Assembly (NCBI GenBank): GCA_945871065.1
Contig: CAMBUL010000024.1
Span: 1 to 34,603 of the forward strand
Reading direction: 5' to 3'
Length of the DNA: 34,603 nt
Source of the DNA: Chthoniobacter flavus
GTDB taxonomy: Bacteria > Verrucomicrobiota > Verrucomicrobiia > Chthoniobacterales > JACTMZ01
Shown: positions 1 through 34,603 of the stretch, piece by piece
Layout: every line of letters starts with the position of its first letter
How positions within the stretch are numbered: position 1 is the first letter of the stretch
Notes under the pieces: generated by a model
What the model was told of the DNA's origin: nothing
Database searches by the model: none
What the model saw: only the letters and a program-made list of their open reading frames with translations
Made by a program: the position numbers and the translations under genes

Positions 1-2
1 AG

Positions 3-515
3 CCGCTTGGTCTAGTTCCACTTGCTCTACTCTCCAAGGCCATTGCAGCCCCAGAACCTGCTGGTAAAATTCACTGTTCTTCACCCAGCCTCTTAACCAC
101 TATCCTGCCCAACCCAGCAAGCTTTCACAGCAAATTACGCGAAGAACCATTTATTCTATCATCGATAGTGATTGTCCGTAAGCCTATACTTGGAATAGGG
201 CTGGCCGCATTCGGATGCGGTGTCCAGAACGCTCTGGCTAGCCACTATCGCGGGCTTGTTTTACGAACGACCCACTTGACTGGGATGTTCACTGACTTTG
301 GCATTACGCTTGGAATGCGACTGCGTGGCTACGATGTCCCAAAATGGAAGATTGCCGTCCCTGCATTATTGATATGCTCATTTTTCATCGGTGGTGTTCT
401 TGCTGCATTGACGCATTTCTCAGGATACGATGCCATTTTTATCGCCGGTCTAGCATATTGCTTGGCCGGAATTGGATGGAGTATTACCAAGCATGCTCTA
501 TATCGAAACGAATAA
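3..515 (+). CDS. DUF1275 (YoaK-type) membrane protein, 5'-incomplete
   Basis: The C-terminal part resembles DUF1275/YoaK membrane proteins: a glycine-rich helix ending in QNALAS, then RTTHLTGMFTDFG, which fits the family pattern of a QNA motif followed by R-T-T-H-x-T-G-x-x-T-D, then two more hydrophobic segments. The function of the family is unknown. The frame is open to the left edge of the window and has no ATG, GTG or TTG before the GTG at 168, so either the gene begins outside the window or it is a remnant starting at 168 (115 residues, about half the usual 200-240). Residues encoded by 3-167 do not look like the family's N-terminal helices, so a degraded 5' part is possible. Base composition is clearly less GC-rich than the genes from 2 kb onward, which suggests transferred DNA. 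Confidence 0.6.
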   Translation, partial: PLGLVPLALLSKAIAAPEPAGKIHCSSPSLLTTILPNPASFHSKLREEPFILSSIVIVRKPILGIGLAAFGCGVQNALASHYRGLVLRTTHLTGMFTDFGITLGMRLRGYDVPKWKIAVPALLICSFFIGGVLAALTHFSGYDAIFIAGLAYCLAGIGWSITKHALYRNE

Positions 516-580
516 TTGATTAGATTTCAACGTGACGTGCAATCAAACGCAAACATGCCGATCGAAGCGATTCTCCTAAT

Positions 581-650
581 CCCCTCACCGTGTCACGCCT
601 CGTGCTTGTCGCCCAGAGCAGCGACGCACGAGTCGCGCCACGGCGAGGGG
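581..650. repeat. 70-bp imperfect palindrome (long hairpin)
   Basis: The outer arms CCCCTCACCGTG (581-592) and CACGGCGAGGGG (639-650) pair with one mismatch. The inner arms CCTCGTGC (598-605) and GCACGAGT (626-633) continue the pairing with small bulges, leaving a short apex near 613-617. It fills the gap between the DUF1275 gene and mazEF. There is no T-run on either side, so it is not a classical terminator. A structured extragenic repeat or a small mobile-element remnant fits better. Confidence 0.6.
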
Positions 651-685
651 TAGGTGATCGCGGACATTCGGCAGAAAACGGCGGC

Positions 686-714
686 TTGACGCTGCCGCGA
701 GTATGATATATCAT
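686..714 (+). promoter_or_regulatory. mazEF promoter (-35/-10)
   Basis: TTGACG at 686-691 and TATCAT at 709-714 are separated by 17 bases and match sigma-70-type consensus at 5 of 6 positions each. The predicted transcription start near 721 lies about 4 bases before the mazE ATG, and no Shine-Dalgarno sequence precedes that ATG, so the message would be leaderless or nearly so. The -35 element sits inside a 14-base match to the structured repeat near 34.25 kb. Confidence 0.6.
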
Positions 715-719
715 CATAC
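701..719. promoter_or_regulatory. Palindromic operator over the mazEF promoter
   Basis: Inverted repeat GTATGAT (701-707) / ATCATAC (713-719) with a 5-base spacer; the centre also contains the perfect palindrome TGATATATCA (704-713). It covers the -10 box. Ribbon-helix-helix antitoxins are dimers that bind such palindromes, so negative autoregulation by the antitoxin, alone or in complex with the toxin, is inferred. Confidence 0.65.
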
Positions 720-724
720 CCAAC

Positions 725-967
725 ATGAGCGTTGCTAAAATCGCGATCACCATGGAAGTGGGGTTGGTCGAGCAAGTCGATCGGCTCGTGCGAGAGCATG
801 TTTATCCTAATCGGAGCCGGGCGATTCAGGACGCCGTGGCCGACAGGTTGCGGCGCATGGATCGAGGGCGGTTGGCTCGCGAGTGCGCCAAGCTTGATCC
901 CAAGTTCGAGCAGGCTCTTGCCGAAGAGGGGATGGGTTCGGAGATCGCGCAATGGCCCGAATATTGA
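725..967 (+). CDS. mazE: MazE-like ribbon-helix-helix antitoxin
   Basis: This 80-residue protein starts with a short strand (KIAITMEV, about residues 5-12) followed by two helices with the pattern LVEQVDRLV and [15 protein letters not shown], typical of RHH_1 DNA-binding antitoxins. The acidic C-terminal tail (about 55-80) is where such proteins usually wrap and inhibit the toxin. The gene overlaps the toxin by 16 bases, the classic antitoxin-first order of type II toxin-antitoxin modules. The ATG at 725 is chosen because the promoter and palindrome end just before it; no ribosome-binding site is visible. It is an RHH rather than an AbrB-type MazE, so the symbol is used for the system role. 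Confidence 0.85.
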
Positions 968-1296
968 GGGGCGACATTGTCTGGGCCGTCCTCGAGCCGA
1001 CGCGCGGTAACGAGCAAGCCGGGCAGCGTCCGGTGTTGATCCTGAGCGAAGATGTTTTCAACGACCGGTCGGGAACGGTCATTGCCATTGCTTTAACCAG
1101 CCAGCCGCAAAAAGCCGGTTTCCCTCTCACGTTGGAATTGCTCGAGACGAAACTGCCGAAGCGATCTTGGGCCAAGATCAGCCAGATCCGGACGCTTTCC
1201 GTGCAGCGCCTTAAAAAGAAGATCGGCAAAGCCTCAGCGGGGGAGATGGACCAGATTGTCGAGGGTTTGAACGAACTTATCGGCGGGACAGGCTGA
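952..1296 (+). CDS. mazF: MazF/PemK-family endoribonuclease toxin
   Basis: This 114-residue protein has the usual family length. It shows the N-terminal [11 protein letters not shown] strand, the GxEQxGxRPVLILS motif that contributes the active-site arginine, the ALTSQ strand with the conserved Thr/Ser, and the [13 protein letters not shown] segment (usually DQIRT in the family, here SQIRT). MazF toxins cleave mRNA at short sequence motifs in the cytoplasm. A GGAG at 940-943, 8 bases before the ATG, is a reasonable ribosome-binding site inside the antitoxin gene, so translation is probably coupled. All expected regions are present and the toxin looks intact. Confidence 0.9.
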
Positions 1297-1322
1297 GCCT
1301 TGGAGGTGCTCGCTGTAGTGCC

Positions 1323-1715
1323 ATGAGCCTGCCTTATTCCGGAACTGCAAGCAGGATTGTGAGCATACTTGTTCTCCTCGTGCCCATATCTTTGGGAGTT
1401 ATCCGAGGCATATTTCCGCAGTCAGGCTGGGTAATTCTTTTTGCCGCCGTGTCGGGGCTAGCTGCGTGGTGCAGTCTTCACTTTGCGATTCTCATCAACG
1501 TCTGGAGCCAAACCTTGTCTGGCATGAATGGTGCGGGTGGACTGGGGAGTAGCGGCGCGGCCAACCCCTTTGCATCGGTTTTTGGATGGCTTCCGGGAGT
1601 CGCGCTCTTCTTCGTGAGCCTATTCGTCACATTCGCGTTGTTCAGATGGCTTCCCAATAAACTGAAAGAAGCGAACAGGCCGTGGGATGCAACCGGCACC
1701 ACCACCACTCGTTGA
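1323..1715 (+). CDS. Small membrane protein, unknown function
   Basis: I do not recognise this 130-residue protein. It has three likely membrane helices (about residues 10-28, 34-57 and 85-107), a glycine/alanine/serine-rich loop between helices 2 and 3, and a threonine-rich tail. It starts 26 bases after mazF and may be co-transcribed with it. A GGAGG lies at 1302-1306, but 16 bases from the ATG is too far for a standard ribosome-binding site, so the start is uncertain. Composition is less GC-rich than the core genes, like the rest of this left edge. A role as a toxin-antitoxin accessory is possible but unsupported. Confidence 0.5.
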   Translation: MSLPYSGTASRIVSILVLLVPISLGVIRGIFPQSGWVILFAAVSGLAAWCSLHFAILINVWSQTLSGMNGAGGLGSSGAANPFASVFGWLPGVALFFVSLFVTFALFRWLPNKLKEANRPWDATGTTTTR

Positions 1716-1911
1716 ACTTGGGCTTCTACACCGCCGGTGCATCCGCTCTAACGTTCGCACATAGAGCATGCGACCAGAGATTCTCTTGGTCATAACGATG
1801 CAGTTGAAGACGTGCCCCGGACGCGGCTGGGCTCGGTTTGTCCAGGGGGGTCGCGCGAAAGGGTTATGGCGCCAGCGGACCTTAACGGGATAGGACGATG
1901 TTCCAGCGCTG

Positions 1912-3024
1912 CTACCTCGCCCGCTCCGGGTTGAGCGATTTTAGCTCCGGCGGGACAAAGATGCCGTCTTTGCGGATCAGTTTGCCATCGAACCACACCT
2001 CCCCACCGCCGTAGTCGGCGCGCTGGATGCAGACCATGTCCCAATGGATCTGACTGCGGTTGCCGTTGCCGCCGACTTCATAGGCTTGGCCCGGGGTGAA
2101 GTGGAAGGACCCGGCAATCTTCTCGTCGAAGAGAATGTCGCGGATGGGATGAAGGATGTGCGGATTGAAACCGAGCGAGAACTCGCCGATGAAACGGGCG
2201 CCGGCATCGGCATCAAGAATGGCATTCAGCTTGGACGTATTCCGGCCGGCCGTGCCATTGATGACCCGGCCCTGCTTGAATTCGAGGGCGACATCCTCGA
2301 AGGCGGTGCCGTGATAAATGGTGGGAACGTTGAAGCGCACCTTGCCTTCGACGCTGCGTTTGACCGGCGCGGTGAAAACTTCCCCGTCAGGAATATTGCG
2401 GTCGCCGCCGCAAATGACCGAACCGATATCCTTGATGCTGAACCGCAGGTCGGTGTCGGGTCCCTTGATCTGCACCTTGTCGGTCCCGTCCATCAGCGCC
2501 TTGAGCACTTCCATGCCTTTACGCAATTTTCCGTAGTCCAGGGTGCAGACCCGGAAGTAGTAGTCCTCGAAAGCTTCCGTACTCATCTGCGCCTGCTGCG
2601 CCATGGAGGGTGAAGGCCAACGCAACACGACCCAGCGGGTCTTGTTGATGCGGTGATTCATGACCGGACGCATCGTTGCGGCGATCATCTTGAGTTTGTC
2701 CGCCGGCACATCGCTCATTTCCGTCGCGTTGTCGCTGCCGCGAATCGCAATGTAGGCGTCCATCTTTTTCATCCGCGCCATTTCAACCTCGGCCGCGAGA
2801 CCAATCTGCGGGCCCGTTGCCCCGATGGCCATTTCGCGCGAAACGCGGCTGTGCTGGAGTTGGGTGAACGGGAGGGCCTTGGCTTTGCGCACCGCGCGGA
2901 TGAGGGCGATGACCATGGCATCGGGAACATCGGAGACATCGATGAGCACTTTGTCTCCGGGCTGGAGAGCGGTGGAATGTTTGGTCAGGACCTCGGCCAG
3001 CCGATCGTAGCGCGCGTCTGTCAT
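1912..3024 (-). CDS. M29-family aminopeptidase (AmpS/PepS-like)
   Basis: This 370-residue metallo-aminopeptidase has the family's usual length. The co-catalytic metal ligands known from the Thermus and Staphylococcus enzymes are visible with matching spacing: E215 in [10 protein letters not shown]281 in IGEFSLG, H308 in SFHF, Y315, and H327 and D329 in IHWDM. The family removes N-terminal residues from peptides in the cytoplasm. The ATG at 3024 has no ribosome-binding site; TAACGT lies 4 bases before it. It is the last gene of the minus-strand set that includes proS, 57 bases after the secreted-protein gene, so it may be co-transcribed or have its own weak promoter. Confidence 0.88.
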
Positions 3025-3081
3025 CCGGACGTTATGCCCGACTGCAGCGCTCTGGGCAACGCGGGAAGCAAGGGTAAGGAG

Positions 3082-4017
3082 TTAACGGGCCGCCTGCAGC
3101 GAGGACAAGGCGACCCGAAAGAGCTGGCCGTTCTCGTTGGCAATGACCAGCGCATCCTTGCCTTCCCAGGCCACCGCCTCGGCCTGCCAGGCGAAAATCG
3201 GGGTCCGGCGGACGCTCTCACTCTTGGTGAAAATACTGCCCGAAGCACGGTCGTAGGAGAAAACCCAGAGGGTGGTGTAAGTAAGCACGGCAACCAGTTT
3301 GCCGTCGGGCGAAGCATCCGCCGCCGTGACCATCCCGCCGACGTCGAACGAGCCGACCAGCCGTAGCGGGTTGGAGCGGGTGGTGGATTCACCGTCCAAC
3401 CGGTAAAGGCGCGTGCGTTTGTCGCTGCGGTGTTTGGTCAGGAAGTAGATCTGGCCGCCGGCGGAGAAAACCGCTTCGCAATCGTAATCCGGGGAATCAC
3501 CCTTCTGGTCTTCGTAGTGGACGCGCAAGGTCCGGGTCGGACGGACCGAGACGGCGCCGGGCTTGGGTTCGCTGACAAAATGAAGCATAAGCTGTTTGCG
3601 GCGACCGCTGTTGTTTCCCACGTCGGCAATGATGAGATTCCCTTTGTCATCCAACGCGATGTCTTCCCAATCGTTGTTCTTGCAACCCTCAACCCGCACC
3701 GCACCGGTCCAACCGCGGGCCAGCTTGCCGCTGGCCGTGACCGGGACGATGGACGCGCCACTGCCTCCATCCCCATGGGCCCAGAAAACGCCGTTGTAAC
3801 GAAGACTGTGCACCAAACCGGAACACTCGGTGAGAAGTGCTGGACTGATCTGCCCGTCGGGCTTGAGGAAGCGCAGAGCACTGAAAGGGATTTGCGCGGA
3901 CACCGGCGCGGTCAGCAACAAAAGAAGGACCAGAGTCCCCGTGAGCCCCAGGGAAAGAGCCTTCTTCCAGCCCGCAGCAACCGGGAAGGGCCGCCTTTCA
4001 AAAGCGGGATCGCTCAT
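3082..4017 (-). CDS. Secreted propeller-like protein, unknown function
   Basis: This 311-residue protein begins with a long signal segment (hydrophobic about residues 19-40, ending in PVSAQ), so it is probably exported. The rest is strand-rich, with repeats of the type DWEDIALDDKGNLIIADVGNNSG and MVTAADASPDGKLVAVLTY, as in beta-propeller or SMP-30/esterase-like families. Similar secreted proteins carry an E-D-I-A motif near an acidic cluster, but no enzyme can be named. The ATG at 4017 overlaps the proS stop in a TGATG arrangement, so translation is coupled to proS. A TTG one codon upstream is also possible but less likely. Confidence 0.65.
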   Translation of the reverse strand: MSDPAFERRPFPVAAGWKKALSLGLTGTLVLLLLLTAPVSAQIPFSALRFLKPDGQISPALLTECSGLVHSLRYNGVFWAHGDGGSGASIVPVTASGKLARGWTGAVRVEGCKNNDWEDIALDDKGNLIIADVGNNSGRRKQLMLHFVSEPKPGAVSVRPTRTLRVHYEDQKGDSPDYDCEAVFSAGGQIYFLTKHRSDKRTRLYRLDGESTTRSNPLRLVGSFDVGGMVTAADASPDGKLVAVLTYTTLWVFSYDRASGSIFTKSESVRRTPIFAWQAEAVAWEGKDALVIANENGQLFRVALSSLQAAR

Positions 4018-5531
4018 CAATAAGACTTGGCAAAGACCACGCGGCGGGCGCTCGGCTTGCCACTAAAAGGACACACTCCCGGCTCGGCCGCCCCGTCGCG
4101 CGGGATGCAGCGAATCGTCACCTTGAGTTCCTCTTTGATTTTTTCCTCCGTCTCGCGCGTGCCGTCCCAGTGGGTCAGGGCAAAGCCGCCATGGATTTCC
4201 GGCTGTTCGGCATTGGCCGGGGTGAAAAAGGCGCGAAATTCCTCCGCCGAATCAATGACCCTGGTATGCTCGTCGCGGAACTTCGTCGCGCGCTCGAGCA
4301 AAGCCGCCTGCATCGCTTCCAGCGTGGTCCCGATCCCCGCCGCGAATTCAGCCATCGCTGGAAATTCCTTTTCTTTCGGTCCGCGGTCGCGGCGACTGAC
4401 CGCCACACTGCCTTTTTCCAAGTCGCGCGGCCCGATCTCGACCCGCAGGGGCACACCCTTTTTGATCCATTCCCAATTTTTCACCCCGCCGCCGGCCTCG
4501 CGGCGGTCGATCTCGACGCGGACCGGTTCACCGAACGCGGTCTGCGCCCGGAGTTGCGCGGCCAGTTTTTCCGCAGCCTCCAACACGGCGGCGCGGGACT
4601 CTTCCTTGGACAAAATGGGCAAAATGACAATCTGCGAAGGCGCCATGCGCGGCGGCAGGACAAGCCCGTCGTCATCCGAGTGGGCCATGATAAGCGTGCC
4701 GATGAGCCGCGTACTCACCCCCCAGCTCGTAGTCCAGGCAAATTGACGACTCCCGTCGCGCGCCGCGAACTCGATCCCAGAAGCCCGGGAGAAATTTTGC
4801 CCCAAAAAATGCGACGTGCCGGCTTGGATCGCCTTGCGGTCTTGCACCATGGCCTCGATGCAGAGGGTGCTGACCGCGCCGGGAAAACGTTCGCTCTCGG
4901 ATTTCTCGCCGGTGAAGACCGGAAGGGCGAGATGCTCGCGGGCGAATTTTTCGTAAACCCCGAGCATTTTATCCGTCTCGTCCACCGCTTCGTTCATGGT
5001 CTCGTGCGCCGTATGTCCTTCCTGCCAGAGGAATTCGGCCGTGCGGAGAAAAAGCCGGGGCCGCATTTCCCACCGGACCACGTTGGCCCACTGGTTGATG
5101 AGCAGCGGGAGGTCGCGATAACTTTGCACCCAGCGGGCATAGGCCGCGCCGATGATTGTTTCGGAGGTCGGGCGGACGATAAGCGGTTCGGCCAGCTCGC
5201 CGGCCGGGACGAGCTTGCCATCTTTTTCCTCCAGCCGGTGGTGGGTGACCACGGCACACTCCTTGGCGAATCCTTCCACATGCTTGGCTTCCTTCTCGAG
5301 AAAGCTGAGCGGGATGAAGAGGGGAAAGTAGGCGTTGACGTGGCCCGTTTCCTTGAACATGACATCGAGCTGACGCTGCATGTTTTCCCAGATCCCCCAG
5401 CCCCACGGCTTGATGATCATGCAGCCGCGGACGTCAGAATTTTCGGCCAGGTCGGCAGCTTTAATCACCTGCTGGTACCACTCGGGAAAATTGTCGGCGC
5501 GGGTCGGGGTGATGGCTGATTTGTCGCTCAT
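4017..5531 (-). CDS. proS: Prolyl-tRNA synthetase, archaeal/eukaryotic-type (ProS type 3)
   Basis: Class II aminoacyl-tRNA synthetase that charges tRNA-Pro. At 504 residues it is the short form without the inserted editing domain of the E. coli enzyme. Visible landmarks are motif 1 around KPWGWGIWENMQ, the proline-pocket signature RPTSETII, motif 2 RWEMRPRLFLRTAEFLWQEGHTAH-type sequence, a motif 3 region near the middle, the anticodon-binding domain, and the C-terminal zinc-domain-like segment with CIPRDG and GVCPFSGKP ending in the conserved terminal KSY. It starts 14 bases after the M20 peptidase stop and overlaps the next gene, so it lies inside an operon. No free-standing ProX/YbaK editing gene is in the window. 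Confidence 0.95.
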   Translation of the reverse strand: MSDKSAITPTRADNFPEWYQQVIKAADLAENSDVRGCMIIKPWGWGIWENMQRQLDVMFKETGHVNAYFPLFIPLSFLEKEAKHVEGFAKECAVVTHHRLEEKDGKLVPAGELAEPLIVRPTSETIIGAAYARWVQSYRDLPLLINQWANVVRWEMRPRLFLRTAEFLWQEGHTAHETMNEAVDETDKMLGVYEKFAREHLALPVFTGEKSESERFPGAVSTLCIEAMVQDRKAIQAGTSHFLGQNFSRASGIEFAARDGSRQFAWTTSWGVSTRLIGTLIMAHSDDDGLVLPPRMAPSQIVILPILSKEESRAAVLEAAEKLAAQLRAQTAFGEPVRVEIDRREAGGGVKNWEWIKKGVPLRVEIGPRDLEKGSVAVSRRDRGPKEKEFPAMAEFAAGIGTTLEAMQAALLERATKFRDEHTRVIDSAEEFRAFFTPANAEQPEIHGGFALTHWDGTRETEEKIKEELKVTIRCIPRDGAAEPGVCPFSGKPSARRVVFAKSY

Positions 5532-5545
5532 AAAAACTACGAAGC

Positions 5546-6676
5546 TTAGCCGACACGCAAGCTGTGGAGAAATCTTTTGAAAAATTCGACACCGTGCTCG
5601 AGGTCGGCGACCTCGATGAATTCATCCTCAGTGTGCGCCTGCGCGATCGAACCGGGACCGACGGCGACGGCGGGAACACCTTGCGCGGAGAAAATCGCAG
5701 CATCGCAGAACCACGCCGCACCGGCCAGACGGCCACCCGCGGCCGTGAGCTGGGCGATGAGCGGATGGTCCGGATCGGTGTCCAACGCCTCCGAGCCCAT
5801 AATTTGCTCCACCTGAAGCCCCGGGCAGGCTTGGCGCATGACCTCAAAAACGTCGCGCGCTTCACCGTTTTTCCATTGGGAAGGAAGCAAACGCAAATCG
5901 ATGACCGCCTCGGCGTGGTCGGGCACGATATTGAATTTCGTGCCGCCGCGGATCGTCCCGATGCTGAAGGTGGGATGCCCGAGCACGGGGTCGGAAACCG
6001 TTTCGAAATGGGAAGTCAGAGCTTTGGCCAAAGCAAGCAGTCCGGCCGCCAGCTTGGTGATGGCATTCTCACCCCGCTCCGGACACGAGCTGTGCGCGGC
6101 GCGGCCGGTGGCGCTGATCCGGGCGGTGACGTCGACCTTGTGCTTGAAGACGACCTCAAGATTGGTCGGCTCACCCACGATGACAAAAGCAAACCGCTCC
6201 CGCTCGGCCAGAGCCTTGGCGCCGTCCTGCCCGGCCTCCTCGCCCATCAACCCGGCAAACCAAATTTCGTGGGTTAGCTCCGGGAGGATTCCGCGGCACT
6301 CGTGCAGCGCCCAAAGCATCGAGGCCATCGGACCTTTGGTATCGCTCGCCCCGCGGCCGTAAAGTTTTCCTCCGCGCATTTCTCCACCGAAGGGATCAAT
6401 ACTCATGCCCGCCACGCTTACGGTGTCGGTGTGCGGGGCGAAAAGCAGGCGCGGTTTGCCCGCGGCGGAGGGGAAACGCGCCACGATATTCGGCCGCCCC
6501 GGATACACCTCGTGGAGAGCGGTCTCGGCGCCGAGTTCGCGGAGAAAACCGGCGAGGTATTCCGCGCAGGCCTGCTCGCCCGTGCGGTCGGTTCCGGGAT
6601 CGCCGTCGGGATTGACGCTGGGAATGCGCACCAACGCTTGGGCCAGTTCTTCGACACTGCGGGGGGTGGCACTCAT
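5546..6676 (-). CDS. M20-family metallopeptidase (ArgE/DapE/CPG2-like deacylase)
   Basis: From the ATG at 6676 the protein has 376 residues, normal for the family. Metal and catalytic motifs are present in order: APHTDTV (ligand His and catalytic Asp), GRGASDTKG (bridging Asp), GEEAGQDG (catalytic Glu pair), GEPTN, the dimerisation-domain motif AAHSS, and the last His in AHTEDEF. The family hydrolyses an acyl or peptide bond next to a free carboxylate, such as N-acetylornithine, succinyl-diaminopimelate or peptides; which one cannot be decided from motifs. The start overlaps the upstream gene by 4 bases (ATGA). A much longer open frame to 6973 is rejected because it runs inside the upstream gene in another frame. 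Confidence 0.88.
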   Translation of the reverse strand: MSATPRSVEELAQALVRIPSVNPDGDPGTDRTGEQACAEYLAGFLRELGAETALHEVYPGRPNIVARFPSAAGKPRLLFAPHTDTVSVAGMSIDPFGGEMRGGKLYGRGASDTKGPMASMLWALHECRGILPELTHEIWFAGLMGEEAGQDGAKALAERERFAFVIVGEPTNLEVVFKHKVDVTARISATGRAAHSSCPERGENAITKLAAGLLALAKALTSHFETVSDPVLGHPTFSIGTIRGGTKFNIVPDHAEAVIDLRLLPSQWKNGEARDVFEVMRQACPGLQVEQIMGSEALDTDPDHPLIAQLTAAGGRLAGAAWFCDAAIFSAQGVPAVAVGPGSIAQAHTEDEFIEVADLEHGVEFFKRFLHSLRVG

Positions 6677-7659
6677 CGGGGTCCGGTGAATTTGGAGAAA
6701 ACGAGCCGGGCCAACGAACGCGACCCGCGGTCGAAAAGAAACCGCGCCTGCTCCCCGCCGGGCCACTCGAGGACGAGAACATCGGCCAAAAATTTCTGCT
6801 CGAGCCGGGCAATGGGAGAACCAGGAGGCAGGGCGCGGGGCCGGTTCGAGTGACGGGGGACAAAGTAAAGCATCTGGGCCGGACCGTCCGCCGAGACGAG
6901 CCAACCGAACCGGTTGGGCGGGTAACCCGGACCGGATCCGCTGATGCAGGGCACAGACCATTCGCCCTTCCACTCCGCCCCCGCATGACCGGTGACTGCG
7001 GCGCGGGCGGCCGAGGGCAAATCGTCGGGCATCTCGGCCACCTCCTCATCGACCGGAGAGAGGCGCAACTTGCGCCCGCAGAGCCAGAGCTTGATCCAGG
7101 TGGACCGCAACATACGCGGCACGAAATACCAAATGGCAGCCAGCGCGATGACTGCAACGACCAGCGCGACAATCGGGTAGGTGAAAATGAGGCCCAGCCC
7201 GAGAACCACCGTGGCATCCTCCGCCACGCTGAGCGCGATATTGGAAATCGGCTCGGGCGAGGCGTTGGCCTGCAGGCGGACGGTCGACTTGAGCGCGTGC
7301 GTGGTGAAACCGAGCCACGCGGCAAGCAGACCGACGACGACATTGAAAACCGGATTCCCGTCGCCCAGCACCATCACAGCCAACAAAGCAGCGCCCACCG
7401 GACGGATCGCGGTGTGCACCGCATCCCAGGCCGAGTCAACCCAAGGAATTTTGTCCGCCGTGAACTCCATGGCAAAGAGCAGTCCGGAAGCCGCCAAGAC
7501 CCAAGGATCAGCCAGCACTTCCAGCCGCTGGTATTCCGCGGCGAGGGAGATCCAATCAAAGCGGACGGCCAGACCGGTGAGAAAGACGGTCAGGTAAAGA
7601 TTCAGCCCGGACAAAGTGGCCAGGCCGACCGCGACACCGAGAAGTTGGAGGATTTCCAT
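6673..7659 (-). CDS. DUF4126 membrane protein with C-terminal soluble domain
   Basis: This 328-residue protein starts at the ATG at 7659 with MEILQLLGVAVGLATLSGLNLY, the glycine-rich first helix typical of DUF4126 proteins. About six membrane helices cover residues 5-200. After RSTWIKLWLCGRK the last 110 residues are soluble and presumably cytoplasmic. The function of DUF4126 is unknown. A longer frame to 7968 runs through the terminator and porin gene and is rejected. TATCGT (7676-7671), 11 bases before the ATG, is a possible -10 box. It heads a run in which M20 peptidase, proS, the secreted protein and the aminopeptidase follow with short gaps or overlaps. Confidence 0.75.
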   Translation of the reverse strand: MEILQLLGVAVGLATLSGLNLYLTVFLTGLAVRFDWISLAAEYQRLEVLADPWVLAASGLLFAMEFTADKIPWVDSAWDAVHTAIRPVGAALLAVMVLGDGNPVFNVVVGLLAAWLGFTTHALKSTVRLQANASPEPISNIALSVAEDATVVLGLGLIFTYPIVALVVAVIALAAIWYFVPRMLRSTWIKLWLCGRKLRLSPVDEEVAEMPDDLPSAARAAVTGHAGAEWKGEWSVPCISGSGPGYPPNRFGWLVSADGPAQMLYFVPRHSNRPRALPPGSPIARLEQKFLADVLVLEWPGGEQARFLFDRGSRSLARLVFSKFTGPR

Positions 7660-7704
7660 GGGCAACGGCCACGATACCCGGCCTGCCGCGGGAATCCAGA
7701 AAGC

Positions 7705-7736
7705 AAAAACCCCTCCGGCCGGAGCCGGAGGGGTTT
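7705..7736 (-). terminator. Rho-independent terminator of the porin gene
   Basis: Perfect stem AACCCCTCCGGC (7708-7719) / GCCGGAGGGGTT (7724-7735) with a 4-base loop. Read on the minus strand it is followed by TTTTT (7709-7705). It lies 27 bases after the porin stop codon and upstream of the DUF4126 gene, so it separates the two minus-strand units. Confidence 0.88.
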
Positions 7737-7762
7737 GGTGGATTAAGTTAACGCAAACTAAC

Positions 7763-8749
7763 TTAGAAGGAGAAGTTGGCGCTGATGCCGCCCCAGAAGG
7801 TGTTGACGGCGGTTTGACTTGTGCCAGTTCCTGCACCCGCGTACAGGTCTTGCCACTGATAAGAGTAGGCAATGTAAGGTGAAACGCTGAACCAGCTGGT
7901 GAACTGAATGGGTAGAGCAACACCAGCCTGCCAGTTGTTACCACCGTTGAAGCGGTTGTAGGCTCCATCGGAATAACGCGTATTCAAGCCGAAGTTAACG
8001 CCGAATTGCGTGTAAGGCTCGAGGGCCACGGCGCCGTCATAGGCAACCGGCACGTTCATATCCAAGCCCAGGATCCAGTAGGAGGAGCCGCCATTGACCG
8101 CTCCGCCATAAGAACCAAGCTCCGGACCGACGTTGTAGTAGTAGGTCGTGTTCGGTGTGATCGTGACCGGGCCGAGCGCGATGTCATAGGCCGCACCGAA
8201 ATAGATCTCGTTTTGCGAGTTTCCGGGCCCGGAGACTTCCGTGGCATAGTTAGGATAGTAGTAATAGATCCATCCCGCGGTGAGGGCGAGGTTTCCGAAG
8301 GTGTGCGTGTACTCGGCAAAGACATCGAGCTCGCCATAGCGCGCCTGGGCATTGGCCCCGTTCCACCAAGATCCGACGCCATACCAGACACCGGCCACGA
8401 AGGTTCCGTTCTCCCATGGGCTGATCCCGACATCGGCACCGAGCCAGTAGAGACCGTTCCCGTTGCCGAGGACATTGACGCCGCGGAACATGTACAGACT
8501 GTCCCAGCCAGTAGAGGCGTTGACCGACCACCATTTTTCGTCTTCTTCAACCACGACGATTTCTTTACCGCCCGCGGTTTTGTAGTCGGTGACCGTGACC
8601 GTCTCTGCCGTGGTGCGTCCGGCACTGATCGCCCCGGAGCGGGCCATGTCGAAGGCTTGCGCCCCGGCCGAAGTGCCGGTTTCGGATTGGGCCTGCGCCA
8701 GCGGAACCGCGAGCAACACGCCTGCCAATAATGCGATGATTTTTTTCAT
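7763..8749 (-). CDS. Outer-membrane beta-barrel protein (TorF/Gcw_chp-like porin)
   Basis: The ATG at 8749 gives 328 residues beginning with a clean signal peptide (MKKIIALLAGVLLAVPLAQAQ). Mature residues from about 75 alternate hydrophobic and polar and are very rich in Tyr, Trp, Gly and Asn, as in outer-membrane barrels, and the protein ends in ...NFSF, with the terminal Phe that BAM recognises. STGWDSLYMFRGVN resembles the first strand of the Gcw_chp/TorF putative porin family. Transported solutes cannot be inferred. It is a single gene with its own promoter, an A-rich leader lacking a Shine-Dalgarno sequence, and a strong terminator, which suggests high expression. The longer frame to 8899 is rejected because it would bury the signal peptide. 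Confidence 0.8.
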   Translation of the reverse strand: MKKIIALLAGVLLAVPLAQAQSETGTSAGAQAFDMARSGAISAGRTTAETVTVTDYKTAGGKEIVVVEEDEKWWSVNASTGWDSLYMFRGVNVLGNGNGLYWLGADVGISPWENGTFVAGVWYGVGSWWNGANAQARYGELDVFAEYTHTFGNLALTAGWIYYYYPNYATEVSGPGNSQNEIYFGAAYDIALGPVTITPNTTYYYNVGPELGSYGGAVNGGSSYWILGLDMNVPVAYDGAVALEPYTQFGVNFGLNTRYSDGAYNRFNGGNNWQAGVALPIQFTSWFSVSPYIAYSYQWQDLYAGAGTGTSQTAVNTFWGGISANFSF

Positions 8750-8799
8750 GATGTTTTTTTGGTTTGTTTTGTTTGTGGGACCGCTCCGCAGGCGAACGG

Positions 8800-8826
8800 A
8801 TATTATGAACTCGTAAGGAGAAGCAA
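8800..8826 (-). promoter_or_regulatory. Probable porin promoter
   Basis: On the minus strand, TTGCTT (8826-8821) and TAATAT (8805-8800) are spaced by 15 bases, and CATAAT (8807-8802) overlaps the second box. Transcription would start near 8793, leaving a leader of about 45 bases rich in A and C (repeated AAAC), unlike the leaderless arrangement at other genes here. Confidence 0.4.
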
Positions 8827-8963
8827 AATCCGTGCCATGGGGCAATGGTTTTTTTCGCTCTCTGAAAAAAAGGGCCCGAAGAGGCTCGGTGGTGGTCAAT
8901 TCCCGCCACTCGTCTGGTTTTCCATCGGCCGCGGGTGGCCCCAGCCCTGTCCGCCGGACAGAA

Positions 8964-10067
8964 TCAACCGACGATGCCAGTTTGTTCTTTGACCAGCAGA
9001 CTAATGTCGTTCGGGTGGATCAGGCACCAGACCTGCTCGCCTTCGTGGAAATCGAGCCCGGTCTCCCCGGCATTGGCCAGAAGGGCGCTGAGTTCAAGGC
9101 CGCCCTCGGTCACGATGGTCATGTCATCGACCGCCCCCTTGAAAACTTCGCTGCTCACCCGGCTGGAGAAGACGTTTTCGCCCGCCGCAGGGCGGTCGCG
9201 AAAGAGGCGGATCTTCTCGGGACGGACCGAGACCAGCATTTTGCTGCCGGGCCGGGCGCCTTCGCTCTCCTTGATCCAAAGCTCCAGGCCGCCCTCGAGG
9301 CGGCAGAGGATGAGCCCGTCTTGGCGCTCAAGCACCTCGGCTTCGACAATGTTGGTCTCGCCGATGAAGCCAGCCACGAATTCGGTGCGGGGGTTGTGGT
9401 AGATTTCCGCGGCCGTGCCGATTTGTTCGACCTTCCCCTTGTTCATCACCGCGATACGGTCGGACATGCTCAAGGCCTCCTCTTGGTCGTGGGTGACGAA
9501 GATGAAGGTGATACCGAGGCGTTTCTGCAGGTTTTTCAACTCGGTGCGCATCTGCGTGCGCAGCTTGGCGTCGAGGGCGGAGAGCGGTTCGTCCAAAAGA
9601 AGAACCTGCGGCTCGCAAACAATGGCCCGCGCCAGCGCGACACGCTGACGCTGCCCGCCGGACAACTGCGCCGGCTTGCGGTCCTCCATGCCTTGGAGCG
9701 AGGTCATGGCAATAGCCCATTCCGTTTTCTCTTTGATTTTGTCGGCCCCCATTTTTTTCATGCGCAACCCGAAGGAGATGTTCTCGCGCACGGTGAGGTG
9801 CGGGAAAAGGGCATAGCTTTGAAAGACCTGGTTGACGTTGCGCTTGTAAGGCGGGTCGTGGGAAACGTCATGGCCGCCGATAAGGATCTGCCCGCTGGTC
9901 GGTTGCTCGAAGCCGCTGATCAGGCGGAGGCAGGTTGTCTTTCCGCAGCCGGATGGCCCGAGGAAGGTCATGAATTCACCTTCGGCGATCTCGAGGCTGA
10001 CGCGGTCGAGGGCGACGAAATCATCGAACCTTTTGGTCACATCGCGGACTTCGACCATCGGATTCAT
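8964..10067 (-). CDS. potA: ABC transporter ATPase, PotA type (polyamine/related uptake)
   Basis: This 367-residue ATPase has Walker A GPSGCGKTT (about 37-45), Q-loop VFQSYALFPHLTV, signature LSGGQRQR, Walker B VLLLDEPLSALD, H-loop THDQEEAL and a C-terminal TOBE domain (about 250-360), matching PotA-type importers of spermidine/putrescine and related ATPases for other cationic or zwitterionic solutes. Subunits of this type energise a PotB/PotC-like permease pair fed by a periplasmic binding protein. None of those partners is in the window: the gene starts 4 bases after the aldehyde dehydrogenase and is followed by the porin unit. The neighbouring dehydrogenase supports an amine or betaine substrate, by inference. 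Confidence 0.88.
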   Translation of the reverse strand: MNPMVEVRDVTKRFDDFVALDRVSLEIAEGEFMTFLGPSGCGKTTCLRLISGFEQPTSGQILIGGHDVSHDPPYKRNVNQVFQSYALFPHLTVRENISFGLRMKKMGADKIKEKTEWAIAMTSLQGMEDRKPAQLSGGQRQRVALARAIVCEPQVLLLDEPLSALDAKLRTQMRTELKNLQKRLGITFIFVTHDQEEALSMSDRIAVMNKGKVEQIGTAAEIYHNPRTEFVAGFIGETNIVEAEVLERQDGLILCRLEGGLELWIKESEGARPGSKMLVSVRPEKIRLFRDRPAAGENVFSSRVSSEVFKGAVDDMTIVTEGGLELSALLANAGETGLDFHEGEQVWCLIHPNDISLLVKEQTGIVG

Positions 10068-10071
10068 GGGA

Positions 10072-11550
10072 TCAGAGATTTTTGAACCAGCCGATGCGAC
10101 CGGGCGCGAGGTTGATATTGATCTGTTTGACCTCGGTATAGGCCTCGAACCCGTAGGTTCCGAGCTCGCGGCCGATGCCGCTTTGCTTGTAACCGCCCCA
10201 CGGCGCCTCGTTGAAAGTCGGATGATAGGTGTTAATCCAGGTGATGCCGGCGCGCAGCCGTTTGATCACCCGGTGCGCCTTGGCGCCATCGGAAGTGAAG
10301 ACCGCACCAGCCAGGCCGTAGATCGTGTCATTGGCCTTGGCAATGGCTTCTTCTTCGGTGTCGAACAATTCCACGACAAGGACCGGGCCGAAAATTTCCT
10401 CTTTCATGATGCGGGCCTGCGGCGGGACATCGACAAAAACGGTTGGCTCGACAAAGTTACCCGCGGCCAGCGCGCCTTTCTCAATGCGATGCCCGCCGCA
10501 AAGGAGCTTGGCCCCTTCGTCGAGGCCGGACTTGATGTAGCCGAGCACTTTCTCCATGTGCGCCCGCGAGACCAGCGGACCCATTTCGGTCTCAGCCTCC
10601 GCGCCGTCGCCAACGACAATTTTTTGACAGGCCTCGGCCAGGCGGGGGAGGAATTTTTCGGCTATCTTGCGCTCGAGGATCAGGCGTGAACCCGCGCTGC
10701 AAACCTCACCTTGTCCGGCGAAGATGCCGAACATGGCGAATTCCAGCGCGGCTTCAAAATCGGCGTCGGCAAAGACAATGTTCGGGCTCTTGCCGCCGAG
10801 TTCGAGGGTCACTTTCTTGAGGTTGCCGGTCGCGGCGGACATGATTTTGCGTCCGGTGACGCCACCGCCGGTGAAGGCGACCTTGTCCACCCGGTCGCTC
10901 GCCGCGAGGGTCGAGCCCACCGGGTCACCGGGCCCGAGGATGAGGTTGGCCGCACCGGGCGGAAAACCCGCTTCGGCTATGAGTTCGAAAAGTTTCACCG
11001 CGGAAACGGGCGTCATTTCCGACGGCTTGAGAATGCACGCATTGCCTGCGGCCAGACCCGGCGCGAGTTTCCAGACCGCCATGAGCAAAGGGTAGTTCCA
11101 CGGGATGATCTGCGCGCAGACCCCGATCGGCTCGCGCACGGTTAGGCAAACCATGTTCGGGTCGCTGACGCTGTAAGTCTGGCCCTGCGGCTTGCTGGCC
11201 AGGCCGGCGTAGTAGCGGAAACAGCCCACGGCATCCGCCGCATCGTAGCGCGCCTCGCGCAGCGGCTTGCCGTTATTCTCGGTGTCGAGCCGGGCGAACT
11301 CTTCGACGTGTTTTTCCACCAAGTTGGCCAAGGCGAACAGTTTCTCCGCCCGCTCGGGTCCCGTGCTCTTACCCCAGGGACCTTGATCAAAAGCCTCGCG
11401 CGCCGCAGTGACGGCATCCTCCGCATCGGCTGCCCCGCTGTCGGTCGCCTTGACAATGACCTTGTTGTCCGCGGGATTGAGAATGTCGCGAGTGGCCCCG
11501 CTGCGGGCCGCGACCCATTGGCCGTTGATGTGGTTGAGGAGGGTTTTCAT
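10072..11550 (-). CDS. NAD(P)-dependent aldehyde dehydrogenase, betaine/aminoaldehyde type
   Basis: This 492-residue enzyme oxidises an aldehyde to the acid. Catalytic residues are present: N152 in IPWNYP, E250 in ELGGKSPN and the nucleophile C284 in GQGEVCSAGSRL. The PWGGYKQSGIGRELG tail is characteristic of betaine aldehyde and gamma-aminobutyraldehyde dehydrogenases. The usual FTGS cofactor loop reads FTGGGVTG here. It sits directly before potA, which fits polyamine breakdown or betaine synthesis; the sequence alone does not choose. TAACTT lies exactly 6 bases before the ATG, and no ribosome-binding site is visible, so it may also be transcribed from its own leaderless promoter within the run. 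Confidence 0.85.
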   Translation of the reverse strand: MKTLLNHINGQWVAARSGATRDILNPADNKVIVKATDSGAADAEDAVTAAREAFDQGPWGKSTGPERAEKLFALANLVEKHVEEFARLDTENNGKPLREARYDAADAVGCFRYYAGLASKPQGQTYSVSDPNMVCLTVREPIGVCAQIIPWNYPLLMAVWKLAPGLAAGNACILKPSEMTPVSAVKLFELIAEAGFPPGAANLILGPGDPVGSTLAASDRVDKVAFTGGGVTGRKIMSAATGNLKKVTLELGGKSPNIVFADADFEAALEFAMFGIFAGQGEVCSAGSRLILERKIAEKFLPRLAEACQKIVVGDGAEAETEMGPLVSRAHMEKVLGYIKSGLDEGAKLLCGGHRIEKGALAAGNFVEPTVFVDVPPQARIMKEEIFGPVLVVELFDTEEEAIAKANDTIYGLAGAVFTSDGAKAHRVIKRLRAGITWINTYHPTFNEAPWGGYKQSGIGRELGTYGFEAYTEVKQININLAPGRIGWFKNL

Positions 11551-11556
11551 GAGAGC

Positions 11557-11562
11557 AAGTTA
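11557..11562 (-). promoter_or_regulatory. Candidate -10 box for a leaderless aldehyde dehydrogenase mRNA
   Basis: TAACTT on the minus strand ends 6 bases before the ATG at 11550. No convincing -35 was found (TTGTGG lies 19 bases upstream). Support comes mainly from the same spacing at the starts at 12995 and 27216. Confidence 0.35.
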
Positions 11563-11569
11563 AGCCGGA

Positions 11570-11782
11570 TCAGCGCGGTTTCCACAATGCCGCGTTGAGG
11601 CAGGACCAGAGATGCATGATCCACCCCAGCGTGCCGAGACTGACCAACCAGAGCACGCCAGCCCCGGCGAAAAAGAGCAATGCGGGGAGAAACCTGCCTT
11701 GAACCAACTGACCAAGACCCGGAACCAGGAGACTGGCTAGTGCGGCGATAACGTTTCCGGCTGATCCTTGTCCCATTGACAT
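11570..11782 (-). CDS. Small two-helix membrane protein
   Basis: A 70-residue protein from the ATG at 11782. It reads MSMGQGSAGNVIAALASL and then VPGLGQLVQGR, a turn seen in small TM2-like and related membrane proteins (P-G-x-G-Q-x-x-x-G-R), followed by a second hydrophobic stretch. A TTG at 11791 would add three residues. It lies 33 bases after the PurN-like gene and 19 bases before the aldehyde dehydrogenase on the same strand, so it is likely part of that run. Its function is unknown. Confidence 0.6.
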   Translation of the reverse strand: MSMGQGSAGNVIAALASLLVPGLGQLVQGRFLPALLFFAGAGVLWLVSLGTLGWIMHLWSCLNAALWKPR

Positions 11783-11815
11783 GAAACCCAATAAAAGCTC
11801 CCGCCGTCCGGATGT

Positions 11816-12418
11816 CTATCCTCCAAGTGGCCGCTCCCGGGCAAAAAATTCCACCACCGCAGGGTAGAGGATGTTTTCTGCCTGACGAATACGGTCGCGC
11901 AGCATGTCGGATGTATCTCCAGCCAGGATGTCGACCTCCGCTTGGGCGATGGTGCCCGCGCTGCCGCCATCCGCCCCGACCCGGTAGACCGTGCAGCCTG
12001 TGACCGCATCGCCGGCGGCCAAGGCATCCTCCCAAGCGCGCGCGCCGGGATAGCGGGGCAGGAGTGAGGGGTGGATGCCGAGAATCCGGTCCGGAAAGGC
12101 CCCGAGCAGATCCTGACCCGGGGGGCGACCAAAGTTAAGGAGCAGAACAAGTTCGACCTGCTGGTGCTGCAGGGCATTGACGATGTTGTGCTCGCTGGCC
12201 GGCTCGAGAACGCCCGGCACTTCCCCAGGGTAAACGTATTTGGTTTGCACACGATGCGCCCGGCCGATCTGCAAAATGCCGGCCTCGCGCAGGTCGGAAA
12301 CCACCACTTTGACCTCTGCCGGCAGCATGCGGTCGTGAATGGCGCGGAAGATCACATCGAGGTTGGTCCCCGAGCCCGAGCCGAGGATGCCGATGCGCAG
12401 TTTGTCGCCCGCGCTCAC
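11816..12418 (-). CDS. PurN-like formyltransferase with altered active site
   Basis: From the GTG at 12418 (GTGA overlap with the upstream gene) this is a 200-residue protein of the glycinamide ribonucleotide transformylase family, which transfers the formyl group of 10-formyl-tetrahydrofolate. It keeps the phosphate-binding loop GSGSGTN, the catalytic His in GIHPSLLPRYPGA (H116), the Asp in the DGG loop (D150), and a C-terminal region very similar to E. coli PurN (AGDTSDMLRDRI...YPAVVEFF). The catalytic Asn two residues before the His is Gly114, the folate-site segment reads NFGRPPGQDLL instead of GFMRILSP-like sequence, and the loop after D150 is two residues longer. It may therefore be a divergent PurN or a different formyltransferase. 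A long N-terminal extension in the open frame is out-of-frame reading of the upstream gene and is rejected. Confidence 0.75.
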   Translation of the reverse strand: MSAGDKLRIGILGSGSGTNLDVIFRAIHDRMLPAEVKVVVSDLREAGILQIGRAHRVQTKYVYPGEVPGVLEPASEHNIVNALQHQQVELVLLLNFGRPPGQDLLGAFPDRILGIHPSLLPRYPGARAWEDALAAGDAVTGCTVYRVGADGGSAGTIAQAEVDILAGDTSDMLRDRIRQAENILYPAVVEFFARERPLGG

Positions 12419-12897
12419 GGTCTGCGCATCCTTTCCAAGGCCGCCGTGGTGGAGCGCCCGGGTACCAACGGCAGAATCCGCACCTCCGCACCGGCCGCGG
12501 CCAGAACCGCCCGTTCGTCGGGATCGAGCGACTCGGGCGTGTAGTCGCCGCCCTTGGCATAAACGTGAGGTCGCACCGCACGCAGGATGTCTGTGGCCCG
12601 TTTGCCGTCGAAAATCACCACGTAATCGACACAACCCAAGGCGGCGACAACCTCCGCACGATCGTCCTCCGCATTGATCGGACGACCATCGCCCTTCAAC
12701 TCGCGCACCGACCGGTCGCTGTTGAGCCCGACGGCCAAAGCGTGGCCCAATTCCCGGGCTTGCTGCAGATAACGCACATGACCGACATGGAGCAGGTCGA
12801 AACATCCGTTGGTGAAAACCAGCCTCTGACCCGCGCGCGCCATGTCGTCGCGGATCCCCGATAAGGCCTCTGTGGTCAGGATGCGCCCCCGGTGCAT
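12415..12897 (-). CDS. rfaE2: Heptose-1-phosphate adenylyltransferase-like (RfaE domain II)
   Basis: This 160-residue nucleotidyltransferase corresponds to the C-terminal half of HldE. It shows FTNGCFDLLHVGHVRYL with the HxGH nucleotide-binding motif, GLNSDRSVRELKG, RPINAEDDRAEVVAALGCVDYVV and the KGGDYTPESLD lysine loop. The family activates D-glycero-D-manno-heptose 1-phosphate to ADP-heptose for lipopolysaccharide core synthesis. The kinase half is absent, so it is the free-standing (split) form, and a separate HldA would be expected elsewhere. The ATG at 12897 is preferred over the TTG at 12933 because the family begins near here and GGAC lies 3 bases before it. It shares a divergent intergenic region of about 97 bases with the FAH gene. 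Confidence 0.85.
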   Translation of the reverse strand: MHRGRILTTEALSGIRDDMARAGQRLVFTNGCFDLLHVGHVRYLQQARELGHALAVGLNSDRSVRELKGDGRPINAEDDRAEVVAALGCVDYVVIFDGKRATDILRAVRPHVYAKGGDYTPESLDPDERAVLAAAGAEVRILPLVPGRSTTAALERMRRP

Positions 12898-12959
12898 GGC
12901 GTCCAGAATGTCACCCGTCCTGCCCCGGCGCAAGTACGCGCACCACCCCTCGTCAGCGC

Positions 12960-12988
12960 GTGACCTTTGGTCTCGCGAGGGTTAGGAT
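12960..12988 (+). promoter_or_regulatory. Promoter of the FAH-ATPase unit, leaderless
   Basis: GTGACC (12960-12965) and TAGGAT (12983-12988) are separated by 17 bases. The -10 ends 6 bases before the ATG at 12995, which places the transcription start at the A of the start codon. No ribosome-binding site is present. Confidence 0.5.
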
Positions 12989-12994
12989 GGCCTC

Positions 12995-13804
12995 ATGCGC
13001 ATCGGGCGAATCGCCGACGAACACGACGAGGTCCACCACGCTGCACCGACCGGGGACCCGGGTGCTTTTGCCCTGCTGGAAGGGTCGTGGGCCGGGGGAT
13101 TCCAGCCGACCGGGCGGATCGTCCGCACCGGACGCTTGCTCGCGCCCATTGTTCCTACGGCGGTTTATGCCATTGGTCTTAATTATGACGATCACGCGCT
13201 CGAAACCGGCGCGCCAGTTCCGGACTATCCCGTGCTTTTCATGAAAAATATCCGCGCGGTCACCGGTCCGGGCGAGCCGATCCGTTTGCCGCGGAAATTG
13301 CGCAGCGACGAGGTGGACAGTGAGGCAGAGTTGGCCGTTGTTCTCTCGCGGGATTGCCTCAACGTAAACCGCACCACGGCCCTTGACCACGTGGCCGGCT
13401 TCACCTGCGCCAATGACGTGAGCGCACGCGACTGGCAACTTCGCCGCTCCGGCCGCCAGTGGTGCCGCGCCAAATCGTTCGACACGTTCTGTCCACTCGG
13501 GCCATGGATCGTGACACCGGATGAACTGCCGGACCCCTTGCATCTTGCCATCACCGGCCGCCTCAATGGGCGCGTCATGCAACAAAGCAACACCGCCCGC
13601 ATGATCTTCGATCTGCCCGCACTGCTTGAGTTTCTCAGTGCGGATACCACGCTTCCCGCAGGCAGTGTGATCCTCACGGGCACGCCCCACGGCGTCGGCA
13701 TGGCGCGGCGTCCGCCCGTCTGGCTACAACCCGGCGACACGGTATCCGTGGAAATCGAAGGTATCGGCACCCTGGAAAACCCCGTGGTGGAGGTGGCAGC
13801 CTGA
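12995..13804 (+). CDS. Fumarylacetoacetate hydrolase (FAH) family enzyme
   Basis: This 269-residue protein has the C-terminal FAH fold: AIGLNYDDHALE (about 59-70), the acidic metal ligands E110 and E112 in SEAELAVVL, D141 in GFTCANDVSARD, the lysine of AKSFDTFCPLGPW, and ILTGTPHGVG near the end. The family uses a divalent metal to hydrolyse or decarboxylate acylpyruvates and related oxo-acids such as fumarylpyruvate or 2-keto-3-deoxy sugar acids; the exact substrate is undetermined. The ATPase gene follows after 6 bases, so the two are co-transcribed. The N-terminal 40 residues form the usual small lid domain. Confidence 0.85.
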   Translation: MRIGRIADEHDEVHHAAPTGDPGAFALLEGSWAGGFQPTGRIVRTGRLLAPIVPTAVYAIGLNYDDHALETGAPVPDYPVLFMKNIRAVTGPGEPIRLPRKLRSDEVDSEAELAVVLSRDCLNVNRTTALDHVAGFTCANDVSARDWQLRRSGRQWCRAKSFDTFCPLGPWIVTPDELPDPLHLAITGRLNGRVMQQSNTARMIFDLPALLEFLSADTTLPAGSVILTGTPHGVGMARRPPVWLQPGDTVSVEIEGIGTLENPVVEVAA

Positions 13805-13810
13805 CGCACC

Positions 13811-16111
13811 ATGGGAACCACGGTCCTCCAGCCGGGTACGACGCAGGCCCAGACCTCGCCTTGCCCGATTGCACGGTTGGCCGGCTTACTGCATGAAGAG
13901 CCGCGCCTTGAAGCCGTGGCCTTCAATCCGGCGACCCGCCGGCTGTCCATCGCCACGCTGGGCCGGGACCAAGACGGGCGTTTGTCCAAGCGTGTCACCG
14001 ATGCCTTGCGGGAGAAGTTCCCGCCTTGCCCGCACGCGGAACAGAATCCCTGCAACTTGTGTGCCGTGGGCCGCGAAGAGCAACCCGGGGACTCACGACT
14101 TCTCGTTTCGGAAAAATTCGGCACAACCTTGATCCGCAAGGCCACCTGCGTCACCGCCATCTCTCTCTGGCAATGGGTCAAGCTCGTCTGGCCGGCCTAT
14201 GCGCCGCGCCAAAAGGGGACCCTGGAAGAGCACAGCGAAACGGAGTGGAGACCCATGGCCGCCTTGGCCGCGGGCTGCGCGCTTTTCGGGCTCGCCGGCT
14301 GGGCCCTCGAACTCGCGCCCGCTCCCGCCTGGGCCCCGCTTGTCTCCTATATCCTTGCTTATCTTTGCGGTGGATGGGACGCCGCCCGCGATGCGTGGGA
14401 GCGTCTTAAATCCGGGCAGCTCGACATCCACTTTCTCATGCTTGCCGTAGCTGCGGGCGCCGCCCTCATCGGCGCGTGGCGGGAAGGCACTCTCCTTCTC
14501 TTTCTTTTTTCCACTTCCGGGGCGATGGAGCACTATGCCATGGGGCGCACCCGTCGTGAAATCGGCGCGCTCCTGCGCGGCGCACCCAAGACCGCGCTGG
14601 TCATGGTCGAGGACTCGGAACGCGAAGTACCCGTCGAGGACCTCGAACCCGGCATGATCGTGCGCGTGCTGGCCGGCGGGCAAATTCCGGTCGACATGAC
14701 TATCGCCCGCGGAAGATCCGAATGCGACGAGTCCAACCTGACCGGTGAATCGGTTCCCGTGCCGAAAGGGCCCGGTGAAACAGCTTTGGCCGGCACGATC
14801 AACCTGAGCGGATTGCTCGAGGGTCCTGTCCTCCGGCCCGCGGCGGAGAGTTCCCTGCAGAAGATCATCCGTCTCATCCGCGAGGCCCAGGCTCTGCGCG
14901 CCCCGTCGCAGACTTTCACCGACCGCTTCGGCACGACCTACACCTGGATCATCCTGACGTCTTGCACCGTGATGTTTTTTGTCTGGTGGTTGATCATCGG
15001 CCTGCCGCCCTTCGGCAGCTCGGGCGAAATCCGCAGCGCTTTTTACCGCGCCATGACTCTCCTTGTTGTCGCTTCTCCTTGCGCGCTGGTCCTCTCCGTT
15101 CCCTCCGGGATCCTCGCGGCCATTGCCGCCGGGGCGAGGCGGGGTGTTCTCTTTCGCGGCGGCGCACCGATTGAAAACCTTGCTATGATTGATGTCGTTG
15201 CGCTCGACAAAACAGGGACATTGACCTCCGGCCAACTGGCGCTTGCCGGCATTGACATGGAGCGCGGTGACCAGACCGCGCTGCTCGCCGCCGCCCACGC
15301 CTTGGCCCGGCATTCGTCACATCCCCTCTCCCGCGCCATCCAGCGTGTGCCCCTGCCCCGCGGAATGGCGGAATTGACGGTCGAGAGACACGAGACCTTG
15401 CCGGGCCGCGGGGTACGCGGCCTGATCAACGGCAAACCGTTTGTCCTCGGCAGCCGCGCCTTCGTTGCATCCGAATGGAAAGTCGCGCCGGCCGAGGGTC
15501 CCTGTGTTTCCGATGCCGCGGAAGTCTGGGTGGCAGGCGAGGATATGCTTGGTTGTCTGCGCTTTTTCGACGAGGTACGCCCGCAAAGCACTGAGTTGCT
15601 GGCCCAATTACGCGCCCGCGGCATACACACCGTGATGCTGACCGGAGACCGGGAGGGACCGGCCGTCGCGATGGGCCGAGCGGCCGGGGTGGACGAGATC
15701 CGTGCGGGGTTGCTGCCAGAGGACAAGGTAGCGGCCATTGAAGAACTCAAAGATGGCGGAAAGAAACGCGTGGCCATGATTGGCGACGGGGTCAATGACG
15801 CCCCCTGCCTCGCGGCGGCCGATATCGGCGTGGCCATGGGCGCGCGCGGATCGGATGCCGCCCTTGAACAAGCGGAAATCATCTTGATGAACGACCGGCT
15901 GGAAAATTTCCTGCTGGCCCTCAATCTCAGCACGGATGCCCGCCGCGTCATCAGCCAGAACATGGTTGTGGCCCTCGGCACAGTTGGTCTGATGGTGGCA
16001 GTCACCTTCTTCTACCCCCTGCCCCTCGCCCTCGGGGTCGCCGCGCACGAGGGCAGCACGGTGGTCGTGGTCCTAAACAGCCTACGCTTGCTCCTGATGC
16101 GCCGCGCCTGA
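13811..16111 (+). CDS. P1B-4-type heavy-metal transporting ATPase
   Basis: This 766-residue inner-membrane pump has TGES (311-314), the intramembrane metal motif SPC (422-424, not CPC), the phosphorylation motif DKTGTLT with D466, SSHPLS (H504-P505) and GDGVND. The last helix carries HEGSTVVVVLNSLRLL (H746 to L760). SPC plus HEG(S/G)T in the final helix identifies the P1B-4 subgroup, which exports Co, Zn, Cd or Fe(II), depending on the member. There is no CxxC metal-binding HMA domain. Instead a Cys/His motif C73-P-H75, then C81-x-x-C84, lies in the soluble N-terminus before the first helix (about 150). It starts 6 bases after the FAH gene. Confidence 0.9.
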   Translation: MGTTVLQPGTTQAQTSPCPIARLAGLLHEEPRLEAVAFNPATRRLSIATLGRDQDGRLSKRVTDALREKFPPCPHAEQNPCNLCAVGREEQPGDSRLLVSEKFGTTLIRKATCVTAISLWQWVKLVWPAYAPRQKGTLEEHSETEWRPMAALAAGCALFGLAGWALELAPAPAWAPLVSYILAYLCGGWDAARDAWERLKSGQLDIHFLMLAVAAGAALIGAWREGTLLLFLFSTSGAMEHYAMGRTRREIGALLRGAPKTALVMVEDSEREVPVEDLEPGMIVRVLAGGQIPVDMTIARGRSECDESNLTGESVPVPKGPGETALAGTINLSGLLEGPVLRPAAESSLQKIIRLIREAQALRAPSQTFTDRFGTTYTWIILTSCTVMFFVWWLIIGLPPFGSSGEIRSAFYRAMTLLVVASPCALVLSVPSGILAAIAAGARRGVLFRGGAPIENLAMIDVVALDKTGTLTSGQLALAGIDMERGDQTALLAAAHALARHSSHPLSRAIQRVPLPRGMAELTVERHETLPGRGVRGLINGKPFVLGSRAFVASEWKVAPAEGPCVSDAAEVWVAGEDMLGCLRFFDEVRPQSTELLAQLRARGIHTVMLTGDREGPAVAMGRAAGVDEIRAGLLPEDKVAAIEELKDGGKKRVAMIGDGVNDAPCLAAADIGVAMGARGSDAALEQAEIILMNDRLENFLLALNLSTDARRVISQNMVVALGTVGLMVAVTFFYPLPLALGVAAHEGSTVVVVLNSLRLLLMRRA

Positions 16112-16145
16112 CAAGCGGACGCTACGTTGATACCGTGCAGGACTC

Positions 16146-18551
16146 ATGTCTTGGCGGATCCTCACGCACCACACGCTGAAGACTCTTTTGCGTGTCGCGC
16201 AAGTGTTCTTTCTTTTCGTCGTCCCAGGCGCGCTGATCATTCTACATTTCAGCGGGCTTCCCCGCGCGTTGCACCCCCTGCTGCTCGACGCCGCGGCGCG
16301 GGCCGGGCTTGCTTTGCAATTCGAGCGCATGCGACTCAGCCCGATCGAGGGGCTCGTCCTCGACGGGGTAAGGCTGCGCTCCGAAACGCTTCCCGAAAAA
16401 CCCGAGGTCGCGGTAGACCGCGCAGCCGTCGCTCTCGACTGGCGGCAACTGATGCGCGGCCAGGTCGAACTGAATTCCCTCGACCTGCGCGGCGCGCAAC
16501 TTTTCCTCCCCTTGTCAGGCTCGGATGGCGTGGCCCAAATATTGCGCCTGACCAAAGCGCGGGCCCGCCTGATTCTTTCCGACAGGGTGGTCAGTGTCCC
16601 GCTGGCCCGCTTCAATTTGCAGGGCATCAATGTGGTCGCTAGCGGACAAGTTGCGCTGGACGGTCCGGCGGACGATGGCGCCCCGTTGGTCGTTCCGCAA
16701 GAATTGGCCCGCATTGTGGAAATCATCGAGGCACTGGATTTCGGGACAAATCCCCCCGAGCTGCAGTTGGACTTCACCGCCCGTGCCGGCCAACCGGATT
16801 CGCTGCAACTGCCGCGCATCCGACTCTTGGCTTCCGAGGCAACCTTCGGCCAGGTGCACTTGCGCGACATCCGTTTGGATGCCACCTACGTGGACCGTGT
16901 CCTCTCTATCCAGCGCCTTACTGCGCGCGATGCCAAACGCGGCAGCTTCGACCTCTCGGGTCAGTGGAACATGGCGACCGGACGCGCGCGGGCCGATTGG
17001 AGTTATGCACTCGACCCGGCGCCGTGGCTGGCGGAATGGCATCCCGATGGGCCGTGGGGCGAATTGTCATTCGCCGCCCCACCGACCGTGCAGGGCAATC
17101 TCGAGGTCGAACCGGGCACACCACGCCGCGTGCAAGTGCTGGGCACGGCCGTGGCCGGTGAGTTTTCTTTCCGTGGCGTGAAGTTCGACTCTCTGGCTGG
17201 CGGCTTTGCCTGGCGCGATGGCGACCTCTACATCAGCGATGCCGTCATCGGTCTGGGCGGGGGGGAAATCCGCAGCGACTTCATGCTGCGCCCCGGCGAT
17301 GTGCGCCTGCGCGTCGATTGCCGGGCCGACCCGCTCCCTCTAGCCGCATTGCTCAACGAGCGGGACCGGCAAGGCGTGGCCAAGCTGAATCTCAAATTGA
17401 CCGACGTACCGTCTGTCCGCTTCGAGGCGCACGGGCCCGAGTTGGATATCGCTCAACTCAGCGCCACCGGAAAAATGGAGCTCGGGCGCACTTCAATCCA
17501 CGACTCGCCGATGGAGAACGCCTCGGCGGACCTGTCCTTTGCCGACCGCGCGCTCACCCTGAGCAATATCAGAGTCAAGCGTCCCGAAGGCTCGGGATCC
17601 GGGGCTTTCACCTATGACTTCAAACGCCAGCAGGTGCGTCTCGAGGGGATCCGCAGCACGATGAACATTTTCAATGTTCTGCAGTGGGCCGATCCCAAAA
17701 TCGCACCCGAAACCAAGCCCTACCGCTTCAAAGCACCCCCCGAGGTCACGGTTGGCGGCGTCATCGGGCTCAAGGACCCCACGCAGACGCGCCTCTGGGC
17801 AAATTTCACCGCGCCAGGAGGGCTCGATTATGACTTGCTTGACCGCACCCTGAATTTCGGCGCGACCAGCGGTTCCCTCGAGTTCACCGGCCGGAAGATC
17901 AAAGTTGATGTGCCGTCGGCTCGGCTCTTCGGCGGCTCGGCGCAAATCACGGCCGAGATCAACACGGGCCAGCCCGGTGTGCCACAATCAGTTGATGTGG
18001 AACTCAACTCCGTCGACTTCGAGACATTGACCCGCCTTTACTTCGATTACAAAGGTTCAAAGGGCTTGGTCAGCGGACGCTATAAGTTCAGCTTCGTTCC
18101 CGGCTCCCCGAAGCTCATGCAGGGCAACGGCAACCTGCTGGTCGAAAATGGCGATGTGTTTGCCATTCCGGTCCTCGGCCCGCTCTCCGCGGTCCTCGGG
18201 AGCATCGTGCCGGGCACCGGTTATCAGACCGCGCGGCGGGCGACTTGTGACTTCCGCGTGGCCGACGGTGAGATCCGCACGGATAACCTCGATGTCACCG
18301 GCCAAGGTTTCAGCATGATCGGCCAGGGTTCGCTCTTTTACCTGCGTGACGCCATGGATTTCTCGGTGCGCATCAACGCGCAGGGGGTTCCCGGGCTCCT
18401 GCTCTACCCGGTGAGCAAACTGCTCGAATATGTGTCGGACGGAAAACTATCCAATCCGCAATGGCGGCCCAAAGCACTGCCCAAGGGGCCTTCGAAGCCG
18501 CAGGAGCAGCCGCCGAAGAAAGACGAAGCCGGGGACCGGTCTGCTACTTGA
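16146..18551 (+). CDS. AsmA/TamB-like envelope protein
   Basis: This 801-residue protein has a single N-terminal membrane helix (about 13-35) followed by a long strand-rich body with repeats of the kind [12 protein letters not shown] and [15 protein letters not shown], as in AsmA, YhdP and TamB proteins that bridge the periplasm and help move phospholipids or assemble outer-membrane components. The region about 620-760, with [20 protein letters not shown] and [18 protein letters not shown], matches the AsmA-like C-terminal domain. The tail is rich in Pro and Lys. It starts 34 bases after the ATPase gene and may be read through from it. Its last 8 bases overlap the convergent rpsR. Confidence 0.8.
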
Positions 18552-18783
18552 GGAGCAGGACGGAGCGAGCCCGCTTGATCGCGCGCGTGATGCGGCGGTG
18601 CAAGTGGGCCGGCACACCGGTGAGGCGACGGGGAAGAATTTTGCCGGTTTCGGTGACGAATCGGCGGAGCAGTTCCGGATTTTTGTAATCGATCGCTTCG
18701 ACCGGGAGGTCGATACGGCGGCGGGGCATCGGGCGGTTGGCCCGGCGCATGGCAGCGCGGCGTTTGGGTGTCTTGGGTTGCAT
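18544..18783 (-). CDS. rpsR: Ribosomal protein bS18
   Basis: This 79-residue small-subunit protein has the conserved core [26 protein letters not shown] and the C-terminal helix [14 protein letters not shown] of bS18. The N-terminus is arginine-rich and has no cysteine, so it lacks the CxxC pair of zinc-binding bS18 forms. It starts 6 bases after the L33 stop and is the last gene of the minus-strand run with the DksA-like gene and L33. Its stop overlaps the stop of the convergent AsmA-like gene. Confidence 0.95.
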
Positions 18784-18789
18784 TTAGGG

Positions 18790-18963
18790 TTACTTGGTCT
18801 CGCGGTGCAGCGTATGGCGGCGCAGATGCGGGTTGTATTTCTTTTTTTCGAGACGGTTGGGTGTGCGCGGGCTCTTTTTGTTGCGCTTGCTCATGTAGCG
18901 CGAGACGGGCATTCCTTCAGCTTTCGCCTCCGTGCATTCGAGGGTGATGATTTCCTGTGGCAT
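18790..18963 (-). CDS. rpmG: Ribosomal protein bL33, cysteine-poor form
   Basis: This 57-residue protein begins [17 protein letters not shown] and ends [10 protein letters not shown], both typical of bL33. Zinc-ribbon forms have CTEC and a second pair in KYCPxC; here these read CTEA and KYNPHL, so one cysteine of four remains and zinc binding is unlikely. A central insertion [18 protein letters not shown] makes it slightly longer than usual. AAGGAA upstream, within the end of the DksA-like gene, may serve as ribosome-binding site. It lies 8 bases after that gene and 6 before rpsR. Confidence 0.93.
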
Positions 18964-18971
18964 GATATTGT

Positions 18972-19691
18972 TTATTCCTTACTTTCCGCCGACGGCTCTT
19001 CGTCGGCATCGTCGCCGCCCTCATCGTCGGTCGAATCAAAAAGACGCGCAACGGGCTGACGGAAACGGCTGTGGCGGTTTTTGCGCTCGATTTCGTTCTG
19101 GCATTCCACGGTGAACCGCGCAAAGGGCCGCGCCTCGAGGCGGGCTTTGGGAATGGCTTTGCCGCTCATCTCGCAGGTGCCATAGGCGCCTTTGGCGATG
19201 CGCTTTAGAGCCTCGTCGATCTCGAAGAGTGCATCCTGCTCCTGAGAAAGGAGGTTGAGCGCGAAGTCACGGTCGTAAGAGTCGCTGCCAGCATCGGCTT
19301 GGTGCAAACCGTGGGCGGATGCCTCGTGGGCATCGTGGCCGGTGCGCAAATTGTCGCGGGCCACGCCGGTCATGGAATCAAGCAGCGTGTCTTTCAAGGC
19401 AAGCAGGCGCAGTTGCTGCTTCTTCATCCACGGATTGAGACGGCGCTCCTTGGAGACGGGCTGACCGAAGGCCAGCATGTCGCGCGTCCCGACCAGCGGA
19501 GCTTTGGTCGCTGGCCCTTTCCGCGCCGGGGTTTGGGGCAGGGACTTGGCCGCTTTTTTAGCCGGGGATTTGGCCGAAAGAGGCTTTTTCTTGGCCGGGG
19601 CCGCCTTTTTCTTGGCGGGCACGGACTTGCTTTTAGCCGCCGTTTTTTTGACGGGCTTGGCGGGGGTCTTTTTCTTTTTTGCGACGGCCAT
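18972..19691 (-). CDS. DksA/TraR-family protein with lysine-rich N-terminal tail
   Basis: This 239-residue protein has a histone H1-like N-terminus (about 1-65, dense in K, A and P, with repeated PAKK), a linker, a DksA-type coiled-coil region (about 88-168) with [13 protein letters not shown] at the tip, and a globular end. DksA/TraR proteins bind the secondary channel of RNA polymerase and adjust promoter choice, including rRNA genes, with ppGpp. The C4 zinc finger is half lost: C173 and C197 remain, while the partners are S176 and T194. The C-terminal 20 residues are strongly acidic. It lies directly upstream of rpmG and rpsR, 8 bases away. The basic tail may bind DNA or RNA; this is inference. 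Confidence 0.85.
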
Positions 19692-19768
19692 GGATTAAAT
19701 ACTCCGGTTTGAAAGGGGGCGGGACACTAACGAGCGGCGCAGGGGTGGTGCAAGGCTTTTCGTCTTGG

Positions 19769-20668
19769 TCAGGAGCCGGGCAATGGGACCGGACGGTCCC
19801 CCAGCTTGTCGGTCGTGGCTTCGTCTTGCGGGTCCTCCACGCCGGGAGTGAAAGGACGACCGCCGGCAACCTTGACCGTCCCCCCGGCCTCCTTGACCAA
19901 TCTGGGACGCGAACCGGCATCGTTGTAGGCCTGCTGGGCGCGAATCTCGCCATCCAGCCCGAGATGGGTGTAAAGGAACTGCTTGGGCAAGGTGTTTTGC
20001 AGGATGTGGATCTGGTTGTCCACGTCGAGCAAAACCTCGGGGCGGCCGAAAGTGAGGAATTGACCGAGCTGATGGGTGGCATAGACGCGCCCGTGCTCAC
20101 GATTTTCAATCCGCACGTAGAGCCGCGTGCTGCGTGAAAGCTTGTGCGAAAGCAGCGTGATGGTGCGCAAGTCGGGTTCGCCACCATTTCCCGGCATACC
20201 GACCACCTCCTGCCAAATCGGCCGGCCGTCGGTGATTTCCACGGCCAAAGGAGGAGAGCTGAAATACCGGGCAAAAGCCGCCGCGTAAACCGATGCTTTC
20301 ACCCGGTAGAGCCCGAATTCATGCAGCGGGAAAAGCGGGGTGAGATTGACCGAGCGCGTCAGCTTCTCCCCCGGTCCGACCGCGGCGGCGGCGAGTGCAT
20401 AGTCGGCATTGATCGGCGGAATGATCCGTCCATCCGCCGATTCGATATTGAAGCCAAACCAGTGGTGGTGATCGGAATTTTCCAGCAGCAACGGCCGGCC
20501 ACTGAGATTGTTGATTGTCACGGTGGCGATGAGCGGCTCATACATCACGTAGAGCTTCCGCTTGAACGCGATGTCGACCCTCACCTGAGCCGCAGCCTCC
20601 TCGGCCGCTCCGGCCAACAAGAGAAAGCCGGCAACGAGGGCTAACCCGGTTGGAAAACGGCGGCTCAT
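19769..20668 (-). CDS. Exported protein, unknown function
   Basis: This 299-residue protein begins with a signal peptide (MSRRF, hydrophobic core, AAAQ) and is otherwise soluble. Residues about 30-150 read as a beta-sandwich (VRVDIAFKRKLYVMYEPLIATVTINNLSGRPLLL), like domains found in secreted proteins of Planctomycetes and Verrucomicrobiota. The C-terminal 60 residues are low-complexity and rich in G, P and charged residues. I cannot name a family. The ATG overlaps the stop of the REC-SUMF1 fusion gene by 4 bases (ATGA), so the two are translationally coupled and probably act together at the envelope. Confidence 0.65.
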   Translation of the reverse strand: MSRRFPTGLALVAGFLLLAGAAEEAAAQVRVDIAFKRKLYVMYEPLIATVTINNLSGRPLLLENSDHHHWFGFNIESADGRIIPPINADYALAAAAVGPGEKLTRSVNLTPLFPLHEFGLYRVKASVYAAAFARYFSSPPLAVEITDGRPIWQEVVGMPGNGGEPDLRTITLLSHKLSRSTRLYVRIENREHGRVYATHQLGQFLTFGRPEVLLDVDNQIHILQNTLPKQFLYTHLGLDGEIRAQQAYNDAGSRPRLVKEAGGTVKVAGGRPFTPGVEDPQDEATTDKLGDRPVPLPGS

Positions 20669-22620
20669 TGCGGTGGGGTGTCGGACACGGTTCTAAAGCC
20701 GAGTGTATCCTGCGCTTGCAGGGGGTCCAGCACCGCAAGGCGGCGGGTGAGGTGGTGCTCGGGATTCCCCCAATTGCCTCCGCGGATGACCGGAACCTCT
20801 CCGCCCATCCCACCCTCGTGTGGTGCCATCGTGGCAGTCCATTCGGAAACATTGCCGGCCAAGCCCCGCACACCGTAGGGACCGACGTCGCCCGGCGGCA
20901 GATCGACCGGGGACCAACGCTTGTATCCGTCGAGGCCACCGCCCTTTTCGGGGTTGGGGTCGAAATCGTGGCCGCTACTCACCCGCAACGGGTCCTCCTC
21001 GTTGCCCCACGGATACTTGCGGCCGTCGGTCCCGCGAGCCGCTTTTTCCCACTCCTGCTCGGTCGGCAACCTCCGTCCTTTCCACTTGGCGTAAGCGTAA
21101 GCGTCATACCAATCGACATTGAAAACCGGTGAGTCGACATCGAGCGCGGCGTTCTTGTATTGCTTCCATCGCACCGCACGAGTGTAGTACCCCGGCATCG
21201 GCGGCTCGAGTTGCTTGTTGTCCGCCCAATCCAAAGGCGTATGGTCTTTGCCTTGCGGCATGTCGGGATGCGCGAATTTTGCCGCCTCACCCGGATTTGC
21301 GGCCAGGTAGTCGAGAAATTCTTTGTAGTCCGCGATACTCACCTCGTACTCGTCGATCCAAAAGGCCGGGAGAGTGACCTTCTCGCCATCGCCGTAAACA
21401 AATTCTCCGGCCGGAATTTCGATCAGGCGCGACGCAATAGTGCGCGTGCCTCCGCCGAGGAATTGCCACAGGGCCAACGACCCGACGGCAAGGAGCAGGA
21501 AAGAAAGGCCGGCCGTGACGAGCAGACGCTTCTTTTGCTGCTGGCGTGACTGCTCCAGCCGTTGCTTGGATTTTTCCGTGCGCGCGGTGAGCCGTTCCGC
21601 ATCCTTCGGAACCACGGCCGGCTTGGCCGCGGCCACCAAGGGCAGGGCCGCCGCCCATCCCTGCTCCGCGTTGGCGGCCAAGGCAGCCGCTGCTGCCGCC
21701 GCCGGACCGTTCGCGGCAGCCAAGGCCGCGATCGTCACAGCCATGGCCCGCACCTCGGCCGGTTCATTGATCTCCTGCGGCGAACTTTGCGCAACATTGG
21801 CCAATCGGGGCCGCATGGCCGCATCAAGCACGAGGTCGGCGGGCGTGATGGCCCGCCGGGCCAAGCCCTGCTCCTTGAAATGTGCGGACACCTCCGCCGC
21901 CGTGCGCAGCGCGTTGAGCAGGACCCGGTCGTCCAGGGTCTGTGCCGCTTCGGCATAAGCGGCAAGCGTGTGACCCGGCACGAGGTCCGACGTGTAAAAG
22001 CTATGCCCGTTCACCTCTCCCGCTTCGTGCACCGCGAGCAGATACGGGTGGGTGACCGCGGCTTTGGCCCGCGCATCGGCCAGAAATTCGGCGACCGCCC
22101 CCGGCGGCAGGTCCGGATGGTTAACCAGCAAATGAAGCACGACATGGCGCGACATGCTCTGCTGCCAGGCTAGGTAATCGCAAACTGCGCCGTGCTGCCC
22201 CGCGAACTCCTGCAAATAATAGGACCCGAGGGTCGCGCCGACACCCGGGTCGCCTGAAGGGGCAGCCGCCGGCCCGGCAGTCAGACCCACCGCCGCCGAC
22301 AAATCTTCCACCGTGACCGGTTTGCTCAACACCGTGGCCCCAGCCAATTGCCCGGCATAGCCGGAAAGATCGTAGCCGCTGACAAAAACCACACGCATGG
22401 CCGGAAATTCCTTGGCCAGCATTCCGTGCAAGCGGAAGCCGTCCATCGGCTCCATCACCACATCGGTGACCAACACATCCGGACCACCCCACGCCCGCGC
22501 TTGCTTCAAGGCCTCGCCCCCGACCGCGGCAATGCGCACCTCGCAACTTCCGGCCGCCTCGAGCAGCGCCTTCCAAGCCTCGAGCACGTGGGCCTCGTCG
22601 TCGACCAGCAGGATCTTCAT
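20665..22620 (-). CDS. Receiver-pseudokinase-TM-SUMF1 fusion protein
   Basis: This 651-residue protein has four parts. Residues 1-115 are a CheY-like receiver with all key residues (D7, D8, phospho-acceptor D53, S81, K100). Residues 130-280 follow a bacterial serine/threonine kinase layout (SYYLQEF start, THPYLLAVHEAGE, FYTSDLVPGHTL, ITPADLVLD), but the glycine loop, ATP lysine, HRD catalytic Asp and DFG metal site are missing, so it should be a pseudokinase. An alanine-rich and basic linker leads to a membrane helix (about 365-387). Residues 398-645 form a SUMF1/formylglycine-generating-enzyme fold (IPAGEF, LPTEQEWEKAARG, GNVSEWTA, IRGGNW, TLGFRTV) that contains no cysteine, so it cannot be a Cys-dependent oxidase. 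The ATG at 22620 overlaps the upstream stop (TGATG). Confidence 0.85.
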   Translation of the reverse strand: MKILLVDDEAHVLEAWKALLEAAGSCEVRIAAVGGEALKQARAWGGPDVLVTDVVMEPMDGFRLHGMLAKEFPAMRVVFVSGYDLSGYAGQLAGATVLSKPVTVEDLSAAVGLTAGPAAAPSGDPGVGATLGSYYLQEFAGQHGAVCDYLAWQQSMSRHVVLHLLVNHPDLPPGAVAEFLADARAKAAVTHPYLLAVHEAGEVNGHSFYTSDLVPGHTLAAYAEAAQTLDDRVLLNALRTAAEVSAHFKEQGLARRAITPADLVLDAAMRPRLANVAQSSPQEINEPAEVRAMAVTIAALAAANGPAAAAAAALAANAEQGWAAALPLVAAAKPAVVPKDAERLTARTEKSKQRLEQSRQQQKKRLLVTAGLSFLLLAVGSLALWQFLGGGTRTIASRLIEIPAGEFVYGDGEKVTLPAFWIDEYEVSIADYKEFLDYLAANPGEAAKFAHPDMPQGKDHTPLDWADNKQLEPPMPGYYTRAVRWKQYKNAALDVDSPVFNVDWYDAYAYAKWKGRRLPTEQEWEKAARGTDGRKYPWGNEEDPLRVSSGHDFDPNPEKGGGLDGYKRWSPVDLPPGDVGPYGVRGLAGNVSEWTATMAPHEGGMGGEVPVIRGGNWGNPEHHLTRRLAVLDPLQAQDTLGFRTVSDTPPQ

Positions 22621-23585
22621 CACGGTGCAGCACCATCGCCCGCACCGCCGAAATCAGGCAACTCGCTCAGCGGTGGGGGGAACAATTCCTGCAGGTCGAC
22701 CGGGTCGGCCCTCGTCTCCTGCAGTTGCCCGCGGTGGTAAATGTTCACCATGTAGCCGTAATACTGTGGCGCCGGACCGCCATCCGCGCCGATGCGCGGC
22801 ACCTCGTATTTGACCTCGAGGATTTCAATGCCCTCGTCCCGCCAATCCACCGGTGTGGTGAACCACATCGATTGCACGCGGCTCGTGGTCGGAACGGGTT
22901 CGCCGTCCTGCATTTCATAAAAAGTCACATTGATCCGCACATCGCGGCCGTCGATCGTCTCATCAGGACGCGCTTTGACCGCCAAGCGCAAATCTTTCGT
23001 CGACTTATCTGCCGCTTCCTTGACCGTGAGATCGACCACTCCGAGCGTGGAGCCCGGTTGCAACCCGACCTGATCGCGCAATGCGCTGCCGCCTGACGCC
23101 GGCCCTTCCGGCCGCAGGAGACGCAGGCGGATCTCCGCCACCTCGAGGAATCGTCCCGCGTCCGGACCGAGGTCGAGCACACTCTTCCAGGCCCCTTGGG
23201 CCAGCTCGATTTGTCCGAGTTTTTCATGCAGACTGGCCAACCGCGAAAGCACGTCCGGGTTGCGCGGTTGCAAGCTGGCCGCTTCTTCGAGGGGAACTAG
23301 CGCGGCATCCGGCGACGGCCCCTGCTCCAGCGTTTCCACCTCGCGCATCAACTCCTCGAGACGCACCTTTTGGGCAGCCATCTCGGCCGTTTCGGCGGGC
23401 GGAGCGGGGCTCGCTTCGGGCTCGGCGGGCTCGGGGGTTGGTAGCGGTGCGACCACCACCACTTCCGGACGAACAACGGCAAAGCCCGGCCCGAAATAAA
23501 CCAGAATGGCCACCAACTGCACCACTGCCGCCACGCCGAGAAGGCTGGCCGCCACCACAAATGTCGTGCCCACGGGGGTTTTCAT
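22620..23585 (-). CDS. Membrane-anchored TPR-type protein, unknown function
   Basis: From the ATG at 23585 this has 321 residues: one N-terminal membrane helix (about 8-32), a Pro/Glu-rich linker, one or two tetratricopeptide-like helices (about 95-150, LQPRNPDVLSRLASLHEKLGQI), and a strand-rich C-terminal domain ending in a Pro-rich tail. The body is probably periplasmic. It is followed, with a TGATG overlap, by the REC-pseudokinase-SUMF1 gene and preceded by htrA after 58 bases. A start at the TTG at 23624 would put a charged stretch before the helix and is less likely. The coupling suggests it is a partner of the fusion protein. Confidence 0.6.
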   Translation of the reverse strand: MKTPVGTTFVVAASLLGVAAVVQLVAILVYFGPGFAVVRPEVVVVAPLPTPEPAEPEASPAPPAETAEMAAQKVRLEELMREVETLEQGPSPDAALVPLEEAASLQPRNPDVLSRLASLHEKLGQIELAQGAWKSVLDLGPDAGRFLEVAEIRLRLLRPEGPASGGSALRDQVGLQPGSTLGVVDLTVKEAADKSTKDLRLAVKARPDETIDGRDVRINVTFYEMQDGEPVPTTSRVQSMWFTTPVDWRDEGIEILEVKYEVPRIGADGGPAPQYYGYMVNIYHRGQLQETRADPVDLQELFPPPLSELPDFGGAGDGAAP

Positions 23586-23643
23586 CGATCCACAAGCATG
23601 CCGATTGGCCACCCTGCAAGTCAACGACGGTCAGTCCCCGCCC

Positions 23644-25155
23644 TCAAGGCCCCACCACCGCGAACGATCGGGCCGGCCCGCGCGAGAGCAAAACAATGGC
23701 CCGCTCGCCCGGGGTCAGCGCGGCCGCCGCGGCCGCAAAGTCGTCCTCCGTGGCCACCGCCATGTCATTGACCTGTTCGATCGCGTCGCCCGGTTGCAAT
23801 ACGCCCTCAGCCGCCGCCCCCGGCGACACCGACTGCACGATCACCCCGTCAAGATTCCCCGGCAGGCCGAAACGCCGGATGAGGGCCGGCGTGACACCCG
23901 TCACGGCCACTCCGGCCAGTGCGCTTTGACCGGCCGCGGCAGGTGGCTGTGCAGGAAGCGGCTGCGGCACCACGCCTCCGGCCGGTGGAGCGGGCAACGC
24001 CGTGCGTCCCGAACGCGGTTCCTCGGCCAAGCGGACCTGCAAGGAAAACTTTTTGCCGTCGCGCAGCAATTCGACATCCAGCGGCTCACCGATCTTCGAT
24101 TGTGCCACCCGCCGCCGCAATTCACCAAAGTCGCGGATCTCACGACCGTTAAACTTGAGGATAAGGTCGCCCGGCCGGATACCTGCCTGAGCCGCTGGCG
24201 AATCCGGGCCCACCGCATCGACCAGTGCGCCGCGCGCGTCGGCCAGACCGAAGCGCGAAGCTGAAATGTCGTCCAGAGGGCGCAGGACCACGCCAAGCAC
24301 AGGACGCGCCGCGCCGCCCGGACGCAGAATGTCGTCCACCACGCGGCGGACCGCGTTCGACGGGATGGCAAAGCCGATGCCCTGGCTGCCCCCCGATTGC
24401 GAGAAAATGAAGTTGTTGATGCCGACAATCTCGCCGCGGATGTTGACCAGAGGGCCTCCGGAGTTGCCGGGATTGATCGGAGCATCAGTCTGGAAAAATT
24501 CTTTGTCCGTTTCGCTGGCAAACAGCCTTTCGCGGGCACTAATGATGCCCTGGGTGATGGTCTCCTGCAGACCGAAGGGATTTCCCACCGCGAACACCAA
24601 CTGCCCGGCACGTACCTCCTCCGAGTCGGCAAAAGCCAGCGGACGCAGATGCTCGGCTTCGATTTTCATCACCGCGATGTCGAGCGTCTCGTCATAGCCG
24701 AGCAATTCGGTGGGGAGACGCCGCCCGTCGCTCAAGGTGGCCACAACCTCGCTGGCCCCTTCGATGACATGGAGATTGGTCACCACATGGCCCTCCTTGG
24801 AAATGATCGCGCCCGAGCCTTGCGGAAATGTCTCCGGGGGCATTTGGCGACGCATACCGAACAATTGGCGTAAAAATTCCTCGCGCGGGTCCGCCATCCC
24901 GCCGCGCCGCGCCGTAATGCTTACCACGGAGGGAATAACCGCCTCGGCCAGACGCCCGAATTCCGCGTCCAAGGCGGCCAACCCCGGCAAAGAACCCGCG
25001 CCGAGCGCAGGTTGCACCGCCGGCAGCGCATGCGGGGCTGATGGGGCCGCGGCCCGACCCGCCAGCTCGAAATGTCCGCTCTTCCAAGCATACAGCCCAG
25101 CCAGGGCCAAAGTAATGACCAGCACGAAGACAAGGAACTGAAGGAAACTTTTCAC
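23644..25155 (-). CDS. HtrA/Deg-family periplasmic serine protease with two PDZ domains
   Basis: This 503-residue protein has an N-terminal membrane anchor (about 5-24), a trypsin-like domain with the complete triad H129 (TNLHVIEG), D159 (LDIAVMKI) and S232 (NPGNSGGPL), and two PDZ domains (about 290-375 and 425-500, the second shorter). Do/DegP-like proteases degrade or refold misfolded envelope proteins and can relay stress signals. It starts with GTG, with GAGG 5 bases before it. It lies 18 bases after the phosphohexomutase gene and before the TPR and REC-SUMF1 genes. The membrane anchor replaces a cleaved signal peptide, so it is closer to DegS-type localisation with DegP-type domain content. 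Confidence 0.92.
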   Translation of the reverse strand: MKSFLQFLVFVLVITLALAGLYAWKSGHFELAGRAAAPSAPHALPAVQPALGAGSLPGLAALDAEFGRLAEAVIPSVVSITARRGGMADPREEFLRQLFGMRRQMPPETFPQGSGAIISKEGHVVTNLHVIEGASEVVATLSDGRRLPTELLGYDETLDIAVMKIEAEHLRPLAFADSEEVRAGQLVFAVGNPFGLQETITQGIISARERLFASETDKEFFQTDAPINPGNSGGPLVNIRGEIVGINNFIFSQSGGSQGIGFAIPSNAVRRVVDDILRPGGAARPVLGVVLRPLDDISASRFGLADARGALVDAVGPDSPAAQAGIRPGDLILKFNGREIRDFGELRRRVAQSKIGEPLDVELLRDGKKFSLQVRLAEEPRSGRTALPAPPAGGVVPQPLPAQPPAAAGQSALAGVAVTGVTPALIRRFGLPGNLDGVIVQSVSPGAAAEGVLQPGDAIEQVNDMAVATEDDFAAAAAALTPGERAIVLLSRGPARSFAVVGP

Positions 25156-25173
25156 GTGAGCCTCAATTCTGCC

Positions 25174-27132
25174 TCAAGCCGCCCCGCGGCGCAACGCGTC
25201 CGCGTGCAGCCAGTCCCACAGGCGGTCGACCGAGGCCTGCACCCGCCCGCGCGCCGCGGCCACTTCCTCCGCCGTCATCTTCTGCCCCGGGGGTTTCTCC
25301 ACGCCGAAAATGTAATATTTGATCTTCGGCTCGGTGCCGCTCGGACGCACCGCACAACGCCTTCCGTCGGCCAGCGTGAAGATAATCATCCCCTCGGCCG
25401 GGATGCGCTCACCCTCCGTGTCGTGAATCGTATCGGCCGCGAAATTTTCCATTTTCACCACCGCCGCACCGTCCATCTCTTCCGGCGGATTCCCGGCGTA
25501 GGACGCGGCCAACTTCGCGATTTGCGCCGCACCCTCCGCCCCTTCGAAAACGAGCGACTCCCCGCGCTCCAGGTAGACCCCGAGTGTGGCAAAAATCTCA
25601 TCCAGATACTCCACCGCGGTCATCCCCCGGGAGCGGGCATAAGCCGCGACCTCGGCAAAACCGGCCACCGCCGCATTGGCATCCTTGTCGCGCGCGAAAT
25701 CCGAAAGCGTGTAGCCGTAACTCTCCTCACCGCCCATGACCAAGAGCGAGGAGTGCGCCAAGCGCAGTTGCCGCGTCTCCTCCTCGGGGAGGCGCCGGTA
25801 ATCCGCGCGCAGCGCCTCGGGGATCGCCTCCTCGTATTGGCGCAGCTTAGCCGCATTGTATTTGAACCCGGTCAAAGTCTCCACGCAGCGCAAACCGAAA
25901 TGCTCCGCCACCGCCTTCTGCAGGTCGGTTGTCACGAAAGTCTTGATGATCACACCGCGCGACTTGTTCGTCTCGTCGAGAATGCCCAATTCGAACATCC
26001 GCGAGGCGCGATAGTAGGCCAGCATCGAGCCAATCTGGTTGCCGGTCAGCAACTCCATCCGCCCCGCACGGTTGCGCACCGCCACACCCATGCGGTCGTC
26101 ATCGGGGTCGGTCGCCATGACCAAATCCGCCCCGATCTTGTCAGCCAATTGCAGCGCCATGGTCAAGGCCTCGGCATATTCCGGGTTGGGCGACTTGACG
26201 GTGGGAAAACGGCTGTCCGGCACAATTTGCTCCGGCACCGCGGTCGCGTCCAAACCGAGACGCTGCAGCAAGGGCATGATGATCGATGCCCCTACGCCAT
26301 GCAGGGGCGAATAGACAATCTTGAGCCCCTTCTCGCGTGCCACCAGCGCCGGATCCAGCACCACGCGCTCCAAACGGTCGAGATAAGCCTCGTCCATCTC
26401 CGCGCCGAGGGTCACGCGCCGGCCCTGTTCATCCGGCGGCAACGGTTCGTAATGCGGGCTCTGCACCGCATTGACCACGGCAATAATCCCCGAGGCATGC
26501 GGTTCGACCACCTGGCCGCCGTCGTTGAAATAAACTTTGTATCCATTGTAAGCAGGCGGGTTGTGGCTGGCCGTAAGGTTGATCCCGGCCGCGGCATCGG
26601 TCTGGCGCACGGCGAAGCTCAGCTCGGGTGTCGGGCGCGGTTCGGCAAAAACCAGCGCATCGCAGCCGAGTTCGGTGATCACTTTGGCCGCCAGGTCGGC
26701 GAATTCCCGGGAAAAGTAGCGCGTGTCGTAGCTGATGCAGATCCGCGGCCGGTACGACAACTTCTCCCGCCGGGCCCACTCCTTGACGTAGGCCACCAAC
26801 CCCTGTGTGGCCCGGTTCACATTGCGGTCATTCATCGCGTTGGTCCCCGTGCAGGGAAATTGCGGACGGTCCATGGCCTGCGGCGTACCGCGCTCGGCCG
26901 CCGTCACGACCGTGCCAATCGTCTTGCCCCGCAAACCGCCGGTCCCGAACGCCAAGGTGCGGAAGAACCGGTTGTTCAGCTCCTCCCAGTTTCCCGAGGA
27001 CGCCAATTCGGCGATACTCGCCCGTTCGTACGTCTCGGGATTTGCGGCCAGCAAGGAGTTGATGTTTTCCAGCGAGGACGCGAGCAACCCGTGCCGCAGC
27101 CCCTCTTGCAACAAAGCCGGAAGATTTTCCAT
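25174..27132 (-). CDS. Phosphoglucomutase/phosphomannomutase family enzyme
   Basis: This 652-residue alpha-D-phosphohexomutase has the phosphoserine loop TASHNPP (S189), the metal-binding loop DPDDDR (342-347), the sugar-recognition loop GGEESYG (467-473) and the phosphate-binding motif RPSGTEPK (596-603). It interconverts hexose 1- and 6-phosphates; the GEESYG form is typical of PgcA/PGM2-like bacterial enzymes. It is longer than the usual 550-600 residues, with an N-terminal helical extension. The ATG at 27132 is preferred over upstream starts in the same frame because GGGAGG lies 3 bases before it, and TATATT (27147-27142) is a -10 candidate. Confidence 0.92.
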   Translation of the reverse strand: MENLPALLQEGLRHGLLASSLENINSLLAANPETYERASIAELASSGNWEELNNRFFRTLAFGTGGLRGKTIGTVVTAAERGTPQAMDRPQFPCTGTNAMNDRNVNRATQGLVAYVKEWARREKLSYRPRICISYDTRYFSREFADLAAKVITELGCDALVFAEPRPTPELSFAVRQTDAAAGINLTASHNPPAYNGYKVYFNDGGQVVEPHASGIIAVVNAVQSPHYEPLPPDEQGRRVTLGAEMDEAYLDRLERVVLDPALVAREKGLKIVYSPLHGVGASIIMPLLQRLGLDATAVPEQIVPDSRFPTVKSPNPEYAEALTMALQLADKIGADLVMATDPDDDRMGVAVRNRAGRMELLTGNQIGSMLAYYRASRMFELGILDETNKSRGVIIKTFVTTDLQKAVAEHFGLRCVETLTGFKYNAAKLRQYEEAIPEALRADYRRLPEEETRQLRLAHSSLLVMGGEESYGYTLSDFARDKDANAAVAGFAEVAAYARSRGMTAVEYLDEIFATLGVYLERGESLVFEGAEGAAQIAKLAASYAGNPPEEMDGAAVVKMENFAADTIHDTEGERIPAEGMIIFTLADGRRCAVRPSGTEPKIKYYIFGVEKPPGQKMTAEEVAAARGRVQASVDRLWDWLHADALRRGAA

Positions 27133-27141
27133 AGACCTCCC

Positions 27142-27171
27142 AATATACGGGATACGCCCCACCACTGGAAA
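27142..27171 (-). promoter_or_regulatory. Promoter of the phosphohexomutase-htrA unit
   Basis: TTTCCA (27171-27166) and TATATT (27147-27142), spacing 18, on the minus strand. The -10 ends 9 bases before the ATG, so the leader would be only a few bases long. It is back-to-back with the plus-strand promoter at 27181-27209. Confidence 0.45.
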
Positions 27172-27180
27172 GTCCCACCG

Positions 27181-27209
27181 TTGCGACCGGACCGCCGCCC
27201 GACTACAAT
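27181..27209 (+). promoter_or_regulatory. Promoter of the RND permease gene, leaderless
   Basis: TTGCGA (27181-27186) and TACAAT (27204-27209) have exactly 17 bases between them, and the -10 ends 6 bases before the ATG at 27216. This places transcription start at or next to the start codon. No Shine-Dalgarno sequence is visible. Confidence 0.55.
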
Positions 27210-27215
27210 GTCGAC

Positions 27216-30200
27216 ATGGGTCTGGCCGCATGGAGTGTGAAAAACCGCGTCGCGGTCAATATTTTCACCCTCGTGGTCATCTTCGCCGGCTACTACGCGG
27301 CCTTCAGCGAATTGCAGCGCGACCTCTTCCCCGACGTCACGACCAACTTTGTCCTCGTCACCACGCTGGACGCCACCACCGCCGCGCCGGAGGACATCGA
27401 GCGCACCATCACCGTGCCCATCGAGGAGGAACTGGCCAGTGTCAAGGGCCTCGCCAAGATCCGCTCCATTTCGCAAGACAATTTCTCGAACATCTTCGTC
27501 GAGGTCGACCCCGCCATCAACGATATCCAACCCGTGCTCAACGACGTCCGCCAGGCAGTGGACAAAGCCCGCGCCGAACTCCCCCGGTCGGCCGAACCTT
27601 CCGTTGTCGAGGAATTCGACATCCCCCTGCCCCTTGTCACCTTCACCGTTTCCTACCCACCCGGCTTCGATCTGCGCAAAATCCGTCCTGTCCTCGACGA
27701 CATTGAGCGCAAACTGAAACTCGTCCCCGGCGTCTCCAAAGTCCTGGTCGACGGCCTCGAGCGCCGTGAGGTCTGGGTTGAAGTCGATCCTTACCGCTTG
27801 CGCCTCGCGGGATTGTCGCTCACCGAGGTGATGGACGCCGTCGCGGCAAAAAATGTCAATGTGGTGGGCGGACGCCTCGACGCCGCCGGCGGGCAACGTG
27901 TCGTCCGTCTGCTCGGGGAAATCACCGCCGCCGAACAACTCGAAGACTTGCCCCTCGGACGCAGCTCCGACGGCCGCACGGTCAAAATCCGCGACATCGC
28001 TTCGGTCAAAGAGACCTCGGAAAAGCCCCAATCCTACGGCCGTGTCAACATGCGTCCCGCCGTCACTTTCACCGTGGTGAAAAAGCGCGGCACCGACGTC
28101 ATCGAAACCGTGCGCAAAGCGCGCCAGATTTTCGTCGCGGAAGCCGCCGTCCTCCCGCCATCGGTCGAGACGCAGGTCATCGGCGACACCACCAAATACA
28201 TCAACACCCGCATCGAAACCGTGGCCGAGAACGGCATCCAATCGCTCATCCTCGTCACCGCCATTCTGCTCCTTTTTCTCGACTGGCGCGTCGCGCTGAT
28301 GGTCGCATTCGGCATCCCCTTTTCCTTTGCCGGTACCTTTCTCGTCCTCTACCTCGGAGGATTTTCGATCAATATGCTTTCCCTCTTTGGCATGATCATG
28401 GCCCTCGGCATGGTGGTCGACGACGCCATCGTCACGTCAGAAAACGCTTTCCGCCACTACAGTGCCGGCGAATCCGCCGCGACTGCCGCCGTGCGCGGAG
28501 CACATGAAGTCGTGTGGCCGGTCTTCGGCAGCGTCAGCACCACCGTCGCCGCATTCCTCCCCCTAATTTGGGGCGAAGGCATCATCGGCAAATTTCTTGC
28601 CATTGTTCCGGTGGTCGTCATCGCCACGCTTTGCTTTTCCCTGCTTCAAGCCTTCCTTGTTCTGCCCTCGCATCTGGCCGACTTCCTCCGCCCGGTCCGT
28701 TCGGCGACCGACCGCCGCGCCGCCATGGCGAGGGATCCCGCTCGAGGTTTCCGCCGCTTGAGCCGCGGAGTTGGGCTTTCCTACGCGGAACTGCGCGAGG
28801 CCGTCGATCGTGTACTTTCCCGCACCATCGAAATCTACGCCCACCTCCTCAACCTCGCCCTCCGCACGCGCTATGCCGTGGTCGGCGTCTTCATGGCCGC
28901 CCTGCTCTTCGTCGGCGGTCTGGTCTACGCTGGCGTCGTCCCGTTCCGGCTCTTTGCCACCGATTTTTCCGACGCGATCAACGTCAAACTCGAACTCCCC
29001 GCCGACTATACGCTCGACCAGACCGCGGATGTCGCCGCACGCGTCGAGCAGGCCATCATCGACACCCTGCCGGCTTCCGATCTGGTCGCCATTCTCACCC
29101 GCATCGGGGTGATGTTCGACTCGGACAACGAATTCCTCGAATACGGAACCAACCTTGTCACCATCATCGTGGATCTCGACGAGCAAAGCCCCGCCTGCCG
29201 CAAACCCTCGGTCATCGAGCGCGATCTGCGCAACATGCTTGTCGCCTTCCCGGAGCTGGTCACCGGAATCGCCAAAAAAGAAGAAGGCGGACCGCCTGTC
29301 GGGCGTGCGCTGAACATCGAAATCCGCGGCATCGACCTCGACACCCTCAAGGCCGCCGCGGCCGACGTCGAGCAGCGGCTCGCGCAGGTTCCCGGGCTAA
29401 TCAATACCGGAAATGACTTCCCGCGCGGCAAAACCGAGTACCGTCTCCGCCTCGACGAAGACCGCTCTTCGCGCGCCGGACTCGACGCCACCCAAGTCGG
29501 ACGCACCCTCCTCGGCGCCTTCCGCGGCCTCGAAGCTTCCCGCCTGCGCTGGGGTAACGACGAGGTCATCGTTCGCGTCAAGATGGATGAGCGGTTCAGC
29601 CAGGACCCCGACCTTGTCGGCAACCTCCTGGTCAAAGGCCCGCAAGGCGCGGTCGATGTCGCCAGCCTCGCCACCGTCGAGCGGGTCAGCGGTGTCGCCC
29701 GCATCAAACGGACCAACCAGGAACGCGTCATCACCATCTCGGCCGACATCGATCCGCGCGAGACAACCTCGAACGAGGTCAACCAGATCTTCACCGCGAT
29801 GGTCCCCGAATTGCTCGCGGCCCATCCCGGCGCCGGCATCCAGCTGACCGGAGAAAGCGAAGACACTGAGCGCAGCCTCGCCGCGATGAAGTTCGCCTCC
29901 TTCGTGGCCATTTTCCTCATTTACGCCCTCCTTGCCACCATCACCAACTCGTTCCTCCAGCCGATTGTCATCATGGCCGTCATTCCCTTCGGCATCGTCG
30001 GCGTGGTCCTCGGCCTCCTCTTCACCGGCCAACCCATGGGTCTGATGTCGATCATGGGAACCATTGCCCTCGCCGGCATCGTGGTGAACAACTCCATCGT
30101 CTTCGTCGACTTTATCAACTCCTACCGCCAAAACCGTGACACCGCCAACCCCCGCGTCCGCTGGCACTCGATCATCGCCAGCGGCTGCACCCGCTTCCGC

Positions 30201-30452
30201 CCCATTTTCCTCACCACTATCACCACGGTGGTCGGCCTTTTCAGCCTTGCCTTTCTCAGCACCGGCCAAGAGCAGTTCCTCGCCCCCATGGCCCAGGCCA
30301 TCATTTGGGGCCTCACCTTCGCCACGCTGATCACCCTCGTTCTCATCCCCGCTCTCTACGCCATCCTCGACGACCTGAACCTTGCCACCGCCCGTCGCCC
30401 ACAAAATTCCGCCTCCCCCACCCGCCCAGCGGACTTTCCCTCGCCCGCCTGA
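27216..30452 (+). CDS. RND-family efflux permease (AcrB/HAE1-like)
   Basis: This 1078-residue inner-membrane transporter has the RND duplicated layout: helix 1 (about 12-30), a large periplasmic loop (about 31-340), helices 2-6 around 341-490, a hydrophilic insertion near 500-540, helix 7 near 555-575, the second periplasmic loop and the final helices (about 890-1050). The proton-relay aspartates are visible in helix 4 (ALGMVVDDAIV, D402 and D403). Family members export drugs, lipids or metals with a membrane-fusion protein and an outer-membrane channel; neither partner is adjacent. The sequence is closer to general HAE1-type transporters than to CzcA. The next gene starts 18 bases later. Confidence 0.9.
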   Translation: MGLAAWSVKNRVAVNIFTLVVIFAGYYAAFSELQRDLFPDVTTNFVLVTTLDATTAAPEDIERTITVPIEEELASVKGLAKIRSISQDNFSNIFVEVDPAINDIQPVLNDVRQAVDKARAELPRSAEPSVVEEFDIPLPLVTFTVSYPPGFDLRKIRPVLDDIERKLKLVPGVSKVLVDGLERREVWVEVDPYRLRLAGLSLTEVMDAVAAKNVNVVGGRLDAAGGQRVVRLLGEITAAEQLEDLPLGRSSDGRTVKIRDIASVKETSEKPQSYGRVNMRPAVTFTVVKKRGTDVIETVRKARQIFVAEAAVLPPSVETQVIGDTTKYINTRIETVAENGIQSLILVTAILLLFLDWRVALMVAFGIPFSFAGTFLVLYLGGFSINMLSLFGMIMALGMVVDDAIVTSENAFRHYSAGESAATAAVRGAHEVVWPVFGSVSTTVAAFLPLIWGEGIIGKFLAIVPVVVIATLCFSLLQAFLVLPSHLADFLRPVRSATDRRAAMARDPARGFRRLSRGVGLSYAELREAVDRVLSRTIEIYAHLLNLALRTRYAVVGVFMAALLFVGGLVYAGVVPFRLFATDFSDAINVKLELPADYTLDQTADVAARVEQAIIDTLPASDLVAILTRIGVMFDSDNEFLEYGTNLVTIIVDLDEQSPACRKPSVIERDLRNMLVAFPELVTGIAKKEEGGPPVGRALNIEIRGIDLDTLKAAAADVEQRLAQVPGLINTGNDFPRGKTEYRLRLDEDRSSRAGLDATQVGRTLLGAFRGLEASRLRWGNDEVIVRVKMDERFSQDPDLVGNLLVKGPQGAVDVASLATVERVSGVARIKRTNQERVITISADIDPRETTSNEVNQIFTAMVPELLAAHPGAGIQLTGESEDTERSLAAMKFASFVAIFLIYALLATITNSFLQPIVIMAVIPFGIVGVVLGLLFTGQPMGLMSIMGTIALAGIVVNNSIVFVDFINSYRQNRDTANPRVRWHSIIASGCTRFRPIFLTTITTVVGLFSLAFLSTGQEQFLAPMAQAIIWGLTFATLITLVLIPALYAILDDLNLATARRPQNSASPTRPADFPSPA

Positions 30453-30457
30453 TCATC

Positions 30458-30463
30458 TAGGGT
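30458..30463 (+). promoter_or_regulatory. Candidate -10 box for the TPR gene
   Basis: TAGGGT ends 7 bases before the ATG at 30471. No clear -35 is seen. AAGG directly touches the ATG and is too close to act as a standard ribosome-binding site. The gene may instead be read through from the RND gene. Confidence 0.3.
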
Positions 30464-30470
30464 CTCAAGG

Positions 30471-33400
30471 ATGAAATTTTCCTCCCGTGTCCTCATCCCG
30501 GCTCTCCTTCTCCTCGTGGCCCCGGCCATTGCGCAGGACGCCCCGCAGCAGGCCCTCGAAGCAGCCAACGCCGTCTACACCAACGGCGACTACCCCGCCG
30601 CCGCCCAAGCTTACGAGGCCCTCCTCCGCGACTACCCCACCTCGACCATTGTCCCCAACGCCCAAGTTCAACTCGCCTTTTCCTATTATCTCACCGGGGA
30701 AAACCAAAAGAGCCTCGATATCCTCGGAAAATTTCTCACCGGTCCGCCGTCCGCAGCGGAATTGAGTGAACTTGCCGCCTTTCTCGAACCGCAGGCTCTT
30801 TCCGGATTGGCCGCCTCGCTCAAAGCGGACGACCCGGCGCGCAAAACCAACTACGAGGAAGCGGTCAAGAAATTCGCCGCCTTCAACGAAAAATATCCGC
30901 AATCTTCCGAGGTGGAATCCGCCTTCTACGGCAGCGCCATCGCCTCGTTCCAAGTCGGCGACTACACCGCGGCCCAGACCGCACTCGAGACCAACCTCCA
31001 ACGCTTCCCCAACAGCCCGGGGATCCTCGACAGCCAGAATCTCCTCGCCCTCATCTTCGCCACCGAGGGCAGCAAAATGCTCGGGGCGGAAGGTGCCGAC
31101 CAACAGGCCGCTTTCGCCCTCTACACCAAGTCGGCCGGACTCCTCCGCGCCATCATCGAGAAAAAAACCGACCTCGCCTTGGTCAACACCGCGCAATTCC
31201 AACTCGGCGAAATCCTCCTCAACGAAGTGGCCTTCGCCCCCGACGATCGCAAGCCCGCCCTCCTCGAGCAGGCCCGCAACGCCTTCCGCGGCGTCCTCCC
31301 CAAGGAAACCATCGTCGCCCTCCAGCAGAAAAAAATCGACGGCATCCCCGCCCTGCGCCGCGCCGCCCTCGCCGCGCGCAACACGGCGGAACTCAAACGC
31401 ATCGACCGCCAGGCCGAGCGCGACCGCCGCAAACTCGCCGAATTGCAGTCCCGCCCCGACCAAACCGTCACCGCCTTGCAAAAAATCGGCGAGAGCTACT
31501 TCCAGGCCGGACAATACGACGAATCGCGCGTCGTCCTCGCCCACATCGAACCGCTCCTGACCGATGACGAGGACAAAAAGCGCAACCTCTACTTCCTCGC
31601 CATGACCTACGCGGTGCAGAATGCCGCCGATCCCGCCGTGACCCGCTACGACGCTTTCCAGCGCGCGCACAAAGGTGATCCGATCGCCGCCAACCTCCCG
31701 GTGGCCGTCGGCAACCTCTTCCTCACCCACCCCGACCCCAGCGTCCGCAACCCGGAGAAAGCCGCGCAATATTTCAAAGAAGCCGCCGAGATCTACCCGA
31801 AGAGCCCATTACTCGGGTTGTCCATCGTCAACGAAGCCACCGCCCGCGCTCAGCAGGGCGATTTCGACGGCGCGCTCAAAACCTACCGCGACTTCCTCGC
31901 CACCAACCCGCCCGCCGAAGTCGGCGCCGTGGCCCAACTCGGCATCGGCAATGTCTTCAAGGAACAAGGCAAATGGGACGAAGCCATTGCCGCTTATAAA
32001 GAACTCGTCGCCAAATTCCCGCAAGCCGCCCAAGTCGAGGAAGCCGAATTCTGGGTTGCCGTCGGCACGCAGCAGAAGGGCGACAACGCAGGATCTCTCC
32101 CCCTCATCGAATCCTTCGTCACGAAATACCCGGACACCTCACTCACCCCCAGCGCCATGTATTCGTCCGCCGCCGCCCTCCTCGCCCTCGGCCGCAACGA
32201 CGAAGCCGTCGCCAGCATGACGTCCCTCGCCGAAAAATTCCCCCAAAGCCAGCCCGCCCCCTTCACCTACTTCCAGCGCGCCCAGCTCGCCGGCGCCGCG
32301 CAGAACTCCGACGAAGTCGTGCGTCTGATGACCGAGTTCGCCGAAAAATATCCGGCCGACGACAAAGTCTTCTTCGCCTACGACAGCATCGGCCAGACCG
32401 AAACCAACCGCGGCAACATCGCGGCCGCCGTCGCCGCTTACCAAGGCTTCGTCGAAAAATATTCCGCCGACCCGAAAGCCCCCGAAGCCCTCCTCAAAAT
32501 TGCCGACCTCCACCGCGCCGCCGCGGAAAAATTCGGACGCTATGGCGCCCTCACCCCCGAGGAGCAGGAGAAATGGAAAGTTGCCCTGGCCGCCTCCATC
32601 GCCGCGGGCGAGAAAATGACCGCGACTTACCCGGACAGCGCCCAGCTCGGTCTCGGACTCCGCTCCCTCCTCACCGCCAAAAAACTCGAACTCGCCGCCG
32701 AACTCATCGATGCCGCCGCCCTCGAAAAATACTTTGCCGACCTCGCCGCCTCCGCCCCCGCCGGCGCCAAGAGCAAAATCCTCTTCGCCCGCGCCGCCTT
32801 CATCAGCGAGAAAGACCCCGCCCGCGCCCTCGAGGAAATGAACCAAGCCTACGACGCCTCCCTCGTCTACGCGCCTTCCGACCTCGACCTCTACGGACTC
32901 GCCCTCCTCGGAAGCGGCCAAGCGGACCAAGCCAAGGCCGTCTTCGAAAAAATCGCCGCCGACTATCCGAACCCCGCCGGACAGGAACCCGCCGCCGCGC
33001 CGCCCGCCATCCAAGAAGCCCAGGCCATTTCCCTGTTCGGCCTCGGCCGCGTCGCGCAGGAACAAAAAGACGTCACCGGCGCCGGCGGCCTCTTCGAAAA
33101 ATTGAAGGCCCTCTACCCGTGGTCCCCCAAAGTCCTCGAAGCCAACTACGGCATCGCCGCTTCCCTGAAGGAACAAGGCAAAGGCGACGAAGCCGTCGCC
33201 CTGCTTACGCAGATCATCCGGGCCCCCACCGCCCCCACCGACCTCCGCGCCAACGCCATGCTCCTCGGCGGCTTCATCCAGAAAGACAAAGGCGAGCGCG
33301 ACGCCGCCATCGACTACTTCATCAAGATTTCCGCCTTCTACGAGGGCGTGCCCGAGACCGCCGCCACCGGCCTTTGGGAAGGCGGACAACTCCTCGAGTT

Positions 33401-33554
33401 GCAAGTCACCGAATTGCAAGCAAGCGACCCGGAAAAAGCGACCAAGCAAAAAGCCCAAGTCGTCCGCGCTTACAAAGAACTGACCGAAAAATTCCCCGAC
33501 TCCGAATTCGCCCCCAAAGCCCGGGAACGTCTCAACGTCCTCGGCGGGCCATAG
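30471..33554 (+). CDS. Large exported tetratricopeptide-repeat protein
   Basis: This 1027-residue protein has a signal peptide (MKFSSRVLIPALLLLVAPAIAQ) and then almost only TPR-type helical pairs. Recurrent motifs are A-x-x-x-Y-x-x-G-D-Y/F-x-x-A and the end motif E-K-F/Y-P-x-S/A, seen for example near residues 135-145, 585-595 and 620-635 and at the C-terminus (KFPDSEFAPKARERL). The layout resembles periplasmic YbgF/BamD/LptE-type scaffolds but is much longer. It presumably holds a multiprotein assembly in the periplasm or on the outer membrane. Codon use is heavily biased to C-ending codons and to GAA-AAA for Glu-Lys. The stop is 1 base before the nth start. Confidence 0.78.
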   Translation: MKFSSRVLIPALLLLVAPAIAQDAPQQALEAANAVYTNGDYPAAAQAYEALLRDYPTSTIVPNAQVQLAFSYYLTGENQKSLDILGKFLTGPPSAAELSELAAFLEPQALSGLAASLKADDPARKTNYEEAVKKFAAFNEKYPQSSEVESAFYGSAIASFQVGDYTAAQTALETNLQRFPNSPGILDSQNLLALIFATEGSKMLGAEGADQQAAFALYTKSAGLLRAIIEKKTDLALVNTAQFQLGEILLNEVAFAPDDRKPALLEQARNAFRGVLPKETIVALQQKKIDGIPALRRAALAARNTAELKRIDRQAERDRRKLAELQSRPDQTVTALQKIGESYFQAGQYDESRVVLAHIEPLLTDDEDKKRNLYFLAMTYAVQNAADPAVTRYDAFQRAHKGDPIAANLPVAVGNLFLTHPDPSVRNPEKAAQYFKEAAEIYPKSPLLGLSIVNEATARAQQGDFDGALKTYRDFLATNPPAEVGAVAQLGIGNVFKEQGKWDEAIAAYKELVAKFPQAAQVEEAEFWVAVGTQQKGDNAGSLPLIESFVTKYPDTSLTPSAMYSSAAALLALGRNDEAVASMTSLAEKFPQSQPAPFTYFQRAQLAGAAQNSDEVVRLMTEFAEKYPADDKVFFAYDSIGQTETNRGNIAAAVAAYQGFVEKYSADPKAPEALLKIADLHRAAAEKFGRYGALTPEEQEKWKVALAASIAAGEKMTATYPDSAQLGLGLRSLLTAKKLELAAELIDAAALEKYFADLAASAPAGAKSKILFARAAFISEKDPARALEEMNQAYDASLVYAPSDLDLYGLALLGSGQADQAKAVFEKIAADYPNPAGQEPAAAPPAIQEAQAISLFGLGRVAQEQKDVTGAGGLFEKLKALYPWSPKVLEANYGIAASLKEQGKGDEAVALLTQIIRAPTAPTDLRANAMLLGGFIQKDKGERDAAIDYFIKISAFYEGVPETAATGLWEGGQLLELQVTELQASDPEKATKQKAQVVRAYKELTEKFPDSEFAPKARERLNVLGGP

Positions 33555-33555
33555 C

Positions 33556-34191
33556 ATGGAACGGGCCGCACGCGCTGCCGCCGTTCTGCAAAGACTGCGC
33601 ACCACCTATCCCGACGCCCACTGCGAGCTGGACCACCAAGGCGCCTTCCAGCTCCTCGTCGCCACCATTCTCTCGGCCCAATGCACCGACGTGCGGGTCA
33701 ACCTCGTGACGCCCGCCCTCTTCAAAAAATATCCCGACGCCGAATCTCTCGCCGCCGCCCGGCAGGAAGACGTCGAAGACCTCGTCCGCTCCACCGGCTT
33801 CTTCCACAACAAGGCGAGAAACCTCATCGCCGCGGCAAAATCACTCGTCCAAGACCATCACGGCAAAGTCCCCCGCGAGCTCGCACCCCTCACCCACCTT
33901 CCCGGAGTCGGACGCAAGACTGCCAACGTTGTCCTCGGCAACGCCTATGGGATCGAAGCCGGCATTGTGGTCGACACCCACGTCGCCCGCCTGAGCAAAC
34001 GCCTCGGGCTGACCAAGCACACCGATCCGGTCAAAATCGAGAAGGATCTCATCAAACAAATCCCCCAAGACGCCTGGACCCTCTGGAGCCATCTTCTCAT
34101 CTGGCACGGCCGCCGCCGCTGCATGGCCCGCAACCCCGATTGTCCAAACTGCGAACTCCGCAGCCTCTGCCCCTCCGCCGGCAAACTCTGA
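33556..34191 (+). CDS. nth: Endonuclease III (DNA glycosylase/AP lyase)
   Basis: This 211-residue base-excision repair enzyme removes oxidised pyrimidines and nicks abasic sites. The helix-hairpin-helix LPGVGRKTA contains the catalytic K121, followed by the catalytic Asp D140 in VVDTHVARL. The C-terminal 4Fe-4S loop C189-x6-C196-x2-C199-x5-C205 is complete. Length and order match E. coli Nth. The start lies 1 base after the stop of the TPR gene, so translation is probably coupled and the two share a transcript. Confidence 0.96.
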   Translation: MERAARAAAVLQRLRTTYPDAHCELDHQGAFQLLVATILSAQCTDVRVNLVTPALFKKYPDAESLAAARQEDVEDLVRSTGFFHNKARNLIAAAKSLVQDHHGKVPRELAPLTHLPGVGRKTANVVLGNAYGIEAGIVVDTHVARLSKRLGLTKHTDPVKIEKDLIKQIPQDAWTLWSHLLIWHGRRRCMARNPDCPNCELRSLCPSAGKL

Positions 34192-34193
34192 AC

Positions 34194-34218
34194 TGTAGCG
34201 TCGCCGTCCCCGGCGACG
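34194..34218. repeat. Extragenic hairpin module A
   Basis: Begins TGTAG, then CGTCGCCG (34199-34206) pairs perfectly with CGGCGACG (34211-34218) around a TCCC loop. It directly follows the nth stop. There is no T-run, so it is repeat-like rather than a standard terminator, although it could slow transcription. Confidence 0.6.
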
Positions 34219-34245
34219 TCCGTTCGACCACACCGGCATCCACAA

Positions 34246-34321
34246 AAGCGGCGTCAAGCCGCCGCACTCCAAAACACCCCCACCGCAAAATTTTGGAGTG
34301 CGGTGACAAAGTCACCGCTTT
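34246..34321. repeat. Inverted pair of TTTTGGAGTGCGG hairpin modules
   Basis: Two copies of one module face each other. The right copy (34291-34321) is TTTTGGAGTGCGG running into hairpin GCGGTGAC-AAA-GTCACCGC (34300-34318). The left copy (34246-34274), on the minus strand, is TTTTGGAGTGCGG running into hairpin GCGGC-TTGAC-GCCGC (34262-34248). The 13-base outer arms (34262-34274 and 34291-34303) are perfect inverted repeats 16 bases apart. The shared leader with different apexes marks a dispersed repeat family. Confidence 0.75.
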
Positions 34322-34355
34322 CCACGCTGCGAAAACGCACGACTTTCCCGACAGG

Positions 34356-34380
34356 TAGGGCGCGGCGTCCCCGACGCGCC
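34356..34380. repeat. Extragenic hairpin module D
   Basis: Begins TAGG, then GGCGCG (34359-34364) pairs with CGCGCC (34375-34380); an alternative inner hairpin GCGTC-CCC-GACGC (34365-34377) is possible. It has the same general plan (TAG followed by a GC-rich hairpin) as the module at 34194. Confidence 0.55.
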
Positions 34381-34401
34381 GAGATCCTTCCGCAGCCGCC
34401 G

Positions 34402-34602
34402 TCACCGCCGCCAGAGCACGCCGAGCGAAGCTAACGACGCTCCCAACATCAGCGTAATCAAAGACGCCGCAAAAAGCTTCGGCTCCCCCGCCGCATAAGC
34501 CATCCATCCCACGATAGACCGCCAGGCAAACGCCGCGACCAGCACCAAGGTGCTCACCCACGCCGCCACCCGCGCCCACCCAAACCCCCGCAACATCAAC
34601 AC
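34402..34602 (-). CDS. Membrane protein fragment, 5' end outside the window
   Basis: At least 66 residues, with two membrane helices (about 13-35 and 43-62). The open frame reaches the right edge of the window through GTG, TTG and ATG codons (ATG at 34596), so the true start may lie outside. It is convergent with nth across the repeat block. No family is recognised. It could be a complete small protein starting near 34596 or the end of a larger integral membrane protein. Confidence 0.45.
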   Translation of the reverse strand: MLMLRGFGWARVAAWVSTLVLVAAFAWRSIVGWMAYAAGEPKLFAASLITLMLGASLASLGVLWRR

Positions 34603-34603
34603 C

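Follow-up and report, generated by a model that had tools for sequence, protein, structure and literature searches.

A large share of the genes that head transcripts in this Chthoniobacter flavus genome very probably have a housekeeping (sigma-70-type) promoter lying directly against the coding sequence, and a leaderless mRNA. In the mechanism that we propose, a box just upstream of the start codon would be the -10 element of a sigma-70-type promoter with the consensus TTGCC-17-(T/C)ANNNT; RNA polymerase would start at the A of the start codon or a few bases earlier, yielding an mRNA without a leader, and ribosomes loaded with initiator tRNA would presumably recognise the 5'-terminal AUG or GUG directly, with no Shine-Dalgarno (SD) pairing. 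In roughly 40% of the divergent genes, and in about one in four genes overall, the expected +1 would coincide with the start codon or lie no more than about 4 bases from it, which supports, as a sequence inference, the original prediction that leaderless initiation is common in this organism. From the identity, position and conservation of the promoters and from the lack of SD sequences, all read in the DNA, we infer the exact 5' ends and the loading of ribosomes.

Position of the box and its -35 partner

The window, that is the whole stretch of 34,603 nucleotides analysed, corresponds to contig C24 in a draft genome of 2.53 Mb, of which 1.58 Mb was sampled. The RpoB encoded by this genome is most similar (78-80%) to those of metagenome-assembled genomes assigned to Verrucomicrobiaceae, Chthoniobacterales and Spartobacteria, which places the organism in Verrucomicrobiota and probably in Chthoniobacterales. 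A purpose-written hexamer-based finder called 1,444 genes in this sample; it is a simple caller, and a share of its gene starts will be wrong. Divergent genes were taken as the head-of-transcript class and genes at most 30 bp behind a same-strand gene as the internal class, with downstream in-frame ATGs inside the same genes as decoys for start codons.

The box had been expected to be enriched genome-wide before the first genes of units as compared with internal genes, and it is: a TANNNT ending 6-10 bases before the start was found in 65 of 370 divergent genes vs 15 of 538 internal genes (Fisher p 1.2e-14; 1.58 Mb). At spacers of 6-10 bases divergent genes have 66 boxes where 9.75 are expected (Poisson p 2e-32), the counts at spacers 5, 6, 7, 8, 9, 10 and 11 being 0, 20, 7, 15, 15, 9 and 5 against a background near 2; the peak is missing in the internal class. 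Its sharp left edge at spacer 6 is explained if the expected +1 there coincides with the A of the ATG. The box precedes 88 of 546 chosen ATGs vs 81 of 3,969 decoys, and 11 of 105 GTG and 2 of 67 TTG starts; its near absence at TTG starts fits a requirement for a purine at +1.

Although the -35 region played no part in choosing the boxes, a TTG lies 16-18 bases upstream of 48 of 103 of them (47%), vs 82 of 3,337 sites in coding DNA (2.5%; p 6e-44). In an alignment anchored at the box, the frequencies of T, T and G at -23, -22 and -21 are 53%, 59% and 44%, which corresponds to a 17-base spacing. An expectation-maximisation (EM) model, seeded with a loose sigma-70 pattern and left free in location, converged on TTGCC-17-TANNNT with the identical location peak; neither internal genes nor block shuffles yielded such a pattern by this procedure. 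A TTG-containing -35 element is thus found 17 bases from a TANNNT -10 element, as in sigma-70-type promoters. That the box marks real promoters is supported by this independent -35 element, by specificity for position and gene class, and by conservation across species.

Fractions were estimated with a later fixed-model fit, with the -10 element at 6-10 bases. It assigned the promoter-abutting configuration to 43% of divergent genes (bootstrap 37-48%; 44% and 38% in cross-validated halves), and, among same-strand genes, to 24% of those at distances of at least 60 bp, 36% at 31-59 bp and 6% at no more than 30 bp, vs 1-2% in block shuffles and 0% in E. coli K-12. Summed arithmetically over the class fractions, this makes about 23% of all genes. 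One might argue that TANNNT near starts merely reflects AT-rich unstructured DNA and no promoters, and the regions upstream of head genes are indeed somewhat more A/T-rich than those upstream of internal genes; however, the box is missing at internal genes, the -35 element stands at a fixed distance, and shuffles that keep composition stay at 1-2%, so that we consider this explanation extremely unlikely. It is also improbable, if slightly less so, that start codons were called too far upstream and that the real starts lie downstream, behind ordinary leaders. Start calling is uncertain, the aligned start being discordant in 16 of 41 head-gene orthologue pairs, but the downstream decoy ATGs lack the box, divergent genes with unambiguous starts, having no alternative one, give the same result (40%), and the alignments of the RND transporter of the window, described below, include the first residue in every orthologue.

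A stronger objection concerns the leader itself. Boxes at spacers 8-10 make up about half of all, and could go with leaders of 1-4 bases. If transcription always started 7 bases downstream of a true -10 element, this class would have such short leaders, and only spacer 6 would be strictly leaderless; the counts at spacers 8-10 do together exceed that at spacer 6. On the other side, among boxes at spacers 8-10 a purine occupies the seventh base downstream in 26% of cases, vs 40-53% at bases 1-6, and the sequence is pyrimidine-rich up to the ATG, which disfavours starts before its A. This purine depletion at the canonical +1 is modest evidence that would favour the A of the ATG as the start, and a general preference for C at -1 and -2 may account for part of it. 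We regard the fixed distance as possible but unlikely, and keep to initiation at the start codon or a few bases before it. These genes coexist with a class at 11-15 bases and one with long leaders, and leaderless genes are not the majority.

Promoters of the window

The features below are predicted for a phosphohexomutase gene, an RND transporter gene, the intergenic region between them and the start of the following TPR gene.

25174..27132, minus strand: member of the phosphoglucomutase/phosphomannomutase family; mRNA predicted to be leaderless or to begin a few bases before the start
27142..27147, minus strand: -10 element TATATT of the phosphohexomutase gene (ATG 27132), 9-base spacer
27166..27171, minus strand: -35-like element TTTCCA of the phosphohexomutase gene, 18 bases from the -10 element
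27181..27186, plus strand: -35 element TTGCGA of the RND gene, 17 bases from the -10 element; TTGC invariant in 5 congeneric sequences
27204..27209, plus strand: -10 element TACAAT of the RND gene (ATG 27216), 6-base spacer; outscores nearly all coding controls
27216..30452, plus strand: RND (AcrB-type) efflux transporter gene, PF00873, predicted leaderless
30458..30463, plus strand: -10 element TAGGGT of the TPR gene (start 30471), 7 bases; -35 element TTTCCC at 30435-30440

The RND promoter reads TTGC(C/G)N-17-TA(C/G)ANT, 6-8 bases before the ATG, in the window and in four congeneric species, while the interval has diverged. Two more distant species (L169 and L171) have no box before the RND ATG, and their sequence there resembles the final part of a coding region located upstream. 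The phosphohexomutase box TAT(A/C)TT is kept, 8-9 bases from the ATG, in the window and in all 6 congeners tested. The TPR -35 element falls within the 3' end of the RND gene; the pattern of CTTTCCC plus TANNNT is kept in 4 congeners.

Elsewhere in the window we list the following candidate elements, with promoter scores given as p against 2,886 coding controls.

686..691, plus strand: -35 element TTGACG of a ribbon-helix-helix antitoxin gene, exactly 17 bases from the box
709..714, plus strand: -10 element TATCAT of the antitoxin gene, 10 bases before the ATG at 725; p 0.0000
7671..7676, minus strand: TATCGT of a DUF4126 gene (start 7659), 11 bases before the start; weak promoter score, p 0.036
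11557..11562, minus strand: TAACTT of an aldehyde dehydrogenase (ALDH) gene (start 11550), weak and doubtful; box missing in 2 of 4 congeners
12905..12910, minus strand: -10 element CATTCT (7 bases) of a cytidylyltransferase-like gene (start 12897), -35 element TTGCGC at 12928-12933, 17-base spacing; p 0.0003
12983..12988, plus strand: -10 element TAGGAT of the FAH gene (ATG 12995), weak -35 element GTGACC at 12960-12965
25166..25171, minus strand: -10 element CAGAAT (10 bases) of a trypsin/PDZ protease gene (start GTG 25155); p 0.0000

The seven boxes of the original prediction were all found again at their spacers: TATCAT at 10 bases from the mazE-like ribbon-helix-helix gene, TAGGAT at 6 (FAH), TACAAT at 6 (RND), TAACTT at 6 (ALDH), TAGGGT at 7 (TPR), TATATT at 9 (phosphohexomutase) and TATCGT at 11 (DUF4126). 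Of the three fair -35 elements that it placed at 17 bases, TTGACG at 686 and TTGCGA at 27181 stand, but the one at 12960 (GTGACC) is weak. Nor do all boxed genes lead a unit, since ALDH and TPR lie 19 and 18 bases behind same-strand genes; TPR starts 18 bases after RND, yet its box and -35 element are conserved. The boxes beginning with C come in addition to those predicted, and that of the protease gene also has a -35 element, TTGCGC at 25189-25194, 17 bases from CAGAAT.

Conservation of the remaining boxes is uneven. Of four close FAH orthologues from congeners, two have the strict box and all four have TTGCGCAA upstream; one congener has the DUF4126 box, which lacks a good -35 element, with identical sequence and spacer. 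Upstream of ALDH, most of the conservation is due to coding sequence, that of a probable small same-strand gene (11570-11791) which ends 19 bases before the ALDH start. This small gene, on the minus strand, probably encodes a 73-aa membrane protein with a weak match to DUF6677, and its 3' end is conserved in congeners. Positions 725-1296 hold a pair of a ribbon-helix-helix antitoxin and a PemK/MazF toxin, with a strong predicted promoter abutting the antitoxin start. Gene 7763-8749, previously described as a porin, has no Pfam match and no near box, and a promoter-like site lies 50 bases upstream of it.

With strict boxes at about 5 of its 8 head genes, the window is above average, as it would be if leaderless genes were rare in the organism and the window an accident; the enrichment across 1.58 of 2.53 Mb and in the congener G104 leaves that reading hardly any probability.

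Shine-Dalgarno sequences and the bS21 gene

The boxed genes had been noted as mostly lacking an SD sequence, and this holds for the whole genome: pairing energies equal those of shuffles in non-overlapping gene classes, while the SD of E. coli was detected as a positive control. The SD as a recruitment signal was rejected on these grounds, and its absence at boxed genes, being general, does not discriminate them. The single 16S gene found nevertheless ends in ...GGATCACCTCCTTT, an intact anti-SD. In all gene classes C is frequent at -1 (44-58%) and -2 (37-55%) before the ATG, strongly so in operon-internal genes, and is possibly part of a non-SD start context. The window also contains, at 18544-18783, a gene for ribosomal protein bS18 without an SD; this protein belongs to the trio by which the anti-SD is sequestered in Bacteroidia.

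Among 1,423 genes, the sole 10/11 match to the extended SD AAAGGAGGTGA belongs to bS21 (rpsU), while shuffles gave 0.

L004 17317-17514 (G000:C3), minus strand, outside the window: bS21 (rpsU), with AAAGGATGTGA 7 bases before the ATG

The 11-mer is identical in five congeners, and the bases after it vary; in 200 kb of a genome from another family of the order (G036), bS21 is again the sole 10/11 gene (AAAGTAGGTGA). In Flavobacteriales the only SD gene is rpsU, whose product bS21 controls its own synthesis by way of anti-SD sequestration (PMC9976891, PMC8710568). The likeness lies in bS21 alone having an extended SD in a genome without SD usage (PMC9976891); the arrangement here suggests by analogy that bS21 may be autoregulated as in Flavobacteriales. 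In the literature found, this self-control is described only in Bacteroidota, including Chlorobia, and the partial coverage of our search yielded no report of a bS21 extended SD in Verrucomicrobiota. One might speculate, with the odds somewhat against it, that ribosomes of the Chthoniobacterales type ignore the SD, head genes being leaderless and the rest non-SD, and that the anti-SD is kept mainly for the self-control of bS21.

Comparison with other lineages

Under the fixed model, the share of head genes with the promoter-abutting configuration is 28% for the congener G104, 17% for a further family of the order and 23-24% for two of the families in the class; it is 8-9% for the low-GC relatives G036 and G042, where the cause may be model mismatch. 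Free EM on the 80-110 head genes of single relatives overfits, and the fixed-model fit was used instead.

Leaderless initiation is a known mode of starting genes, and the present group is hardly charted for it; GeneMarkS-2 is quoted in PMC9581028 as predicting leaderless transcription in 21.6% of bacterial species. Our results extend the map of widespread leaderless initiation into a poorly charted part of Verrucomicrobiota, provide a promoter consensus useful for correcting predicted start codons and operons in genomes of this type, and offer a second lineage besides Bacteroidota for asking why the anti-SD persists without SD use. Within the phylum, though in a different lineage, Cappable-seq of Akkermansia muciniphila placed 10% of mapped start sites at annotated start codons, as leaderless (PMC4782308); that share was measured, whereas ours is predicted, and higher. 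Two Verrucomicrobia, Akkermansia and Verrucomicrobia bacterium IMCC26134, are listed among SD-scarce genomes with an intact CCUCC (PMC10783764). Our genome has in common with the SD-scarce genomes (Bacteroidota; PMC10783764) an intact anti-SD and an unused SD, and adds many promoter-abutting starts. Given the leaderless start sites of Akkermansia and these SD-scarce Verrucomicrobia, leaderless initiation here would belong to a known kind.

The closest likeness in promoter position is to the TA-led leaderless genes of Actinobacteria and Deinococcus-Thermus (Zheng et al. 2011, PMC3160421; Zhong et al. 2025, PMC12340547), the text of the 2011 survey (PMC3160421) not naming Verrucomicrobia. They have in common a TANNNT about 12 bases before the start, high GC, no SD and enrichment at head genes; here, too, short-distance TANNNT is above chance and concentrated at head genes, the boxed starts are almost all ATG or GTG, and SD sequences are lacking. 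They differ in that our genome has a clear -35 element and a wider range of spacers (6-10). In a simple count with annotated starts, the 123 head genes of Deinococcus deserti plasmid P1 show a TANNNT peak at spacers 5-7, with TTG at -35 in 0 of 21 boxes (spacers 6-10), and the two-box model finds 0.9% there because P1 promoters lack a -35 element. The Deinococcus-type promoter usually consists of a -10 element without a -35 element, whereas 47% of the boxes described here are accompanied by a TTG.
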